Below are positions 1-63,435 of a stretch of 63,435 nt of DNA, one piece after another. The stretch covers positions 1 through 63,435 of the forward strand of contig JAJYDQ010000013.1 in NCBI GenBank assembly GCA_021777225.1. The letters are read 5' to 3'. The stretch comes from Deltaproteobacteria bacterium. Lineage in GTDB: Bacteria > Desulfobacterota > Desulfomonilia > Desulfomonilales > Desulfomonilaceae. Numbering within the stretch: the first letter of the stretch is position 1; each line of letters begins with the position of its first letter. The notes beneath the pieces were generated by a model. That model was not told where the DNA came from and ran no database searches. It saw nothing but the letters and a program-made list of their open reading frames with translations. Position numbers and translations under genes: made by a program.

Positions 1-19
1 ACCGGATAAATGAAATTCT

Positions 20-1237
20 TTATGCGCCATATTTTATCTGCCTTTGCGCATGCGCACTTATAAGTTTCATGAGATCGGACGCATTAAACTGGCCCAGGGC
101 CCCTCTCAGACATTGCGATTCTCCAAAGCTTGTCACATCGGGATTAGCTCGAGTCATGCCAGGGGCCGACAAAATGAGAGGGACAGGATGCCAACTATGG
201 GATTTCAACACCGAAGGAGTAGAGTGGTCACCGGTAATTACCAGGACGTCAGGATTCAGTTCCAGTATTTTTGGAATCATGGCGTCAACTTTTTCGATTT
301 CTTTCACTTTTGCGTCAAAATTTCCGTCTTCACCTCTGCTGTCCGTATACTTGTGATGAACAAAAAAGAAATCGTAACTGTCCCAATTACGCCGAAGGGC
401 GTCTAACTGGTCCTCGATGTTTTTGAGACCTTCAATCAGAGTCATCCCAACGAGACTCGCAAGTCCTTTGTACATAGGATATACGGCCATGGCAGCCGCC
501 TTCATCTTGAAGACATCTTCAAACTTTGGGAGTCCTGGTTCGCTCGACCATCCTCGCAACGTGACCATATTTGCCGGATGTTGACTCCTTATAAGTTCTG
601 AAACACGAGTTACCCATTCATTCACGAGGTCAGCGGTTTTACGTGCTTCAGGCGAGCCATCCAGAGGTCTGATCTTCAAGGGTTTTAATCCAACCTTTTG
701 AGGATCTGTTTCATTCAGGGCCGAAGAAAGGCCAGGGCCTCTCAATATTAGGACAAAACGGTAATCCTGAACCGGTTTTACAACCACCTCGACTCCGGGG
801 AGCGTAATGTCGTCAATCAGCGAGACCATTCTGGCGCATTCCTGTGTCAGAATACGGCCTGCGCGACGGTCGGTTATAAATCCTTCCTGATCCACTGTGC
901 AGAAATTACCTCTAGCCGCGACATCCTGTTCTGTGAGCGCCAGTCCAATGCCAACCGCCTCTAGGACCCCTCTTCCTATAAGATGTTCCAGTGGGTCGTA
1001 TCCAAAGAGCCCGAAATGTCCAGGGCCGCTTCCCGGCGTTATTCCAATGCCTACGGTGTTTACCAGTCCAACTGAACCCTCCCGCGCCAGTCTGTCCATG
1101 TTGGGAGTAAAAGCTGCTTCAAGTTCAGTAGGGCCACCAAGTTCTCGCGGCAATCCTCCAAGGCCGTCCATGACGAGTAATATGGCCTTTGTGGAGCCTG
1201 ACTGCGTCAATGACTTCATAAAATCAATATTTGACAT
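20..1237 (-). CDS. apgM: 2,3-bisphosphoglycerate-independent phosphoglycerate mutase, archaeal type
   Basis: Interconverts 3- and 2-phosphoglycerate in the cytoplasm (glycolysis/gluconeogenesis) without a 2,3-BPG cofactor. The 405-aa protein has the alkaline-phosphatase-superfamily layout of the ApgM family: a metal-binding LLVMDGLGGLP near residue 20, TPGSGPGHFGLFGYDP near residue 70 (family active-site serine loop), and a C-terminal metal cluster ITGDHSTPSVLKSHSWHP. I place the start at the ATG at 1237, because GAGAGGAAA lies just upstream; an in-frame GTG at 1252 overlaps that Shine-Dalgarno (SD) sequence. It is transcribed divergently from the UbiA-family gene at 1453. Family assignment is confident; this is distinct from the classical GpmI and dPGM enzymes. 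Confidence 0.93.
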   Translation of the reverse strand: MSNIDFMKSLTQSGSTKAILLVMDGLGGLPRELGGPTELEAAFTPNMDRLAREGSVGLVNTVGIGITPGSGPGHFGLFGYDPLEHLIGRGVLEAVGIGLALTEQDVAARGNFCTVDQEGFITDRRAGRILTQECARMVSLIDDITLPGVEVVVKPVQDYRFVLILRGPGLSSALNETDPQKVGLKPLKIRPLDGSPEARKTADLVNEWVTRVSELIRSQHPANMVTLRGWSSEPGLPKFEDVFKMKAAAMAVYPMYKGLASLVGMTLIEGLKNIEDQLDALRRNWDSYDFFFVHHKYTDSRGEDGNFDAKVKEIEKVDAMIPKILELNPDVLVITGDHSTPSVLKSHSWHPVPLILSAPGMTRANPDVTSFGESQCLRGALGQFNASDLMKLISAHAQRQIKYGA

Positions 1238-1452
1238 AATATTTCCTCTCACGGTTCAATGAGTTCCATTAAAATCTGGGAAATTACCCTCAAGATCAAA
1301 ATAATTCACAGTGCAAGACCTAGACAAACCAAAAGTGTCTCCAGCCATGACATTTACTATTAAATCCTGTTGTGATAGTAAGCCTTGGAAGTGTTAGATC
1401 TGCTTTGGTCACAATTCTTCCGCCCTCGGATCATGAAAGATAGAACAATACT

Positions 1453-2340
1453 ATGAAGTCGATAAGCCCATTAATTAAGCTCATAAGGCCAGGGCAGTGG
1501 ATCAAAAACGGTTTTGTCCTTATGCCTCTAGTCTTTTCCGGTCGACTCTTCTGCCCTCATGATACACTAAAAACCCTTGGTGTTTTTGTTAGTTTTTGCC
1601 TGGCCGCTTCAGCAACTTACGTAATCAATGATTACATGGACATGGATCAGGACAGAATCCACCCCCTGAAGCGTAATCGGCCATTAGCGTCGGGAGTCAT
1701 ATCGCCGCAGATGGGGTTGATCCTGGCTGCAGGCCTGATATTGTTAATGTTTGTCAACACGCTGTTTTTTTATTTGCCGCTTTTTACGCTCGGGGTTTTA
1801 GTGGTCTACATAGTTTTGCACTGTCTTTATTCTTGGAAACTCAAAAATTTAGTAATCATTGATGTGCTCGTCATTTCTACTGGTTTCCTGCTACGCGTCC
1901 TGGCCGGAACTTCGGCTTTGAGTGTAGGTGTTTCCAGTTGGCTGGTGCTATGCACCTTCTCTGTCGCTATATTTCTTGCTCTGGGCAAACGAAGACACGA
2001 AGTCATGTTTTTAAATGGTGATGCGGTAAATCACCGGCCAGTGCTTGAAAGCTATAGCGTTGGTTTTCTGGACCAACTGCTTCAGGTTGTGACCACGTCT
2101 ACTTTCATTTTCTACTGTCTATATTCTGTAAAGGCCGGTCCTGGTACTGATATCCAGTCCGAAAAAATGATGTTAACAATCCCCTTTGTTACATATGGAA
2201 TTTTCCGATACCTGTACCTAATATACCACAAAGAACATGGAGGCTCTCCAACAGCCTTACTATTTACGGACCCTCCGCTACTAATATGTGTCACATTGTG
2301 GTTGATGGCATGCGTTTATGTAATTTATTGGTCTGTTTAG
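1453..2340 (+). CDS. UbiA-family prenyltransferase, decaprenyl-phosphate phosphoribosyltransferase-like
   Basis: Integral membrane enzyme of 295 aa with about eight hydrophobic segments. It resembles the UbiA subfamily that transfers 5-phosphoribose from PRPP to a polyprenyl phosphate (DPPR synthase type) rather than quinone prenyltransferases. The Asp-rich motif NDYMDMDQDRIHP is at residues 59-71, followed by KRNRPLASG; a second motif region, LYSWKLKNLVIIDV, lies near residue 125. The first motif carries the NDxxD core expected of this superfamily. The neighbours give no clear partner: no phosphatase or DprE epimerase is adjacent. The SD is weak (a GAAAGA-like stretch). The exact donor and acceptor lipids are inferred from family resemblance. 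Confidence 0.8.
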   Translation: MKSISPLIKLIRPGQWIKNGFVLMPLVFSGRLFCPHDTLKTLGVFVSFCLAASATYVINDYMDMDQDRIHPLKRNRPLASGVISPQMGLILAAGLILLMFVNTLFFYLPLFTLGVLVVYIVLHCLYSWKLKNLVIIDVLVISTGFLLRVLAGTSALSVGVSSWLVLCTFSVAIFLALGKRRHEVMFLNGDAVNHRPVLESYSVGFLDQLLQVVTTSTFIFYCLYSVKAGPGTDIQSEKMMLTIPFVTYGIFRYLYLIYHKEHGGSPTALLFTDPPLLICVTLWLMACVYVIYWSV

Positions 2341-2401
2341 ATTATCATGTGAGCGCGCTTATGGCCGCGCTAAAAAATATGCCGCTAGCGAGGAACTGTT
2401 A

Positions 2402-2707
2402 ATGCTTCGTACAATGCTGTTTATATTGTATTTTGGGGTTCTTGCCGGACTAGGTATACTTTTGGGGTGTTTCATACACGCCCAAAGAGTTAATCAGACA
2501 ACCGTGATGAGCGGAGTGGCATTGGTTCGTGAACTACCCTATGGGGAATGGCTTGTAGGGAATATTGAGACAACGGTCTTTTCATACCAGGAAAAAAAGG
2601 ACCTTCAGGATTTCAAGGAAAAGTATAAGGGGAAAATCCATATTGATCCTGAGGTATTGAAGATGCACAAAGAACTGTACGGTGGGCAGCCAGGATCTAA
2701 CCAATAA
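2402..2707 (+). CDS. small single-pass membrane protein, unknown function
   Basis: A 101-aa protein that I do not recognise. Residues 4-27 form one strongly hydrophobic helix (a signal anchor), followed by a soluble part rich in charged residues (EKKDLQDFKEKYKGK) that would face the periplasm or cytoplasm. There is a good SD (GAGGAACTGTTA before ATG), and the gene lies 61 bases downstream of the UbiA-family gene on the same strand, so co-transcription is plausible. It may be an accessory membrane protein to that enzyme, but this is only positional inference. Confidence 0.6.
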   Translation: MLRTMLFILYFGVLAGLGILLGCFIHAQRVNQTTVMSGVALVRELPYGEWLVGNIETTVFSYQEKKDLQDFKEKYKGKIHIDPEVLKMHKELYGGQPGSNQ

Positions 2708-2862
2708 AATATACGTAGTGATTATGAGCTATTGTAAAAAAATATAAAACCAATACTTGACAATACCCGAAAGCCGTGGTACGCCCTTTTTAGACGCCGG
2801 TTTCCCCGGTCCAGTCAGTTAGCCCTCTAGATACTATATAATCATATACCAATGGAGCAGCC

Positions 2863-3327
2863 ATGAGAGTGGACAAATCCGCCCAGGATATGGACCTGTC
2901 TTCTATTCCAGGAGAATTCCGTGAAAACTACAAGTTTCTGAGTGAACTCATAGACTGTAAAGAAAAGAACAACACAGCTTCAAAAGGGCTGGAATCGATG
3001 GTTGAGGAAAGATTGAAAGTCCTCAGAGGACGATTGAACCGCAGACAACTCAGGATACTTACCGATTATCTCGGCCAAATCGAGGAGGAAGACGATAATT
3101 TGCTAGCTCCTCCTGTCCCGGCCGAACTTGAGGCTTCTATAAGAATTAGAAAAAGGGCTACTTGGTTGCCATGGGAATCGGAGGCGATACGTAAGATTGA
3201 AAGATGGCGCGCCGATGTTGGTCACATTTCAGCGCTCTGGAATACGCACGATGGTATATCCAGATCTCCAGTATTGCTACGTTCCGCCATGGTCAAATTG
3301 GGTCCCGGCCGCAAGGTCAGGCCTTGA
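2863..3327 (+). CDS. hypothetical protein, charged, no recognised domain
   Basis: A 154-aa soluble protein, rich in Arg, Glu and Leu and probably helical (e.g. MVEERLKVLRGRLNRRQLRIL around residues 46-66). No signal peptide or metal motif is visible. The start is supported by GGAG eight to nine bases before ATG. Its 3' end overlaps the 3' end of malQ on the opposite strand by 11 bases, so the two genes converge tail-to-tail. I cannot assign a function. Confidence 0.55.
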   Translation: MRVDKSAQDMDLSSIPGEFRENYKFLSELIDCKEKNNTASKGLESMVEERLKVLRGRLNRRQLRILTDYLGQIEEEDDNLLAPPVPAELEASIRIRKRATWLPWESEAIRKIERWRADVGHISALWNTHDGISRSPVLLRSAMVKLGPGRKVRP

Positions 3328-5524
3328 ATTCAAAGCGCCTTTCCGTCCTTAACACTGCCTCCCTGAATTTTGCCGCCATCCGAGTCGCCTCTGGATGGCT
3401 TCTTAGTTCTTGCAACGTAAACTTTGTTTTTGTAACCCAATTAGGACGTTCTGTTGTGGTACCAGGAAGGTTCTGCTGGCGCGTATCCAATACGAGATCT
3501 TCCATGCTTACGATTGCAAGCAACGATGGAGTCTTCAAGATAAAATTCAGGGCCGCTGTATGTAATTCATCAGTTGGGATTTCAGATGTCCATGCGCCAT
3601 GAGCGACTTCGGGAACCAGGCATCCGTCGTGAACCAGGCGTTCGATAATTTTAGCTTTCTGCTCCGCTCGTTCGGAAATGATGGTATGTTTTTCTTCCTG
3701 TTTGATACGGCCGATCTGAACCCTTTCTTCAATGTCGAGTCCCTGCCAGAAACCTGCGAAAGTCGGTAGATCGTGATTGGAAAGCGATACAATCGCTCGT
3801 TCAGGATAATCGCAAAATGAGATTTGATTGAGTTCTGCATCCCTTTCAAAGTAAAAAATCCTGTAGGAAAAGATCCCACGATCGATCAGCCTATCCCTGA
3901 AATTAAACGGCAAGGTTCCAAGGTCCTCGCCCACGACAATATTCCGGCTTCTCAAACTTTCCAGTGTCAGTACATTTAGCAGATCCTGTTCATCATCCTT
4001 GACATAAACACCGTTCTTCGGCTGCGATCCCGACGGTATCCAGAATAAATGATGAATTTGCATGACATGGTCAATCCTCAGCGCGCCGCCATGCTTGGAA
4101 TTGGCGGCAATGCTTTTTCGAAAAGGAGTAAATCCCGATTTTTTGACCTGTCCGGAATCTGGAGGTTGGAAACCCCAATCCTGTCCATCGGGGGCAAACG
4201 CGTCAGGGGGCGCTCCAACCGTAAATCCACTCACGAAATATTCCGGTCTCGACCAACTGTCAGCGCCGTTTGGATCAACGGCCAGGGCGACATCATGATA
4301 CAAACCAATTAACATTCCCTTCTCAACGGCGTGTTGCTGGGCTTCAGACAACTGTTTTTGAACTATCCATTGTAAAAAGCCATGAAACAGGACATCTACA
4401 TTATGCTTCGCCCTAAATCTTTTTACTTCAGGAGATTCAGGATGACGGAAACCCTCGGGCCAGTTGCGCCACTTGTGAAGGTTGGGCGCGTTAAAAAGTA
4501 AATTTTCCCGAAGGACGCAAAAAGTGGCAAATCGATCAAGATCTTCACCTTCGGAGTTAACAAAATTTCTAAACTCTTCCCATAGCGATTTACAATCAGA
4601 AGTGTCTTTGTGAGTATAAACATGGTCAAAAACTTTACGGAGCGACCTGTTCTTGAGGGTTGCCACCCCTTCATAATCAACGTATCGTTCAGCTCGTAAT
4701 CTTGATGTTTCGGCTGCAATTTGATGATCAGCCAACATCTCGTCCAACAACTCCCGAGAAATTGAACCGGCCGCTTTAAGAACGTCTATATATATATAAT
4801 TGTAGAACATTCGACTCGAAGGCATGTAAGGGCTGCAATTGAAAGGGCTAGCGTTAAATAGAGCATGAAGAGGATTTAACCCAACGAAATGAACTCCAAG
4901 ATCATCAAGGGCCCAATCTATAATTTCCACAAGATCTGTGAGATCACCAACGCCCCAATTATGTTCCGATCGTACGCCATATAAAGATATGGCAATTCCC
5001 GCTACCCGCTGACCCTTTTCAATCGGTTCAGGAGCGTAGGCTTTTTCCGGCGCTACAATAATTCTCAGTTCATTGGATATTACGGAATCATGGACCGTAA
5101 TATCCAGATTGAAGCTGTAATAACCAGGCTTGAGATCGGCCGGAAGCGGAGCCATTATACGAGTGAGGCCTGTTTTTAGGTCAAAGTCCAATGATGTCTC
5201 AGGACCATCAAGATGGCGTGTTATAGGTTCAAATGTGAAACTTAAGTCGGTTAAATGGATCATTCCGTTTTTTAGGAGATGGTCACGTAAAGCCGACGGG
5301 ACATCTATATAGACGGGAACGCACGACTCTACATTGTCAGTGCTGAAAGTCACAGTTTGAGGTGATGTGACCAGCAGCTCAGGATCAATTCGAGCCCCCT
5401 TTTTTTCGAGAATGTCGCGTAGAACGGATGATTGGGTTTGAAAAGTTTTACCCCAATTGTCAGTGTACTGAAGCTCGACGCCAAAAATCTTCGCTAATAG
5501 TTGCAACGCCTCGTATGAATTCAT
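3317..5524 (-). CDS. malQ: 4-alpha-glucanotransferase (amylomaltase)
   Basis: A GH77 enzyme of 735 aa that disproportionates alpha-1,4-glucans in the cytoplasm (maltodextrin/glycogen metabolism). It has an N-terminal MalQ-type extension, then a catalytic barrel with GLNPLHALFN, MLIGLYHDVALAVDPNGADSW (a hallmark MalQ segment; contains the nucleophile Asp region), LRIDHVMQIHHLFWIPSG and VVGEDLGTLP, the last carrying the acid/base Glu. Its length fits the longer (E. coli-like) MalQ class. The start ATG is preceded by AAAGGAAC. It stands alone, convergent with an orphan and divergent from the acyl-CoA dehydrogenase; no glycogen operon is visible here. Confidence 0.95.
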   Translation of the reverse strand: MNSYEALQLLAKIFGVELQYTDNWGKTFQTQSSVLRDILEKKGARIDPELLVTSPQTVTFSTDNVESCVPVYIDVPSALRDHLLKNGMIHLTDLSFTFEPITRHLDGPETSLDFDLKTGLTRIMAPLPADLKPGYYSFNLDITVHDSVISNELRIIVAPEKAYAPEPIEKGQRVAGIAISLYGVRSEHNWGVGDLTDLVEIIDWALDDLGVHFVGLNPLHALFNASPFNCSPYMPSSRMFYNYIYIDVLKAAGSISRELLDEMLADHQIAAETSRLRAERYVDYEGVATLKNRSLRKVFDHVYTHKDTSDCKSLWEEFRNFVNSEGEDLDRFATFCVLRENLLFNAPNLHKWRNWPEGFRHPESPEVKRFRAKHNVDVLFHGFLQWIVQKQLSEAQQHAVEKGMLIGLYHDVALAVDPNGADSWSRPEYFVSGFTVGAPPDAFAPDGQDWGFQPPDSGQVKKSGFTPFRKSIAANSKHGGALRIDHVMQIHHLFWIPSGSQPKNGVYVKDDEQDLLNVLTLESLRSRNIVVGEDLGTLPFNFRDRLIDRGIFSYRIFYFERDAELNQISFCDYPERAIVSLSNHDLPTFAGFWQGLDIEERVQIGRIKQEEKHTIISERAEQKAKIIERLVHDGCLVPEVAHGAWTSEIPTDELHTAALNFILKTPSLLAIVSMEDLVLDTRQQNLPGTTTERPNWVTKTKFTLQELRSHPEATRMAAKFREAVLRTERRFEFKA

Positions 5525-5677
5525 TGAAGCATGTTCCTTTGTAAGGATTTTTATGTCTGAAAAATTGGGGGTCTATGTGTGCGATTCGACGGATTCTTGG
5601 GCACGAACGCCAATCGTCCAACAAAGTGCACATTTGAGGTTAGCCACATCTGTTTTTATTTGACTCCACGGTCTGAA

Positions 5678-5726
5678 AATAGCTAATAATTGTATGGAAT
5701 CCGTAGTCTATTTTATAATAGCTAAT
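5678..5726 (+). repeat. direct repeat AATAGCTAAT, two copies, flanking the promoter
   Basis: Identical 10-mers lie at 5678-5687 and 5717-5726. Start-to-start spacing is 39 bases, close to four helical turns, so both copies face the same side of the DNA. The second copy overlaps the -10 box. This is candidate operator DNA, possibly for the XRE-cupin regulator two genes downstream. Confidence 0.35.
5690..5719 (+). promoter_or_regulatory. sigma-70-type promoter for the acyl-CoA dehydrogenase gene
   Basis: A -35 box TTGTAT (5690-5695) and a perfect -10 box TATAAT (5714-5719) are separated by 18 bases, about 170 bases upstream of the start codon at 5889. The -10 box overlaps the second AATAGCTAAT copy, so a factor binding there would compete with RNA polymerase. 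Confidence 0.5.
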
Positions 5727-5888
5727 CTCATATAATATCATAGATCATCCCATTGGCCTAATACAGGGGCCGCAACAGTTAACGCGCAGAATCGCAGACG
5801 ATCCACATTGGTGCTGAGATCATAAATTCACAATCCTGACGTTCCTGTGAAGCATAAATGACTCAAACCACTTTTCAGGAGATTTTTC

Positions 5889-7055
5889 ATGGATTTTAAG
5901 CTTAATGATGAACAGCGACTTATACGCAAAGCCGCTCGCGACTTCGCAACCAAGGAGCTTGCCCCAAACGCAAGGGAATGGGAAGAGAGTCACACTTTTT
6001 CCAGAGAGGTTTTCAACAAGATGGGTCAGTTGGATTTTACAGGGCTCTACGTACCTGAGGAACATGGTGGAACCGCGGTAGGTAGGCTCACAGCGGCCCT
6101 GATTTTTGAAGAACTAGCCAAAGGATGTTTTGCCACCGCTGTTTACATGAGTGTTCACAACATGGTGGTGAACCTGATCTACCAATACGGGAATGAAGAT
6201 CAGAGGCGGCGTTTTGTCAAACCTTTGGCGATGGGTGAGAAATTGGGAGCATATTCCTTGACAGAGGCGGATGCCGGGTCGGACGCCGCAAACCTTAATT
6301 GCATGGCCGTCAAGGTTGACGGAGGGTATCTCATAAATGGGACCAAGCTCTATGTTACCAGTGGAGGAGTTGCAGACCTTTATGCTGTTATGGTTCGAAC
6401 CGATGAAGCTCAGAAACAAAAGGGTATTAGCGCCATTGTAGTAGAAAGAGGCACTCCGGGTTTTTCTTTTGGCCCTTATGAGCCGAAGATGGGCTTGAAT
6501 GCGTCCCCAACTACTGAATTACATTTCCAGGATTGTTTTATTCCGGAAAACAATCGGATTGGCGAAGAGGGAAAGGGTTTCAACATGGCGCTGTCGGCCC
6601 TGAATGGTGGAAGGGTCGGGATTGGCGCATGCGCAGTCGGTTTAGCCCAACAGGCTTTTGACTATGCTCTGAATTACGCGCAGAAACGTGTTCAGTTTGG
6701 TCGTCCTATCGTGTCATTTCAGGGCCTGCAATTCCTAATTGCTGATCTGGCCGCTGAAATCGAAGCCTCCCGTCTAATGATCTACAGGGCGGCTTCTTTG
6801 ATGGACCTTGGCGAACAGTGCGCTTTGGAAGCGGCCATGGGAAAACGTTTCGCGACGGATATGGCTATGCGGGTAACTACAGAAGCCGTCCAGATCCTTG
6901 GTGGGTATGGATACATGAGATCCTATCCAGTGGAAATGTATATGAGATCTGCGAAAATTGCCCAAATCTTCGAAGGCACCAACCAAGTTCAGCGAATCGT
7001 AATCGCGAGGGAATTGACCAAAACCAAGGGCGCTAAAAGGCCTGACCTGTATTAA
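5889..7055 (+). CDS. acyl-CoA dehydrogenase
   Basis: FAD-dependent dehydrogenase of 388 aa that forms 2-enoyl-CoA from an acyl-CoA thioester, passing electrons to ETF. The three-part fold is visible: N-terminal helical domain (MDFKLNDEQRLIRKAARDFA), middle beta domain with AYSLTEADAGSDAANL (about residues 120-135) and a C-terminal domain with RVQFGRPIVSFQ and AVQILGGYGYMRSYPVEMYMRSAKIAQIFEGTN. A Glu lies in the usual IFEGTNQVQR region, as in short/branched-chain and butyryl-CoA dehydrogenases, but substrate length cannot be read from the sequence. The SD is CAGGAG. The next gene is an XRE-cupin regulator 58 bases downstream, suggesting a locally controlled acyl-CoA locus. Confidence 0.94.
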   Translation: MDFKLNDEQRLIRKAARDFATKELAPNAREWEESHTFSREVFNKMGQLDFTGLYVPEEHGGTAVGRLTAALIFEELAKGCFATAVYMSVHNMVVNLIYQYGNEDQRRRFVKPLAMGEKLGAYSLTEADAGSDAANLNCMAVKVDGGYLINGTKLYVTSGGVADLYAVMVRTDEAQKQKGISAIVVERGTPGFSFGPYEPKMGLNASPTTELHFQDCFIPENNRIGEEGKGFNMALSALNGGRVGIGACAVGLAQQAFDYALNYAQKRVQFGRPIVSFQGLQFLIADLAAEIEASRLMIYRAASLMDLGEQCALEAAMGKRFATDMAMRVTTEAVQILGGYGYMRSYPVEMYMRSAKIAQIFEGTNQVQRIVIARELTKTKGAKRPDLY

Positions 7056-7113
7056 TTTCAGTTAACCCGACTCCGTCTGAGTCTGCAATATTTTCTATTG
7101 AGGGAGATCACCC

Positions 7114-7656
7114 ATGGCAAGGAAGCCTGCTAAAGCTCTTAACGTAGGTGATAAAATCCGGCAGATGCGAGAAAAACTAAAGCTGGATTTTGATCAATTG
7201 GCTGAAAAAACCGGCTACCATGTAGAATATTTGAAGGAGATAGAATCTGGGATTGTTGTACCACCAGTAGGGACATTAATTCAGGTTTCTCGAGCGCTGG
7301 CCGTAGATTCATCATCTCTCCTTTCCGAGGACAGAAAGGCAGAACGACGGAAGAATTATTTGAAGAGGACCAAGGCCTATTCGTACAAAAGCCTTACGCC
7401 GGACGCCCAGGATAAACATCTATGGGCGTATCTGGTGACGCTCGACCCTGAGAAAGATCACGAGATGGTAGCGTACAAACATGAAGGGGAGGAGTTCATG
7501 TTCGTGATCGACGGACATGTGGAGGTGAAGGTCGGAGAAGATATTCACGAACTGAAGAAAGGGAGTAACCTGCATTTTGATTCAGGGAAAGCCCATCATC
7601 TTCGAAATTTGAGCCGGAAGACGTCCAAACTCCTCGTAGTTGTTTTTACGCCATAA
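7114..7656 (+). CDS. XRE-family regulator with C-terminal cupin domain
   Basis: A 180-aa protein with an N-terminal lambda-repressor-like helix-turn-helix (KIRQMREKLKLDFDQLAEKTGYHVEYLKEIESG, about residues 12-45) and a C-terminal small beta-barrel cupin (HEGEEFMFVIDGHVEVKVGE, then GSNLHFDSGKAHHLRN). This HTH-cupin fusion is a common one-component regulator of metabolic genes, with the cupin as the likely ligand sensor. The SD is GGGAG. It sits between the acyl-CoA dehydrogenase and, after the small-RNA region, an SDR reductase, and is a natural candidate to control one or both. The ligand is unknown. Confidence 0.88.
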   Translation: MARKPAKALNVGDKIRQMREKLKLDFDQLAEKTGYHVEYLKEIESGIVVPPVGTLIQVSRALAVDSSSLLSEDRKAERRKNYLKRTKAYSYKSLTPDAQDKHLWAYLVTLDPEKDHEMVAYKHEGEEFMFVIDGHVEVKVGEDIHELKKGSNLHFDSGKAHHLRNLSRKTSKLLVVVFTP

Positions 7657-7714
7657 ATAAATTTTTTTGCACAGTTCGATTTTTTACAATTCTTTTTTCA
7701 AAAAAAGGAAAACT

Positions 7715-7731
7715 TTGGAACTTTTGTTGCA
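7715..7731 (+). promoter_or_regulatory. sigma-54 (RpoN) -24/-12 promoter
   Basis: The sequence TTGGAACTTTTGTTGCA matches the RpoN consensus TTGGCACN5TTGCA at all but one fixed position, with the diagnostic GG (7717-7718) and GC (7729-7730) exactly 10 bases apart. It lies in a gene-free stretch with A/T tracts upstream (7685-7710). Predicted transcription start is near 7742, directly upstream of the structured RNA. An enhancer-binding protein would be required; its binding site was not identified. Confidence 0.6.
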
Positions 7732-7741
7732 TGCCAATGTC

Positions 7742-7898
7742 GCAATCATTAGGGGTTATGTGAGAAGCTAAGCCGGTTCATCAAAAAGATCCGCATATTG
7801 TACAGCCCGTGCGGAGATGTTCCGAAGCTACTAACGACACGATAACCCATATCCATACCTCCTTTCACGCCCTGAGAACTTCTCAGGGCTTTTTTTTT
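7742..7898 (+). ncRNA. candidate structured small RNA with its own intrinsic terminator
   Basis: The interval between the sigma-54-like promoter and an intrinsic terminator folds by eye into nested helices. P1 is GGGTTAT 7753-7759 with ATAACCC 7842-7848, extended by GTG/CAC. P2 is CGG 7774-7776 with CCG 7822-7824 and CATC 7779-7782 with GATG 7816-7819, around a U-rich internal loop. P3 is TCCGCA 7790-7795 with TGCGGA 7810-7815. A single-stranded linker, CCTCCTTTCA (7858-7867), follows, then the terminator hairpin. No coding frame is convincing. It could be a trans-acting sRNA or a cis-acting leader/riboswitch for the SDR gene at 7970. It does not match the c-di-GMP, TPP, SAM, cobalamin or fluoride riboswitch consensus as I know them. 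Confidence 0.5.
7869..7898 (+). terminator. intrinsic terminator of the candidate small RNA
   Basis: A perfect 9-bp stem, GCCCTGAGA (7869-7877) with TCTCAGGGC (7881-7889), has a 3-base loop followed by nine T residues. It is oriented for plus-strand transcription, about 70 bases before the SDR start codon. Confidence 0.88.
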
Positions 7899-7969
7899 GG
7901 CCGCTTCTCTGATAAGTTTTACATGACAATCAGGTTTTAAACGACGATATCTTGTTTCCAGGAGGCATA

Positions 7970-8722
7970 ATGAGACTTGCGGGAAGGGCGGCGGTTGTTA
8001 CTGGCAGCAGCAGGGGTGTTGGACGAAACATCGCTTTGGCTTATGCCAAAGAAGGAGCTGACGTTCTTGTAAATTATACTTCGAGCGAGGCGTCGGCCCT
8101 TGAAGTAGTGAACCGCATAAAGGGTCTAGGGCGCAAATCAGTTGCGGTAAAGGCGGATGTTGCGGTAAAGGCCGAAGTTGAAAATATGATGGCTACTGCC
8201 AAGAAGGAATTTGGTCGTCTGGACATAGTTGTAAACAACGCCGGGTTTACCAGACCGGCGATGTTGATGAAAATGACCGAGGAGCAATGGGACGCCGTGG
8301 TGGACGCGCATCTAAAAGGACCATTTCTGTGCGTACAGGCAGCCTCCACGTATTTTAAGGAACAGCAATATGGCAAGGTTATTAACGTGAGTTCCGTCGC
8401 TGGATTGGTGGGGACAGTCGGTCAAGTCAATTATTCGGCGGCTAAGGGAGGCGTCTTAAGTTTTACTAAAAGCGTGGCGAGAGAGTTGGCGCGTTACAAC
8501 GTTTGCGCAAATGTGATTTCTCTTGGAATTGTCGAAACAGACATGACGGAAAAAATCAGGAAGGATGAAAAGCTCAAGGAAATTTACATGAACCGGATAC
8601 TGATGAAACGATTTGGGACAGCGGATGACATCAGCCCTGCATTTGTTTTTTTAGCGTCGACGGAGTCGGATTATGTCACCGGACAGTTGTTATGTGTAGA
8701 CGGGGGTTATGGCATGATATAA
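7970..8722 (+). CDS. short-chain dehydrogenase/reductase, 3-oxoacyl-ACP reductase (FabG)-like
   Basis: A 250-aa NAD(P)-dependent oxidoreductase of the classical SDR family. It shows the Rossmann glycine motif TGSSRGVG near residue 13, NNAG near residue 85, the catalytic Ser in VINVSSVAG (about 137) and YSAAK (Tyr and Lys, about 152-156), and a C-terminal YVTGQLLCVDGGYGMI typical of FabG-like enzymes. The ATG at 7970 is chosen over an in-frame TTG at 7952 because AGGAGG sits 5 bases upstream of it. It lies downstream of an intrinsic terminator, so it has its own promoter or is expressed by terminator read-through. No other fatty-acid synthesis gene is adjacent, so the substrate may not be acyl-ACP. 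Confidence 0.9.
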   Translation: MRLAGRAAVVTGSSRGVGRNIALAYAKEGADVLVNYTSSEASALEVVNRIKGLGRKSVAVKADVAVKAEVENMMATAKKEFGRLDIVVNNAGFTRPAMLMKMTEEQWDAVVDAHLKGPFLCVQAASTYFKEQQYGKVINVSSVAGLVGTVGQVNYSAAKGGVLSFTKSVARELARYNVCANVISLGIVETDMTEKIRKDEKLKEIYMNRILMKRFGTADDISPAFVFLASTESDYVTGQLLCVDGGYGMI

Positions 8723-8762
8723 GTCGGGTCGAGTTCCATATGGGGTTGACCCAAAAAAATCC

Positions 8763-8791
8763 TTGACTTAGTTCACAACCTCTGCTAAAAA
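8763..8791 (+). promoter_or_regulatory. distal sigma-70-like promoter
   Basis: TTGACT (8763-8768) and TAAAAA (8786-8791) are separated by 17 bases. It would give a leader of about 280 bases before the coding region at 9075. Confidence 0.4.
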
Positions 8792-8946
8792 TCGTTAGCG
8801 TCAATAAACTCTTTATAAAAAGGTTTTAATGAAGGCGACCTACCTAAATGGTGGACATTAGTCGCGGACCCGTTCCGAATTCATGAAATTAGAATGGATG
8901 AGGAGTTTACGGGCATGATGGCTAGAGGCGTCGGGCAAAAAAATGC

Positions 8947-8975
8947 TTGACATTTGCTATCCGATTTGATACCAA
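8947..8975 (+). promoter_or_regulatory. proximal sigma-70-like promoter with perfect -35 box
   Basis: A perfect TTGACA (8947-8952) is followed after 17 bases by a poor -10 box TACCAA (8970-8975). The predicted start falls at about 8982, at the foot of the leader hairpin. The weak -10 suggests an activator, or that another hexamer is used. Confidence 0.35.
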
Positions 8976-8979
8976 AAAT

Positions 8980-9020
8980 ACATTCCGGAATATATCGGAT
9001 TCTTATCCGGGAATGTTTTT
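8980..9020 (+). promoter_or_regulatory. 5' leader hairpin followed by T-run (attenuator or stabilising stem)
   Basis: ACATTCC plus GGA (8980-8989) pairs with TCC plus GGAATGT (9006-9016), with one bulge and a 16-base loop, followed by five T residues. If transcription starts near 8982, the hairpin is 5'-terminal: it could protect the mRNA or act as an early attenuator. Confidence 0.4.
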
Positions 9021-9074
9021 ACGGGTCTCCCGAACGGTTTTTTGGGAGGAACTGTTGAAAGGAGGATTGAGGGT

Positions 9075-9566
9075 ATGGTTAAACGTTTGTTTCTTCTGAG
9101 CCTTTTGGTTCTCGCGCTGTGCGGCGCAAGCACGATTTCCTTTGCCGGCGGCCCCGCCGGAGGGTGCGCCTACATGCCGCCGCCACCGGGATTGCCACCG
9201 ATGTGTGGTCCTGCCGCCACTAATTATTCTCAGGTAACGGAAGTGATTACCCCTGTTCCTGCGCAGTTGCGCAAAGTCAGGGTGGTTGCTCCTTATCTAG
9301 CAGGAATTGCGTGGCCGCGCACACCTCTAGCATTCTACGGAAACCCACAGGCTTTTCCGAATCCTATCGCCCCTGGCCGCTATGAGTGGCTAGTGCCGGT
9401 AACCGACATTAAGGTCGAACATTTTGATACTTCTCTGGACAAATGCTGCAAGCCGGTTAAAGTTCCGCGCTGCGTATACGTGAAGGCTAACTATATCAAA
9501 ATGAAACCCGTTTGTGGTGTTCCGATGGCGCCTCCGCCTCCAATGCCTTGCAAGGTGAAAAAGTAG
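9075..9566 (+). CDS. secreted Pro/Cys-rich protein, unknown family (first of a tandem pair)
   Basis: A 163-aa protein with a clear Sec signal peptide (VKRLFLLSLLVLALCGA, cleavage near SFA-GG around residues 23-26). The mature part has a polyproline patch (YMPPPPGLPPMCGP), then a central region without recognised domain, and a Cys- and Pro-rich tail with CCKP, PRCVYVK, KPVCGV and PPPPMPCKVKK. I do not recognise the family. Start at 9075: GAAAGGAGG ends 9 bases before the ATG. This start region is almost identical to that of the next gene (GAAAGGAGGATT, then AGGGTATGGTTAAA), and both proteins share layout, pointing to tandem duplication with strong divergence. Envelope or extracellular location is inferred. 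Confidence 0.65.
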   Translation: MVKRLFLLSLLVLALCGASTISFAGGPAGGCAYMPPPPGLPPMCGPAATNYSQVTEVITPVPAQLRKVRVVAPYLAGIAWPRTPLAFYGNPQAFPNPIAPGRYEWLVPVTDIKVEHFDTSLDKCCKPVKVPRCVYVKANYIKMKPVCGVPMAPPPPMPCKVKK

Positions 9567-9638
9567 GCTTCGGTGTCCTTTAACATGACAACAGAGTTAC
9601 AAAGATATAATGAGTGTTTCGAAAGGAGGATTAAGGGT

Positions 9639-10019
9639 ATGGTTAAAAAGTTAGCGATTCTCGGTTTCATTCTGGTCGCCGTTGTATCGACGAGCGCAGT
9701 GTGGGCCGGGACAATTGCGGGCGCAGTCGCAGCGCCAGAGCCCATGGTAATGCCGGCTTCGGCTCCAGCATGCGGCGTGGGTGGATGTCCACCTCCTCCG
9801 GTTCCTAGAGTGGTTAACACCCCTTGTAATGTAGTGAAAACCCCTTGTAAACCGAAGAAGCTGACGACCGCCATCCAGGTGAAAATGCAGTATCCGGCCC
9901 CTCAGATGCCGGTATGCGCCCCCGTAAGCTGCGGCCCCCCCCCAATCCCTGTGGCCGTGCCAATGTGGAAGTTCATCGTGCCGTGGCCGCCGTTCGTATA
10001 CTACCTGCCGGTTGAATAA
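9639..10019 (+). CDS. secreted Pro/Cys-rich protein, unknown family (second of a tandem pair)
   Basis: A 126-aa protein with a signal peptide (VKKLAILGFILVAVVSTSAVWA, cleavage likely after VWA). The mature part is very rich in Pro, Ala and Val, with Cys in pairs (APACGVGGCPPPP, TPCNVVKTPCKPKK, MPVCAPVSCGPPPIP), and ends in an aromatic WKFIVPWPPFVYYLPVE that could form a terminal beta strand. It shares its translation-initiation region and overall composition with the upstream gene. A strong intrinsic terminator follows 30 bases after the stop, so the pair likely forms one transcript. Function unknown; a structural envelope or surface role is speculation. Confidence 0.62.
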   Translation: MVKKLAILGFILVAVVSTSAVWAGTIAGAVAAPEPMVMPASAPACGVGGCPPPPVPRVVNTPCNVVKTPCKPKKLTTAIQVKMQYPAPQMPVCAPVSCGPPPIPVAVPMWKFIVPWPPFVYYLPVE

Positions 10020-10048
10020 CATCAAACTGCAGTAAAACCGACAAAAAG

Positions 10049-10072
10049 GCCCCCTCAATCAGGGGGCTTTTT
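10049..10072 (+). terminator. intrinsic terminator after the tandem secreted-protein genes
   Basis: Stem GCCCCCT (10049-10055) pairs with AGGGGGC (10061-10067) around a 5-base loop and is followed by five T residues. A short A-tract upstream could give weak activity in the other direction. Confidence 0.9.
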
Positions 10073-10090
10073 ATTTGCGATAAATCAATA

Positions 10091-10828
10091 ATGATAATAA
10101 TCCCAGCAATAGACCTTAAGGCCGGAAAGTGTGTCCGCTTGAGACAAGGGCGGATGGAGCTTACAACTGTTTTCAACGACAATCCCCTAGATCAGGCCAT
10201 GACATGGGAAAACCTGGGCGCAAAACGCATTCATATTGTCGATCTGGATGGCTCAATTGACGGAAAACCCGTAAATCTGCCAATAATTCGCGAGATCGCT
10301 AGAAATACAACCGTCCCGATTGAACTTGGTGGCGGCGTCAGAGACAAGACCACTGCTCAGATGTATCTGGATATCGGTGTCAGTATCGTCATCCTGGGAA
10401 CTGTCGCTGCAAGGACTCCCGCTCTGGCCCGAGAATTGCTCCGGAATTTTCCTGGTAAAATTGCGATAGGGATAGACGCTCAGGCCGGAAGGGTGGCCGT
10501 TCAAGGATGGACCGAGCCCACAGATTATAGCGCCCGAGATCTGGCCCTGGTCTTTGATTCGGATTCCCCCATTTCTTTCATTTACACCGATATTGAGCGG
10601 GACGGAATGATGGTCGGTCCCAATTTCGCCGCAACCCGGGAATTCGCAATGGCAGTGAATACCCCTGTTATTCTTTCAGGTGGAGTGACGACCATTCAGG
10701 ATGTGAAAAATGCTTTGACCCTTGAAAAAGATGGAGTTGCAGGTATTATAATCGGAAGGGCCCTTTACGAAGGCGCAGTAGACCTCAGAGAGGCAATTTC
10801 ACTTACAGAGAGTTCGGATGTTAGCTAA
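10091..10828 (+). CDS. hisA: ProFAR isomerase (phosphoribosylformimino-5-aminoimidazole carboxamide ribotide isomerase)
   Basis: Histidine biosynthesis step 4, a cytoplasmic Amadori isomerisation. The 245-aa (beta-alpha)8 barrel begins [19 protein letters not shown], with the catalytic Asp in AIDL, and carries [23 protein letters not shown], the second-half-barrel Asp in [14 protein letters not shown], and the phosphate-binding [13 protein letters not shown] and [11 protein letters not shown]. Its stop overlaps the hisF start by 11 bases, indicating translational coupling. No clear SD is visible before the ATG (GCGATAAATCAATA). The other his genes are not in this window. Confidence 0.97.
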
Positions 10829-11582
10829 GCGAATTATACCGTGTCTGGACGTAAATCAAGGGAGAGTGGTCAAAGGTGTTAATTTTGTGAATTTGCAGGA
10901 CGCCGGAGACCCAGTGGAAAATGCCCGGTTTTATGATGAGGAAGGCGCAGATGAACTGGTTTTCCTTGATATAACAGCCTCCCATGAAAAACGTGACATA
11001 ATACTGGATGTCGTCTCACGTACTGCAGAGCAGGTATTCATGCCACTCACTGTTGGTGGAGGAGTAAGGACTACCGCTGATATCAGGAGACTGCTAAATG
11101 CTGGGGCGGACAAGGTCTCGTTGAATACCGCCGCCGTTAAAGACCCAGGGATTATACGCGAATCGTCCTTGATGTTTGGCAGTCAATGCATAGTGGTCGC
11201 AATTGATGGAAAGAAGACCGGCTGCACTCAATCAGGTTTCGAAATATCTATTCATGGTGGACGCACGATGACAGGGATCGATCTCCTGGAATGGGCAGCA
11301 AAGATCGAGGACCTGGGAGCGGGTGAGATTTTGCTGACAAGTATGGATGCGGACGGTACCAAAAATGGTTATGATATACCTATGACCAGAGCTGTTACCG
11401 ATATCGTAGGCATTCCGGTAATAGCCTCTGGAGGCGCAGGAACTGTTGAACATTTTAGAGAGGCAATAGTCGATGGTGGAGCCGACGCGGCTCTAGCCGC
11501 TTCTATATTCCACTATCGGGAGATACCTATTAATGAGCTGAAAAAGTATTTGGTGTCTGAGGGAGTCCCTGTTCGTCTGTAG
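10818..11582 (+). CDS. hisF: imidazole glycerol phosphate synthase, cyclase subunit
   Basis: HisF uses ammonia from HisH to convert PRFAR into IGP and AICAR. It is a 254-aa barrel with [22 protein letters not shown] (catalytic Asp in PCLDV), [20 protein letters not shown], the second catalytic Asp in [15 protein letters not shown], and VIASGGAG near the C-terminus. It overlaps hisA by 11 bases. The hisH glutaminase partner is not nearby, so the synthase subunits are encoded separately in this genome. Confidence 0.97.
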
Positions 11583-11712
11583 TCCCAAATAATGAGCTGA
11601 TGATTTCCAGGATAACCAGTGTGTTTTAAAAGGCCATGAATTATTCGATTTTGAATCTTCCAGCAACCTGCCAATTTTAGCAAATCGCAACTTGCAATGA
11701 GTCGAGGAATAT

Positions 11713-14046
11713 ATGTCAGATGTTGTTAATGACAGCATAAAGGCTCTGGAATTGCCCAGTGTTCTGGAAGAGGTATCTTCCCACGCCAGGTCCATCCCTG
11801 GCAAACTTTTGGTTCTGAACAGCTTCCCCCAGACTGATACTGCAATCATAGAGAAAAAGCTCAAAATGGCTGTCCAAATGAAAGAGGTCCTAAATCTTTA
11901 CGGTGACTTCCACTTTTCGGGGTTGGTTCCTTTAGAAGGGGTCTTTGAAAAATTATCCGGAATTAGTTCAGTTCTGGACCCGGATGAAATGCTTGCTATA
12001 CGCGATTTAATTGCAATCAGTTCTGCGGTCAGGAGGAAAATTGAAGATCTCGAGGAGCGATTCGAGCTGATTAAACTCTACTTTGACCGCCTGTTTCCAC
12101 TTGGTCAACTTAGGGCGATTCTTAAGAGATCTCTGGATGACAATGGAGCGGTCAAACCAAATGCTAGCCCCGAACTGGTCTGTATCAGCGATGAGATTTC
12201 AGCCCTTAGGGGGCGGATCCACAAACGGCTGGACAAGATAGTCAGAGACCGGGAATTGGCGAGAGTTGTTCAGGAAGACTATGTGACGGTTCGCAATGAT
12301 AGGTATGTCATCTTGCTACGGCCCGAGTTCAAGGGATTGATGAATGGAATTGTTCACGATCATTCAAGATCGGGCTCTTCTGTATACGTGGAACCTTTTG
12401 ATGTCGTAGAACATAACAACCGGATGGCATCACTGGCTGATGAGGAAAGGGATGCCATATTGCAGGTATATAGACAGCTAACAGACGAAATAAGAGCTTC
12501 TCGGGATTACTTGATTAGAAATTTCGAAGTGTTGTCTGAACTGGACGCTTGTCAGGCAAAGGCGGAATATGCCATCAAGATGGACTGCAATTCGCCTGAA
12601 CTGTGTGAAGACGGTTTTCGAATTGTAGGCGCGAGACACCCATTGTTGCAGGCGGCAGAAGGTGTAAATGTTATCCCTATGGATGTGATACAGGACTCCG
12701 ATACACTGGTCACAATAATTAGCGGCGCCAACATGGGAGGGAAGACAGTTGCTCTCAAAATTGCCGGACTGTTTCCACTTATGACCGCCTGCGGTCTGTT
12801 GACTCCGGCTAAGGAAGGGACAAAGATCGGAATCTTTTCCAGGATTATGGTGGACATTGGGGATGAACAGGACATTAGGGGACGAGTTTCTTCCTTTTCC
12901 GGGCATCTTGTAAGGATAAAGACGATCTTGGAGTTAGTACAGCCAGGAGATCTTGTCCTCTTGGACGAACTTGGCGGTTTTACCGATCCGGATGAGGGCG
13001 CCGCTCTGGCTATGGCCATAATTGACGAACTAAAGTCAAAGCAGGCCCATGTGCTTGTCACTACGCATCTCACCCAGCTTAAAGCCTACGCTCTTTCGAC
13101 ACCGAAAACCAAGAACGTCAGTGTAGAATTTCACCCGGCCACACTAAAACCAACGTTCCGACTGCTGTACGATTTGCCTGGGGAGAGTCATGCTATTACC
13201 ACAGCGGAATCAATAGGTTTACCGCCGAATGTTATAATAGCTGCGAGACACTATGCAGACACGGCTGCGGGCGGAAGCGCGACGCTAATTGTCAGCCTGA
13301 GAGACAAACTGGCTTCTTTGGAAAGGAGCAGAGAGGACATAGAGATATTGAGGGAAACCCTCGATATGGAACTGACCGAAACGCGGCAACAACGTGCGGA
13401 ACTTGTGGAAAATTTCAGAAAGGAAGCAAGTGAATTAATCCGGAAAGCGGAAAAAGACCTCTCTGGGCTGAAACAGTCATTAAAATCAGGCCAGGTTAAA
13501 TCCGGAAGAGAAATTCAGGAAAAGATCCTGGAAGTAAAACAGGAAATAGTCAAGAAGCTTGAAATTCCCTTAACCAAACCGAAGAAGCCGCTGGAAAAGG
13601 GCGCCACTGTCAGAATTAAGTCACTGGGGAAGCAAGGCATTCTAAACTCTTCAGCAGAAAGAGGAAAGGTAGAAGTGATCGTTGGAAATCTTACCATAAG
13701 AGTTGACCCGGAAGACTTGACTCTAATTAAAATTCCTGATAGCAAAAAAAATTCTTCAAAAAAATCGATTCTTGGAGTAGATATCCCTCGTGCTACACCC
13801 AAGTGGGAGGTCAATGTAATCGGCATGCGCGTAGAAGACGCCCTCCCTGTGGTTGAGAAAGCTATCGACAACGCTGTCCTCGGCGGTTTGATTTCACTGA
13901 GGATCATTCATGGCAAAGGCACAGGTCGCCTGAGACAGGCGATTGCTGAATATTTAACTACTCATGCGCTGGTTTTAGATTCCAGACTTGGGCTCCCACA
14001 GGAAGGTGGCGCCGGCGCGACGATAGTGGATTTGAGACCGGAGTAG
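11713..14046 (+). CDS. mutS2: MutS2 family ATPase with C-terminal Smr domain
   Basis: A 777-aa MutS-family protein without the mismatch-recognition domain. It has a helical core, a Walker A SGANMGGKT near residue 337, a signature and Walker B region VLLDELGGFTDPDEGAALA near 415, the His-switch segment VLVTTHLTQLKAYA, a long coiled coil (about 525-620), a KOW-like linker (EKGATVRIKSLGKQG) and an Smr nuclease domain with HGKGTGRLR near 732. Family members act in suppression of recombination and, in Bacillus, in rescue of collided ribosomes; which applies here is not known. It abuts dnaG with a 3-base gap, so the two are co-transcribed. Confidence 0.95.
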   Translation: MSDVVNDSIKALELPSVLEEVSSHARSIPGKLLVLNSFPQTDTAIIEKKLKMAVQMKEVLNLYGDFHFSGLVPLEGVFEKLSGISSVLDPDEMLAIRDLIAISSAVRRKIEDLEERFELIKLYFDRLFPLGQLRAILKRSLDDNGAVKPNASPELVCISDEISALRGRIHKRLDKIVRDRELARVVQEDYVTVRNDRYVILLRPEFKGLMNGIVHDHSRSGSSVYVEPFDVVEHNNRMASLADEERDAILQVYRQLTDEIRASRDYLIRNFEVLSELDACQAKAEYAIKMDCNSPELCEDGFRIVGARHPLLQAAEGVNVIPMDVIQDSDTLVTIISGANMGGKTVALKIAGLFPLMTACGLLTPAKEGTKIGIFSRIMVDIGDEQDIRGRVSSFSGHLVRIKTILELVQPGDLVLLDELGGFTDPDEGAALAMAIIDELKSKQAHVLVTTHLTQLKAYALSTPKTKNVSVEFHPATLKPTFRLLYDLPGESHAITTAESIGLPPNVIIAARHYADTAAGGSATLIVSLRDKLASLERSREDIEILRETLDMELTETRQQRAELVENFRKEASELIRKAEKDLSGLKQSLKSGQVKSGREIQEKILEVKQEIVKKLEIPLTKPKKPLEKGATVRIKSLGKQGILNSSAERGKVEVIVGNLTIRVDPEDLTLIKIPDSKKNSSKKSILGVDIPRATPKWEVNVIGMRVEDALPVVEKAIDNAVLGGLISLRIIHGKGTGRLRQAIAEYLTTHALVLDSRLGLPQEGGAGATIVDLRPE

Positions 14047-14049
14047 AAA

Positions 14050-15813
14050 ATGAGGATTCCGGAATCCAAAATCTCTGAAATCGCCGCTGCGGCCGATATA
14101 GTTCAGGTCGTCTCAGGCTATATAGAACTCAAGAAGGCTGGGAAGGACTACAGAGGAATCTGTCCGTTTCACGGAGACAAGGATCCATCGCTATATGTGT
14201 CTCCCCAGAAAGGTATTTTTCACTGTTTCGGGTGCGCCGTTGGGGGGAGCGTTTTCAATTTTGTTATGCGTATAGAGAACGTCTCTTTTGTAGACGCTGC
14301 TAAATTGCTCGCCCAGCGGCACGGAATAACGCTCGAACTCGAGAGGAGCGGTACTGCAAGAGACGACACCAGAGAAAGATTGTTTAAGGTCCTTGACTTG
14401 GCCCAATCCTATTTTGTCCAAAGCCTGAACAATGCTTCCGATGCTAAAGAATATCTTGTAAATCGGGGGGTTAGCAAAGAATGGATAGACTTTCTCGGCT
14501 TAGGATTTGCTCCTGATGCATGGGATGGTTTTGAAAGTCGTCTTTCCATGAGGGGTTTGAGTTTTAGAGACGCTTTCATCGCCGGTCTTCTACGCGAGAA
14601 ACCAAACGGCGGCTATTACGACTATTTTCGCGGCCGGATTATGATTCCTATACGCGGTTTGAATGGTGAGATTGTTGCGTTTGGGGGTAGGGCATTAGGT
14701 AACACGGACCCCAAATACCTGAACTCGCCTGATTCCGTTATTTTTAAGAAAAAAAACTTACTATTCGGACTTGACTCTGCAAAAGACGCTATCAAAAAAA
14801 GTGGCTTTGTAATCCTGGTAGAGGGTTATTTTGATCAAATTTCACTGAGAATACGCGGGATAGACAACGTGGTCGCTCCCCTTGGGACGTCACTGACAGT
14901 TGAACACGCCAGACTGCTAAAACGCTTCACCGAAAAAGTTTTGACGATTTTCGACGGGGATGAAGCCGGTTTACGCGCTGTAAAACGTTCGTTGCCGATA
15001 TTCCTAACTGAAGGAATCGAACCCGAATGTGTCATTTTAAAGGATGATAAAGACCCGGATGGCGCCATCAATAGAATCGGAACACAGGGCTTCCAGAAAA
15101 TTATCCAATCTTCCCAGCCGATGATCAATTTTTTCCTCGATCAACTGGACGCACAATATGATTTTAAGGGAATTTCCGGGCGCAATAAGGCCCTTGAAGA
15201 ATGTCTTCCCGTCTTGAAGCGGATTGCTGATTCGTCAGAGCGGGATTACCTTATAGAAAGGTTTTCTTCCAGGATCAGGATCAAGGAAGAAAAAGTGCGA
15301 CGGGCTATGGCGACCAACAAGTTTAATCAGTCGTCGCCAAGCATTTCTTCAAAGCAAAAACCGGCTTCAACCCTGTTTGACTTTCCAGCCGACGAACGCA
15401 ACGTTGTAAGAGGAATGCTTCTTCAGCAGGGATTTATAGAACGCATCGCTGAAACCGGTATATTAAAGGAGATCGAGAATCCATCATTATCCAGATTGGC
15501 GCGGGCTATCGTGAGTTTTTACAATGAAAAGGGAACGTTTGATTCCAGACAATTTTCCCTGTCTCTTGAGGATTCAGAGATGGCCGCGTTGGTAGCAAGC
15601 TGGTTACAACCAAAGCCCGAGGAGGACGATCTCAGACCTGAAGTAGATGGAGCAATCGCAATCGACCAGTCTTTAGACCGTTTGCGGTTGAAAAAGCTCT
15701 TGCGCCGGAAGAGTTATGTTCAGGAAAGATTGGGGAAATGCTCCCCAGGGGAAGAAGAATACAATGATCTCGCAAGAGAGTTATTAGTGATTGGCCGCCG
15801 ACTGCGGCGCTAG
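14050..15813 (+). CDS. dnaG: DNA primase
   Basis: Makes RNA primers at replication forks. The 587-aa protein starts with a zinc-binding domain (C38, H41, C59, C62 in CPFHGDKDP...FHCFGC), followed by the primase core (DYFRGRIMIPIRGLNGEIVAFGGRAL) and a TOPRIM fold with the catalytic Glu in ILVEGYFDQ near 256 and the DxD in FDGDEAG near 300. A helicase-binding C-terminal region follows (residues about 440-587). It is located between mutS2 and rpoD, part of the classical macromolecular-synthesis arrangement dnaG-rpoD, here without rpsU. Confidence 0.97.
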   Translation: MRIPESKISEIAAAADIVQVVSGYIELKKAGKDYRGICPFHGDKDPSLYVSPQKGIFHCFGCAVGGSVFNFVMRIENVSFVDAAKLLAQRHGITLELERSGTARDDTRERLFKVLDLAQSYFVQSLNNASDAKEYLVNRGVSKEWIDFLGLGFAPDAWDGFESRLSMRGLSFRDAFIAGLLREKPNGGYYDYFRGRIMIPIRGLNGEIVAFGGRALGNTDPKYLNSPDSVIFKKKNLLFGLDSAKDAIKKSGFVILVEGYFDQISLRIRGIDNVVAPLGTSLTVEHARLLKRFTEKVLTIFDGDEAGLRAVKRSLPIFLTEGIEPECVILKDDKDPDGAINRIGTQGFQKIIQSSQPMINFFLDQLDAQYDFKGISGRNKALEECLPVLKRIADSSERDYLIERFSSRIRIKEEKVRRAMATNKFNQSSPSISSKQKPASTLFDFPADERNVVRGMLLQQGFIERIAETGILKEIENPSLSRLARAIVSFYNEKGTFDSRQFSLSLEDSEMAALVASWLQPKPEEDDLRPEVDGAIAIDQSLDRLRLKKLLRRKSYVQERLGKCSPGEEEYNDLARELLVIGRRLRR

Positions 15814-15892
15814 GACACGTATTTCTTACAATATCAACCACTAACGCCTAAATTGTCGGGACTGCGAATTGGGCAGAAGGAGAAAAGGTTTC

Positions 15893-17677
15893 ATGCCTGA
15901 AACGAAGCTAAAATCCGAATTCAAGGATCTTTTTGATCTGGCCAAAACCAGAAAATATCTAACTTACGATGAAATTAACAAGCATATCCCTCCTGAGATG
16001 GTTGGGGAAGCACAAATCGATGAACTTCTTATGAAGATTGTAACAGAGTTTAATGTTGAACTGGTTCCCTTTGACAAGAAGATTCCAGTAACAGATCCTA
16101 AAGCTAGAGAGCTTGAAATTGAGAAACCTGAGGAAGAGGAAGATGACGAGGAAATCAAGGTCACCGAACCTGACACCGTGGTTCGAGGCAATGATCCCGT
16201 AAAGATGTATCTCCACGAAATGGGCGGTGTCTCGCTTCTTACGAGAGAAGGAGAAGTAGAAATAGCAAAAAGGATTGAACAGGGCGAACAACAGGTATTT
16301 AGTGTCATCATAGCCTGTCCTGTTACGATCAAGGAAGTTCTCGCCATTGGAGATAAACTTAAAAAGGGAGCGATTCGAGTAAAGGAAATAATCCGGGGTT
16401 TTGAAGATGAAGAAATGCCGGATGGTGACGATTCCTCAGTAGTTGAACGAATACTCAACCTGATACATGAATTAAAAGAGCTTGAAGCAAAGTATCAGGG
16501 GCTTGTCGCTATGCGAAGAAATCTCCCTAACCGCACCAAAACCGATGATATAGAGAGTCTCGATCTTGAGATGGAGAAAAGTAGGTCCGAGGTTATAACG
16601 TGCCTGAAAAACATTAATCTCAATAGTAATATGATCGATCATATTGCGGGCAAGCTTAAATTCCTGGTTCGTAAGCTTGAAACTGCCAGGGAGGAATTGA
16701 GGGCTGTTGAATACGAACTCAAAATGCCTTTGGACAAAGCTAGAAAAAACCTCACGTTTTGGAAGACGTTAGTTGATGATCGAAAGGCCCTCAAGAAGCA
16801 GACAAATCTCTCCCCACAGAAGGTATTGGATCTGGAAGGCAAAATTGAAAATGGGCTCCGAAAGATAAACAAACTCCAGACTGAGGCGGGAATGGACGAT
16901 TATCACCTCCGGGAAGCCTTGGCCCGTTGCCGGGAAGGTGAAAGGCTCGCCAGGAGGGCAAAGAGCGAACTGGTTCAGGCGAATCTTAGATTGGTCGTGA
17001 GCATAGCCAAGAAATACACCAACAGGGGCCTTCAGTTTCTTGATTTGATTCAAGAAGGAAACATTGGTCTCATGAAGGCTGTGGACAAATTTGAATACCA
17101 AAGGGGTTACAAATTCAGCACATACGCCACCTGGTGGATAAGACAGGCGATTACACGGGCAATTGCGGACCAGGCACGAACAATACGTATACCTGTTCAC
17201 ATGATTGAAACAATAAATAAATTGATTCGAACCTCTCGTTATCTTGTGCAGGAGTATGGAAGAGAACCTACGCCTGAAGAAATAGCCGAAAAAATGGAGT
17301 TTCCCCTCGAAAAGGTCCGTAAGGTCCTCAAGATAGCCAAAGAACCTATTTCCTTGGAAACACCTATTGGTGAAGAAGAAGATTCGCATCTTGGCGATTT
17401 TATAGAAGACAAGAAAATCTTGTCACCCTCAGACGCCGTTGTCGGAATGAGTCTTACGGAACAGACCCGAAAGGTCCTTGCGACTTTAACTCCGAGAGAG
17501 GAGAAGGTCCTTCGAATGCGTTTCGGAATAGGAGAACGAGCTGACCATACACTGGAAGAAGTGGGCCAGGATTTCGATGTTACTCGCGAGCGAATCAGGC
17601 AAATAGAAGCCAAAGCTCTCAAGAAATTGAGACACCCCTCTCGTAGTAAAAGACTACGACCATTCTTGGAGGGCTAA
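15893..17677 (+). CDS. rpoD: RNA polymerase primary sigma factor (sigma-70)
   Basis: A 594-aa housekeeping sigma factor. Region 1.1 lies at the N-terminus ([20 protein letters not shown]), followed by an acidic linker, region 1.2 with [21 protein letters not shown], a long non-conserved region, region 2 with [20 protein letters not shown] and the promoter-melting segment [18 protein letters not shown], region 3 ([13 protein letters not shown]) and the region 4 helix-turn-helix [24 protein letters not shown]. The ATG at 15893 is preferred over an in-frame TTG at 15869, since AAGGAG lies between them. It follows dnaG by about 80 bases. Confidence 0.97.
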
Positions 17678-17724
17678 TTTTCTTATATATCCCAGTCAGT
17701 TACGACACCCCAAACCCCGCCAAA

Positions 17725-19251
17725 ATGTCTTTGATTACGGTCTTTGCGTCCCTGGCGGTGTTCGTTGCCCTGAGTTTTCCAGGATTTGGCTTCGTAGGTA
17801 AGTGCTCGGCTGAACCGACAGACCCAGCCATTGAAACAAAGGTCCTGCGCGTCTTTATAACCAAGAAGGCCCCTTATTACCACAAACCGTGGAAAAGCCC
17901 TGATTTTACAAACGTCAAGGCAAGCGCCTTCTTCTTTAAGGACGACAAACTATTTCCAGGGCGTAAAGGCCTAATTTTGACCAATGCCCATGCTGTTTCA
18001 ATGGCCGAAAACATCAAGGTTTCAAACGGTCGTGAAAAAAGGCGCTACGATGTTGAGATAGTAGGGATTTGTAACTCAGCGGATTTTGCCGTACTCGAAA
18101 TGTCAGCCGCTGATTTGCAGGTTTATGAGTCTTTAAATGGTCCTATTAGGCCGTTGGAACTCGGTGATAGCGACACTCTAAGGGTTGGGGACAAAGTTCA
18201 GGGTTGGGGGTATCCCCTCGGTGGTGAGAGAATAAGTAAGTCTGAACAAGGGGAAATTAGCCGGATAGAGGTCAAGAGATACGTCTATTCCCATGAACTA
18301 TGGCTCATGGCTCAGGCTTCCTTGCAACAAAACCAGGGCAATTCCGGGGGCCCTGTTCTTAAAGACGGGAAGGTAGTTGGCGTTGCGTTCCAGGGGGTTA
18401 GAACAGGAGATAGGATCAATTATTTTATTCCGATAAATGTTTTCAAACATCTTGTTCCGGTCCTGGGTAAGCAGCAACTAATTCCAACATGGCGATACGC
18501 CATTCAATTCATGTTTCCGAGACTTAAGGACTATTTTCACATGGACGCCAACCAGGGTGGTGTTTTGCTTAATTTTGTTATTCCTGATGGAGGGCCGTAC
18601 ACATTTGGTTTAAGGTCTGGTGACATAATCACTGAAATCGACGGTTTCAAAATAGACAATTATGGGGAAGTTTATTTCAAGCCGCTCGCTCAACGTCTCT
18701 ATTTTTCAGAGATTCTAAACAGAAAGCTCGTGGGAGATCCTTTAAAGATAAGGGTCCTTCGTAATGGAGAGAAGATCGATATTTCCGGAAAAGTCACCCC
18801 AGGTTTACCCCGTCTTGTGCCAAAGACTTTTGATGTGGCCAATTATTTCATTTTTGGAGGAGTGGGGTTTGTAGAGTTGACCTTGAATTGCATAGAAAAC
18901 CTGGGTCAATCAGGGGAGACGCTTAGAGCAAGATATGCGGAACGTTTTCCGGAGAGGCCTTATCAGAAGATAGTCATAATTTCCGAAATCTTTCCTGATT
19001 ATGGGCTGGTGGATTCGGCAAGCTTCTTGAATAGGGTAATGAAACTAGGGGATGCGGATGTAGTAAACATTCAGCAACTTTATGATACGATCCGTGCGCT
19101 GGTAGCCAAAGGAGAAAAAAGGATTCTTCTTAAAATATGGCCTAATATGACCTTACCTCTTGACCTTACAACCGCTGCAGAGCTTGACCGTAATATAAAA
19201 GAAAAGTATGGCATTCTGTATATGAAAACGCCCGGGGGATTCAAGGACTGA
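17725..19251 (+). CDS. exported trypsin-like serine protease with PDZ domain (Deg-like)
   Basis: A 508-aa protein with an N-terminal signal peptide (residues 1-29). The catalytic triad is intact: H89 in ILTNAHAV, D120 in NSADFAVLEM and S207 in NQGNSGGPV. A PDZ-like region follows (SGDIITEIDGFKIDNYGEV, about residues 300-380) and then a second C-terminal module (NRVMKLGDADVVNIQQLYDTIR) that resembles another PDZ. The spacing and the GWGYPLGGERIS segment are closer to plant Deg9/Deg2-type proteases than to E. coli DegP; this is from memory. Expected role: periplasmic protein quality control. It overlaps the kinase gene on the opposite strand by 11 bases at the 3' ends. Confidence 0.88.
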   Translation: MSLITVFASLAVFVALSFPGFGFVGKCSAEPTDPAIETKVLRVFITKKAPYYHKPWKSPDFTNVKASAFFFKDDKLFPGRKGLILTNAHAVSMAENIKVSNGREKRRYDVEIVGICNSADFAVLEMSAADLQVYESLNGPIRPLELGDSDTLRVGDKVQGWGYPLGGERISKSEQGEISRIEVKRYVYSHELWLMAQASLQQNQGNSGGPVLKDGKVVGVAFQGVRTGDRINYFIPINVFKHLVPVLGKQQLIPTWRYAIQFMFPRLKDYFHMDANQGGVLLNFVIPDGGPYTFGLRSGDIITEIDGFKIDNYGEVYFKPLAQRLYFSEILNRKLVGDPLKIRVLRNGEKIDISGKVTPGLPRLVPKTFDVANYFIFGGVGFVELTLNCIENLGQSGETLRARYAERFPERPYQKIVIISEIFPDYGLVDSASFLNRVMKLGDADVVNIQQLYDTIRALVAKGEKRILLKIWPNMTLPLDLTTAAELDRNIKEKYGILYMKTPGGFKD

Positions 19252-22200
19252 CAGTTTCTGAAGCATTAGTTTCGACAGAAACTCCGGCATAAATATCTAT
19301 CTTTTGGAAGAGTTCCTGGATGTTGACCGGCTTGGAAATGTAATCATCCATTCCCGCTTCCAAACACCTGCCTCTATCCTCCGTGAGCGCGTGGGCCGTC
19401 ATGGCTATTATGGGAATATGGCGACCAGTTAGTTTCTCAGTGTTTCTTATGTGTCGCGTAGCCTCATAGCCGTCCAGTTCCGGCATGGAAACATCCATTA
19501 GGATCAGGTCAAATTTCTCATTTTCCATCAGATCCAGGACTTCATTTCCATTTTCAGCGCACTTGACTATATGTCCAGACTTTTCAAGGAGTCTTACGGC
19601 AAAGGTCCTGTTTATGGGGTTGTCTTCAGCAAGCAGAATTTTTACTTTATGTCGAACAGATAAGTCTGTCTCTTTTTGATCTTCCAGCAATACTGCCGTA
19701 TCTAGTTCGCTCTTGTCACCCAAAATAGTCAGAAGACATGTCAGAAGTTCAGATTGTTTAACAGGTTTTACCAACCACGCGTCAAGTCCAAATTTTTCCC
19801 GTTCTTTAGTGTCTACCACTTGAGATGCTGAGGACAGCATGACCAGCTTGGTTTTGTTCAATTGAGGGGAACTCTTGATTATGGAGGCCAACTGGAATCC
19901 GTCCATTTCCGGCATCATGCAGTCAATCAGCGCCAATGAAAATGGAGCGCTCTTTGATGCGAATTTTTTCATAATTTCTATGGCTTCAAATCCACTTTGG
20001 GCCAACGCTGTGCTCATTCCCCAATTTGACAATTGACCATTCAGGATTTTTCGATTGGTGAGGTTATCATCCACGACGATGACTCTGGTTCCTTGAAGCG
20101 CCTCCATCGAGGCTAGTTCGTGGCCAGGAATCATTGCTTGTGAAACATCAAGTTGAACAGTGAAATGAAATTTACTTCCTTGACCGAGCTTACTGTCGAC
20201 CCATATCTGGCCACCCATAATTTCTACAAGCCGTGACGAAATGGATAACCCAAGACCAGTCCCTCCGTATCGTCTTGTAGTCGATGTGTCAGCCTGATCA
20301 AAAGGCTGGAAAATCTTCTCAATCTTTTCCTGGGAAATACCTATCCCACTGTCTGAAACACAAAAATGGATCGTGACCCGGTTACCTTCTGTGTTCCACA
20401 ATTCCGCGCCGACTACAATTTCTCCAGAATCGGTAAACTTGATAGCGTTCCCCACCAGATTAACGATGATTTGTCGTATTCGAACTGGGTCTCCGCAAAG
20501 GTTGTCCGGAACATTATCGGCTACCTCAAACAGTAGCTCAAGTCCTTTTGCCTCAGCTTGTAGCGCCAGCGCGCGCATCGTATCAGCCAGGATGTCCCTG
20601 AATTCAAAATCAACACGATCGATCTCCAGTTTGCCGGCCTCAATCTTTGAGAAATCCAGGATATCATTGATAAGCTTTAACAGGAGTTCAGATGAAGACT
20701 TGACAGTACATAGATAATCCTTCTGTTCGGAGTTCAAATTTGTTTCCAGGGCCAGTTGGGTCATACCGATGATGCCGTTCATGGGAGTTCTTATCTCATG
20801 GCTCATATTCGCAAGAAATTCACTCTTAGCTTTAGACGCCTGCTCAGCTCGCTCTCTGGCGCCTATCAGTTCTTGTTCAAACCGTTTGCGTTCACTAATA
20901 TCTCGTATAATCCCAAGAAGCATTTTTTTTTGGCCGAGCCTGATCTCACTTATTGACAACTCAACAGGGAAAGTCGAACCATCCTTGCGTCGAGCTGTAA
21001 TTTCAGTCTTTTGAGAAAAAGGCTTAGGAGCTTCATTAATTAAGACCTTGGTTACGAAGTCGTCGAAGCCGGACGCGTGAGGTTCGGGCATAAGAATTCG
21101 AGCGTTTTGGCCGAAAACTTCATCTCGTGAAAACCCAAAAATACTCTCTGCCGAAGGGTTAAAGGTCTCGATACGGCCCTGAACGTCTACGGTTATAATT
21201 GCGTCAAGCGCATTATGGACGACGGACCTGAGACGAATCTCACTGCGTCTCAATTCCATTTCGGTTTTTTTTCGCTCTGTCACATCTTCTATAACAGTCA
21301 CTGCGCCAGTAATAGCTCCATGTTCAACGATAGGAGCGGAAGTCAAGAAAACCAGAAAATTCTCCCCGGTACTAAGAATTTTCAGGTTTGCCTCTTCTGA
21401 AACCTTGATACCCTTTTCCATAGCCGCCAACGCAGTGTCCTGCTCAATTACCGATGAACCATCTTGATCATGTTGAATTTGGACGAAAGCATCCAATTTT
21501 TTCCCCAGTATTTGGGCCGCCGTATTTGCCATGAGGCTTTCCGCCGCAGGATTCAAAAACGTTATTACGCCCGAACGATCGACTACATAAAGGGCCTCAG
21601 CCATATTGTCGGTTATATTCTGGAGACGATAGGTCTGTTTTTCGATTTGCCTATTTTGCTCCGCCAACTTTTCCCGGCTCCGCTCACTAACGAAAATTAA
21701 TGCGAAAGTAGCCAACAGGAATAGTGAGAAAGCTAACGATTTTAAGATGAGGTCCCGCCGACGTGAGGCAAAGCCGGGGTCTTTTACCATTGCGAAAATG
21801 TAAGCGGCCTGTTTACCATCAATATTGAATACAGGCAAAAATGTCACAACATAGTCTTGGTTATAAGCGGTTATGCCAACACAAAATGATTTTCCCCGAG
21901 CAATGAGCAAGCCTGCTTGTCTCTTAATCTGATCAATTAATCTCCCTGTAGCTTTATGGCTCAATCCCAAATGTTTGGAGAAAGGAACCGATTCACTCTC
22001 TGTAGGTCCATGTACATAATCGTTGCTTAGTTCGGATACCGAATATTTCTTGGCTTCATCTGGGAAAACCGTTTTGTCAAAAATCTGTTTCTTAATCAGG
22101 AAAGAAAATGTTTCCGGAGCGTAAAGCTTTTCCATCGAACTTCTCAGAGCTTCGAATGAAACACCTAGTTCAACGCTTCCGATGTGCATTCCCTGAAAAT

Positions 22201-22720
22201 TAAGCGGAAAAACGTACCTGAATCCTGGACCGCCAGGACCTTCTTCAAACCCTTCGACTTTAACCTTGGTCGTGTTAACAAATCTTATTGATGGTCGAGT
22301 TTTAAAAAGATTGTCTCCGAATTTGGAAGGTATGTGAAATCGGATCAGGCTCTCCCCGTTGGGGAGCTGAAAATGCAGTTGCCGAAAATTCCTGTCTGCA
22401 AGTCTTTGATAAGTGTCGTTGAGTTTTGCAAACAACTGTCCGCGAACTATGGCTTTTATCTGTCTATTCTTGGCGTCGTTCGCTTTGTTGACAAGTGAAA
22501 GCACATCCGGCTGATCTAAAACCTCTTCAAAGATTGTGTTTGTGAGTAAGCTGTAAGATTTCAGAGTAGCATGGTATTGATTTTGCAAGAATTGTATTCG
22601 AGAACTTTCGAAATTCGAAATACGATTATCATAATCTCGATAGATCAGCAGAAGTCCAACGATCTCCAGAAATATGAAAAGTGGAGCTATAAATCTTGTT
22701 GAGACTAGGGTTTTAAACAT
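19241..22720 (-). CDS. hybrid sensor histidine kinase with two receiver domains
   Basis: An 1159-aa membrane sensor. TM1 is at about 12-27, then an extracytoplasmic sensor region of roughly 290 residues (Cache-like, inferred), TM2 at about 327-345, PAS near 365-485, PAS near 495-612, the HisKA dimerisation domain with H641 in NMSHEIRTPMNG, and HATPase_c with the N box NLVGNAIKFT (751-762), DSGIGI and GGTGLGLSIS. Two receiver domains follow: REC1 has D933 and K985; REC2 has D1076 and K1130. No HPt domain is present, so any onward phosphorelay needs a separate HPt protein. It is an orphan kinase: no response regulator gene is adjacent. The input signal is unknown. Confidence 0.94.
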   Translation of the reverse strand: MFKTLVSTRFIAPLFIFLEIVGLLLIYRDYDNRISNFESSRIQFLQNQYHATLKSYSLLTNTIFEEVLDQPDVLSLVNKANDAKNRQIKAIVRGQLFAKLNDTYQRLADRNFRQLHFQLPNGESLIRFHIPSKFGDNLFKTRPSIRFVNTTKVKVEGFEEGPGGPGFRYVFPLNFQGMHIGSVELGVSFEALRSSMEKLYAPETFSFLIKKQIFDKTVFPDEAKKYSVSELSNDYVHGPTESESVPFSKHLGLSHKATGRLIDQIKRQAGLLIARGKSFCVGITAYNQDYVVTFLPVFNIDGKQAAYIFAMVKDPGFASRRRDLILKSLAFSLFLLATFALIFVSERSREKLAEQNRQIEKQTYRLQNITDNMAEALYVVDRSGVITFLNPAAESLMANTAAQILGKKLDAFVQIQHDQDGSSVIEQDTALAAMEKGIKVSEEANLKILSTGENFLVFLTSAPIVEHGAITGAVTVIEDVTERKKTEMELRRSEIRLRSVVHNALDAIITVDVQGRIETFNPSAESIFGFSRDEVFGQNARILMPEPHASGFDDFVTKVLINEAPKPFSQKTEITARRKDGSTFPVELSISEIRLGQKKMLLGIIRDISERKRFEQELIGARERAEQASKAKSEFLANMSHEIRTPMNGIIGMTQLALETNLNSEQKDYLCTVKSSSELLLKLINDILDFSKIEAGKLEIDRVDFEFRDILADTMRALALQAEAKGLELLFEVADNVPDNLCGDPVRIRQIIVNLVGNAIKFTDSGEIVVGAELWNTEGNRVTIHFCVSDSGIGISQEKIEKIFQPFDQADTSTTRRYGGTGLGLSISSRLVEIMGGQIWVDSKLGQGSKFHFTVQLDVSQAMIPGHELASMEALQGTRVIVVDDNLTNRKILNGQLSNWGMSTALAQSGFEAIEIMKKFASKSAPFSLALIDCMMPEMDGFQLASIIKSSPQLNKTKLVMLSSASQVVDTKEREKFGLDAWLVKPVKQSELLTCLLTILGDKSELDTAVLLEDQKETDLSVRHKVKILLAEDNPINRTFAVRLLEKSGHIVKCAENGNEVLDLMENEKFDLILMDVSMPELDGYEATRHIRNTEKLTGRHIPIIAMTAHALTEDRGRCLEAGMDDYISKPVNIQELFQKIDIYAGVSVETNASETVSP

Positions 22721-22817
22721 ATCGCATCGATTATATCTGGAATGTAGAACAGTCGAGAGCTAGTTTTTAACGAGAAAAGGGCCCTCAATCCAAAATAACA
22801 AAAAGCCCGAAGTCACT

Positions 22818-25769
22818 TTATTTATGATCATCAGGCGCCAACAATTCGTCTTTCCATGAAACGGGTATCCTCAGGGTTCGACCATCCTTTCGCTGATACA
22901 GGAGATAACCATTTTCGACCCCAAACTGATACAGGTCTCTTGTAATTGCAACGTCGTCTCGACAGTATTTTTCGAGCAAATCAAAGCGTCCCTGTCGAAA
23001 CCAAGCGGGCGCATCAGTTCCACTTCCACTTTTGTTTCTACCCAAAGTGAATTGCGCCAGATGATTAAGACTCAAACGATGTCCTATCTTCTTTTGAATT
23101 TCCAAAAGAATATCCAGGTTGCGACCGGTGCGAAGGTTTTCTTTGGTGTATGCGGTAAGGACTTCGTAATCAAACTTTATGTGATTAAACCCCACGACCA
23201 TATTAGCGCTTTTCAGCAAGCTCACAAGTTCATCTACCTTTTCTTCAGTGAAACAACGGAACCCATTGATATCCGAATAGGTTACCGCAATAGAAAGCCC
23301 CATCTTAGCGACATTATTCCAGCCGCCAACGTCATTGGACAACTTCTGTGTTTCAAGGTCAAAGAAAATTATTTCCGTGGAAGTGCTGTTATTCGGGGGC
23401 ATTTCGAGTTCCTTTATCTGGTTAAAGGTCTGTTCTTTGGTGATTTCAATTACATTGTTCTTTTGGGTAGCTGACGCTTTAACTCGCTTTTCTTTAGGTC
23501 TCTTTGTGAGCTTTTCCCGGGAATTCGACAAAAGTTCAGGGTGGAGAAGATATTCCAGGATCTTTATACAGGCCTGTTTATCCAAAGGTTTGTTGCCGGA
23601 TCCACATTTGGGCGAGTGTATGCAGGACGGGCAGCCTATTTCACACTCGCAGTTTCTTACTAGATTCAACGTAGTTTTTAAAAGCTCTTCGAGAACATCA
23701 AAAACACGGCTCGAAAGCCCCACGCCACCAGGATGACCATCATATATGAACACCGCGGCCCTGCATACCTGTTCATGCTCAGGACAACTTATACCACCAA
23801 TGTCATCACGTTCACACAGAGCGAACAGCGGGAACATCGAAATCGCCGCGTGTTCCATGGCATGTATGCCACCCATGAAATGCAGGTTGGCTTTGATTAT
23901 GGCCTGTTTAACCTGATCAGGAATTTCTATCCATAACCCTATGGTATCAAATGTAAGACTAGGCAAATGCAGGTCCATTACACCTATCAATTCCTGACCG
24001 CTGGTTCGGCGCTTTTCATATCCGGTTATTCTCTCCGTAACCCGGAGTTTGGCTTCGCGAGCCATAAATCCAGGGAACTCTCTGGAACGCAAAGGCGCTC
24101 CCAATATTTTTGTGTCCTTTTCTGATACGCATTTTGTGTAATAGCTAACAGAGCAAGGGCTCACAAATACATTATGTCTTTCAAGATCAAGCTTTTTTAC
24201 AACGTATTGTTTGGTTCTGTGTAAATAAATCGCGCCTTCGTGACATTCATGAAACGCTCTGGCGCCCGACGATCCCCCTATAGGCTTTTGCCCTCCTTCT
24301 AGGAATATTGAGTAAGAACTGCCGACATTACGGAGATCTACACCCCTGTGAGGTCTAGGGTTTACAGAATTCAATATTCCATCGGGCGATCTATAAAGGA
24401 CGCCTGCCGCCAGCAAATCCTCCGTAGCCGATTGAGCTTCTTTGGTCCTAATCCATGCTTCTGAGCTATCTATGGGTAATTCCGCGGCGGCGCAAGGTAT
24501 GTGCCTCTTTAGAACTTCAATATTTAGCGGATCCAGTGTCGCTTCTTCAAATTTACGAGCGAAAAAATCTGTTGGATTATGGACAAAATATTGATCAAGA
24601 GCGTCCTGGCCAGCGATCATAACTATCGCGCTGGGACGCCCCTGCCGCCCAACTCGACCACCACGCTGCCAGGTATTAACAATAGTCCCAGGGTATCCTA
24701 CCAGTATACACAGGTCCAAGCCTCCAACATCTATCCCCATCTCCAAGGCTGAAGTCGAGATTACTCCATCAAGCTGTCCCGAAAAAAGTTTAGCTTCAAT
24801 CTCACGACGCTCCTCTGGCAAAAATCCTGCTCTATAGGAACTTATCCGGTTCCTTAATTGAGGAGCTTCATTTAAAGCCCATAGCGTTATCAGCTCAGTA
24901 ATTTTTCGGGCCCGCGTGAAAACTATTGTCTTGAGTCCCGATTTAAGGGCCCTCACGAAAAGTGAAGAAGCTACCGTATATGGACTTACGACCGGATTTA
25001 GAAAAACGAAATGTCTGAGCGGATTCGGCGCCCCGGATTTGTCAACTACGGAAACATCTTCATCAATTAAAGTGGAAACAAATTTTCCAGGATTACCGAT
25101 AGTGGCGGAGCAGGAAACAAACTGCGGCCTGTTCCCATACAAACCGCAAACTCTCTTTGTCCTGAGCAGTACCTGAGAAACATGACTGCCGAAGATCCCC
25201 TTATATGTGTGAACTTCGTCCAGAACAATCAGAGAAAGCCTCTTAAAAAAATCTCGCCACGTATCATGAAAAGCCAGCAAACCTAAATGAAGCATGTCGG
25301 GATTTGTTATCAAAACCCGGGGAGGATGATTTCTAATTTTCTTTCGTTCCGAATCGGGCGTGTCACCGTCATAAACTCCAGCGCTCAAAACAGTCTTGGA
25401 GGAAAGGTTCAAGAAAGAATCAAGTTGATCACGTTCAAGGGCCTTAAGGGGGAACAACATAAGTACATGCGATAGTGGGTCCCTAACGAGGCGGTCGATT
25501 GCAGGGATTTGGTAACAGAGGGTCTTGCCGCTTGAAGTGCTTGTGGACAGGGCTACGTTCTTGCCCTTCAGGGCCTCTGAGACGGCCTCTGCCTGATGAG
25601 AATAAAGATAACGTATATTCCTCGATTTTACCATGTCCCTTACAACGGCATGGACTTGAGGGGGCAAATCTTTGAAGGCAGGTTTTCTCTCAGGCAACAG
25701 TTCATGGTGAATTACTTGCCAGTTGGTTCCAGCCTGCGTTTCCAACCATTCTAAAAAATCAGAAACCAA
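22818..25769 (-). CDS. DEAD/DEAH helicase with zinc-binding C-domain fused to a DEDD-type 3'-5' exonuclease
   Basis: A 983-aa protein. Residues about 50-500 are an SF2 helicase: Walker A STSSGKT at 77-83, DEVH at 184-187, SCSATIGN, and the C-terminal motif VGRQGRPS. Residues about 540-730 resemble the MrfA (DUF1998) domain, with a Cys cluster CECEIGCPSCIHSPKCGSGN near 705-727. Residues about 795-960 form an RNase H-like exonuclease with FDLET, GFNHIKFDYEVL and YCRDDVAITRDLY (DEDDy pattern). In Bacillus the equivalents are the separate MrfA helicase and MrfB exonuclease of a mitomycin-C lesion repair pathway; here they appear joined in one chain. The start is a TTG at 25769, the best in-frame choice, moderately certain. 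Confidence 0.88.
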   Translation of the reverse strand: MVSDFLEWLETQAGTNWQVIHHELLPERKPAFKDLPPQVHAVVRDMVKSRNIRYLYSHQAEAVSEALKGKNVALSTSTSSGKTLCYQIPAIDRLVRDPLSHVLMLFPLKALERDQLDSFLNLSSKTVLSAGVYDGDTPDSERKKIRNHPPRVLITNPDMLHLGLLAFHDTWRDFFKRLSLIVLDEVHTYKGIFGSHVSQVLLRTKRVCGLYGNRPQFVSCSATIGNPGKFVSTLIDEDVSVVDKSGAPNPLRHFVFLNPVVSPYTVASSLFVRALKSGLKTIVFTRARKITELITLWALNEAPQLRNRISSYRAGFLPEERREIEAKLFSGQLDGVISTSALEMGIDVGGLDLCILVGYPGTIVNTWQRGGRVGRQGRPSAIVMIAGQDALDQYFVHNPTDFFARKFEEATLDPLNIEVLKRHIPCAAAELPIDSSEAWIRTKEAQSATEDLLAAGVLYRSPDGILNSVNPRPHRGVDLRNVGSSYSIFLEGGQKPIGGSSGARAFHECHEGAIYLHRTKQYVVKKLDLERHNVFVSPCSVSYYTKCVSEKDTKILGAPLRSREFPGFMAREAKLRVTERITGYEKRRTSGQELIGVMDLHLPSLTFDTIGLWIEIPDQVKQAIIKANLHFMGGIHAMEHAAISMFPLFALCERDDIGGISCPEHEQVCRAAVFIYDGHPGGVGLSSRVFDVLEELLKTTLNLVRNCECEIGCPSCIHSPKCGSGNKPLDKQACIKILEYLLHPELLSNSREKLTKRPKEKRVKASATQKNNVIEITKEQTFNQIKELEMPPNNSTSTEIIFFDLETQKLSNDVGGWNNVAKMGLSIAVTYSDINGFRCFTEEKVDELVSLLKSANMVVGFNHIKFDYEVLTAYTKENLRTGRNLDILLEIQKKIGHRLSLNHLAQFTLGRNKSGSGTDAPAWFRQGRFDLLEKYCRDDVAITRDLYQFGVENGYLLYQRKDGRTLRIPVSWKDELLAPDDHK

Positions 25770-25809
25770 GGTGATATTCCGGGAATTGTTGTTCGATCAA
25801 AGTTGCTGG

Positions 25810-26292
25810 TCATTGAATCCTTTCCATGTCCCAATCCGGGAAGATCAGCATCTGGCCAACGATGAAAGCTTCATCCCCCTCGACGATGTCATGAAAATCC
25901 TTTATTAAACCAAATTTGTCCCTGGTATATTTCTGAATGACAATATAAGGTTGACCTCCCTGTATCGAAGTCGCCAGAACCAGAGCGTCTTCACCGGAGC
26001 CTGTTCGGCAATCGATTATAGTCGAATTGGTAATTGTGGTAACTGCGAACGCGTGTCTCTTGAGGGCCTCTTTCTTTACGTATTCTACACATTCTTTTTT
26101 CTGCTGATTATTTTCAAACGGTAGGAGTATCGGCAACAGTCCGGACATTGTATGCAGGATCGCTGTAGGGGTATGAGCCCCCGATGTTTCAAGTGTCTGT
26201 CGCGCTATTGGAGCCATTTTACGGACAGATTCCATAACCATATCGGTAACAGCCACAATGACGGTGGACATGGTAACTGTTTCATTATTCAT
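25810..26292 (-). CDS. conserved-looking hypothetical protein
   Basis: A 160-aa protein with alternating hydrophobic and polar segments and no signal peptide. Its order is an N-terminal helix region (VTDMVMESVRKMAPIARQTLETSG), a leucine-rich segment (AILHTMSGLLPILLPF), then a beta-rich half (AFAVTTITNSTIIDCRTGSGEDALVLATSIQGGQPYIVIQKYTR) ending in DWDMERIQ. Small alpha+beta folds with this profile occur among sensors, but I cannot name a family. A downstream Met (MSTVIV) is an alternative start. It lies between moeA and the helicase on the same strand; co-transcription is possible, 147 bases after moeA. Confidence 0.55.
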   Translation of the reverse strand: MNNETVTMSTVIVAVTDMVMESVRKMAPIARQTLETSGAHTPTAILHTMSGLLPILLPFENNQQKKECVEYVKKEALKRHAFAVTTITNSTIIDCRTGSGEDALVLATSIQGGQPYIVIQKYTRDKFGLIKDFHDIVEGDEAFIVGQMLIFPDWDMERIQ

Positions 26293-26438
26293 GGCGGTGA
26301 AACTCCAAATTCGTGGAGAAAGCCGTTAACCGGGTGTTCAGGAGATTCAGTGTCCTATTTAATGGTTGAATAAATCAACCAATGGAATAAAGCAAGAAGC
26401 CATTGGAAATTTCGACATATTTTAGGCAAAAAGAGGTA

Positions 26439-27677
26439 TCAGAAATATTCTCCATCTACCATGGTAAACGGAACAACTGTGCGAGAATCAAGTCTTTCAA
26501 TACCTTCCGGAATCTTGACTATAGCTTGCGTACGGCTCATTGCCGAAAGGCGGCGAGTCATGTTCAGTGGAACGACACGGAATTCGCTATCTTGTGTTAA
26601 AACGCTACAATGTATGAATTGGGTCCAGTCCAACTGGCCGGAAATTTCCTGCGTTAACCGACCGTAAAATTTAGGGAAGGGCGGTTTATCACAACCCGAC
26701 ATACGCAAGAGCGCCGGCAAAACAATCATGAAAAAGGCCATCTCATTGGAGGGTGGCCCACCAGGTAGGCAAAAAATTGGCTTGCCGTGGAGTAGCCCCA
26801 TTCTCACAGCTTTTCCAGGACCCATTCTAACACGATGGAAAATAGGGCGCCATCCGAGCTGATCCATAGCTTTTGCTATGAGATCACGATCCCCAGTCCA
26901 TGCGCCGCCTGACGTGACCAGCACGTCGAGATCAGACAGCATTGAATTGATGTATGAAATTATCTGGGCCGACGAATCGCCGCATACTCCTGTCATGCAA
27001 TCCAAGCCGAGGGAACATAACCATGCTTCCTGCAATGCAATGTTGCTGGCGTAAACCTTTCCCTCATCCATCGGTCTGTCCAGTAGCAAGACCTCGTCGC
27101 CCGTGGCAAGTAGACCTACACGAGGCCTACGGTATACCCATACTTCCGTTACTCCCCCTGCTACAAGGATTCCGACCTTGGCGGGTGTAAGTTTTTCGCT
27201 GGATTGAACCAGGGTCTCGCCGGCGTTGACGTCAGTCCCTCTGGTCAGGATGTTCCTACCTGAATGAGCGTCAGCAAACACTTTAACAATATCGCCTTCG
27301 TTGACAGCGAATTCCTCCGCCAGTACTGCGTCGGCTCCCCTGGGAATGACCGCGCCACTTAGGATACGTATAGCGGCCCCGGGAACAAGCTCCATCAAAG
27401 TCGATCCTCCAGCTCCTACAGAACCGACAAGCCGCAATTCAATGGAGCTGGAAGGGGTTGCCGTTGCGACGTCTACAGAACGTACGGCATAGCCGTCTTT
27501 AAGGGACGCGTCTACAGAGGGGGAGTCCACTCGAGCTGGTATCGGTCTTGAAGTGATCCTTCCCAACGCTTCATGGGTCGGCCGCAGCTCTTCGGAAAGA
27601 AGCGGAACATTCGCGTGGGCCAACTTAAACGCTTCTTCGAATCCAATAAAGTTTGGCTCTGATCCGGATTGTTTCAT
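26439..27677 (-). CDS. moeA: molybdopterin molybdenumtransferase
   Basis: Inserts molybdate into adenylated molybdopterin in the last step of molybdenum cofactor synthesis (cytoplasm). The 412-aa protein starts with domain I/II (IGFEEAFKLAHANVP...GRITSRPIPARVDSPSVDASLKDGYAVRS, in which the SPSVDASLKDG motif is typical), followed by the MPT-binding domain III (VLVTSGGAWTGDRDLIAKAM, then FCLPGGPPSNEMAFFMIVLP) and domain IV. The typical catalytic Asp region TSGG...GDRD is intact. It is divergent from moaE across a 104-base promoter region, tying the two cofactor genes together. Confidence 0.93.
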   Translation of the reverse strand: MKQSGSEPNFIGFEEAFKLAHANVPLLSEELRPTHEALGRITSRPIPARVDSPSVDASLKDGYAVRSVDVATATPSSSIELRLVGSVGAGGSTLMELVPGAAIRILSGAVIPRGADAVLAEEFAVNEGDIVKVFADAHSGRNILTRGTDVNAGETLVQSSEKLTPAKVGILVAGGVTEVWVYRRPRVGLLATGDEVLLLDRPMDEGKVYASNIALQEAWLCSLGLDCMTGVCGDSSAQIISYINSMLSDLDVLVTSGGAWTGDRDLIAKAMDQLGWRPIFHRVRMGPGKAVRMGLLHGKPIFCLPGGPPSNEMAFFMIVLPALLRMSGCDKPPFPKFYGRLTQEISGQLDWTQFIHCSVLTQDSEFRVVPLNMTRRLSAMSRTQAIVKIPEGIERLDSRTVVPFTMVDGEYF

Positions 27678-27781
27678 GTTCCTTCCCCAAATTTAATAAA
27701 TTGAAAATAAAACAAAAACATAGCAATGTATAGGGTGTTGCAAAATACATGACACAGTCATTTCATTTGAAGGGAACGATT

Positions 27782-28162
27782 ATGGCAAAACAATCATCGG
27801 ACTTGCTCGAAGGTCTTATAGCCAAAGTTAAATCGCATCCGAACATTTCCAAGGCAGGCATGATACTTTGCCACAACGGGATTGTTCGGGATTTTTCGAG
27901 ATCAGATGGTAAAAAAGTTCGATCCTTGAGCGTTAAGGTGGACAATTCTGCGATCGAAAACGCCAGATCCTGGGCCTTGTCCCAGTCAGGAATAGTGGCG
28001 GTAGAGATAACGGCCCTTGAAGGAGAATTCAGTGTGGGAGATGATCTGCTTTATGTTCTTGTGGCGGGTGACCTTAGAGAGAATGTCTTCAATATCATGC
28101 GAGAACTGATTGAGAAAATTAAGACGGGATGTGTAAGTAAAAAAGAGATGTTGGAGGCATAA
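27782..28162 (+). CDS. moaE: MoaE-family protein, molybdopterin synthase catalytic subunit-like
   Basis: A 126-aa protein resembling the deltaproteobacterial MoaE type: GMILCHNGIVRDFSRSDGKKVRSLSVKVD near residues 25-55, then an alternating-strand segment VAVEITALEGEFSVGDDLLYVLVAGDLRENVF and a C-terminal IKTGCVSKKEML, where the Lys in the SKKE tail occupies the position of the catalytic Lys in MoaE. MoaE with thiolated MoaD inserts the dithiolene sulfurs. The MoaD partner is not in the window. The ATG at 27782 is preceded by AAGGGA. The family call is from sequence resemblance, not a profile search. Confidence 0.78.
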   Translation: MAKQSSDLLEGLIAKVKSHPNISKAGMILCHNGIVRDFSRSDGKKVRSLSVKVDNSAIENARSWALSQSGIVAVEITALEGEFSVGDDLLYVLVAGDLRENVFNIMRELIEKIKTGCVSKKEMLEA

Positions 28163-28179
28163 GGACTTTTCTTGATCCA

Positions 28180-29088
28180 TCAAATGGTTTCTGCTTCTGA
28201 ATTCCTAAAACGCATTTGTTCCTCCATGACGAGTTTGGAAAGATATTTCTGAATTTCGATAAATTGAGTTGAACTCTCATCGCGCGGACGCGGCAATGTA
28301 ACAGGAACAACCTGCTTGATAGTTCCCGGCCGGTAGGTCATAACAACTATGCGATCTGCAAGATAAATCGATTCCTGGATGCCATGAGTGACAAAAATGA
28401 TGGTCTTTTTAAATTCGAGCCATATTCGAAGCAACTCGTCCTGCATAGTTCGTCGGGTCAGAGCGTCGAGCGCACCGAAGGGTTCATCCATAAGCATTAT
28501 GGGGGAATCAAGAGCCAAAACCCGTGCGATTGCAACTCTTTGCTTCATCCCACCAGAAAGATCTTTGGGGAATCGGCGCCTAAAATCCAGGAGCTGAAGC
28601 TTTTCCAGTAGAACATCAACCCTATTCTTGATTTCTGATCTAGCCAGTTTTTTGATTTCAAGTCCAAATGAGATATTTTTCTCCACACTCATCCAGGGGA
28701 AGAGCGCATACTCCTGAAATACCATACCCTGATCCGGTCCGGGTGATGTGACTTCGACACCATTTACGAGCACTCTTCCAGAACTTGGAGGGGAAAACCC
28801 TGCTATGGTATTCAAAAGAGTTGTCTTTCCGCACCCTGATGGCCCCAGGATTGCGACGAATTCGCCCTTGTTGATTGAAAGGTTTATCCTCTCGAGCGCG
28901 AAAATTTCTCCCTGCCCGCTTTTAAAAACTTTGTAAATGTTTTCAATAACCAGTTCAGGGCAACTGGAGCACAATGCTTTGGATTCATACAATTTGATTA
29001 CCTTCTTGAGGTTTTGTCCAGAGATCTGTTCACAACCCGTGACAATCTGTGGGCGCCTACTGGTCCCAGAATCCCGGCATGACCTCAA
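28180..29088 (-). CDS. ABC transporter ATP-binding protein, SsuB/TauB (NitT) type
   Basis: ATPase subunit of a periplasmic-binding-protein importer. It shows Walker A GPSGCGKTT (82-90), Q-loop (GMVFQEYALFPWMSVEKNISFG), signature LSGGMKQR, Walker B MLMDEPFGALD and the H-loop VTHGIQES. The conserved ATPase core begins only around residue 47; the N-terminal leader is unusually long and contains four Cys. The start (TTG at 29088) is uncertain: the frame stays open upstream into the permease gene, and a later TTG after AGAAGG would remove most of the extension. The order on the minus strand is binding protein, permease, ATPase. The substrate is not predictable. Confidence 0.88.
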   Translation of the reverse strand: MRSCRDSGTSRRPQIVTGCEQISGQNLKKVIKLYESKALCSSCPELVIENIYKVFKSGQGEIFALERINLSINKGEFVAILGPSGCGKTTLLNTIAGFSPPSSGRVLVNGVEVTSPGPDQGMVFQEYALFPWMSVEKNISFGLEIKKLARSEIKNRVDVLLEKLQLLDFRRRFPKDLSGGMKQRVAIARVLALDSPIMLMDEPFGALDALTRRTMQDELLRIWLEFKKTIIFVTHGIQESIYLADRIVVMTYRPGTIKQVVPVTLPRPRDESSTQFIEIQKYLSKLVMEEQMRFRNSEAETI

Positions 29089-29131
29089 ATGTTCAACTAT
29101 GGGATCATGTAAAAACGCCTTGGCGAAACTG

Positions 29132-29956
29132 TTAATTGTTTCCGCTGTGCCACCGGAGTAAATGGTTGTTGATCTTGCTCATACAAGTGTCGATGGCTAA
29201 CCCCAAAAGTCCAATAGAAATCATACCGGCGATTATCTTGTCTGACCAGAGAAACTCCCTGGCTTCAAGAATACGATAGCCGAGACCGTTATTCACAGCG
29301 ATCATTTCAGCAACGATAACGACTATGAAGGCGACACCAATCCCCACTCTCAGGCCTACAAGAATATTGGGGGTGGCCGCGGGCAGAATGATTCTTCGGA
29401 ACAGGGTGATATCACTAGCTCCCAGGTTTCTTGCGGCGCGTATCAACAAAGGGTCCACTTGCCGAACTCCTGCTATAGTGTTCATCAGTATGGGGAAAAA
29501 AGCGCCAAGGCTTATCAGGAAAAAAGCCGGTGGGTTTCCTAGACCGAACCAAAGAATTGCTAAAGGAATGTAGGCAATTGGCGGTATTGGCCTCAAAAGT
29601 TGAATTATAGGATTGAAAAAATCATAAATGAAATTGCTAAACCCCATTAGCAGCCCGAGAGTCAGACCGAAGACCACAGCAATAACGAATCCCCCGATTA
29701 CTCTATATCCACTGGCCAGTGTATCCTGGACCAGCTCACCGGAAAAAAGCCAAGCCAGAAAAGTCGATTTGTCTCCAGTATAGGGATCATGAGGTATAAG
29801 GTAATCAATCCAACGGATAAGAACCTGGGATGGAGCCGGAAGGACCTGTGGGCTGAAAAGACCTTTTCTGGAAAGGATTTCCCAGATTATAACAATGCAA
29901 ATCGGTAATGCGACGGAGAACATAAGTTTTCGAAATGGCGAACGCTTATAGTCCAT
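29132..29956 (-). CDS. ABC transporter permease, SsuC/TauC type
   Basis: A 274-aa inner-membrane permease with about six membrane helices. The conserved EAA-loop region is RAARNLGASDITLFRRIILPAATPNILVGLRVGIGVAFIVVIVAEMIA, typical of the nitrate/sulfonate/taurine family. TM1 begins immediately after SPFRKLMFSVALPICIVIIWEIL. It is separated by 16 bases from the upstream binding protein stop and by 43 bases from the annotated ATPase start. Together the three genes form a complete importer. Confidence 0.92.
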   Translation of the reverse strand: MDYKRSPFRKLMFSVALPICIVIIWEILSRKGLFSPQVLPAPSQVLIRWIDYLIPHDPYTGDKSTFLAWLFSGELVQDTLASGYRVIGGFVIAVVFGLTLGLLMGFSNFIYDFFNPIIQLLRPIPPIAYIPLAILWFGLGNPPAFFLISLGAFFPILMNTIAGVRQVDPLLIRAARNLGASDITLFRRIILPAATPNILVGLRVGIGVAFIVVIVAEMIAVNNGLGYRILEAREFLWSDKIIAGMISIGLLGLAIDTCMSKINNHLLRWHSGNN

Positions 29957-29972
29957 GCGGAATCATCCTCAC

Positions 29973-30938
29973 TCATTTCACGTGTAGTTCACTCTTTGCC
30001 TTTTCCAGAAGGTCTAATTTCACAAAGTCTTTTGCCGATGGAGGGGAGACCATTTTTCCAATTCCATATTTGGCCATCATGTCAGTCGAAGTCTGGACCT
30101 GTTCCGGTGTAACGTCATAGGTGAAAGTCGAGTTTTCTGTCGCGTCATGATATTCCTGCGGCGTTAACTGGCCTTTGAACATCTTTTCCCTCACATATTT
30201 TTCCGCAGCCTGAGGGTTTTCGATGAAAAATCTTGTAGCGTCGACAAAGCATTTCATGAATCGTTCAGCCACGTCTCTTTTGTTGTTGTACATTGCTTCG
30301 GTCATAATTAGAGTTCGTACAGGTTCCCCAAGAGGTGTATCATAGGGCTTATTGATTTCTACCCCGAATCCCTTGCTAATGGCTTGGGCAGATTGCGGCT
30401 CGGACTGGGATATCGCATCGACATTTTTCCCCATCAGTGCCTGATTAAGGTCGGCGTACGCCATATAAGCTAACTGAACGTCTTTGCCGGGTTTTTCTGA
30501 GAATGACAGGTTATATTTGCCCAGTTCGGCGAGCAAAACCAGTTCCTGAGCGCCGCCACGAGGGACACCAACCTTTTTATCTTTCAAATCAGCAATAGAG
30601 TTCCACTTCATGTCTGGTCGGCCGACAATGCGGGCGCCTCCTTTGGCAAAGCCGGCAACGACAACTATGGGGACATTAGCCGCTCGAGCCGATATCGCTC
30701 CGTCTACTGCGCTAGCAGCGACGTCGATCTCACCTGCTATAATTGCTGGAATGATGTCAATACCTTTGGGGAAAACCATCTCCTTTATCTGGAGATCATA
30801 CTTAGAGGCTATTTCTTTCATATACCAAACGGCGCCATAATGGGCGAACTTGAGGGTCCCAAGACGAACAACATCCGCGGCCAAAGCACACGGGACTGCC
30901 ACTGTAAGCAGCAATAAGCTAATCAGCGTCCTCTTCAT
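29973..30938 (-). CDS. ABC transporter substrate-binding protein, SsuA/TauA (NMT1) type
   Basis: A 321-aa periplasmic binding protein with a signal peptide (MKRTLISLLLLTVAVPCALA, cleavage after ALA). The mature part starts VVRLGTLKFAHYGAVWYM and shows the two-lobe NMT1/TauA pattern (GIDIIPAIIAGEIDVAAS, WNSIADLKDKKVGVPRGG, DAISQSEPQSAQAI). ATG 30938 is chosen for CAGGGAGAACCGGA just upstream; an in-frame upstream start would spoil the signal peptide. Ligand candidates in this family include sulfonates, thiamine precursors and nitrate-like anions. Its closeness to moeA/moaE is suggestive but does not prove an oxyanion ligand. Confidence 0.9.
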   Translation of the reverse strand: MKRTLISLLLLTVAVPCALAADVVRLGTLKFAHYGAVWYMKEIASKYDLQIKEMVFPKGIDIIPAIIAGEIDVAASAVDGAISARAANVPIVVVAGFAKGGARIVGRPDMKWNSIADLKDKKVGVPRGGAQELVLLAELGKYNLSFSEKPGKDVQLAYMAYADLNQALMGKNVDAISQSEPQSAQAISKGFGVEINKPYDTPLGEPVRTLIMTEAMYNNKRDVAERFMKCFVDATRFFIENPQAAEKYVREKMFKGQLTPQEYHDATENSTFTYDVTPEQVQTSTDMMAKYGIGKMVSPPSAKDFVKLDLLEKAKSELHVK

Positions 30939-31103
30939 TCCGGTTCTCCCTGCATACTTCAATATAGTGGGTAGCAACTTACCTATAACGATCCAAAAAA
31001 TCGTGATAAAATTTTGGAAATTAAAGATCTTCCGGCTGAAAATTTGGTGATCCCGGTTTGGGCGAACCCAGCTTCGTCAAACATAGATTCGACCCGGCTC
31101 AAA

Positions 31104-31808
31104 TCAAGCAGCGCCGTAAACCTTTAAAATTTCTGTAGACGCCTTTGGCGCAACTATTCTGACGTTGGTCTCAATTCCATGAAGATGTTGATTTACCATT
31201 GTTTCACCAATTCCCGGTACGCCATATACTGTAAATAGAACATTACAGGTTGAACGTGTTATCCTCGTTCTCTGGTCCGGACCATAAATGAGACTTGATA
31301 TTACACCCTTCATATCCTTAATGATCATGTCCTTTGGTTTCACAATCTGATCTTGGCCGTTTAGCCGAGTGTACTCTTCATCACCAGTTGCAACATCCAG
31401 CGTGACCGGCTCATTGACCAGATCCAGATCGTGGCCGGCTGTAAGCAGCGAGTTTCGTAGCTCCTCGATAAACATGCACTCCACGATTGCTGATACTGTC
31501 GGGATAGGTCTGTTCTTGAAAATTACCGATTCGAGTTGCTGAAGGACGTGGTAGGTCTTATTAAAATGTTTATAATAACTCCGATATGCTTTAATAGAGT
31601 CCAACAATTTCAGCTCACCGCGGTCTCTGAAAAGATCCCTTAAGTCTGCTTCCAATTCCCTTTTGACAAAATCCAGGCCGGGATGTTGAGGGGGATTGCA
31701 GACGTTTTTTATCACCAGGATCCCAAAATGGGCGCCCGGATAGGTTTGCTTCCAGTTATTGGTTACTTTCAACATTTTGTCCCTCTCCTGTGTGAACGCG
31801 TTTTCCAA
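31104..31808 (-). CDS. stand-alone B3/B4 (PheT-like) domain protein
   Basis: A 234-aa protein related to the B3/B4 domain that edits tRNA in the phenylalanyl-tRNA synthetase beta subunit. Typical elements are GELKLLDSIKAYRSYYKHFNKTYHVLQQLESVIFKNRPIP in the N-terminal half, and DLVNEPVTLDVATGDEEYTRLNGQDQIVKPKDMIIKD with the closing TRSTCNVLFTVYGVPGI. Stand-alone members are proposed to act in tRNA proofreading or D-amino-acid handling, but no biochemical role is firmly known to me. The gene sits alone, 165 bases upstream of the transporter binding-protein gene on the minus strand, with a gene-free region behind it. Confidence 0.75.
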   Translation of the reverse strand: MENAFTQERDKMLKVTNNWKQTYPGAHFGILVIKNVCNPPQHPGLDFVKRELEADLRDLFRDRGELKLLDSIKAYRSYYKHFNKTYHVLQQLESVIFKNRPIPTVSAIVECMFIEELRNSLLTAGHDLDLVNEPVTLDVATGDEEYTRLNGQDQIVKPKDMIIKDMKGVISSLIYGPDQRTRITRSTCNVLFTVYGVPGIGETMVNQHLHGIETNVRIVAPKASTEILKVYGAA

Positions 31809-32370
31809 TGGCTCGCGCCAAATCTGGAATTGTGGATCTAACTCACACGCCTTGCTGACCCAAAAACCTCACATTGTCCACTTAAGGTGTCTCTGCGGCG
31901 TCGAACAGCCCTGTATTGACAGGTTCTGTTACAGCGCCATATTGAGGGTCGTTCCCTTCGGAAATGATCTTTTAATTATTTTCGAGCATACATCTCCGGC
32001 GTCTCCACGGTCAACCGCCATCTCACCATTGAGTCTTTTCAAGAATCCAGCCCGAAGTGTCGCCCTCGCCCGTAATAACACTGATAATGGAGAGTCCAGA
32101 AATGGGGCAAGGTTCAGGATTTGCTAAAACAAGTATGGATTGAAAAACTTCTGTTTGAGATATTTGGAGTCCTTAATGATGTGAGTTCCACTCTAAATTT
32201 GAACCCGAAGATTTTTCGATAAACATTTTTCCGATTTTTATGGAACCTGGCCATTTCTGAGGTGTCTACCGTTACAACTCCGGATGTTTCCGGTTGGAAG
32301 ATAAAAACTGGCAGGAGCCAAAAACGCTTCACATTCTTTAATCTTCCCAAACTTCAATTCATCGAATTGT

Positions 32371-32408
32371 GATAAACCCGCTGTCCCCAACAGCGGGTTT
32401 ATCTTTTT
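32371..32408 (+). terminator. strong intrinsic terminator (first of two)
   Basis: A perfect 13-bp stem GATAAACCCGCTG (32371-32383) pairs with CAGCGGGTTTATC (32391-32403) around a 7-base loop and is followed by five T residues on the plus strand. The minus strand has no T-run. No plus-strand gene lies upstream. Confidence 0.85.
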
Positions 32409-32449
32409 ATTGTTCGATTTTTAATGAGGCAAATGGAAATTTCAGGATG

Positions 32450-32485
32450 ACCGGATTGGCGTGATCGCCAATCCGGTTTCTTTTT
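32450..32485 (+). terminator. strong intrinsic terminator (second of two)
   Basis: A perfect 12-bp stem ACCGGATTGGCG (32450-32461) pairs with CGCCAATCCGGT (32466-32477) around a TGAT loop, followed by TTC and five T residues. It lies 24 bases beyond the ctpA stop codon but points the other way, so it is not an efficient terminator for that minus-strand gene. Confidence 0.82.
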
Positions 32486-32508
32486 GCTAAAGCAGAGTGA
32501 GAATATGA

Positions 32509-33828
32509 CTAACGTTTCATAGCTGTTGTATCCGTGGCGGGTTTTTCATGTTCCTGTTTGAACTTTTTTACGGACACATCTGATTTTAGCCACTCCAAGG
32601 CCTTTTTGACAACTATGTCCTTTTCGAGATCAGCCTTGGTTTCCTTATTGAATCGACCCTGCTTGTCGTTCTTCTTTTCGCTTTTCTTCTCTTCCGCAGC
32701 AGATTGTTCGTCTTCTTGCTTTTGGATCTCAGCCTTCATGTCAACATCGGGGAGTATGCCGGTTTTTTGAATATGCCGTCCCTTGGGTGTGTAGTAGTAG
32801 GCTGTTGTGAGCCGCAGCCCCGAACCGTTATCAAGAGGTATGATAGTTTGGACTGAAGCCTTTCCGAAAGATTTTGTTCCAAGGACAAGGGCTCGGTCGT
32901 GATCTTGCAAAGCGCCTGCCACAATTTCTGACGCGCTTGCGCTGCCCTCGTTAATTAGCACCGCTATTTTGAATTTATAATGTGTTCCCGATGGTGAGGC
33001 CCGGAATTCCATTCTTTGGTCTTTCACACGGCCATCAGTGTAGACTATAAGTCCCTTGTCGATAAACAGATTAGAAACCTTGACGGCCTGATCCAGAAGT
33101 CCGCCCGGGTCATTTCGCAAGTCTAGCACTAAGCCTTTCAGATGATTGTCACCGGTTTCAAGGTCCTTGATAGCGGCCATTAAGTCAGTGTCAGTGGTTT
33201 CCTGAAAACTAACGATCTTGACATAGCCGTAACCCGGTTCTAGGGATTGCTTCTTTACGGAATGCACATGAATTATATCTCTGGTTATCGAGAAGTCTTT
33301 CAGCTTTTTAAAGCCTTCTCTCATTATGGTAAGAGTTACCTTGGTGCCCTTAGGCCCCCTCATTTGCTGAACCGCAGTGTGAAGGGTGATGTTCTTGGTA
33401 GGCTCCCCGTTTATTTTGATGATCTTGTCCCCTGGTTTAATGCCGGCCTTAAACGCTGGCGTATCCTCGATAGGTGAAACAACAGTAAGAATACCGCCAT
33501 CAAGAGTGATTTCGATGCCGAGTCCCCCAAATTCACCTTTAGTTTCTACTTGAAGTTCCTTGAACATGTCCTCTGTCAGGTATGAAGAATGCGGATCAAG
33601 TGATTGCAGCATTCCACTTATAGCTCCCTGAATAAGTTCCTTGTCGGTAACTTCTTTCACATAGTTTTTTCGAACTATCTCCATTACCTGTCGAAAGAGT
33701 TTTAACTCCTTGTAGTCGGGAGAGAATTTGAGTGTTGAATCAGCGCAGTAGCCTTGGTGGCTGCTGAAGAGAAACACAAGGCAAATAAATAAACCAAAAC
33801 TGAACCTCAACGGTTTCCGTATCAACAT
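32509..33828 (-). CDS. ctpA: S41 carboxyl-terminal processing protease
   Basis: A periplasmic serine protease of 439 aa that trims protein C-termini. Signal peptide at residues 1-29 (SFGLFICLVFLFSSHQGYC). The PDZ domain covers about 85-170 (GGLGIEITLDGGILTVVSPIEDTPAFKAGIKPGDKIIKING), followed by the protease core with VLDLRNDPGGLLDQAV, the nucleophile Ser in NEGSASASEIVAGAL and the general-base Lys in GTKSFGKASVQTIIPL. The C-terminal tail (about 375-439) is highly charged and Lys/Glu-rich, ending in a low-complexity stretch. The conserved Ser-Lys dyad is intact. It stands alone, with no partner lipoprotein gene adjacent. Confidence 0.94.
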   Translation of the reverse strand: MLIRKPLRFSFGLFICLVFLFSSHQGYCADSTLKFSPDYKELKLFRQVMEIVRKNYVKEVTDKELIQGAISGMLQSLDPHSSYLTEDMFKELQVETKGEFGGLGIEITLDGGILTVVSPIEDTPAFKAGIKPGDKIIKINGEPTKNITLHTAVQQMRGPKGTKVTLTIMREGFKKLKDFSITRDIIHVHSVKKQSLEPGYGYVKIVSFQETTDTDLMAAIKDLETGDNHLKGLVLDLRNDPGGLLDQAVKVSNLFIDKGLIVYTDGRVKDQRMEFRASPSGTHYKFKIAVLINEGSASASEIVAGALQDHDRALVLGTKSFGKASVQTIIPLDNGSGLRLTTAYYYTPKGRHIQKTGILPDVDMKAEIQKQEDEQSAAEEKKSEKKNDKQGRFNKETKADLEKDIVVKKALEWLKSDVSVKKFKQEHEKPATDTTAMKR

Positions 33829-33952
33829 TGGAGGACCTCACGGCGTAGTTGTGAAAAAATTTCTAAAAAACGACTCCATCTTATAAGTCTAAAATGATAC
33901 CATAAACACAACAGATCAGAAAGAGTTTATAACAAAGCTAAGGAAACTGAAA

Positions 33953-34459
33953 ATGGAGAACTCCGTCTACAAAGTCGATTCAAAGATGAAACCTCCGGTA
34001 ATATTGGCGATGTCAGCAGGAATGGTTTTGACTGTTTTCAGCATGGTAAGAAGCCATAATTTCCTGTTTCTTATAGTGCTAACACCTTTTTTATACCTTG
34101 GGTTAGAGATATTGGCTCGAAAGATAATTGTGGACTCAAATGGCGTCACAATTCAAAAATTTCTTAGGTCAAGCCGACTTAACTGGGTGGACATCCAGAA
34201 CGTCGACGCAGTACGTTCCGGTTCCAAGACATTCTTGATACTTCAAACATCAAGCGTCAGGCCTGTATTGATAACCAACTCAATCGCCTCTTTTCAGGAT
34301 CTGGCGAACACAATAGTTCAAAGAATTCCAGGTGACAAGGTGTCTGACTCTGCCCGTGAAATATCGCAATCATCACCACGAAAACTTTGGCCGTTAATTC
34401 AGGCATGGCTGGTATGTGTGATATTCTGGATTATTCTGGTTGGTAAGTTATTAGAATGA
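33953..34459 (+). CDS. membrane protein with PH-like (bPH) core, unknown function
   Basis: A 168-aa protein with two membrane helices near residues 14-52 (VILAMSAGMVLTVFSMVRSHNFLFLIVLTPFLYLGLEIL), a soluble segment with alternating beta pattern (KIIVDSNGVTIQKFLRSSRLNWVDIQNVDAVRSGSKTFLILQT) and a C-terminal helix (LIQAWLVCVIFWIILVGKLLE). The soluble part resembles bacterial PH-like domains of the YdbS/YdbT class. It precedes the YihY-family gene by 37 bases and is probably co-transcribed. No function can be given. Confidence 0.6.
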   Translation: MENSVYKVDSKMKPPVILAMSAGMVLTVFSMVRSHNFLFLIVLTPFLYLGLEILARKIIVDSNGVTIQKFLRSSRLNWVDIQNVDAVRSGSKTFLILQTSSVRPVLITNSIASFQDLANTIVQRIPGDKVSDSAREISQSSPRKLWPLIQAWLVCVIFWIILVGKLLE

Positions 34460-34496
34460 CGGCCTTTGTCTTAGTAGTAATGGAGACAAAAACGCG

Positions 34497-35438
34497 TTGT
34501 CAAAAATAATAAGGAGTGTAAAACGTCTTAACCTGTCAAGACTTAGGGATGTTCCTCTAAATTTTGCACATGAAATTAAGGTCTTGATTGGACTGACCAT
34601 TGTCGCTTGGGTGCGGGATAGCGCCATTCGAATGGCAGCGGCTCTGGCGTTTTACACAATATTCTCTATTGGCCCAGCCCTTCTTATAGCGCTGTTTGTC
34701 GCGGAAACTATGGTGGACGCCTCGTCCGCCAGATTTGAACTTGCGACGATCCTGGACAGATTTGTCACTCCTGGTGACACAGCGTACGTATTTTCATTGC
34801 TTGAGTCGGCCAAAGGAAAGATCGCAGGCACAGGCTTTCCCGCTCTTAGTGTTGTCACCGCCATCATAGCTGCGACAGGCGTTTTCACGGAACTTCAAAG
34901 CGGATTGAACACTATCTGGAAAGTCAGCCCTAAGCGTGGGTCAAGTGTACTGAGATATATCGAAATGCGTTTCATATCGTTTCTCATAGTCCTTGGGATT
35001 GGAGTGTTACTGCTTGCTTCACTTGCGGTTACAACGATTCTTTCTACCATTGAGACCGTAATAATCGAAGCTTTCCCAATCTTCGGGAACTATTTGTATA
35101 AAATCAATTCGCTGATATCACTTGCGATAATTCCAGTCCTCATCGCATGCGCATACAAGTTTATCCCCGCGACAAAAATAGAGTGGCGCGACGTTTGGTC
35201 CGGATGTCTTCTGGCTTCTCTGCTTTTAGCTCTGGGCAAATTTATGATCGCGCTCTACTTAAGCCTGACTCGGATCAGCTCTCTCTACGGAGCCGCCGGT
35301 TCGCTGGTAATACTTCTTGTATGGGTATACTACTCGGCCCAGGTTTTTTTCTTTGGAGCGGAATTAACTAAGGTCTATGCGTTCAGGCACGGCTCCAGGA
35401 GGCCAAGAATTATTTCTGAGGATGGTTCAGCGCAATGA
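34497..35438 (+). CDS. YihY/BrkB family membrane protein
   Basis: A 313-aa inner-membrane protein with about six TM helices. Family hallmarks are present: AAALAFYTIFSIGPALLIALFVAE near residues 42-65, ATGVFTELQSGLNTIWKV, IPATKIEWRDVWSGCLLAS and SSLYGAAGSLVILLVWVYYSAQVFFFGAELTKVYAFRHG at the C-terminus. Once labelled ribonuclease BN in E. coli by mistake; its true role is unclear. The start is TTG at 34497, with GGAG somewhat far upstream (11 bases). Likely co-transcribed with the upstream membrane protein. Confidence 0.9.
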   Translation: MSKIIRSVKRLNLSRLRDVPLNFAHEIKVLIGLTIVAWVRDSAIRMAAALAFYTIFSIGPALLIALFVAETMVDASSARFELATILDRFVTPGDTAYVFSLLESAKGKIAGTGFPALSVVTAIIAATGVFTELQSGLNTIWKVSPKRGSSVLRYIEMRFISFLIVLGIGVLLLASLAVTTILSTIETVIIEAFPIFGNYLYKINSLISLAIIPVLIACAYKFIPATKIEWRDVWSGCLLASLLLALGKFMIALYLSLTRISSLYGAAGSLVILLVWVYYSAQVFFFGAELTKVYAFRHGSRRPRIISEDGSAQ

Positions 35439-35544
35439 GTCCTCTGTTGGAGCGTTCCCCGAAAAATCTTGACAGAGCGAATCGCCGGGGATATTTTCCG
35501 CTTCAAATTTTTTAATTGAAACATCAAAAAGAGGTTTCATGTAA

Positions 35545-36321
35545 TTGATAAAAATTACACCTTTAGCAAGTGGCAGTTCCGGGAACTCTTTCCTGGTTCG
35601 TAACCGTGACGCCTCCATCCTGATAGACGCTGGCCTTTCCGGTAAACAGATTGTCGAGCGGCTCGATGGTGCCGGTATTGACCCATGTTCTTTGAAAGCA
35701 ATACTGGTGTCTCACGCTCATATGGATCATGTTAAGGGTGTTGGAGTGCTATCCAGAAAATTCAAGATACCTGTTTTCATCAATGACAAAACTTTTGAGG
35801 TTGCTGAAAAAACGCTCGGTAAATTGCATCGGCGTGAATCTTTCAGTCCAGGCAGGGTATTCGAGTTTGCGGGATTCAAGGTTCACCCTTTCTCTGTGCC
35901 CCACGATTGCGCTGATCCAGTGGGATTCCGAATATCAAATGGAACAGCCAAATTCGGTATAGCTACAGACCTTGGCATAGCTACGGGACTTGTAAGAAAC
36001 TTGCTGACAGGCCTCAACGCGGTGATCCTTGAAAGCAACCATGACCCCATGATGTTGCGGGATGGTCCATATCCTTGGGATTTGAAGCAGCGTGTTCGTA
36101 GCAGGCTGGGGCATCTCTCCAACGAGCAGAGCGCTGAACTCCTCGAAAGTATTGTGAGTGACGAACTGCGGGTTGTAATTTTAGCCCACATGTCGGAGAC
36201 CAACAACACTCAAGAGTTGGCGGAACAAAGAGCCCGTGAAAGCTTGCAGGCTTTTCTCGCGCAAAATGGCGCCATTTTTTGCGCCACTCAAGGCAAAGTC
36301 GGACCGACGGTGGAGTTATGA
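35545..36321 (+). CDS. MBL-fold metallohydrolase, WalJ/YycJ-like
   Basis: A 258-aa metallo-beta-lactamase-fold enzyme. It begins IKITPLASGSSGNSFLV, typical of the WalJ/YycJ subgroup of double-strand DNA exonucleases or RNase-like hydrolases. The metal motif VSHAHMDHVKGV (HxHxDH, about residues 54-65) is intact, with further ligands in FSVPHDCADPVGF, ATDLGIATG and ILESNHDPMML. The start is TTG at 35545 preceded by GAGG. It is followed by an enoyl-CoA hydratase gene with a separate SD; no functional link is evident. Confidence 0.85.
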   Translation: MIKITPLASGSSGNSFLVRNRDASILIDAGLSGKQIVERLDGAGIDPCSLKAILVSHAHMDHVKGVGVLSRKFKIPVFINDKTFEVAEKTLGKLHRRESFSPGRVFEFAGFKVHPFSVPHDCADPVGFRISNGTAKFGIATDLGIATGLVRNLLTGLNAVILESNHDPMMLRDGPYPWDLKQRVRSRLGHLSNEQSAELLESIVSDELRVVILAHMSETNNTQELAEQRARESLQAFLAQNGAIFCATQGKVGPTVEL

Positions 36322-36509
36322 TGAAAAGGGGCTTCATTGCCCCAGAAACGGCTTGCAAGTCTTTTTGAACACATCTGTGAAAATACCCTTAAATTTCATA
36401 AAGGTTGTGATTCAAGAATTATCAACGGTAGTAATTTTGGACCTCGGCTTCCTATGCGTCGCTATAAGGAGTCCTAATCATATTCGGGTTTGTAAGGAGG
36501 AATATATAA

Positions 36510-37262
36510 ATGGATTTTGTCTCAAAATCGATTGAAGGCCCTGTGGTTACGCTAACTCTCAACAGAGGAAAGGTGAATGCGATAAACGAAGCGCTTGCCG
36601 AAGAACTTCGAAAAAGTCTGGAGGCCATTGATTCTGACAGTAGTATTAAATCAGTTATATTGAATGGTCATGGCGGTTTCTTTTCTTTTGGGTTGGATAT
36701 CCCGGAATTCCTGAATTATTCCAAGCAGGATTTTAGCAGGTTCGTAGGGAAATTTGCGGATCTTTACACTTATATGTTCACTTATCCCAAGCCGGTGATC
36801 GCAGCGTTGAACGGGCACACCATAGCGGGTGGCTTCATGCTGGCTACTGCCTGTGATTACCGTGTGATGGTGGCCGGGAAGGCCAGGATGAGTCTCAACG
36901 AAATCACCTTTGGCTCATCGTTGTTCCCTGGAAGCGCGGAGATGTTGCGGTACCTTGTGGGTGATCGCAGGGCCGAAATAATAGCTGTAACCGGTGATAT
37001 GTATTCAGCGCAGCAGGCCAAAGAGATTGGACTGGTGGATCTGATATCCTCACAAGAGTTATTTACTAAGGATTGCATGACGGTCGCAACCGGGTTCGTG
37101 TCGAAATTTGGCCCCGCGTATCAAAGCATTAAAAACCTTCTTAGATCAGATACCGCAGCGATCATGCGAGACAAAGACAACCAATATCGCTCAGAAATGA
37201 TTGACATCTGGTATTCAGAAGACACGTGGGCCCGACTAAAGAAGATCAAGATCAGAGACTGA
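36510..37262 (+). CDS. enoyl-CoA hydratase/isomerase family protein
   Basis: A 250-aa crotonase-fold protein. The oxyanion-hole motifs NGHGGFFSFGLDIPEF (about residues 52-67) and ALNGHTIAGGFMLATACDYRVM (about 94-115) are recognisable, followed by LNEITFGSSLFPGSAEMLRYLVG. The usual second active-site Glu cannot be confidently located, so an isomerase-type reaction is as likely as hydration. A very good SD, AAGGAGG, precedes ATG 36510. With the acyl-CoA dehydrogenase and SDR at 6-9 kb it suggests fatty- or aromatic-acid metabolism in the organism, but it is far from those genes. Confidence 0.88.
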   Translation: MDFVSKSIEGPVVTLTLNRGKVNAINEALAEELRKSLEAIDSDSSIKSVILNGHGGFFSFGLDIPEFLNYSKQDFSRFVGKFADLYTYMFTYPKPVIAALNGHTIAGGFMLATACDYRVMVAGKARMSLNEITFGSSLFPGSAEMLRYLVGDRRAEIIAVTGDMYSAQQAKEIGLVDLISSQELFTKDCMTVATGFVSKFGPAYQSIKNLLRSDTAAIMRDKDNQYRSEMIDIWYSEDTWARLKKIKIRD

Positions 37263-37386
37263 TTTGGACGATGTTATTTCCAGGTGATAGCCGCATGAAG
37301 AGTAATTACAAAATGAATCCGTATTTCAAAAAACTTTTGATAAAAAGCTGGGTCAACGGGGGGTTAGAAGTGCTACTGAACTTGGC

Positions 37387-37461
37387 TGGAGGCGGCTGGC
37401 GGATTTGAACCGCCGAATAACGGTTTTGCAGACCGTCGCCTTACCACTTGGCTAAGCCGCC
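37387..37461 (-). tRNA. tRNA-Cys(GCA)
   Basis: A full cloverleaf on the minus strand: acceptor stem GGCGGCT pairing with AGCCGCC, D arm TAGCCAAGTGGTAAGGC, anticodon loop with GCA in GGTCTGCAAAACC, T arm with GGTTCAAATCC, and an encoded CCA end. The anticodon GCA specifies cysteine. It stands alone between the enoyl-CoA hydratase gene and the small Cys-rich ORF. Confidence 0.95.
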
Positions 37462-37985
37462 TCTCCCGAAAAAATAATTTTAATATGAAACTCACTGACG
37501 CGTCAATAGAATCCCAACATCAAAACAAAAAAACATGACGCCAGTGGAATTCGACTCCTTAGCCTTCGTTATCAAAATGTGGTAGAATTTAAAAAATCAG
37601 CGAAACGGCTTTTCAAAAATCTAACTTTAAAGATTACGTGCGGGAATGAAAAAAATACTTATCATTTTAAGCTTGTTTTTTATTGCGTTTATTTCGTCAG
37701 TTTACGTTGTTTCACCGGACGATGAAATTGACTGCTGCATAAAATCCTGTTCTTGAACCAAGAAAAAGCCACAATGTCTCAAAACAACCAAGGCTGATTG
37801 CTTGAGGCAACGTGGCGAGGTAGTCGTTGACTGCCTACTCTGTGATTGAGAATTGGAACAATGGCGTTGATGCCATTTGGCTACGGACTATTTACTTACT
37901 GGAACTCGAATCAGCACGAATTATTCAGGTGGTAGTTTGTGATGCGGTAACTGTTTCCGGATCTAACTTTTACGGAAATAACGCG
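37462..37985. other. 524-base intergenic region between tRNA-Cys and nrdJ
   Basis: Apart from the small UGA-interrupted ORF at 37646-37849, I see no gene, terminator or clear promoter. A possible -10 box TAGAAT lies near 37583, without a good -35 box. Confidence 0.5.
37646..37849 (+). CDS. small secreted Cys-rich protein interrupted by an in-frame UGA
   Basis: From ATG 37646 the frame reads MKKILIILSLFFIAFISSVY (a clear signal peptide), VVSPDDEIDCCIKSCS, then TGA at 37754-37756. If read through, it continues for 30 codons (TKKKPQCLKTTKADCLRQ, RGEVVVDCLLCD) to TGA at 37847. The continuation keeps the character of a small Cys-rich protein, with four further Cys. Possibilities: UGA as selenocysteine, a recent nonsense mutation or sequencing error, or a genuine 36-aa peptide. 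No clear SECIS hairpin was found downstream; TTCTTG-AAC-CAAGAA forms a hairpin over the UGA itself. The SD is poor. The open second half has a sizeable chance of occurring randomly. Confidence 0.4.
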
Positions 37986-40730
37986 CTATGAACAGCCAGT
38001 TGTGGAACCACAATTCAAACACTTGTAACAGGACCCGTTTCTGACCATTATGGCGCCGCAATCCGGACACGCTGGGGCGTCTGACTGCGCGTTGAAGAAA
38101 GACTTCTGAGCAACCGTTTTGTTAACTGATTTAACAATATGTTTTGATCCCGGGGGTTCTAATAAAACCGAGATACTTTCATCATTGGTAGATAACAAGC
38201 CTGTCATTGCTTTGGCCTGTTCATCCAGGAAACTTGTTCCGAGGTACCGAAATATATAGTCCGTCAGCGACTTTGCGATGGGGACGTTCGGGTTACTCGT
38301 AAAACCCGAAGGTTCAAATCGAACATGGCTGAATTTGTTGACAAGGTCTTCCAACGGCACACCATATTGGAGGGCTATAGATGTTAATGTGGCTATAGTG
38401 TCCATCAAACCGGAAATGGTGCTTCCCTCTTTAGACATTCGTATGAATATTTCGCCAACTTTACCATCATCATAAAAGCCCGTATGAATATATCCCTTAT
38501 GTCCCGCTATCTCAAATTTGTGCCGCACACTCTTACAGTCCACCGGCAGTCTGCGTCTTACAGGAAGAGACAGGGAACGGTTAACGTTGGAAGCGCTGGC
38601 TTGTACAGGCTGAGCGGACTTGCATCCATCGCGGTAGACCGTAATGGATTTAAGTCCGATCTTCCATGAAAACCGGAAAATTTCCTCTATCTCCTCAACT
38701 GTGCAATCATTTGGCAGATTGACTGTCTTTGAAATACCACCTGATATGAAAGGCTGAACCGCCGCCATCATCCTTATGTGTCCCTCAGGAGAAATGTGGC
38801 GTAACCCTTGAATGGGCGTGAAAGCGCAATCAAATATCGGAAGGTGATCGGGCAATATTTCTTCTACGTCTTCTATTGAGCCAGTTTCCTGGATGGTGGC
38901 CACAATTTCCTCGATCCTTAGGGGTTCGTATCCGAGACGTTGTAGCGCTTTTGGCACAATCCTGTTTACGATTGCCAGGTTTCCCCCGCCTGACAGAGCT
39001 TTAGACTTAACCAGCGCGAGTTCAGGTTCGATTCCGGTAGTGTCGCAATCCATCATAAAAGCGACAGTTCCTGTTGGAGCTATGGCTGTTACCTGGGAGT
39101 TCGAAAATCCGACTTTCTTGCATCTTTCAATAACCAGATCCCAAGTCTTTAGAGCTTGTTCAACGATATCTTTGGGCGCAATATTTTGATCAATTTCTTG
39201 TGCGCTTTTCTTGTGCTTCTGCAGAACTTTTAGGAATGATGACCGATTACGTTCGAATTCTCTAAACGGCCTCCTCACTGAGGCTATTCTTGATGACTGC
39301 AAGTAGGCCTCTGATGTCATAAGAGCCGATATCGAACCGGCCCATTGGCGAGCTTCGTTCGAGTCATAAGGTAAAGCCAAACTCATTATCAAGGCGCCCA
39401 GATCAGCGAATCCCAGACCCAAAGCCCTCAAGTTTCTCGCATTGCGGGCAATTGTCGGGGTTGGATAGGATGATCTGTCTATAATAATGTCCTGGGCTGT
39501 GATGAGTATGTCAACTGTGTGACAGAACGCCTCTGTATCGAAAAAGCCTGACGCGTCCAGGAACGAAGTCAGTTTGATCGACGCTAGATTACAGGCCGAG
39601 TCATCGACCCCCATGTACTCGGAACAAGGGTTGGACGAGGAGATGCGGCCAGTTTCTGGACACGTATTGTAGGCGTTTATTGTAGTGTCAAACTGCAATC
39701 CCGGGTCACCACAGACATGAGCGGCCATGGCAATTTCCCGAGTCAAATCTCTGGCTCGGTAGATGTCAGCCTTTTCCCCATTCAAAATAAATCGTGTGGT
39801 CCAATCACGGTCCTTTTCGTCCGCCTCCATGAATTCATCCGTAATTCGAACCGAGTGATTCGAATTCTGAAAAGCGACCGTGGAATAGGCGGCGCCTTCA
39901 AAAGACCCGTCAAAACCTGCGTCAATAAGCGCCTGGGCCTTTTTTTCTTCCAATGCTTTTGATCGTATAAATTGGAGAACGTCAGGATGGTCTATGTTCA
40001 ATATTGCCATCTTGGCTGCGCGACGTGTTTTGCCACCCGATTTTATAACACCTGCAGACGCATCCGCAGCCTTCATGAATGATAGTGGCCCCGATGCGGT
40101 CCCGCCGCCCCTGAGGGGTTCTCTGGCGGATCTCAATTTTGACAGATTCACTCCAGAACCCGACCCGCCTTTGAATATTATGCCCTCCTGGGTATACCAA
40201 TGGAGGATAGATTCCATTGTGTCGTCCACGCCCAGTATGAAGCAGGCCGAACACTGGGGGGCTGGTTCAATCCCCACGTTGAACCATACGGGACTGTTAA
40301 AGGAAGCGCGTTGAGTTGTAAGGATAACGATCAACTCATCCCGGAAGACCTGAGTATCCTCCTCGGATGCAAAGTATCCCTGGTCCGCTCCCCATCCTGC
40401 TATTGTATTGGCCACACGGGAAACCAGCTCCTTAACACTGTTTTCCCTGTCAGGCGTACCTAGTCGACCCCTAAAGTATTTTGACGCCACGACCGTAACG
40501 GCCATGTCCGACCAGAACGAAGGGGCTTCAACACTGTTCTGTTCAAAAAGAATTTGCCCCTTCTCGTTGCGGATGATTGCAGACCTTTTATTCCAATCTA
40601 CAAGATCGAAAGGCCCTTTGTCGTCTACTGAGAAAAGGCGCGAGAAAATAAGCCCCTGCGATGGGAGATTCCCAACACTAAACAAATTACCGCTATTGTG
40701 TATTTCGGCCGAAAGAGCCTTATCAGTCAT
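37986..40730 (-). CDS. nrdJ: adenosylcobalamin-dependent ribonucleoside-diphosphate reductase (class II)
   Basis: Makes deoxyribonucleotides independently of oxygen, using B12. In the 914-aa protein, the substrate-cleft Cys lies in PAPQCSACFILG (C160/C163), followed by GGSGSGVNLSKLRS, the NPCSEYMGVDDSACNLASIKL active-site loop with the conserved Cys, and the barrel segment IAPTGTVAFMMDCDTTGIEPELALV. The C-terminus ends in a zinc-ribbon-like CPDCGAIMVRNGSCYKCLNCGSTTGCS, which is typical of this NrdJ subgroup. It begins with ATG 40730, about 145 bases after a strong promoter. No cobalamin riboswitch was recognised in that leader. Confidence 0.96.
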   Translation of the reverse strand: MTDKALSAEIHNSGNLFSVGNLPSQGLIFSRLFSVDDKGPFDLVDWNKRSAIIRNEKGQILFEQNSVEAPSFWSDMAVTVVASKYFRGRLGTPDRENSVKELVSRVANTIAGWGADQGYFASEEDTQVFRDELIVILTTQRASFNSPVWFNVGIEPAPQCSACFILGVDDTMESILHWYTQEGIIFKGGSGSGVNLSKLRSAREPLRGGGTASGPLSFMKAADASAGVIKSGGKTRRAAKMAILNIDHPDVLQFIRSKALEEKKAQALIDAGFDGSFEGAAYSTVAFQNSNHSVRITDEFMEADEKDRDWTTRFILNGEKADIYRARDLTREIAMAAHVCGDPGLQFDTTINAYNTCPETGRISSSNPCSEYMGVDDSACNLASIKLTSFLDASGFFDTEAFCHTVDILITAQDIIIDRSSYPTPTIARNARNLRALGLGFADLGALIMSLALPYDSNEARQWAGSISALMTSEAYLQSSRIASVRRPFREFERNRSSFLKVLQKHKKSAQEIDQNIAPKDIVEQALKTWDLVIERCKKVGFSNSQVTAIAPTGTVAFMMDCDTTGIEPELALVKSKALSGGGNLAIVNRIVPKALQRLGYEPLRIEEIVATIQETGSIEDVEEILPDHLPIFDCAFTPIQGLRHISPEGHIRMMAAVQPFISGGISKTVNLPNDCTVEEIEEIFRFSWKIGLKSITVYRDGCKSAQPVQASASNVNRSLSLPVRRRLPVDCKSVRHKFEIAGHKGYIHTGFYDDGKVGEIFIRMSKEGSTISGLMDTIATLTSIALQYGVPLEDLVNKFSHVRFEPSGFTSNPNVPIAKSLTDYIFRYLGTSFLDEQAKAMTGLLSTNDESISVLLEPPGSKHIVKSVNKTVAQKSFFNAQSDAPACPDCGAIMVRNGSCYKCLNCGSTTGCS

Positions 40731-40882
40731 CTTTTCACCACTACAATTGACGTTTAATGTTGGTTAAATTCTTGACAGTAAATAATTCCCCAAGGCGCCC
40801 CGACATCTTTAAGTTGAACTGCTAATCCGAATATCCACATAACTGATGTCGATCGAGTTTTGTTGGATTTTCCTCAATAGTA

Positions 40883-40911
40883 ATTATAATCCATTATTTA
40901 GATTCTGGCAA
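40883..40911 (-). promoter_or_regulatory. sigma-70-type promoter for nrdJ
   Basis: On the minus strand TTGCCA (40911-40906), a 17-base spacer and a perfect TATAAT (40888-40883). It lies between cdd and nrdJ, giving nrdJ a leader of about 145 bases. Confidence 0.65.
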
Positions 40912-40938
40912 GTTAACATATCGAAAAGGTTAAATAAA

Positions 40939-41427
40939 TCAATCTGAGGACCAACTAAAAGAGTCCTGGATCTCTTTTACTGAGGTGTCTGGAGGAAATC
41001 CCCCGCTGAAAAGTTCATCCAGACTGGTTATCACTCTTTCTCCGGAACGACCCTCGGCTATTATCAGGATATCCCTGGACCTTTGTCTTGCAAATTCCTG
41101 CATATATTGCAGGCAGGTCCCACAGGGCAGGAGAGGAGCGTATAAGTCGGAAACGACGGCCACGGCAAGAAAGTCTCTATGGCCGTGGATCAGAGCGTGG
41201 TTTATTGCGTTTCGCTCAGCGCATACGCCGAGGACCGGAATAAGACATTCGGTGTTGCAGCCTTCAAATATTTCGCCACCTTTTGTCAGTATTGCGGCGC
41301 CAACCCTGAAACGGCTTAGAGGGACCGAAGCATGTTCCCTTACCATTTTTGCAACGTCCAATAATTTGTTAAGGTCCCACTGGTGTAGATTGGTCGATAT
41401 TCGGTCGCTGGTCGCGTGGTCTGTCAT
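40939..41427 (-). CDS. cdd: cytidine deaminase
   Basis: A 162-aa zinc-dependent deaminase of cytidine/deoxycytidine (pyrimidine salvage). Zn ligands and catalytic Glu appear in VLGVCAERNAINHAL (Cys-Ala-Glu) and PCGTCLQYMQEFA (two Cys), and the substrate pocket in RFRVGAAILTKGGEIFEGCNTEC. Length fits homotetrameric T-CDA enzymes. It lies upstream of nrdJ on the same strand; both act in nucleotide supply, though nrdJ has its own promoter. Confidence 0.92.
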   Translation of the reverse strand: MTDHATSDRISTNLHQWDLNKLLDVAKMVREHASVPLSRFRVGAAILTKGGEIFEGCNTECLIPVLGVCAERNAINHALIHGHRDFLAVAVVSDLYAPLLPCGTCLQYMQEFARQRSRDILIIAEGRSGERVITSLDELFSGGFPPDTSVKEIQDSFSWSSD

Positions 41428-41467
41428 AAATTCTTTCTATCCGTTAAGTGTTTGCGCCAAGATCATG

Positions 41468-42049
41468 TCAGAAATCATCCCAATCAGCCTGGAGCGTTTT
41501 TACCATTATAATCAAATCATGATACGTCCCGTCACGATCCTTTACATAATCTTTCAATCGGGCCTGTTCAAAGAAGTCCAGCTTCAAGGCGGCTCTTATT
41601 GCCGGCTCCTGAATCCCGGCCACGAATTCCGCCGCCAATTTTTCAATGCCCATGTCCATCGCGAGCTTGACAGCACTCAGCAATAGCTTTGGTCCAAGAG
41701 CCTGGCGTCGGTATGAAGGGTCTACCATTACTCTGACGTGAGCCATATGACGGAGACACTCCGCTATGGGACGATGCAATTGAATGTTTGCGATTATTGA
41801 CCCATCTACTGTGTTCACTGCTACTAAGGGCACAACCTTGTCGTAATCAAGATTACGAATCCATTCCGTTGTCGCGTTGAATTCTGTTGTGTCGTCCCGC
41901 AGGAACCATCTCTCCTGGCCTGGAATGCGATCCAGGAAATCATGTAAAAGTTGTTCATCGGAAGGCCTGAGTGGGCGCAAGAGAATTGAGGAGCCGTCCT
42001 TGGTTTTTAACAATTTTTCATATTGTTCGAGCATTACCCTACTCCCCAC
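41468..42049 (-). CDS. GNAT-family N-acetyltransferase
   Basis: A 193-aa acetyltransferase with N-terminal SSILLRPLRPSDEQLLHDFLDRI and the acetyl-CoA binding strand/loop region MAHVRVMVDPSYRRQALGPKLLLSAVKLAMDMG (motif A, Q/RxxGxA-like, here R-R-Q-A-L-G). The C-terminal EPAIRAALKLDFFEQARLKDYVKDRDG resembles protein acetyltransferases of the RimI/Pat-like group. The substrate is unknown. It may be co-transcribed with cdd, 40 bases downstream. Confidence 0.85.
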   Translation of the reverse strand: MGSRVMLEQYEKLLKTKDGSSILLRPLRPSDEQLLHDFLDRIPGQERWFLRDDTTEFNATTEWIRNLDYDKVVPLVAVNTVDGSIIANIQLHRPIAECLRHMAHVRVMVDPSYRRQALGPKLLLSAVKLAMDMGIEKLAAEFVAGIQEPAIRAALKLDFFEQARLKDYVKDRDGTYHDLIIMVKTLQADWDDF

Positions 42050-42209
42050 TGTCGTACGATCATGAATTTCAACTTCTTATCAGAGGCTGGGTCCAAGCGC
42101 AACGATAGAAAACAGAGTGACTTATATCGTTACGTCTGTTAATTGATAATAATATAAGAATCACACGTCTCTGATTATATTGATAAAAATTAAATTACTG
42201 GAGGCCATA

Positions 42210-42395
42210 ATGGACGAAAATGAAAAAATGGTTTTGGATGCGATGAAAAATGCGCGTAAACCTGTTAGACCGGGTGACATAGCCAAATCAACCGGGATGG
42301 ATTCCAAGGAGGTTTCAAAGACAGTGGATTCCCTGAAAAAGAAGGGACTGGTGATTTCACCCAAGCGATGTTATTACTCTCCAACCGAGGGCTGA
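42210..42395 (+). CDS. mini winged-helix DNA-binding protein
   Basis: A 61-aa protein that is essentially one winged helix-turn-helix: DENEKMVLDAMKNARKPVRPGDIAKSTGMDSKEVSKTVDSLKKKGLVISPKRCYYSPT, with the recognition helix GMDSKEVSKTVDSLKKKG and a short wing. It is similar to the DNA-binding part of MarR/IclR-type regulators, without effector domain. The start is ATG 42210, preceded by GGAGGCCATA. It could be a minimal transcription factor or a partner of another regulator. It lies 93 bases upstream of mpl. Confidence 0.7.
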   Translation: MDENEKMVLDAMKNARKPVRPGDIAKSTGMDSKEVSKTVDSLKKKGLVISPKRCYYSPTEG

Positions 42396-42488
42396 GGACT
42401 CGAGAGAATATTCTATCACGCGCCCCGATGATAAAATAGGACCATTCCCTCGTCTTTACTTTCTTGTCGAGAGAGAACGGAAGTATTT

Positions 42489-43937
42489 TTGTTAATTGAG
42501 ACCGCTGAGTTTAAATGTGTTTTGCCCGCCAACCCCCGTCATGTGCATCTGATAGGCGCCTGCGGTGTTGGGATGGCGGGTGTAGCCGGCCTGTTCCTGT
42601 CCAGGGGCCTTAGTGTTACAGGTTCGGATGAAGCTGTCTATCCTCCCATGAGCGACTACATGGCGCGTCTGGGCGTAAACATACGTCAGGGATACTCCTC
42701 CGCTAATCTATCTCCGCGTCCTGATTTGGTGGTGATTGGCAACGTCATAAAGTCCGATAACAATGAGGCCCGGGCGGCGCTTGACGCGGAGATTCCCTTC
42801 ACATCCATGCCAGGCGCCATTGAAAAATACTTTCTCGATGACAAGCTTTGTGTCGTAGCTGCAGGCTCTCATGGGAAGACGACACTGACTTCCATGATAT
42901 CGTGGGTGTTGTATGATCAGGAAATGGACCCGGGGTTCATGATTGGAGGGTTGCCTGCAAACTTTGATACTAGTTCCCGGCTCGGGAAGGGGGAACTTTT
43001 CGTAATTGAAGGAGACGAATACGACTCGGCGTTCTTTGACAAGCGTCCGAAATTCCTCCATTACAAACCGTTTGTAGGGATTGTGACATCATGTGAGTTC
43101 GACCATGCAGACATTTACAAAGACCTTACCCACGTTCGAGAGGAATTCGAGAAATTCCTGCGTCTTGTCCCGGAAAATGGGTTAATACTGGCCTGCAACG
43201 ACGATCCAGTTGTACGAGACATCCTCAGGGTAAATAATTTCCGGGCGGAAACATATGGGCTTAGCGCTGAATCACATTGGAATGTGACAGAAATGTTCGA
43301 TACGGGAGCAGGAATTTATGCAACCTTTACAAAAGGCTCCGATGTTATCGCTACTGGTCTGTTACCTGTGATAGGGCGTCACAATGTTTTAAACGCTCTA
43401 GCTGCGGTCGCGGCTGTCGGAAAGATTGGGATTGATCCGCAGAAGGCACTGAATTCATTGACTTTATTTAAAGGAGTAGCCAGAAGGCAACAAGTTTCAA
43501 ATGTAAATTCAAATATCACACTAATCGATGATTTTGCTCATCATCCTTCAGAGGTCCGCGAAACGCTGGCGGGTTTTCGTCTCAGATTTCCTCAAAAAAG
43601 GCTGGTTGCCATTTTTGAACCGAGGACGAACACCAGTCGCCGATCAATATTTCAGGAAGAGTATGTTGAATCTTTTTTGCCTGCAGACGTCATAGCCTTA
43701 CGTGAGCCACCTGATCCCTGGAAAGCGCCTGACGGAGATCTGTTCAGCTCCGGTCAGCTAGCTGATGATCTTACAGCTCGTGGTAAAATGGCTCGAGCGT
43801 TTCCCGACGTTAGTGCTATCGTTGATTTTGTGGCATTGTGTCTTAGGCCTGAAGATGTTGTGATAGTGATGTCAAATGGTGGTTTTGAAAACCTGATACC
43901 TCGATTGTCAAAAAGATTAGAGGACTTTAAACGATGA
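42489..43937 (+). CDS. mpl: UDP-N-acetylmuramate:L-alanyl-gamma-D-glutamyl-meso-diaminopimelate ligase
   Basis: Attaches recycled murein tripeptide to UDP-MurNAc (peptidoglycan recycling, cytoplasm). The 482-aa protein is a Mur-ligase: N-terminal Rossmann part HVHLIGACGVGMAGVAGLFLSRGLSVTGSDE, P-loop AAGSHGKTTLTSM near residue 124, EFDHADIY, the Mur-ligase NVLNALAAVAAV and LIDDFAHHPSEV in the central-to-C-terminal domains. These fit Mpl better than MurC. The start is TTG at 42489 (GGAAG upstream), moderately sure. Its stop overlaps the amrS start by 4 bases, so the two genes are translationally coupled. Confidence 0.92.
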   Translation: MLIETAEFKCVLPANPRHVHLIGACGVGMAGVAGLFLSRGLSVTGSDEAVYPPMSDYMARLGVNIRQGYSSANLSPRPDLVVIGNVIKSDNNEARAALDAEIPFTSMPGAIEKYFLDDKLCVVAAGSHGKTTLTSMISWVLYDQEMDPGFMIGGLPANFDTSSRLGKGELFVIEGDEYDSAFFDKRPKFLHYKPFVGIVTSCEFDHADIYKDLTHVREEFEKFLRLVPENGLILACNDDPVVRDILRVNNFRAETYGLSAESHWNVTEMFDTGAGIYATFTKGSDVIATGLLPVIGRHNVLNALAAVAAVGKIGIDPQKALNSLTLFKGVARRQQVSNVNSNITLIDDFAHHPSEVRETLAGFRLRFPQKRLVAIFEPRTNTSRRSIFQEEYVESFLPADVIALREPPDPWKAPDGDLFSSGQLADDLTARGKMARAFPDVSAIVDFVALCLRPEDVVIVMSNGGFENLIPRLSKRLEDFKR

Positions 43938-44947
43938 TTGAAGCGGCGCTTTACGAAAAGACAGGTTCAAACGCGGTTCGGTGTAAACTGTGCCGTCAAA
44001 ATTGCAAAATCGAGGATGGTGAACGGGGTTTTTGCGGAGTTCGCGCAAATAGGGGAGGGACTCTTTTTAGCTTGGTTTACGACAAGATAGTGTCAACCAA
44101 TGTTGACCCCATAGAAAAGAAACCGTTTTTTCATTTTGCTCCAGGTACCAAATCATTTTCGATAGCCACTATGGGGTGCAATTTCAGGTGCACATTTTGT
44201 CAGAATTATTCCATATCGCAACCACCTAACGAGACCGGCGAAATCTCTGGAATAAATTATACTGCTAAGCAACTGGTCTCCATGGCCCTTGAATCCGGAT
44301 GTGAAAGCGTCGCGTACACTTATACGGAGCCGACAGTTTATTACGAGTTGGCGCGGGACACCATGATCCTGGCCAAAAAAGCCGGACTGCTGAATGTTTT
44401 TGTTACCAACGGGTACATGAGTCGGGAGATGTTGGACGACGCCAGGGGTTTGATTGATGGGGCGAACGTTGATCTCAAGGCTTTTAACGATAGTTTCTAT
44501 ACAAAATATTGTAATGGACGTCTCAAAGGGGTTTTGGACTCTCTAAAATACATTAAGGGCATGGGGATATGGTTGGAGGTAACCACTTTGCTGATTCCCG
44601 GTTTAAACGATGACACCTCTGAAATCAGGGGGATAGCCGGTTTCATAAAAAACGAACTTGGCAGAGAGACCCCATGGCACGTGAGCAGGTTTTTTCCGCG
44701 CTACAAGGAACTCGGCTTGCCGCCAACAGACGCCTCAGTTCTGCGAAGTGTTCGTCAAATTGGCCTGGATGAGGGCCTTTACTATGTCTACACCGGCAAT
44801 TTACCTTGGGAACCCGGAGAAAAAACATATTGTCCCGGTTGTTCCTATATGTTGATAGATCGAGCTGGTTACACTATTCAGAAGTACGCTCTTAAAGAAG
44901 GCCGATGCCCTAAATGCGGCTATCAAATTGAGGGAGTGGAGCTTTAA
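43934..44947 (+). CDS. amrS: AmmeMemoRadiSam system radical SAM enzyme
   Basis: A 337-aa radical SAM protein. The iron-sulfur motif is CNFRCTFC (CxxxCxxC) near residues 79-86 in ATMGCNFRCTFCQNYSISQ. Before it is an N-terminal Cys-containing segment CKLCRQNCKIEDGERGFCGVR, and near the C-terminus YCPGCSYMLIDRAGYTIQKYALKEGRCPKCGYQIEG, a second Cys-rich module (zinc ribbon-like). This layout defines the AmrS family, which usually accompanies AMMECR1 and Memo proteins; neither partner is in the window. The reaction is unknown to me. It is coupled to mpl upstream. Confidence 0.9.
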   Translation: MIEAALYEKTGSNAVRCKLCRQNCKIEDGERGFCGVRANRGGTLFSLVYDKIVSTNVDPIEKKPFFHFAPGTKSFSIATMGCNFRCTFCQNYSISQPPNETGEISGINYTAKQLVSMALESGCESVAYTYTEPTVYYELARDTMILAKKAGLLNVFVTNGYMSREMLDDARGLIDGANVDLKAFNDSFYTKYCNGRLKGVLDSLKYIKGMGIWLEVTTLLIPGLNDDTSEIRGIAGFIKNELGRETPWHVSRFFPRYKELGLPPTDASVLRSVRQIGLDEGLYYVYTGNLPWEPGEKTYCPGCSYMLIDRAGYTIQKYALKEGRCPKCGYQIEGVEL

Positions 44948-44981
44948 AACGCTAAGGCGCAAATAATTTGGGAGAAGTTTT

Positions 44982-45653
44982 ATGAGTAGTAGATCTGATG
45001 TTCTTATTGCTCCATCTTTGTTGTCCGCAGATTTTTCCCGTCTTGGAGAACAGATTGAGGCTGTTGAGGAGGCTGGAGCGGATTGGTTACATTTGGATGT
45101 CATGGATGGAAACTTTGTCCCCAATATCACGATTGGGCCACTGGTTGTTGAGGCAGTGAAACACTGCGCTAAGGTTCCTCTTGACGTTCATCTTATGATA
45201 GCGACGCCCGATCGATACATCAAAGATTTCCGGTCGGCTGGAGCAGATATTCTGAGCATTCATCCCGAGGCCTGTGTACATCTGCATAGAGCGCTCGGAG
45301 AGATACGTGATTCAGGGATGAAGGCGGGAGTCGCCCTGAATCCTTCGACCTGCATATGTGCTATCGAAAACGTGCTTGCCGAACTGGATGTTGTGATGGT
45401 CATGACAGTTAACCCTGGATTTGGGGGTCAATCTTTCATCCCAACCATGTTTTCCAAAATTAAGGCGATTAGAAAAATGATTGATGAATCCGGCTATGAT
45501 ATTCTACTTGAAGTAGACGGTGGAGTGGGGCCGAAAAACTCTTCTGAGTTGACTCGAGCTGGAGCAGACGTACTTGTGGCTGGAAGCGCTGTATTCGGTA
45601 AACCACCTTACAAAACGGCTATAAGCAACATACGCAATGGTGAAGTCTCCTGA
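44982..45653 (+). CDS. rpe: ribulose-phosphate 3-epimerase
   Basis: A 223-aa TIM barrel that epimerises ribulose-5-P and xylulose-5-P in the pentose phosphate pathway. Metal-binding and catalytic motifs are clear: IAPSLLSADFSRLGEQI, WLHLDVMDGNFVPNITIGP, PLDVHLMIATPDRYI, VMVMTVNPGFGGQSFI and LEVDGGVGPKN followed by VAGSAVFG. The SD is GGGAGA. Its 3' end overlaps the open frame of the following TPR gene, whose likely start is downstream, at 45694. Confidence 0.97.
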   Translation: MSSRSDVLIAPSLLSADFSRLGEQIEAVEEAGADWLHLDVMDGNFVPNITIGPLVVEAVKHCAKVPLDVHLMIATPDRYIKDFRSAGADILSIHPEACVHLHRALGEIRDSGMKAGVALNPSTCICAIENVLAELDVVMVMTVNPGFGGQSFIPTMFSKIKAIRKMIDESGYDILLEVDGGVGPKNSSELTRAGADVLVAGSAVFGKPPYKTAISNIRNGEVS

Positions 45654-45693
45654 ATGGAATGTGTGTTATGCTGATGATTACACTGAGGAATAT

Positions 45694-47436
45694 ATGACAA
45701 AAAAGACCTCTTACGCCTGCTGTTTTTCTTCGAGTTTACTTGTTGTTCTGTTTTGTTGCTCGGCTTGTATGGCCTTGATAGGGGTTGACGACACAGGACA
45801 CAAGAAAACCATTCTCGCGCCGGACATGGACAAGGACCCGGGGCTGTTCTTCCTGATGGGAGAAGAGTCCGAATCTTTGGGTGATAATGACGGAATGTTG
45901 AATTATTTTAAACGCGCCCTGGACCTCGATCCTGGTTCATCCTATCTGCACATGAGGATTGCGGCTATTCTTGCAAGGAATCGAAAGATAGCGGATGCCA
46001 TAGTAATGGCTAAGAATGCTGTTACGTTGAACCCCAAATCTTCGGAAGCCTACACAATATTGGGGAAAATTTACACGGTTACTGGAGATTCCAACAAAGC
46101 CATTGAAGCCTATCACCGCGCCCTAGACCTTAAGCCTGATGATCGTGACCTGTATGTGTTTTTGGGGTCTTTACAGGCGTCTCACAGAATGTTGAAAGAG
46201 TCTGAAAAGACCTTCAACCGCATGATTGAGCGTTTTCCGGACGAGAAAGAGGGCTATTTCTATCTTGGTAAAGTGTATATCGAAGATGAGCAGTATGACA
46301 AAGCGATTGACATTTTCAACAGTCTTGTCGAACGACGAGGAGAGAGCGCTGCTCAGGCCTACGTCGAACTGGGCGGAATTTACGCGATTCAGAAACAGTT
46401 TGCAAAAGCTGAGGAAAGCTACAGAAAGGCTTTAGCGCTAGATCATTTCAATCTTGCCGCCAGACTGAACCTGGCGCAGGTCCTGGCAAGCCAAAAGAAA
46501 TACGGTGAGTCCTATCAAACTTTGGAAGAGTTATCCAAGTTGGCGCCGTCCAATCTTGGGATACAAATCAAAATGGCGTTACTGCTTGCTGAACAGAAAC
46601 AATTTGACAAGGCGAGACAGCTTTTCGACAAAATTTTGGAAACCAAGCCTGGTTGGGACCAGGTTAGATTTCATCTGGGCCGTGTCTTAAGAGAGCAGGG
46701 GAAACCGGATGAGGCGGAAAAGGAATTCAACAGGATTGAGAAAGGTCAGCCTTCTTACATTAATTCAAGGGTTGTCCTCACTTTAATGTTCCTCAACATG
46801 AAGGATTTTGCCAAATCCCTCAAATACATTGATGAGGCGATCGAAGTGGAACCCAAAGACCCAGAGATTTTTCACATAAAAGGATCTATTCTGGAGGAAT
46901 TATATCGATACACCGAGGCTATAAATGAGTACAACAAGGGCCTTAGTTTTGCTCCAGACAATGTCAAACTTATGTACTCCTTGGGAAATTCTTATGAAAA
47001 GAGTGCGATGCGCACGTTGAGTCTGGCAACGATGGAAAAGATCCTGAAAGAGAAACCCGATGACGCGAGCGCAATGAATTTTATTGGATATACTCTGGCT
47101 ATTATGGGCAAGGACATGGAACGCGCCGAGAAACTGGTTAGGAAGGCCTTGGAAATCAAGCCTGACGATGGATACATAGCCGACTCACTGGCGTGGGTAC
47201 TGTTCAAGGCGGGCAAGGTTGATGAGGCCCTCAAATACTTGGAGAAGGCGAGTCAAAAGGTGAAAGGTGATCCCATCATAGCCGAACACCTTGGAGACGT
47301 TCTTGCCGCCAGAAATCGGCTGGATGAGGCCCGGGAAGCCTATCAAAAGTCTTTGTCTCTCAATCCACATAATGTCCTTGTTCAGGAGAAACTCCATAAT
47401 TTGGAAAAGACTAAGCCGTCTGAGTCAGGGAAGTAA
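45694..47436 (+). CDS. TPR-repeat lipoprotein
   Basis: A 580-aa protein with an N-terminal signal and candidate lipobox (VVLFCCSACMAL around residues 17-28), then at least twelve tetratricopeptide repeats from about residue 45 to the end (e.g. AIEAYHRALDLKPDDRDLYVFLG, AEESYRKALALDHFNLAARL). TPR solenoids hold protein partners. ATG 45694 has GAGGA upstream; a longer in-frame start at 45637 would bury the signal peptide. Probably outer-membrane-anchored on the periplasmic side. It is followed at 26 bases by an MltD-like protein, a plausible envelope-biogenesis pair. Confidence 0.85.
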   Translation: MTKKTSYACCFSSSLLVVLFCCSACMALIGVDDTGHKKTILAPDMDKDPGLFFLMGEESESLGDNDGMLNYFKRALDLDPGSSYLHMRIAAILARNRKIADAIVMAKNAVTLNPKSSEAYTILGKIYTVTGDSNKAIEAYHRALDLKPDDRDLYVFLGSLQASHRMLKESEKTFNRMIERFPDEKEGYFYLGKVYIEDEQYDKAIDIFNSLVERRGESAAQAYVELGGIYAIQKQFAKAEESYRKALALDHFNLAARLNLAQVLASQKKYGESYQTLEELSKLAPSNLGIQIKMALLLAEQKQFDKARQLFDKILETKPGWDQVRFHLGRVLREQGKPDEAEKEFNRIEKGQPSYINSRVVLTLMFLNMKDFAKSLKYIDEAIEVEPKDPEIFHIKGSILEELYRYTEAINEYNKGLSFAPDNVKLMYSLGNSYEKSAMRTLSLATMEKILKEKPDDASAMNFIGYTLAIMGKDMERAEKLVRKALEIKPDDGYIADSLAWVLFKAGKVDEALKYLEKASQKVKGDPIIAEHLGDVLAARNRLDEAREAYQKSLSLNPHNVLVQEKLHNLEKTKPSESGK

Positions 47437-47461
47437 TGAAACTGTGATTATTTTTTGACGA

Positions 47462-48502
47462 GTGAGTTCGAAAGCGGTTCCATTGGCAATATCTAAAAAA
47501 TGTTTCAACAGAAATGTCATCTGTTGGGTTCTCGGATTTATATTCCTGTTTTTGACCCCCACTCAGAGTCATACAGCGTCTCCCCCTGTTCCAAAGCCAA
47601 ATACTCCATCCGATGGCTGCCCTTCTTTTTCTATACCCAACTCGTTGCTTGGCGACGGTTTTGAACTCGGCGGCGAGAAAGTTCCAATAACCAGACCCGA
47701 TGTACGGGCCAGGGTTGAGTTCCAGATCAATTTCCTGCTGTTTGACGCTCGTAGTGTATTGGGCGAATGGTTAAAGGAAAAGCGGAAATATTCATGGATT
47801 TTTGAAGAAATATTTTCCAAAGAAGATATCCCTCTGGATTTTGCTTGGTTGGCTCCCGTATTAGCCGGGACGATTCGGTCTTTGAATTCTCATCCGTCGG
47901 TCGGAGTATGGGGTCTGGACAGACCGTGTAGTTCCAGTGAGGGAGCGGAAATGCACGATGACACTTGGAGAGATGATCGGCTGGATATCCATTTGGCCAC
48001 GAGGTGCTTCGCCTATCGTATAAAGAACCTCAAACAGGAATTGGGGGCAGGCTGGTTGATGTCCTCAGTCGCTTACGCACTGTCATTGAAGACAACCAAG
48101 GATTTAATTGAAAAGTGGAACTCGTCCAGTGTTTGGGACATTCCATTGCCAAACAGTGTTGAAGATATGCTCGGAAGATGGGCCGCATTAAAGATAATAG
48201 GAATGAACAAGTCCATGTATGGACTCAAGTATGCCGATCCGGCGCCTCTGACATATGACAACATCACTTCCATTGAATTGACCAAAGATCTTTCAATCGG
48301 AGAGGTGGCTAAATTTGTCAAAGTCTCCCCGAGATTGATCCTTGAACTGAATCCTAAAATTAAACCTAATTCCGGGATTTTTCCGGCAAAGGTAAATGGC
48401 CGTCCATTGATGCACTCCATCGCCGTCCCTTCCGGGTCAGGCCGTTTATTATTGCGGAAGCTGCAGGAATCCGGCTACCTGGCTCCGGAGACTCACAAGT
48501 GA
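47462..48502 (+). CDS. degenerate MltD-like lytic transglycosylase relative with LysM-like C-terminus
   Basis: A 346-aa exported protein (signal peptide about residues 15-38). The region 80-235 aligns by eye with the MltD family: RVEFQINFLLFDARSVLGEWLKEKRKYSWIFEEIF matches the family's pre-catalytic helices, IPLDFAWLAPVLAG replaces the usual L-P-x-L-x-x-I-E-S, VGVWGLDRP replaces G-L-W-Q-F-M-P, and VAYALSL replaces A-Y-N-A-G. The catalytic Glu is Ala here (A135). The C-terminal part (LSIGEVAKFVKVSPRLILELNPKIKPNSGIFP) is like the LysM-type repeat of MltD. The likely role is as a peptidoglycan-binding scaffold, not an enzyme. GTG start at 47462 without a clear SD. Confidence 0.68.
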   Translation: MSSKAVPLAISKKCFNRNVICWVLGFIFLFLTPTQSHTASPPVPKPNTPSDGCPSFSIPNSLLGDGFELGGEKVPITRPDVRARVEFQINFLLFDARSVLGEWLKEKRKYSWIFEEIFSKEDIPLDFAWLAPVLAGTIRSLNSHPSVGVWGLDRPCSSSEGAEMHDDTWRDDRLDIHLATRCFAYRIKNLKQELGAGWLMSSVAYALSLKTTKDLIEKWNSSSVWDIPLPNSVEDMLGRWAALKIIGMNKSMYGLKYADPAPLTYDNITSIELTKDLSIGEVAKFVKVSPRLILELNPKIKPNSGIFPAKVNGRPLMHSIAVPSGSGRLLLRKLQESGYLAPETHK

Positions 48503-48559
48503 CAGGTTCGACCGAAATTCGACAGGCCACTGATTGAAAGTATTGAACGTGGTTTGCTC

Positions 48560-48588
48560 TTGACTATATGTAAAAAAAAACTTAATCT
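48560..48588 (+). promoter_or_regulatory. possible sigma-70-type promoter for hsp20
   Basis: TTGACT (48560-48565), a 17-base spacer containing an A-tract, and TAATCT (48583-48588). The -10 box is poor. No CIRCE inverted repeat or clear sigma-32 motif is seen in this 148-base gap. Confidence 0.35.
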
Positions 48589-48650
48589 TCAAACGAGTTA
48601 ATTGATTTAATAACATCAATACGTTAGACTATTCCATCGGAGGCGCGGGA

Positions 48651-49091
48651 ATGACTCTTGTAAAATGGGACCCTTTGAGAGGCTTGTTAAATTTCCAGGA
48701 GCGGGTTAGTCGATTCGGAGATTCGCCTTCGGAGGACTCCCAGTCAAAGAGGCGGACCTGTTGGTTCCCCGCTGTAGACATTCTCGAAACGAACGAAGCA
48801 TATATATTTAGGGCCGAGTTACCAGGCGTCGGGAAAGACAATATTAGTATTGAACTAATGGGAAGAAAGCTTGTAATTTCGGGGCATAGAGTGGAACAGA
48901 CTGAAGTAGACTACGCCGCGTATCACACAATTGAAAGGGTTGAAGGCTATTTTGAACGTAGTTTCAATGTTCCAGGGCCTGTGGACGTCGATCAGGTAAA
49001 GGCGAAATACATAGATGGAATCCTTGATCTTTATCTTCCGAAGTCACAACAAGAGCCTGAACAATGCGTTCGGATCGAATGTAGGGACTGA
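48651..49091 (+). CDS. Hsp20/alpha-crystallin small heat-shock protein
   Basis: A 146-aa holdase chaperone. N-terminal arm LVKWDPLRGLLNFQERVSRF, then the alpha-crystallin domain with VDILETNEAYIFRAELPGVGKDNISIELMGRKLVISGHR and the YHTIERVEGYFERSFNVPGPVDVDQVKAKYIDGILDLYLPK segment, whose A-x-x-x-n-G-v-L motif is the family signature (AKYIDGILDL). It prevents aggregation of unfolded proteins. The next gene is a DnaJ/CbpA-like cochaperone, so this is a small chaperone locus. Confidence 0.95.
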   Translation: MTLVKWDPLRGLLNFQERVSRFGDSPSEDSQSKRRTCWFPAVDILETNEAYIFRAELPGVGKDNISIELMGRKLVISGHRVEQTEVDYAAYHTIERVEGYFERSFNVPGPVDVDQVKAKYIDGILDLYLPKSQQEPEQCVRIECRD

Positions 49092-49150
49092 TTACTCTGG
49101 ATAATGACATCGCAGTCTGAACTCATTTTTTTTGTGGTTGACTGGAGTAG

Positions 49151-50098
49151 ATGGAAAATATTGACCCATACAAGGCGCTAGGGGTTCAGAAGAACGCTAC
49201 CGACGCTGAAATAAAATCAGCGTATCGAAAGTTGGCTCGACGTTATCACCCTGACCTCAATTCTGAGAGTGAAACGGCGGAGGCTCGTTTTAAGGAGATA
49301 TCCCAGGCGTATGAAATTCTGAGCGACAAACATCGCCGACAGGAGTACGATATTTACGCGTCTGGACAGGGCGGGTTTTCTAAAGCAGGGTTTGAGCAAT
49401 TTTTCACAGATGGATCGGCTTTCGGAGCCAGCCGTTTTCAAAGAAATAATTTTAATGCGTCTGATTTCTTTGGCAGGAAAGGGCCTTCACCGGCTGAGGA
49501 ATGGTTTTCCGAAATGTTCGGGGCTTCTCATCGAATGAGATCACCTAATGCAGACAATGCCAAAGCGACACGTCTTGAGCAAAATCTTGAGGTAACCTTT
49601 CTCGAAGCCTACAATGGGACAAAAAAATCTGTTTCCACTCCTTACAAAACACTAGAAGTCTATGTTCCGGCTGGTGTGGATAACGGTTCCAGGATTAGAG
49701 TCAGCGGGCAGGGACGCCCTTCAGTTCGAGGAGGTAGACCGGGTGACCTTTTCTTAAGCTTATCGGTAAAAGATCACATATTTTTTAGACGTGAAGGTAA
49801 AGATATTTTGTTGAGTGTCCCTGTAACTCTTGGCGAGGCTCTTCTTGGCGCCAGGATTGAAATACCGTCTCCGGACGGAAAAGTCGCTTTAAAGATTCCC
49901 TCTGGGGTTCAGAACACGACATCTTTCAGATTCAGAGGCAAGGGATTTCCTTCATTAAAGGACCCAGTTAGAGGAGACTTTCTTGTAAAAGTCAATATCG
50001 TTTTACCAGAGAAGATTGACGGCATATCCAGAAAACTTGTTGAAGAATTTGAGAAACTCAATCCTTTACGCCCCCGAAATAATTTCTTGAAAAGATAG
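49151..50098 (+). CDS. DnaJ/CbpA-like cochaperone
   Basis: A 315-aa J-domain protein: [33 protein letters not shown] with the essential HPD (residues about 35-37), then a linker and C-terminal substrate-binding beta domains ([63 protein letters not shown]). The Cys-rich zinc-finger domain of DnaJ is absent, as in CbpA. It would stimulate a DnaK-type ATPase. It lies 59 bases after hsp20. Confidence 0.93.
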
Positions 50099-50168
50099 CC
50101 TGTTTTTTGTAACATACTATGTTTTAGCGTGAACTCCCCAAATTACTTCCGTAAAGAGGAGAGATAAA

Positions 50169-50567
50169 ATGACGGATTACGAGAACGAAGAAACTCAAGG
50201 GTTCAAAGTTAGTGATAAAAGACGATTTTCAGCGGAAGGAACGTCCGACCAGCCTCAAGGGCCGGAGAAACAGCAGGAAGCGCCAAAGGACGAACCAAGA
50301 AAGAAAGAACGTGGTCCAAAAGCGCCAGTTGAGTTCTCAACATTAATCACAAGCCTGGCGCAAACGGCAGTATTCCAACTTGGACTGGTCAGAAGTCCTG
50401 AGATGAAGGAACCGATAGAACCCGATCTGGTAGGCGCCAGTCAAACAATTGATCTTATATCGCTATTGGAGTCAAAAACGAGAGGAAATCTTACAGATCA
50501 GGAAAAGAAGCTTATAGATGACACCCTGTTTCAGTTAAGAATGGCTTTCGTTGAATTGTCAAAATAG
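50169..50567 (+). CDS. DUF1844 family protein
   Basis: A 132-aa protein with a long charged, disordered N-terminus (residues 1-55; QPQGPEKQQEAPKDEPRKKE) and a DUF1844 C-terminal helical region FSTLITSLAQTAVFQLGLVRSPE...LVGASQTIDLISLLESKTRGNLTDQEKKLIDDTLFQLRMAFVELS. The family has unknown function and is common in Deltaproteobacteria and related lineages. It sits between the chaperone pair and rpmB. Confidence 0.88.
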   Translation: MTDYENEETQGFKVSDKRRFSAEGTSDQPQGPEKQQEAPKDEPRKKERGPKAPVEFSTLITSLAQTAVFQLGLVRSPEMKEPIEPDLVGASQTIDLISLLESKTRGNLTDQEKKLIDDTLFQLRMAFVELSK

Positions 50568-50605
50568 TTTGTCCAAAATGAAGTGTCATATATAGGAGAA
50601 AGAAC

Positions 50606-50800
50606 ATGTCCAGAGTTTGCGAAGTTTGCGGCAAAAAGCCGCTGAGAGGCTATAATGTAAGCCACGCTCACAACCGAACAAAAAAGATATCTTTACCGAA
50701 TCTTCAGAAGTTAAGAATTATTGAGCCTTCCGGACGCGTGAGAAGGGCGAAAGTTTGTACACGCTGCATAAGGGCTAACATCATCAAAAAAGCCCCTTAA
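50606..50800 (+). CDS. rpmB: 50S ribosomal protein L28
   Basis: A 64-aa ribosomal protein: [26 protein letters not shown], with CxxC near the N-terminus (CEVC, and CTRC near the C-terminus), indicating the zinc-binding (C+) form of L28. It is preceded by an AGGAGAAAGAAC region as SD. It is monocistronic-looking between the DUF1844 and rel genes. Confidence 0.96.
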
Positions 50801-50851
50801 TTATCCAGGCGGGAGGGGACCGGTTATCGAGCGGGATTGGTGATTTTATGC

Positions 50852-53074
50852 TCAGACGGTTCCCAGTCGCTCAACTTCCCGAACACCTTTAACCTTCTTC
50901 AGGGCGTTGATGATTCTGGTCAAATGCTCAACGTTCCTGACACCTACCAGGAAAGTTCCTCGAGCGTTGGTTTCATCAAAAGAGTCAACATTTGCCTTAA
51001 TAATGTTTGAATCATTTGATGTAAATACGCCGCTTATTGCCGCCAGCATCCCGGGCCTGTTTTCCGAGATTAATCCAATATTGACGGTTCTTACAAGCGT
51101 CTGATCATCATCCCAACTAGCTTCTACGATCCTCTGCGGGTCAGCGTCCGGGAGATTAAAGCAGTCAATTTTGTGAATCGTCACGCCTCTTCCACGCGTT
51201 ATAAATCCTTGTATTGGATCACCAGGCAGAGGATTGCAACATTTTGCGAAATTAACCAGCATCTCCGAAAGCCCCTGAACCTTAACTCCACTTTTTCCGA
51301 CCGGTCTCTTGGGTTTTTTAAGTTTCTCCTCTAAGGATAGAACCTTTTGCTGTTCTCGTTCGCTTTGCGGAACTAACCTGGTGACGATAGCCTTGGCTGA
51401 TTGGCGGCCATGGCCGATTGCCACGTAGAGTTCAAGTTCTGTCCTGAAATTAAACTCCTGAGCAATCTTCAGGATCCCTCCATCCTTTTCGACGCGATTT
51501 AGATCAATTTTCCACCGCCGAAGCTCCCGTTCAACAGAATCTCTACCGATTTCGATGGCCGTCTCGCGCTCCTGGCTCATTAGATAATGGCGGATCTTGG
51601 TTCTTGCTCTTCCCGTCTTTACGTGTTTCAGCCAATCTTTTCCGGGTTTTTGGTGCGCTGATGTAATGATTTCAACAGTGTCTCCCGTGACCAACTCGTA
51701 TTTCAGGGACACCATTTTCCCGTTTACCCTAGCGCCGATGCAACAATTTCCAACCTCAGTGTGTATGGAGTATGCGAAATCCAAAGGGGACGAGCCTCTC
51801 GGAAATTCTTTGACATCACCCTTGGGTGTAAATACATAAACTTCATCCGGGTACAGGTCGACTCTAACATTTTCAAGGAATTCTCTGGGATCCTCAAGAT
51901 CTTGCTGCCACTCCATCATCTGACGCAACCAATTTACGACCCTGGCGTCCTCCGGTGTAACAGATCTGCCTTCCTTGTAGGACCAGTGAGCCGCTATGCC
52001 TTCTTCAGCTATCAGGTCCATTTCGTGAGTCCTGATCTGGATTTCGATCCTATGGCCTTCTGGGCCGATAACCGTCGTATGAAGAGACTGGTAGCCATTG
52101 CTTTTGGGCATCGCGAGATAATCTTTGAATCTTCCGGGAACTGGCCTCCACAAGGCGTGGATTAATCCCAGCACGGTATAACATTCACTGACCGAATCCA
52201 GAATTATTCGGAACGCTGTAAGGTCGTGCAACTGGTCAAATTCGAGTTTTTGTGACAGCATCTTCCTGTGAATGCTGCATATGTCCTTGTTTCTTCCCTT
52301 GGTAATGGCCCTAATATTTTCTTTTTCAAGCTTCTCGCCGATTATGTTGAGAACTTTGTTGACATATTCTTCTCTTTCCTCAACGGATTCTTCAAGTCGC
52401 TTTTGTATGAATTCGTATCGATCCGGTTCGAGGTATTCAAAGGCGAGATCCTCAAGTGTGGTCCTCATCCAGAAAATTCCCAGACGGGCCGCCAGAGGAG
52501 AATAGATTTCCATAGTTTCACGGGATATTCTTATCTGCGCTTCCCGCGGCATATGAGATAGAGTTCGCATGTTGTGAAGACGGTCAGCCAGTTTAACGAG
52601 GAGCACTCTAATATCCCGGCTCATGGCAAGGATCATTTTCCGGAAATTTTCGGCTTGCCGTTCTTCTTTGGACTGGAAGGCGATTTTGCTGATTTTTGTG
52701 ACGCCATCTACCAGAGTGGCAATTTCTGTCCCAAAATAACGCTCAATGTCTTCAAATGTGGTGAGGGTATCTTCAACGGTATCATGCAGTAGGCCCGTCG
52801 CAACCGAAGCTTCATCGAGTTTCATCTGGGCGAGAATTGCAGCCACGGCGACTGGGTGGGTAAGATAGGGCTCACCAGACATTCTTGTTTGGCCTTGGTG
52901 AACTCTGGCAGAATAAACATAAGCCGCTCGAATTAGATCAAGGTCAGCGTCCGGGTAATAGGACTTGACCATGTCCATAATTTCGCCGAAACGAACTATC
53001 CGCTTGTCAGTGCGATCCATACTCCAGGTTTCTAGATAAGAATTTTTTAGTAAAGCAAAAAAGAATTTTATCAA
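50852..53074 (-). CDS. rel: bifunctional (p)ppGpp synthetase/hydrolase
   Basis: The 740-aa stringent-response enzyme makes and degrades (p)ppGpp. The HD hydrolase domain has YVYSARVHQGQTRMSGEPYLTHP, ATGLLHDTVED and LADRLHNMRT; the synthetase domain has KGRNKDICSIHRKM and AMPKSNGYQSLHTTVIGPEG. A TGS domain follows (YVFTPKGDVKEFPRGSSPLDFAYSIHT) and a C-terminal ACT domain. The HD motif is intact, so hydrolysis should work. TTG 53074 overlaps the der stop; ATG 53020 fits the usual family start better but has its SD unusually close. It is encoded downstream of der. Confidence 0.94.
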   Translation of the reverse strand: MIKFFFALLKNSYLETWSMDRTDKRIVRFGEIMDMVKSYYPDADLDLIRAAYVYSARVHQGQTRMSGEPYLTHPVAVAAILAQMKLDEASVATGLLHDTVEDTLTTFEDIERYFGTEIATLVDGVTKISKIAFQSKEERQAENFRKMILAMSRDIRVLLVKLADRLHNMRTLSHMPREAQIRISRETMEIYSPLAARLGIFWMRTTLEDLAFEYLEPDRYEFIQKRLEESVEEREEYVNKVLNIIGEKLEKENIRAITKGRNKDICSIHRKMLSQKLEFDQLHDLTAFRIILDSVSECYTVLGLIHALWRPVPGRFKDYLAMPKSNGYQSLHTTVIGPEGHRIEIQIRTHEMDLIAEEGIAAHWSYKEGRSVTPEDARVVNWLRQMMEWQQDLEDPREFLENVRVDLYPDEVYVFTPKGDVKEFPRGSSPLDFAYSIHTEVGNCCIGARVNGKMVSLKYELVTGDTVEIITSAHQKPGKDWLKHVKTGRARTKIRHYLMSQERETAIEIGRDSVERELRRWKIDLNRVEKDGGILKIAQEFNFRTELELYVAIGHGRQSAKAIVTRLVPQSEREQQKVLSLEEKLKKPKRPVGKSGVKVQGLSEMLVNFAKCCNPLPGDPIQGFITRGRGVTIHKIDCFNLPDADPQRIVEASWDDDQTLVRTVNIGLISENRPGMLAAISGVFTSNDSNIIKANVDSFDETNARGTFLVGVRNVEHLTRIINALKKVKGVREVERLGTV

Positions 53075-54426
53075 TCATGGGTCTTTCCGACCCTTTTTTT
53101 GAATACGAGTTTCAAGGGAGATCCACCAAAATCGAAATATTCTCTGAGACGATTTTCAAGGAATCTCCTATAAGAAAAATGTATAGCCTCGGGGTAATTG
53201 CAAAAGAAAGTAAAAACAGGAGGGGCCACACGGCCCTGAGTAACATAATAAATCTTAACTTTCTTGGATCGATGAAACATTCCTGGTGGGTGCTGGGCTA
53301 AGACTGTTTCAAGGAATTTGTTCAGTGTTGCTGTTGAAACCCGTTTTCTAAATTTTTCGAAGATGTCGTCAATAAGATCAAAAACTTTGACACATCGGGT
53401 CCCGTGAAGTGCGGAAATCGATACTATAGGCGCAAAGTCTAGAAATTTCAAGCATCTGCGAATCTCGCTCACACAGGAGTCAAAAGTTTTGGGGTCCTTG
53501 TAAATCGCGTCCCATTTGTTTAGCGCCAAAATAACGCAACGATTCCTGTCATGGGCATAACCCGCGATTCGGGCATCCTGATCGGTTACAATTTCCTGAG
53601 CGTCGAGCATGACCAAAGCGACATCCGAGCGATCAATACTTCTGAAGGCTTTTTGCACGCTATAAGTTTCCACGCGGTCTGTTATCCGAGCCCGTCGTCT
53701 GACGCCGGCGGTATCAATGAAAAGATACTCTTTACCGTTTCGTTTAACTATGGTGTCGATAGAATCGCGCGTTGTGCCTGGGGTAGGGTTGGCGACGAGG
53801 CGTTCTTCCCCCACGAGTAAGTTTATCAAGGTTGATTTCCCCACGTTTGGCCTTCCAACAACGGCAACGCGCGGAACAACCACTTCGGAAAGGGTTTCTT
53901 GGACTGGATCAGCCAGGTCTGGATCGATTTCGGCAATCAGGACATCCAGGAAGTCACGCAAACCGTAACGGGTCTTTGCGCTCATCGCGTAGATTGATTC
54001 AACACCAAGCTGAAAAAAGTCAACATAGTTTGATTCTGACTTTTCTGAATCGATCTTGTTGACAACATAGAATACCTTTTTGTCAGTCTTCTGTAATATG
54101 CGTACAATTTCCTTATCTGATGGTGTAAGCCCTACCTTGCCGTCACCCATGAATATGATGACATCGGCTTGTTCTACGGCCACCATAGTCTGAGTTCTCA
54201 TTTGGGCCAGCACGTCGTCATCTGTTCGGGGTTCAAACCCTCCAGTATCAACTATTGTGAAAGACTTGTCGTCGATAGTTGCGTCCGCGTAGTTTCTGTC
54301 CCTGGTAAGTCCTGGGGTATCATCCACAATGGCTTTCCTGGAACCTGCCAATCGATTGAAAAGAGTGGATTTTCCTACGTTTGGTCGCCCAACTAATGCG
54401 ACAATTTTTTTTCTTTTTCTACCCAT
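53071..54426 (-). CDS. der: ribosome-associated GTPase Der (EngA)
   Basis: A 451-aa GTPase with two consecutive G domains: G1 at ALVGRPNVGKSTLFNRLAGSRKA (about 10-32), with NKID, and a second at VAVVGRPNVGKSTLINLLVGEERLV (about 188-212), with NKWD. The C-terminal KH-like domain is present (ALNKFLETVLAQHPPGMFHRSKKVKIYYVTQ). It acts in 50S subunit maturation. Its stop overlaps the rel TTG start, so they are probably co-transcribed. Confidence 0.97.
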   Translation of the reverse strand: MGRKRKKIVALVGRPNVGKSTLFNRLAGSRKAIVDDTPGLTRDRNYADATIDDKSFTIVDTGGFEPRTDDDVLAQMRTQTMVAVEQADVIIFMGDGKVGLTPSDKEIVRILQKTDKKVFYVVNKIDSEKSESNYVDFFQLGVESIYAMSAKTRYGLRDFLDVLIAEIDPDLADPVQETLSEVVVPRVAVVGRPNVGKSTLINLLVGEERLVANPTPGTTRDSIDTIVKRNGKEYLFIDTAGVRRRARITDRVETYSVQKAFRSIDRSDVALVMLDAQEIVTDQDARIAGYAHDRNRCVILALNKWDAIYKDPKTFDSCVSEIRRCLKFLDFAPIVSISALHGTRCVKVFDLIDDIFEKFRKRVSTATLNKFLETVLAQHPPGMFHRSKKVKIYYVTQGRVAPPVFTFFCNYPEAIHFSYRRFLENRLREYFDFGGSPLKLVFKKRVGKTHD

Positions 54427-54480
54427 ATTGAACTTATATCATAAGATAGATCGTCATATGTAGTTGTTAAGATTAAAATG

Positions 54481-54509
54481 TTGAAAAAAGCTGGTATAAT
54501 TCTTATAAT
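54481..54509 (+). promoter_or_regulatory. strong sigma-70-type promoter for glmM
   Basis: TTGAAA (54481-54486), an exact 17-base spacer and a perfect TATAAT (54504-54509), giving a leader of about 140 bases to glmM at 54655. It is a very good match, divergent from der. Confidence 0.75.
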
Positions 54510-54654
54510 GAAAAGTTATGAGTTTACCCAAACGCCAGATACATTACAGCAAGCCAAAAAAATCATTTTCACATTTTGAAATGTCATGCGGAGCCGCGCC
54601 GGTGAATCACGTTGTTGAGAATCGTAAAAACGTTGATGAAAGTGGATATCGGTT

Positions 54655-56013
54655 ATGAGCAAACGTTTTTTTGGAACCGATGGTGTAAGAGGCGTGGCCA
54701 ACCAAGAGCCTATTACCGCTGAGACAGTTTTAAAACTTGGCAAAGCCGTAGCCAAAATAGTTGATCAATCCGTAGCCAAAAATTGCAGGAGGATCTTGAT
54801 AGGCAGGGATACCCGTCTATCCGGTCACATGCTGGAGATGGCCTTGGCCGCGGGTATTTGCTCCATGGGAACCGACGTCGTGCTGGTTGGGGACATGCCC
54901 ACGCCTGCGGTGGCCTTTCTAACCACTGATATGATGTGCGACGCAGGCGCTGTGATATCGGCTTCCCACAACCCATTTGAAGACAATGGGATCAAGTTTT
55001 TCGACAACCGGGGGCTCAAACTTGACGATGAGCAAGAACTTGCCATCGAAAGCCTTCTGGCTTCTGAAACAATAGGGCAGACCCTATCGAATAAAACTCA
55101 TTTAGGACAAGTCTTAAAATTGGAAGACGCCTTGGGGCGTTACCTGGTCTTTTTGAAAAACAGCCTCCCGAGAGGCGCCTCAGGCCTTAAAGGATTGAAG
55201 ATCGTCGTCGACTGCGCTAATGGAGCCGGCTTCAAAGCCGCTCCGAAGGTGTTTCAGGAATTGGGAGCCGAGGTCATTTCCCTGTCGACGCATCCTGATG
55301 GAAAAAACATCAATCTCGACTGTGGGTCTTTGCATCCAGAAAGGATGTCTAAAGTAGTCCTTGAAAACGGGGCGAGTTTTGGGGTTGCCCTTGACGGTGA
55401 TAGTGATCGGTCCATATTTGCCGACGAGAAAGGTAATGTAGTCGATGGTGATCAAATAATGGGGATGGTCGCTGTCGACATGTTCGAAAGAGGTCTGCTC
55501 AAACGAGACACCCTTGTCGCTACGGTAATGAGTAATGTCGGGCTCGAAATTTCCATGAAAAATCGAGGTATCCTCGTTGTGAGGACCCAGGTTGGTGATC
55601 GTAATGTCGTTGAGAAAATGCTTACTGATGGATACAATTTTGGTGGAGAGCAATCAGGTCACCTAGTTTTCTTCGACCATTCGACCACAGGTGATGGAAT
55701 ACTCTCAGCCCTACAGGTTGGTTCGATCATGAAGCGTACGTCTAAGCCTCTGTCGGAACTAACAGGGTGGATAAAGAAATTTCCTCAAATTCTTAGAAAT
55801 TTGCCTATAAGCTGTAAGAAAAATTTTGAAGAAGTTCCAATGGTGCGCAATGTGATTAGGGATTGTCAGAGACGCTTGGGAGAATCGGGACGAATACTTG
55901 TCCGATATTCCGGAACTCAACCACTATGCCGTGTCATGGTTGAAGGAGAGGATCTCGAACTCGTCCAGAATATAGTAGAAGAAGTGTCTGATGCTCTTGT
56001 CAGGAGCATGTGA
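54655..56013 (+). CDS. glmM: phosphoglucosamine mutase
   Basis: Converts glucosamine-6-P to glucosamine-1-P for peptidoglycan and LPS synthesis. The 452-aa enzyme has RFFGTDGVRG at the start, the catalytic phosphoserine in ISASHNPFEDNG near residue 102, the metal-binding loop DGDSDRSIF (canonical form DGDADR; Ser is an accepted substitution) near 245, and GGEQSGH near the C-terminal sugar-binding region. It begins at ATG 54655. Its stop codon is followed one base later by the kdsD start. Confidence 0.97.
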   Translation: MSKRFFGTDGVRGVANQEPITAETVLKLGKAVAKIVDQSVAKNCRRILIGRDTRLSGHMLEMALAAGICSMGTDVVLVGDMPTPAVAFLTTDMMCDAGAVISASHNPFEDNGIKFFDNRGLKLDDEQELAIESLLASETIGQTLSNKTHLGQVLKLEDALGRYLVFLKNSLPRGASGLKGLKIVVDCANGAGFKAAPKVFQELGAEVISLSTHPDGKNINLDCGSLHPERMSKVVLENGASFGVALDGDSDRSIFADEKGNVVDGDQIMGMVAVDMFERGLLKRDTLVATVMSNVGLEISMKNRGILVVRTQVGDRNVVEKMLTDGYNFGGEQSGHLVFFDHSTTGDGILSALQVGSIMKRTSKPLSELTGWIKKFPQILRNLPISCKKNFEEVPMVRNVIRDCQRRLGESGRILVRYSGTQPLCRVMVEGEDLELVQNIVEEVSDALVRSM

Positions 56014-56014
56014 C

Positions 56015-56992
56015 GTGACTAAATCAACTTTGGACATTGCAAGGGAGGCCCTGGAAATTGAAATCGAAGGAATTAGGTCTGTAATATCTAGACTCGATGA
56101 AAACTTCGAAACAGTTGTAGACCTTCTTTATTCGCTTAGAGGGCGAATTATAGTCACGGGTGTCGGGAAATCCGGCATCATCGGAAGAAAGATTGCAGCC
56201 ACGTTTACCAGCACCGGTTCACCGGCAATTTTTGTTCATCCGGTGGAGGGTTTGCACGGAGATGTCGGGATTGTGGGGCGTGATGACGCTCTAATTGCTA
56301 TTTCAAATAGTGGTGAAACAACAGAAATAACTTCGCTAGCGGCTACGGTAAGAAATTGGGGCACCCGAATCGTGGCCCTCACGGGTAATAGATCGTCAAC
56401 TCTTGGTCGTATGGCGCAGGTGACCTTGGATTGTAGAGTAAAAAAGGAAGCGTGCCCTCTTAACATGGCGCCTACAGCCTCCACCACAGCTACTCTGGCC
56501 CTGGGTGACGCTTTGGCTGTGGCCCTGATGGTTCGGCGAGGCTTTAACAAGGAGGATTTCCTAAGGAGTCACCCGGCGGGCAGCTTGGGAGAAAGATTGA
56601 ATTTGAAAGTTGAAGATATGACACTGGAAAGCTTCACTGTGCCACAAGTGCCTCCATCGGCTAAAATAGGCGAGATAGTCCAATCCATAAATGAAAAAAA
56701 CCTTGGATTAACAATGGTTACGTCTGAAAACAGGGTAGTGGGCATAATTACGGATGGTGATCTGAGGCGGGCTTTGGCAAATGGAACCAACCTATTTGAG
56801 CAAGAGGCGCAATTTCTTATGACTAAGGGGCCCCTGAGTATCTCATCGGACAGGACCGCAGCCGAAGCGTTGGAAATCATGGAGAGCAAGTTGATTACAG
56901 CCTTAGCTGTAACGAATAGCGATGGCGAGTGGTTAGGGATAATACATCTACATGATTTGCTTGGGAAAGGACAGATTCGTTTTGTTTCTTAA
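56015..56992 (+). CDS. kdsD: arabinose-5-phosphate isomerase
   Basis: Converts ribulose-5-P to arabinose-5-P, the precursor of KDO in LPS, so the organism is a diderm. The 325-aa protein has an N-terminal SIS domain (GRIIVTGVGKSGIIGRKIAATFTSTGSPAIFVHPVEGLHGDVG; ISNSGETTEITSL) and a C-terminal pair of CBS domains (about 200-325; VVGIITDGDLRRAL). The start is GTG 56015, one base after the glmM stop, with GGAG eight bases upstream. Translational coupling to glmM joins two cell-envelope sugar pathways. Confidence 0.94.
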   Translation: MTKSTLDIAREALEIEIEGIRSVISRLDENFETVVDLLYSLRGRIIVTGVGKSGIIGRKIAATFTSTGSPAIFVHPVEGLHGDVGIVGRDDALIAISNSGETTEITSLAATVRNWGTRIVALTGNRSSTLGRMAQVTLDCRVKKEACPLNMAPTASTTATLALGDALAVALMVRRGFNKEDFLRSHPAGSLGERLNLKVEDMTLESFTVPQVPPSAKIGEIVQSINEKNLGLTMVTSENRVVGIITDGDLRRALANGTNLFEQEAQFLMTKGPLSISSDRTAAEALEIMESKLITALAVTNSDGEWLGIIHLHDLLGKGQIRFVS

Positions 56993-57128
56993 CTAGAAAC
57001 CAACTGCCGGAGCTGCGCGTTTGGGTCGCTCGGCTTACAATTGTTTGTCCGGTTTGTGATTCGACCGGAAACAGAGAGACCTGGTTTGTCCCGAAAAATT
57101 CAATAGGGACGAAGTGACGGAGGGAGTT

Positions 57129-57503
57129 ATGAAATTGGAAAAGGAAGACCTCGAATATTTCAGGGGGATTCTTCAACGACAGCTAGACGAATTGGTGCGT
57201 GGGGCTGGACGTACAGTGGATGATATGACTGAAGGAGACGGGAAAACAACTTTTCCGGATCCAACAGATAGAGCCTCCCTTGAATCTGACCGAAATTTTG
57301 AACTCAGGATTCGTGATCGAGAGAGAAAATTGATTAACAAAATAAAAAAGGCCCTTACGAAAATCGAAGACGAAAGTTTTGGTTTTTGCGAAATTTGTGG
57401 TGAACCTATCGACTTTAAGCGACTCGAAGCCAGACCGGTTACCACCCACTGCATAGAGTGCAAAACTTCTGAAGAAGAAGAAGAAAAAATTAGAAAGGTA
57501 TAG
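57129..57503 (+). CDS. DksA/TraR-family zinc finger protein
   Basis: A 124-aa protein with an N-terminal coiled-coil helix (EKEDLEYFRGILQRQLDELVRG), a middle helix (DRNFELRIRDRERKLINKIKKALTKIEDE) and a C-terminal zinc finger with C-E-I-C and C-I-E-C (CEICGEPIDFKRLEARPVTTHCIECK). This is a DksA-type fold that modulates RNA polymerase, possibly together with (p)ppGpp made by rel upstream. The acidic tip motif DPTDRASLESD is comparable to the DxxDxA tip. ATG 57129 has GGAGGGAG upstream, preferred over the in-frame GTG 57114. Confidence 0.92.
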   Translation: MKLEKEDLEYFRGILQRQLDELVRGAGRTVDDMTEGDGKTTFPDPTDRASLESDRNFELRIRDRERKLINKIKKALTKIEDESFGFCEICGEPIDFKRLEARPVTTHCIECKTSEEEEEKIRKV

Positions 57504-57550
57504 CTTTCGTGCGTCTATTCTAAAACTGGATAGATTGAAAGGTAACAAAT

Positions 57551-58090
57551 TTGAGTGTTCCTCAGGACCCTGATCCCGCGCAATTAGTGATTAGCCTTTT
57601 AAGCGCTCAGGAAAATCCGCTTGACACATTGAGTGAAAATCTCGAAACGTTGTTTGGGCCTGTTGAAAATGTTTTTGGACCACTTCGGTTCGATTTCACG
57701 ACGTATTATGATATAGAGCTTGGCGTAGGAATAAAGCGCTGGATTGTAACGGCTCAGAAACTTGTTGATCCTGCAAGTTTGGCTGAGATCAAACTGTCGA
57801 CTAACGGGATCGAACGAAAATTCGCGACCGCAGAAGGGCGAAGACGGTTTAATCTGGACCCGGGCTTGATGACTCTTGGAAACTTTGTGTTGGCGACTGG
57901 CAAGAACAACGCTCATAGGATCTATCTTAGGGATGGGATTTTCGCTGATTTGACCCTTATTTTTCGTCGTGCAAGTTATCGATCACTCGAATGGACCTAT
58001 CCAGATTATTCGGATTCGATACTTATAAACATTCTGAACCAAATTAGAGAAATGTACAAGCAGAAACTGGAGAAACAGTCTTTTGAATGA
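57551..58090 (+). CDS. DUF4416 family protein
   Basis: A 179-aa protein typical of the DUF4416 family: QLVISLLSAQENPLDTLSENLETLFGPVENVFGPLRFDFTTYYDIELGVGIKRWIVTAQKLVDP, then the ATAEGRRRFNLDPGLMTLGNFVLATGKNNAHRIYLRDGIFADLTLIF segment. No function is known. The start is TTG at 57551 with AAAGG upstream. It is packed between the DksA-like gene and yicC, overlapping the latter by 8 bases. Confidence 0.9.
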   Translation: MSVPQDPDPAQLVISLLSAQENPLDTLSENLETLFGPVENVFGPLRFDFTTYYDIELGVGIKRWIVTAQKLVDPASLAEIKLSTNGIERKFATAEGRRRFNLDPGLMTLGNFVLATGKNNAHRIYLRDGIFADLTLIFRRASYRSLEWTYPDYSDSILINILNQIREMYKQKLEKQSFE

Positions 58091-58973
58091 ACAATCTATA
58101 AAAAGCATGACAGGATTTGGCCGTGGGAGCCAAATTACTGGTGATGTCGAAGTTGTAACGGAAATCAGGGCTGTCAACCATAGATTTCTTGATATGTTTA
58201 TAAGGCTTCCCAAAACATATAGCTGTTTCGAACCACAGATCCGGAAGATTGTTTCAGACAAAATCAATAGGGGCAAATTTGAGATCACGGTTACCCGCTC
58301 GGGAGCCAAAGGGCCACTGACCGAACTTTCGTTGGACCATGAACTTGCGGACCGTTATCACAAATGTTTGATGGAATTGAAAGATCGTTATGGCCTAGCC
58401 GGCGAAATAACTGTTTCGGATATGCTCACCCTCAAGGAGATAGTGTCTTCTTCAGACAACGTAGAGGGGTTAGAACAAGAATGGAATCTTGTGGAGAACA
58501 GCGTCACACATGCTTTGGTTGCGTTGGATGAAATGAGAAAAACAGAAGGTTTCGCCTTATGGAAAGATATCGAGACGCATCTGATTTCCATCAGTGAAAC
58601 GATTGATCTCATTACACCACTTGTAGATCAAATTTCCTCAGAGGCGCGTGTCAGACTCGAAAAGAAAGTTCGGGAAATGACAGGTGGCTTGGAGATCGAT
58701 GACGACAGGATGCTACAAGAACTTGCGTTGATTGCCGAACGATCCGACGTCAGTGAGGAACTTACGAGACTGAAAAGCCACGTTGAACAGTTCCTCGCTT
58801 TTGGAAAAGAGGGATCACCGTTGGGTAGAAAACTGGACTTCCTTTTACAGGAACTTCATAGGGAAGTTAACACTCTGGGTTCCAAATCAGCTTCAACCGA
58901 CATTTCAGCCCAAGTGGTCCACATTAAGACTGAAGTCGAAAAAATACGAGAACAGACACAAAACATAGAATAA
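58083..58973 (+). CDS. YicC/YloC family endoribonuclease
   Basis: A 296-aa protein of the YicC/YloC family, recently described as an endoribonuclease in Bacillus and E. coli. It shows SMTGFGRGSQ at the N-terminus, EIRAVNHRFLDMFIRLP, an internal coiled coil, and the conserved C-terminal GRKLDFLLQELHREVNTLGSKSASTDISAQVVHIKTEVEKIREQTQNIE. The start is TTG 58083, inside the end of the DUF4416 gene (overlap 8 bases), indicating translational coupling. It precedes rpoZ. Confidence 0.93.
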   Translation: MNEQSIKSMTGFGRGSQITGDVEVVTEIRAVNHRFLDMFIRLPKTYSCFEPQIRKIVSDKINRGKFEITVTRSGAKGPLTELSLDHELADRYHKCLMELKDRYGLAGEITVSDMLTLKEIVSSSDNVEGLEQEWNLVENSVTHALVALDEMRKTEGFALWKDIETHLISISETIDLITPLVDQISSEARVRLEKKVREMTGGLEIDDDRMLQELALIAERSDVSEELTRLKSHVEQFLAFGKEGSPLGRKLDFLLQELHREVNTLGSKSASTDISAQVVHIKTEVEKIREQTQNIE

Positions 58974-59001
58974 GCTACAAGCATTCGAAAAGGTGTAAAT
59001 A

Positions 59002-59247
59002 ATGGCTAGAGTAACTGTAGAAGATTGTCTCGATAAGGTGGAAAACAGGTTCGCCCTTGTTGTCCTTGCTTCCAAGAGAACCAAGGAATTGAAAAGGGGC
59101 GCTCCACTTCTAGTGAGGACCAGAGATAACCGCGAAGTGGTCATGTCCCTTAGGGAAATAGCCTCTGGTAAGGTGGGAGGAGTTCAACCGGCGTCTTACG
59201 TGCCAAAGCACAAAAGTGATGTCAAAGTAGAAATAAAGAACGATTGA
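59002..59247 (+). CDS. rpoZ: RNA polymerase omega subunit
   Basis: An 81-aa omega subunit: [32 protein letters not shown], with the family's RF-LV-AA-R-K-like pattern, then [13 protein letters not shown]. It stabilises beta-prime assembly. The start ATG 59002 has AAAAGG upstream. Its stop codon overlaps the TTG start of rlmB by four bases. Confidence 0.95.
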
Positions 59248-60020
59248 GCAAGATTCATAAAGACGACACCGGACGGACCATCATTTATGGTACACATCCG
59301 GTGGTGGAAACCATCAAGGCAGGCCGAAGAAAAGTTCACGAAATTTTCCTTGTAAAAGGATCAGACGCAGAGAAACGCCTCGGGCAGGCATTTGAAAGCG
59401 CACACCTCAAATTGCGCTACATGTCAGGAGTTGAACTTGATTCGTTAACCCGTGACGCGAAGAATCAGGGAATCGCTGCCCGTGTAGGTGCTTTTCCTTA
59501 TGATGATTTTGAGACTGAAGTTTCGAAACTAAAGAAAACTGAACGTTTCTCCATCCTGATACTGGATCAGGTTCAGGACCCGAACAATCTTGGCAATGTT
59601 CTGAGAAGCGCATGCTGTTTTGGGGTGGATCTGGTGATTCTTTCCAGGGATAGAGCTGTTTCGGTAACTCCATCGGCTGAGAAGGCTTCTGCAGGCTCCG
59701 CTGCGCATGTGAAAATTTGTCGCGTAACGAATCTTAATCGAAGTATAGAGAGCCTAAAAGATATTGGCTGTTGGGTATATGGAGCTGACTCTGTCTCGGG
59801 AACAAGCCACTTCGAAGCGGACTTCTCCGGGAAGATTGTGCTGGTTATGGGCGCTGAAGGCGCAGGATTGCGCCGACTGGTAAAGGAAAATTGTGACGTC
59901 ATGGTTAAAATTCCCATAACGGGTCCTGTCGGCTCACTGAACGTGTCAAACGCCACATCCATAATCCTTGCGGAAATCTACCGGCAGTCGACATCACCCA
60001 AGACGAAAAATGGAAACTGA
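59244..60020 (+). CDS. rlmB: 23S rRNA (guanosine-2'-O)-methyltransferase RlmB-like
   Basis: A 258-aa SpoU-family (SPOUT, trefoil knot) methyltransferase. The N-terminal substrate-binding part is [27 protein letters not shown]; motifs follow as motif 1 [24 protein letters not shown], motif 2 [13 protein letters not shown] and motif 3 [23 protein letters not shown]. It 2'-O-methylates G2251 in E. coli 23S rRNA, inferred for this homologue. The TTG start at 59244 overlaps rpoZ. Confidence 0.93.
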
Positions 60021-60065
60021 TCTCCGGGGAGATTTGCAAAGTCATTCCACATCTCGGGTTAATTT

Positions 60066-60455
60066 ATGAAACTGGTCATAACTCCCAGTCCAATTAATCA
60101 TTTGTTTGCGAGAAATCAGGAGATAGTTATGGCTATGGAACCTGGAGGGGTTTTAGAAGTCTTTTATAAAGAGGGAATGTCATATCCTGATCGACATTTT
60201 CTTTTAAGTCTTGCTCAAATGGCTTTGTTTGCAATAGAAGAGAAAGATTGTCATTATGTGGATTATTTGGCAAAGGCCTCAGTAGAAGTGGACAAGGATG
60301 GAAAGATTACTCAATTGAAACCTGATCTAATAATCGCAAGATCAGATTGTGGAGAATTTGCAGTCTTGGTAATAGGAGATCCTAGCAGGGCAAAGAAATT
60401 AGCCGGACAATCCGTTAGGGGACTCACAGGGAGAATTAGACTGGATGTTCCCTAA
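60066..60455 (+). CDS. hypothetical protein
   Basis: A 129-aa cytoplasmic-looking protein: KLVITPSPINHLFARNQEIVMAMEPGGVLEVFYKEGMSYPDRHFLLSLAQMALFAIEEKDCHYVDYLAKASVEV, followed by a beta-rich part (LIIARSDCGEFAVLVIGDPSRAKKLAGQSVRGLTGRIRLDVP). No family is recognised. It lies 45 bases after rlmB on the same strand, but base composition drops slightly, so it may be a separate unit. Confidence 0.55.
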   Translation: MKLVITPSPINHLFARNQEIVMAMEPGGVLEVFYKEGMSYPDRHFLLSLAQMALFAIEEKDCHYVDYLAKASVEVDKDGKITQLKPDLIIARSDCGEFAVLVIGDPSRAKKLAGQSVRGLTGRIRLDVP

Positions 60456-60516
60456 ACGAGTTTCGTTCAAATATTGTAAAATGGTCAAGTATTAGATTTA
60501 ATTAGAGGACTTACTA

Positions 60517-60870
60517 ATGAATATAAAACGCGCTTTTGCGTTTTCGCTGTTGTTCTGGTTTTTTTGTATTCAAACTGCGGCCGCCGCCAATGTATCCGGC
60601 AGGTGGGAAGCCTCAGTTATGGGTCATAAGGTCAAGGCTGTGGCAGAGCAGAAAGGAAAAAAACTTTCTGGAGTGGCGTATCTTTATGATCCTTTTGGAC
60701 ACAAGTCTACGTGGCATTTTAATGGAACAGTCAATGGCATTGATGTTCAGGCGGCCCATTACACAGGTCACAAATTCACAGGTAAGGTGGTGGCTGATGG
60801 AAAAATGTCAGGGACTCTTGAAACCAGCAACGGGTTCCACATACCTCTCGACATTCACAGTGTGAAATAA
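60517..60870 (+). CDS. small secreted beta-rich protein, unknown function
   Basis: A 117-aa protein with a signal peptide (FAFSLLFWFFCIQTAAAANV, cleavage near AAA). The mature protein is beta-rich and Gly/His-rich: SGRWEASVMGHKVKAVAEQKGKKLSGVAYLYDPFGHKSTWHFNGTVNG...GKVVADGKMSGTLETSNG. This G-x-W-x...-G-x-x-x-x-G pattern resembles small beta-barrel lipocalin-like folds. A possible promoter (TTGTAA, 17 bases, TTTAAT) lies at 60474-60502. It is adjacent to a tiny membrane protein. Confidence 0.55.
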   Translation: MNIKRAFAFSLLFWFFCIQTAAAANVSGRWEASVMGHKVKAVAEQKGKKLSGVAYLYDPFGHKSTWHFNGTVNGIDVQAAHYTGHKFTGKVVADGKMSGTLETSNGFHIPLDIHSVK

Positions 60871-60883
60871 AATTATCGAACCA

Positions 60884-61078
60884 ATGTCTGTACCGTGGGA
60901 AAAAAGGGCCGAGAAAATTAGAACCATCTGGTTCTTGTTCGCCATGATTCCTGTTGTTGTCCTGAGCGCCGCCATTTGCACTTTGGTCTTGATAATAGTT
61001 TCACCTTTGACCGCCTACGCTTTCGTTACAAAGAAACATCTAAAACCCCCGGGATCCAGGCCAATAAAACGAAATTAA
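60884..61078 (+). CDS. tiny single-pass membrane protein
   Basis: A 64-aa protein with one hydrophobic helix at about residues 15-45 (IWFLFAMIPVVVLSAAICTLVLIIVSPLTAYAFVT), flanked by basic residues (KKHLKPPGSRPIKRN), so the C-terminus is probably cytoplasmic. No family is recognised. It follows the secreted protein by 13 bases. Confidence 0.45.
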   Translation: MSVPWEKRAEKIRTIWFLFAMIPVVVLSAAICTLVLIIVSPLTAYAFVTKKHLKPPGSRPIKRN

Positions 61079-61095
61079 AATTAAAAACAGAATCC

Positions 61096-61929
61096 CTATT
61101 CGGACATACTTTCTTTCTTGGATTCCAGGCTTGATGTGAGTGGCTGTTTGGCTGCTTCATCGGTAACCAAGATTTCATCGGGTTTCAACTTGTAAACACC
61201 TTTAAGTAGATTTGAATCCGCCATAGCCAAAATCTTTTCTATCCGCCTGTTCATTCTCTGAATTTTAGGATCATCCTGTTTCAAGAGCGACCAAGAATCA
61301 AACACGGTCTTTTCAACGTTTCCATTCCTGAAGAACATCAAAATGGATTGAATAGTTCCTTGGTCCGAGAACTTGACCTTTACTTCCCTAATCGCCTCAA
61401 ATTCACTTAAATCACCAGGATCAATTTCAAGGACAGTGGAGTCATTGTGCTGTTTTTGCCGCATCCTGGCGAACCTGGATGTATCTCCGTTGCTGAGGCA
61501 ATTTACCAGTAGCATCATTGGATCAGCGAACCTTGAAACGTCTCCTTCTCCATCGGCTTTGAAAAATTCCAGGTCGCGATTATCATGTATGAGCGCAACA
61601 AATTCACCATTGGACAAGATTTGGAGATTAACATCTCCGGTAAGTTTCAGCTCAAATCGACCCGGTTTCTGAAAAATCAACCGACCGTCAACACAAGCGT
61701 CATGATTAAAAAGATTGGATTGTCTGATCTTGTGAAATTTGGCCTCGAACTGTCCCACAACATAAGCTTTTTTCTCCACAATCTTTAGCAGCGAGTGGAT
61801 GTCGGACTCGGAGACTATGTTGTTTGTCGACGCGCAACAAGATAAGAAAAAACTCAAAGCAAGTGGTAGCAAGCGCGAAAGAAAGAACCTAAAGCCGTTT
61901 TTTAAATTGGTTATTGAGATAATAGTCAA
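61096..61929 (-). CDS. LolA-like outer-membrane lipoprotein, function unassigned
   Basis: A 277-aa exported protein with signal and candidate lipobox (LLPLALSFFLSCCASTNN around residues 20-37, with Cys at the cleavage site). The mature region has the LolA/LppX-type curved beta pattern: GQFEAKFHKIRQSNLFNHDACVDGRLIFQKPGRFELKLTGDVNLQILSNGEFVALIHDN...PMMLLVNCLSNGDTSRFARMRQKQHNDSTVLEIDPGDLSEFEAIREVKVKF. The protein may bind acyl chains, but no lipoprotein-transfer partner is nearby. The TTG start at 61929 is uncertain. Confidence 0.6.
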   Translation of the reverse strand: MTIISITNLKNGFRFFLSRLLPLALSFFLSCCASTNNIVSESDIHSLLKIVEKKAYVVGQFEAKFHKIRQSNLFNHDACVDGRLIFQKPGRFELKLTGDVNLQILSNGEFVALIHDNRDLEFFKADGEGDVSRFADPMMLLVNCLSNGDTSRFARMRQKQHNDSTVLEIDPGDLSEFEAIREVKVKFSDQGTIQSILMFFRNGNVEKTVFDSWSLLKQDDPKIQRMNRRIEKILAMADSNLLKGVYKLKPDEILVTDEAAKQPLTSSLESKKESMSE

Positions 61930-62065
61930 ACCCGATTCCGAAATCCTTCATGCCGGACAAAAAAATTCTGAGAACAGATCGGTTATATGCATACAATTTA
62001 GCAACAATCAATGTAGATGAAAAGGGTCTCGTCAAATGTGGAATCGAGGAATGATGTATGGACGT

Positions 62066-63433
62066 CTAACGCGATCCGGTAATCTTGGAAAAAGCGCCAC
62101 TGATACCTTCTCCAAGCGATAGAAGGTCCTGACCGATTTGTTGGAAAACATTATTGGGCTGATTTTGGGCAGGCTCCTGCTTAGGCTGGAAGGGCTGAAC
62201 CTGAGATTCGGTCTTATGGGCGACACCAAAAGAATCGAGTATTGATCCACCGATTTGGTTTCGTTCGGTCAAGGGTTGAGCCGCCGGCAAATCTGAACCG
62301 CCCTTGGGTGGATATCCTGAATATTGTTCGGACGCCGCATTTCCAAGTCCTGAAACATTGGCAGGATTCCTGCTCGCAGAGCCCAGTTCCACTGGAACCG
62401 GACTCTTTCCTTGTGGATAATAGGGCTTAGCGGCGGGTAGAAGACCTGGTGTTTTACCTGCAGCCTCTTCTTTGCCACCGGGCTTCTGATGCAAAAGGGC
62501 CTTGGATCTGGCAAGGGGAAGCGCTGGTCGACCTCCGGATGAGACAAATGGATCGCCGGAAGGCGCCTTATGCAATGCAGGAGTCCTGCGAACGCGCGCT
62601 TCACCGGTTGAAGATTTTGTTGCTCCGATCCTTTTGGGAGTCCGGGGTTTAGAAACTGCTGAGCCGGTTTCCTGTTTGGAAGAAGGGCTACGTTTTGTCT
62701 TAACCTCTGTTTCCGAACTTGTGGCTCTTTCGGGTTTTTGGGACGGAGTCGTTGACATCTCACGCGGTGACTGAAATGGCAAAGATTTCACATCCATCTT
62801 TGGAGCTTCTAAATCAGGGACGGGTATAGGGGCTTGAGGTCCCAAAGGCGCCTGGACAGGGCCTCTCTTTGTAGGGCCTCCGATTACCGGGGCTTGCGGC
62901 GGCGACGTGAGGCCTTGCCGGGCGTCAGTTTGAAACGGGCCATATTCTTCTGTCATTTCAACTCTTCTGGTTTTTAAAAGTGCCGCAATGACATTGTCCA
63001 ACCCGATGGAGCCCCAATCTGTCACCCCAACGAAGAAACCGAGCGCTCGCCCATTTTTGTCGATAAGATAGCTGGTCGGATATTCTGGAATTTCATAAAT
63101 TGCGACTGAATTTCGATCCGTCACAAAAATGGCTGAAACGTCGCCTGAAAAACTCCTACGGCTCACAGACAGAGAATTGTCCGGGTCGTAAGCGACCTGA
63201 ACACTGGTGGCTGGATTAGCATTGAGGAATGTCTTGATCTTGTCGACAGAATCCAGCAAATTGAGCGCCACAATTTCAAGGCCATCATTACGGTGTTTGG
63301 ACTGCAATTTTTCGAGAGACCGCATCTGACTAGGCCACTGAGCAGTTTCAACCGTCCAAAAACTCAAAATGACAACTTTCCCTTCAAGTTGGCGTAAATC
63401 GATCTCGGCGCCTTTTATGGTTGTGAACCGCAT
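62066..63433 (-). CDS. thioredoxin-fold protein without active-site Cys, with long Pro-rich tail (partial)
   Basis: At least 455 aa, cut by the window end; the true start, probably with a signal peptide, likely lies beyond 63435. The N-terminal region (about 1-150) has a TlpA/AhpC-like fold: IDLRQLEGKVVILSFWTVETAQWPSQMRSLEKL, DGLEIVALNLLDSVDKIKTF and IPEYPTSYLIDKNGRALGFFVG. The position of the redox C-x-x-C (usual FWATWCGPC) reads F25-W26-T-V-E-T30-A-Q-W33: both Cys are gone. From about residue 160 the protein is a long Pro-, Gln-, Lys- and Ser-rich low-complexity tail (e.g. PVIGGPTKRGPVQAPLGPQAP). No other Cys is seen. Redox chemistry is unlikely; a binding role is inferred. Confidence 0.7.
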   Translation of the reverse strand: MRFTTIKGAEIDLRQLEGKVVILSFWTVETAQWPSQMRSLEKLQSKHRNDGLEIVALNLLDSVDKIKTFLNANPATSVQVAYDPDNSLSVSRRSFSGDVSAIFVTDRNSVAIYEIPEYPTSYLIDKNGRALGFFVGVTDWGSIGLDNVIAALLKTRRVEMTEEYGPFQTDARQGLTSPPQAPVIGGPTKRGPVQAPLGPQAPIPVPDLEAPKMDVKSLPFQSPREMSTTPSQKPERATSSETEVKTKRSPSSKQETGSAVSKPRTPKRIGATKSSTGEARVRRTPALHKAPSGDPFVSSGGRPALPLARSKALLHQKPGGKEEAAGKTPGLLPAAKPYYPQGKSPVPVELGSASRNPANVSGLGNAASEQYSGYPPKGGSDLPAAQPLTERNQIGGSILDSFGVAHKTESQVQPFQPKQEPAQNQPNNVFQQIGQDLLSLGEGISGAFSKITGSR

Positions 63434-63435
63434 AT

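What the first reader, a model, noticed from the sequence alone, without database searches (positions are those of the whole stretch)
7715..7898. Sigma-54-type promoter driving a compact, terminator-ended small RNA
The -24/-12 motif has the exact GG-N10-GC spacing and one mismatch to the RpoN consensus. It is followed, at the predicted start, by a nested set of helices (P1 7753-7759/7842-7848, P2 and P3 inside) and a 9-bp stem plus nine-T terminator. The 157-base unit has no coding frame. A free-standing sRNA under sigma-54 would link it to nitrogen, stress or motility-type regulation.
Basis: partly seen in the sequence, partly recalled or inferred. Interest (0 to 1): 0.72.

Follow-up and report, generated by a model that had tools for sequence, protein, structure and literature searches.

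The report
Envelope-stress-type small RNA in Desulfomonilaceae
The window holds a real, family-wide bacterial small RNA whose most conserved promoter parts fit an envelope-stress (RpoE-like) sigma factor rather than sigma-54, and whose frozen tail matches the translation start sites of two neighbouring genes for secreted proteins, so it most likely shuts those proteins off under stress.

Summary
In detail: a GG-N10-GC motif, a nested hairpin and a nine-T terminator are present, and the RNA is real. It occurs in 17 of 18 genomes of its family (Desulfomonilaceae) at one conserved locus and in none of the other Desulfobacterota searched. Its helices show compensatory changes (20 pairs changed on both sides, against 12.3 +/- 1.7 in shuffles).

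The sigma-54 reading is not the best one. The best-kept promoter parts are TGTC (17/17) and a GGAAC-type -35 (15/17; G010 reads GAAAC, G011 has one extra spacer base), spaced like an RpoE-type ECF promoter. The sigma-54 '-12' GC is lost in G008, G010, G011 and G016. Promoters of the same layout precede an RpoE-like ECF sigma gene (16/16) and a secreted-protein gene near it. The start is probably about A7751, not 7742.

The 3' tail (CCAUAUCCAUACCUCCUUUCA) is almost invariant. It pairs (-27.7 and -26.6 kcal/mol, best of 52 starts in the window) with the Shine-Dalgarno and start codon of two secreted-protein genes 1.2-1.7 kb downstream; the first of these sites is unchanged in 17/17 genomes.

Best reading: an ECF/RpoE-type stress sRNA repressing translation of secreted proteins, working like MicL or FoxI. 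Transcription, sigma dependence and repression are inferred, not shown.

The parts
7717..7721 (+). -35 element GGAAC (ECF/RpoE type); also the '-24' GG of the sigma-54-like motif
   Evidence: All five letters in 15/17 genomes at a fixed 25-nt span to TGTC; G010 reads GAAAC at that position and G011 has one extra spacer base.
7726..7731 (+). GTTGCA, the '-12' element of the sigma-54-like motif
   Evidence: TGCA kept in 13/17; lost in G008, G010, G011, G016.
7738..7741 (+). -10 element TGTC (ECF type)
   Evidence: Invariant in 17/17; GGAACTT-N15-GTC spacing.
7751..7898 (+). small RNA, about 148 nt, proposed start A7751
   Evidence: Conservation resumes at 7751 and runs to the T tract; covariance model finds all 17 family copies. 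Start inferred, not mapped.
7753..7848 (+). long hairpin P1/P2/P3
   Evidence: Fold and covariation: 20 of 40 pairs of the whole model (18 in the hairpin, 2 in the terminator) with changes on both sides.
7847..7867 (+). pairing region CCAUAUCCAUACCUCCUUUCA, contains anti-SD CCUCCUUU; 7849-7867 predicted unpaired
   Evidence: CCATATCCATACCTCCTTT identical in 17/17; the C and A after it each differ in a few copies. Unpaired probability 0.96-1.0 at 7849-7867; 7847-7848 lie in P1.
7869..7898 (+). intrinsic terminator
   Evidence: 9-bp stem here (8 bp in the family model, 100% paired in 17 sequences) and a T tract of 7 or more in 17/17.
7114..7656 (+). XRE/cupin regulator gene upstream, conserved neighbour
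   Evidence: Pfam HTH_3 and Cupin_2; synteny.
7970..8722 (+). FabG-like short-chain dehydrogenase gene, conserved downstream neighbour with its own probable promoter just after the terminator
   Evidence: Pfam adh_short_C2; extended -10-like TGNTA follows the T tract in most genomes.
9056..9078 (+). proposed target site 1: SD and start codon (ATG 9075) of a secreted-protein gene
   Evidence: GAAAGGAGGATTNAGGGTATGG unchanged in 17/17 genomes; duplex -27.7 kcal/mol.
9075..9566 (+). proposed target gene 1: 163-aa secreted Pro/Cys-rich protein, no Pfam or NCBIfam match
   Evidence: (on the longer frame); among 297 Desulfobacterota genomes only the two family members in the sample hit clearly.
9621..9642 (+). 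proposed target site 2: RBS of a second secreted-protein gene (ATG 9639)
   Evidence: Same RBS block, different flanks; duplex -26.6 kcal/mol.
9639..10019 (+). proposed target gene 2: 126-aa secreted protein

Best explanation
This is a trans-acting small RNA of an envelope-stress regulon. An RpoE-like ECF sigma factor (in this genome at G000:C100:54284-54940, with an anti-sigma-like gene beside it) transcribes it from GGAACTT-N15-GTC. The RNA folds into a long covarying hairpin followed by a mostly single-stranded tail and a terminator. The tail pairs at once with the Shine-Dalgarno (UGAAAGGAGG:CCUCCUUUCA) and the start codon (GGGUAUGG:CCAUAUCC) of the two secreted-protein genes 1.2-1.7 kb downstream and so blocks ribosome binding. 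Shown by computation: the conserved RNA, its structure, the promoter pattern, the similar pattern at the ECF gene, and the complementarity and conservation of the target site. Inferred: sigma identity, transcription, repression rather than activation, Hfq help, and the stress signal.
For: RNA in 17/18 family genomes, fixed synteny; covariation. Promoter: all 17 copies keep TGTC; 15/17 keep all of GGAAC at a 25-nt span, G010 has GAAAC there and G011 one extra base; the -12 GC is lost in G008, G010, G011, G016. Same layout upstream of a secreted-protein gene in G000, G004, G013 and (AGTC variant) G010, near the ECF gene where contigs allow, and at the 5' end of the ECF gene itself in 16/16 orthologues (GAAAC-N16-TGTC); the ECF's best NCBIfam match is RpoE, below its cut-off. 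RpoE elements (-35 GGAACTT) are quoted in PMC12153292. Target: RBS block identical in 17/17 save one position inside the predicted internal loop, and otherwise almost absent from the genomes; duplex energies -27.7 and -26.6 against a mean of -11.9 and a next best of -18.5 among 52 starts in the window; -24.9 to -27.7 for each genome's own pair. Nucleotides 7849-7867 of the tail are open in the fold. Hfq is encoded. Sigma-E sRNAs that repress abundant envelope proteins are known: MicL (PMC12137417), FoxI and FoxJ (PMC11005410).
Against: No transcript data. Both pairing partners hardly vary, so there are no compensatory changes to prove the duplex. Shuffled tails of the same composition reach the energy in 17 of 5000 cases, and part of the complementarity is ordinary SD/anti-SD; in 1.2 Mb of G010 about a dozen other windows, mostly not gene starts, score as well. 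The target RBS is partly paired in the folded leader. The whole target leader is conserved, so its RBS may be frozen for other reasons. The ECF-gene promoter lies in a stretch that may be translated. In the 1.2 Mb of G010 the strict motif is no commoner than its reversed control. An ECF orthologue was not found in G005 and G007 (about 82% complete). TGCA is kept in 13/17, which an ECF spacer would not require.
Confidence: 0.68

Rival explanations
1. Sigma-54-dependent sRNA, started near 7742 by an enhancer-binding protein.
For: GG-N10-GC and TTGCA in W; TGCA at the right place in 13/17 genomes; rpoN is present.
Against: -12 GC missing in G008, G010, G011 and G016 although the RNA and terminator are intact there; TGTC and GGAAC better kept; most of 7742-7750 poorly conserved; sister promoters lack the -12 GC.
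Confidence: 0.1
2. Overlapping promoters: ECF in all genomes and sigma-54 in addition in most, giving two inputs.
For: Both GGAAC/TGTC and TTGCA are more conserved than the flanks in 13/17 genomes.
Against: The shared GG makes part of the match automatic; no enhancer site was looked for or found.
Confidence: 0.2
3. Attenuator-type leader of the FabG-like gene rather than a free sRNA.
For: Upstream of that gene in the same orientation wherever the locus reaches it.
Against: Terminator kept in all 17; distance to the gene varies from 78 to 448 nt; promoter-like TGNTA follows the T tract in most genomes; no alternative antiterminator pairing was seen.
Confidence: 0.06
4. General anti-Shine-Dalgarno RNA acting on many mRNAs, or a decoy resembling the 16S 3' end.
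For: The tail holds ACCUCCUUU, an anti-SD word; many G010 windows pair at -25 to -34 kcal/mol.
Against: Conservation extends well beyond the anti-SD word and matches the start-codon part of the two neighbouring targets.
Confidence: 0.15
5. Small antisense-strand protein gene with SD AAAGGAGG and ATG.
For: SD and ATG spacing look good on the minus strand.
Against: Frame not conserved, 9 to 69 codons; covariation and a plus-strand terminator instead.
Confidence: 0.01

Closest known systems
Sigma-E-dependent envelope sRNAs of Enterobacteria (MicL, with MicA and RybB)
   Same: RpoE-type promoter; terminator-ended sRNA; proposed translation block of envelope/secreted proteins (MicL targets only lpp, PMC12137417).
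   Different: No sequence relationship tested or expected; different phylum; the tail covers both SD and start codon; targets lie beside the sRNA gene; sigma dependence not shown here.
FoxI/FoxJ of Fusobacterium nucleatum
   Same: Sigma-E sRNAs outside Proteobacteria with a C-rich seed that repress an abundant envelope protein (PMC11005410).
   Different: FomA porin target; some FoxJ targets are activated; no homology tested.
Sigma-54-dependent sRNAs (GlmY/GlmZ, Qrr)
   Same: -24/-12-like motif in 13/17 genomes.
   Different: -12 GC not conserved across the family.

Membership tests
ECF/RpoE-regulated sRNA | RpoE-type -35 GGAAC and -10 GTC at proper spacing | tested here: met
   All 17 keep TGTC; 15/17 have all of GGAAC at the 25-nt span, G010 has GAAAC, G011 one extra base.
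ECF/RpoE-regulated sRNA | RpoE-like ECF gene present | tested here: met
   Close orthologue in 16/18 genomes; none in G005 and G007; best NCBIfam match RpoE, below cut-off.
ECF/RpoE-regulated sRNA | expression depends on that sigma factor | not testable with these tools
   Needs an experiment.
Sigma-54 promoter | GG at -24 and GC at -12 kept in homologues | tested here: not met
   GC lost in G008, G010, G011, G016.
Trans-acting base-pairing sRNA | free-standing transcript with conserved terminator and structure | tested here: met
   (from sequence; transcript not observed).
Trans-acting base-pairing sRNA | conserved accessible seed complementary to a conserved target site | tested here: met
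   7849-7867 open, 7847-7848 in P1.
Trans-acting base-pairing sRNA | compensatory changes or experimental proof of the duplex | tested here: inconclusive
   Both sites hardly vary; 17 of 5000 shuffled tails do as well.
Any Rfam family | score above the gathering threshold | tested here: not met

The most novel reading that the evidence does not exclude
A family-specific envelope-stress circuit in which one ECF-driven RNA clamps both the SD and the start codon of two neighbouring secreted-protein genes whose ribosome-binding sites are frozen to match it, with an extra sigma-54 input to the same promoter in most genera.
Probability: 0.2. Interest if true: 0.75.

Novelty: new member of a known kind. 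Interest (0 to 1): 0.6.

Why it matters
It would place an RpoE-type sRNA arm in Desulfobacterota, with a promoter pattern, an sRNA and target sites that can be tested directly. It also shows that a single good-looking -24/-12 match can mislead, because the same bases can serve as an ECF -35 element.

Tried and rejected
Rfam match: none. Antisense small protein: frame not conserved. Extended single-block target: no 22-mer match with up to 3 mismatches other than the sRNA itself; the 14-mer search gave mostly scattered sites, and the recurrent one lies inside what looks like an MscS-like coding region (name from memory, not searched). Homologues outside the family: weak model hits share only a terminator, judged from the printed alignments and sequences. 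The genome-wide pattern search gave family members plus a Clostridiales and a Saccharibacteria record (L063, L065) that were not examined. A whole-genome target scan was not possible; 1.2 Mb of G010 was scanned. Leader of the FabG-like gene: considered less likely.

Full report
Observation. The motif, helices and terminator described are present. The unit folds better than all 200 shuffles (z -3.9) and has no Rfam match.

Distribution and structure. DNA search finds it in 17 of 18 genomes of the family and nothing convincing outside. A covariance model (R1) finds the same 17; in 395 Desulfobacterota genomes the further hits are weak and, on inspection, share only a terminator. Organism names of matching records are mostly Desulfomonile, Desulfomonilaceae or unclassified Deltaproteobacteria; that G010 is D. 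tiedjei DSM 6799 is my inference from its size. The order acyl-CoA dehydrogenase, XRE/cupin regulator, RNA, FabG-like gene recurs where the loci reach. On the model-fitted alignment 20 pairs have changes on both sides (shuffles 12.3 +/- 1.7) and the slid controls fall to 4-10. On the unfitted alignment the number of such pairs is 15 against 11.9 +/- 1.8 and slid versions reach up to 15, but double-changed cells are 40 against 20.2 +/- 3.8 (slid 11-26).

Promoter. Aligned on TGTC, TGTC is invariant in 17/17. GGAAC with all five letters at the same 25-nt span stands in 15/17; G010 reads GAAAC there, and in G011 the GGAAC is one base further off. The sigma-54 -12 GC is absent in G008, G010, G011 and G016, and TGCA is kept in 13/17. 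Most of 7742-7750 varies (except 7744), and conservation resumes at 7751. GGAACTT-N15-GTC is the layout of RpoE promoters (-35 GGAACTT in PMC12153292; the -10 word and spacing from my own knowledge). A pattern search found the layout upstream of a small secreted-protein gene in G000, G004 and G013, with an AGTC variant in G010. In G000, G013 and G010 that gene lies a few kb from an ECF sigma gene, and in G004 it is on another contig with matching gene order. The 18-genome count of the pattern is only modestly above its reversed control, so the argument rests on the recurrent orthologous sites, not on the count. G000 has only two matches to the ECF region-4 family. The ECF gene itself carries GAAAC-N16-TGTC in 16/16 orthologues, though this stretch may be translated. 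Its protein is RpoE-like. The genome also has rpoN, so an overlapping sigma-54 site remains possible.

Target. The tail CCATATCCATACCTCCTTT is identical in 17/17. The ribosome-binding site of the secreted-protein gene downstream of the FabG-like gene, GAAAGGAGGATTNAGGGTATGG, is unchanged in 17/17 genomes. A second gene beside it shares the block in the window's genus and G012, with one base missing in G010. The predicted duplex covers the SD with 10 bp and the start codon with 8 bp. In the window the two sites score -27.7 and -26.6 kcal/mol; the next of 52 starts scores -18.5. In 1.2 Mb of G010 they are among the best of 119,492 windows but not alone, and 17 of 5000 shuffled tails reach -27.7. 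In the folded RNA 7849-7867 is open, while 7847-7848 sit in P1. Hfq is encoded. The target protein is unknown to Pfam and NCBIfam; in 297 Desulfobacterota genomes only the two family members sampled hit clearly.

Mechanism. Most likely the RNA is made under an RpoE-like sigma factor and blocks translation of the two secreted proteins, as MicL does for Lpp (PMC12137417) and FoxI/FoxJ for FomA (PMC11005410). Everything about expression and effect is inferred. That the two proteins are secreted is read from their signal-peptide-like N-termini and was not tested with a predictor.

Limits. Several genomes are about 82% complete, so absences (G015 without the RNA; G005 and G007 without a close ECF orthologue) may be gaps. 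Both duplex partners hardly vary, so covariation cannot test the pairing.

Noticed in passing
L039 1501-1649 (G012:C190:7014-7162, minus strand): A second sRNA-like locus with CCATACC-TTTCACGCCC before a terminator, sharing part of the tail; sigma-70-like TATAAT upstream rather than GGAAC/TGTC.
   Followed up: partly
window 8947-9074: The whole leader of the secreted-protein gene is highly conserved and has two hairpins, the second with compensatory-looking changes; it may be a regulatory element in its own right.
   Followed up: partly
L089, L104, L091, L092: GGAAC/TGTC-type promoter before a small CxxC protein gene (...YAVTCRVFKGRWSIRHC...) in four genomes, another possible member of the same regulon.
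   Followed up: partly
L097, L101, L109: GGAACTTTTCCAGAGTTTAAGTGTC (a variant in G000) with conserved downstream GGGGTTAGGG in the window's genus; no gene assigned.
   Followed up: no
L063, L065: Clostridiales and Saccharibacteria records matching the tail-plus-terminator pattern; not read.
   Followed up: no

Follow-up and report, generated by a model that had tools for sequence, protein, structure and literature searches.

A widely conserved fusion of a YprA-family helicase and a DEDDy exonuclease in Desulfobacterota, a probable single-chain counterpart of MrfAB

The fusion gene and its surroundings

The window, that is, the whole stretch of 63,435 nucleotides analyzed here, carries at 22818-25769 of its minus strand a frame of 983 codons without internal stop. 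The product is made of a helicase (residues 1-754), a linker (755-796) and an exonuclease (797-983), whose features are compiled in Table 1. Pfam searches of the 983-aa protein returned DEAD (104.7 bits), Helicase_C (50.4 bits), WHD_HRQ1 (30.8 bits) and the MrfA Zn-binding domain MZB (81.1 bits), together with RNase_H_2 (PF13482) at residues 801-948 (28.4 bits, with a cut-off of 22); no TPR was matched by Pfam in the protein. The mean pLDDT of the full-length model was 86.8. The first-pass annotation had described a complete DUF1998-type helicase, C-terminal Cys cluster included, and a DEDDy exonuclease in one polypeptide, and this is borne out by the Pfam matches and the conserved residues. 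The motifs that it had pointed out, FDLET (803-807) and YCRDDV (935-940), are both present, the latter as Y-x3-D, which is the DEDDy arrangement, and its domain boundaries of 1-780 and 795-983 agree with the model, in which residues 755-796 are disordered.

Table 1. Features of the fusion gene, with positions in the window.
Feature	Position	Strand	Basis
Whole ORF, 983 aa, TTG start	22818..25769	minus	YprA-type helicase and C-terminal DEDDy exonuclease
Helicase part, residues 1-754 (RecA1, RecA2, winged helix, OB/connector, MZB Zn domain)	23508..25769	minus	Pfam; match to PDB 6znp
Walker A region, residues 75-83	25521..25547	minus	T78, S80, G81 and K82 invariant in a 46-row alignment
DEVH box, residues 184-187	25209..25220	minus	D184, E185 and H187 invariant in a 46-row alignment
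Zn-binding cysteines C707, C709, C713, C716	23622..23651	minus	Invariant in a 46-row alignment; MZB match at 639-717
Linker, residues 755-796, predicted disordered	23382..23507	minus	pLDDT <50 across 755-796
Exonuclease domain, residues 797-983	22821..23381	minus	RNase_H_2; model pLDDT 93.5; PolB exonuclease fold
Exo I motif FDLET (D804, E806)	23349..23363	minus	D804, E806 and T807 identical in 79/79
Exo III motif YCRDDV (Y935, D939)	22950..22967	minus	Conserved in aligned exonuclease sequences

The helicase-exonuclease fusion is real and widely conserved. Seventy-two of the 79 distinct exonuclease sequences from the fetched loci lie in the same ORF as the helicase, with more than 900 aa, and a full-length profile found an unbroken match across both halves in 65 of the 247 genomes of the window's phylum that were searched; a chance ORF or an assembly join is thus ruled out. 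In three further genomes (G122, G240, and G089) the same profile matched in pieces, the exonuclease included, and the resulting 68 genomes span 26 families. The scan of the genome collection used peptides of the window's protein, and the closest named records that it gave were Syntrophaceae and other delta-proteobacterial MAGs. Two other long frames were rejected as fusions: the 1034-aa frame of G275 holds a helicase of some 750 residues, preceded by a stretch that has no Pfam match, and at L141, a candidate MrfA-MrfB fusion with a 1214-aa frame, the helicase sits in a different frame, so the genes are adjacent and not fused. The helicase of G151 runs off the contig edge.

In 71 fused sequences, the spacer between the Zn motif and the DxET motif ranged from 57 to 340 residues (median 73), and this range, together with the disorder predicted for the linker, speaks for a loose tether rather than a fixed interface. 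The longest linkers look low in complexity. The Desulfovibrio-type records L069, L070, L071, L073, and L076 are fused proteins of this kind, with seemingly low-complexity linkers of 232-340 residues.

A single match to the entire fusion protein was found in the genome that contains the window (4.04 Mb, 97.6% complete). A second MZB-bearing protein, a 623-aa frame on contig G000:C32, was not returned by the whole-protein search. Additionally, a 1128-aa frame of this genome (L132:104-3487, contig G000:C35) carries RNase_H_2 (PF13482) at residues 321-497, followed by SF1-type AAA helicase domains. In the window, the neighbors of the fusion gene are MoeA-like, MoaE-like and protease-like ORFs, as read from the ORF list, and a hybrid histidine kinase. 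An ORF of 160 aa without Pfam match (25810-26292, minus strand) precedes the fusion gene by 40 bases and is kept at this place in close relatives; it was found at 8 of 85 loci, several of which are duplicate entries of a genome with two names. The histidine kinase was found at 18 of 85, weak kinase matches included. Both genes are concentrated in close relatives, and the gene neighborhood gave no clue to function.

Catalytic domains and distribution in the phylum

The helicase half shows the features of the YprA/MrfA family: an SF2 core (DEAD and Helicase_C) above the Pfam cut-offs, an MZB/DUF1998 Zn-binding domain with four Cys, and an MrfA-like fold over the whole helicase. The best PDB match of the whole model was MrfA (6znp; Z 38.5, 681 aligned residues, rmsd 5.7, model residues 1-742), and phmmer of the fusion protein against MrfA gave an E-value of 3.6e-130. 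The best NCBIfam match, TIGR03817 (DECH_helic), covers the helicase part only (20-742) and, with 664.5 bits, stays below the curated cut-off of 874.1, so the protein is not assigned to that family.

The exonuclease half has an intact D-E-D-D-Y catalytic set (D804, E806, D867, D939, and Y935). The first three of these residues are identical in all 79 exonuclease sequences, D939 in 78 (one gap) and Y935 in 77 (one gap and one His). At L026, a natural DEDDh variant of the fused DEDDy domain reads HCKLDV, with His replacing the catalytic Tyr. The isolated domain matched RNase_H_2 with 33.4 bits (cut-off 22); MrfB rows of the same class scored 116-136 bits. Its best structural match was the exonuclease of a B-family polymerase (5mdn; Z 14.6, rmsd 3.8, 167 aligned, residues 1-189), and H9C0I0 was the closest predicted viral protein (TM 0.79). 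The distance from Exo III to the C-terminus is of only 32-65 residues in 71 sequences. A sequence search of the PDB with the domain alone gave no match at E 10; the profile search returned T7 polymerase marginally (E 0.012) and no MrfB among its 12 rows. MrfB was also absent among the best 50 structural matches listed for the exonuclease model, an absence that excludes nothing.

Regarding the distribution in the same 247 genomes, MrfB (E at most 1e-30) was present in 31, and 28 of these had an MrfA-type helicase by score, which was confirmed by tree for the sampled ones only. In 22 of the 28 pairs, both genes lie on one contig within 1 kb. An example is the split pair of L088 (an f2 genome of the same class), in which the final 4 bases of the helicase ORF also belong to an MrfB ORF of 438 aa, with the motif HNRIDV and an E-value of 4e-29 against the PDB MrfB 8un9. 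No genome had both the fused protein and MrfB, when 8.5 would be expected if they were independent. It must be noted that the figure of 2e-5 obtained for this exclusion at the genome level is inflated, since the exclusion follows the phylogeny and close relatives are counted. At the family level the overlap was also zero (26 fused and 11 MrfB families), with a modest hypergeometric value of 0.016 if 88 families are taken. A single functional niche that either version can fill would agree with this mutually exclusive distribution.

The exonuclease and the helicase also occur apart. Six sampled genomes have a sister helicase for which neither exonuclease profile found a partner at the thresholds that were set, so the nuclease is dispensable in that lineage; G064 was excluded from this count because, just upstream of its helicase, a YprB-like ORF is truncated by the contig edge. 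Genome G262 (99% complete) has a stand-alone exonuclease, and the full-length profile found in it no helicase of the fused kind, so the exonuclease can act without the helicase. In this genome (G262:C22), the intact stand-alone exonuclease gene comes immediately after an HD-domain, dNTPase-like gene, the two genes occupying L133:3110-3769 and 3770-4936. L134 and L135, from the window's genus, are second exonuclease copies without helicase; at L134 the exonuclease gene is followed by a helicase-like ORF whose translation reads as having an N-terminal nuclease-like region. Three genomes of one family (G099, G161, and G188) have an MrfB-like gene (E 1e-45 or better) and no YprA helicase match at E 1e-60.

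These results bear on whether the protein might process replication forks or recombination intermediates, by a WRN-like coupling of helicase and DEDDy exonuclease and with no special role at bulky adducts. WRN is a known helicase-exonuclease enzyme and the fused exonuclease resembles the proofreading domains of polymerases, which agrees with such a role. However, the helicase is of the YprA/MrfA type and not RecQ (its match to WRN reached only 23 bits), and the distribution of the fusion complements that of MrfAB. We consider such a role unlikely.

Ancestry of the two halves

In the helicase tree, B. subtilis MrfA and six MrfB-associated helicases of the phylum formed one group (support 100), and 18 fused rows together with the helicase-only lineage (6 genomes) formed the other (support 100); all 18 fused rows fell on one side of a branch with a support of 83. 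These were quick trees with SH-aLRT support only. As placed by them, the helicase half is not MrfA proper, lying outside the clade of B. subtilis MrfA.

With respect to the exonuclease, the fused domain was compared by profile with four groups. The E-value was 1.4e-50 against 15 viral or plasmid exonucleases, 8.3e-5 against MrfB, 6.1e-5 against the haloarchaeal partners of YprA helicases, and 0.0083 against the type of stand-alone PF13482 protein found in its own genome. The match to MrfB, which the first-pass annotation had taken this half to resemble, is thus remote. In an exonuclease tree of 60 rows, from which the near-copies or fragments L153, L157, L161, and L162 were left out, the fused, stand-alone and viral rows formed one group (support 99/91); MrfB, in a clade of its own (100/97), the PF13482 stand-alones and the haloarchaeal partners fell outside it. 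According to AU tests, a clade of fused, stand-alone and MrfB exonucleases was rejected marginally (p 0.041), a clade of fused exonucleases and haloarchaeal partners was not rejected (p 0.20), and the fused exonucleases alone as one clade were rejected (p 0.010). The stand-alone exonucleases L086, L104, L134, and L135 are nested among the fused ones, which points to fission or duplication, or to repeated fusion. The simplest reading of the trees would be one fusion in the lineage of the fused helicases, the nested stand-alones then being the outcome of later fission, duplication or helicase loss.

The profile phrog_403 was matched by all 48 rows of the exonuclease domain (best 4.2e-18) and all 15 viral or plasmid exonucleases. 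It was also matched, more weakly, by all 10 MrfB rows (best 5.8e-9), and for this reason it was dropped as a phage-only label that could stand as sole evidence. Likewise, the difference between DEDDy and DEDDh was dropped as the sole criterion, because the haloarchaeal partners of YprA helicases are also DEDDy. In this regard, on the haloarchaeal plasmids L169, L170, and L171 the RNase H-like protein just before the YprA helicase reads YCEDDV or YCEADV; the one that was scanned, L169, carries a helix-hairpin-helix, unlike Bacillus MrfB, and on L170 the helicase is directly followed by another RNase H-like gene (3844-4485).

The PF13482 domain is what the fused exonuclease has in common with MrfB, and it was found to have neither the DEDDh active site, nor the C-terminal TPR, nor the placement in the MrfB clade. 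Its D-E-D-D-Y set, its placement with viral members by profile and tree, and its PolB exonuclease fold are those of the phrog_403 group. On this sequence evidence, it is not MrfB and has a separate ancestry. A phage origin is favored, and favored at most, given the p-values of 0.041 (MrfB) and 0.20 (haloarchaeal partners) in the AU tests.

An alternative is a true MrfA-MrfB fusion, in which the two Bacillus-type genes would have been joined in frame and the His of the exonuclease changed to Tyr. The shared PF13482 domain would agree with it, as would the catalytic His or Tyr, which in both lies equally far ahead of the last Asp; in addition, the DEDDy partners (YCEDDV) beside haloarchaeal YprA helicases mean that Tyr alone leaves kinship with YprB possible, and the AU tests rejected the grouping with MrfB only marginally and the haloarchaeal one not at all. 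Nevertheless, the split of the exonuclease tree, the distance between the phage E-value and those of MrfB and the haloarchaeal partners, the lack of TPR and the position of the helicase outside the B. subtilis MrfA clade make this origin improbable, and the claim that MrfA is joined to MrfB is not supported.

The scenario that we put forward instead, tentatively and with some doubt, is that many Desulfobacterota-type lineages descend from an ancestor in which a phage-type, proofreading-like DEDDy exonuclease became joined, a single time, to a YprA helicase. The result would be a self-contained lesion-excision enzyme that takes the place of MrfAB, a convergent assembly of one repair machine, as two genes in one version and as a tethered chain in the other, of which both versions never occur in one sampled genome.

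Proposed function and comparison with known systems

MrfAB is reported to consist of a 3'-5' helicase and a 3'-5' exonuclease that are needed for survival to mitomycin (PMC12458937, PMC11194089), MrfB being a metal-dependent exonuclease that is epistatic with MrfA in mitomycin repair (PMC11194089). By analogy, we propose with a probability of roughly 60% that the fusion protein is a 3'-5' helicase of the YprA family flexibly tethered to a 3'-5' DEDDy exonuclease of the PolB-proofreading/phage type, and that it is a single-chain, non-orthologous counterpart of MrfAB, probably for the excision of bulky lesions. The polarity, the substrate, the coupling of the two activities and a role in the repair of mitomycin or other bulky adducts would all follow from this analogy. 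The idea of a single-protein lesion-repair machine, already raised in the first-pass annotation, remains plausible.

The helicase part would probably load on single-stranded DNA close to a bulky lesion and then translocate, opening the duplex around the lesion so that a 3' end or a displaced strand becomes accessible; the exonuclease on its tether would then digest the lesion-bearing stretch and leave a gap for resynthesis. In this way a single chain, whose helicase comes from another YprA lineage and whose exonuclease is non-orthologous, would do what the MrfA and MrfB pair does in Bacillus and, presumably, elsewhere in the phylum. UvrA is present in the same genome, so lesion excision does not depend on the fusion protein alone and the latter would offer a second route.

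An anti-phage defense helicase-nuclease, similar to the YprA helicases of DISARM, Dpd, Druantia, ARMADA or TALON, which are central to such systems and in some cases reported with C-terminal nucleases, TALON RNase H folds included (PMC12458937), is quite improbable, since the PADLOC models that match the helicase core do so in short or partial stretches with generic helicase models leading, no defense genes were identified among the neighbors in the window, a single full-length copy is kept across 26 families, and the catalytic residues of the fused domain are conserved whereas the RNase H of TALON is reported as inactivated (PMC12458937).

If lesion excision by a tethered pair is right, the coupling of helicase and exonuclease could be tested through one linker, by shortening, cutting or lengthening it, which the two-protein MrfAB does not allow. 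It would also mean that a repair enzyme of the same kind was assembled twice independently in a single phylum, and that the two versions could be cleanly compared. The architecture itself is not wholly new, as YprA-YprB fusions are touched on in passing in a 2025 preprint (PMC12458937); in the main text of that preprint the term "DEDD" has no occurrences, and in the open literature that was consulted we met neither the different ancestry of the exonuclease nor the mutual exclusion. The same preprint states that complementation requires alleles that are closely related (PMC12458937). The label "MrfA-MrfB fusion" would be a misleading annotation, given that the nuclease half appears to be of another ancestry.

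Among known systems, MrfA/YprA of B. subtilis, a DUF1998 SF2 helicase, has the full domain order in common with the helicase half, including the winged helix and the MZB with four Cys; the helicase of the fusion differs in belonging to a separate clade and in having no partner gene but an exonuclease attached C-terminally through a linker. MrfB/YprB of B. subtilis (8un9) shares with the fused domain the DEDD 3'-5' exonuclease superfamily, PF13482 and the role of partner to a YprA helicase. However, MrfB is described as DEDDh (His258) with a C-terminal TPR (PMC11194089), whereas the fused domain is DEDDy, has the short stretch past Exo III indicated above and matches MrfB only remotely by profile. 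The phage "DNA polymerase exonuclease subunit" of phrog_403, gp06 of Bdellovibrio phage phi1422 and their relatives on viral contigs belong to the same clade as the fused domain, and the GFN and YCxxDV motifs are common to most of them; the viral exonucleases stand alone, without a fused YprA helicase, and measure about 200-300 aa in the rows that were used. The C-terminal RNase H of the TALON YprA, reported as inactivated (PMC12458937), sets that protein apart from the fusion. Finally, S. aureus DinG (SaDinG) is likewise a single polypeptide that combines a helicase with a 3'-5' exonuclease, but its helicase is of the DinG type (5'-3') and its exonuclease is N-terminal and DEDDh; this DinG-exonuclease fusion has itself been compared with MrfA and MrfB (PMC12345164).
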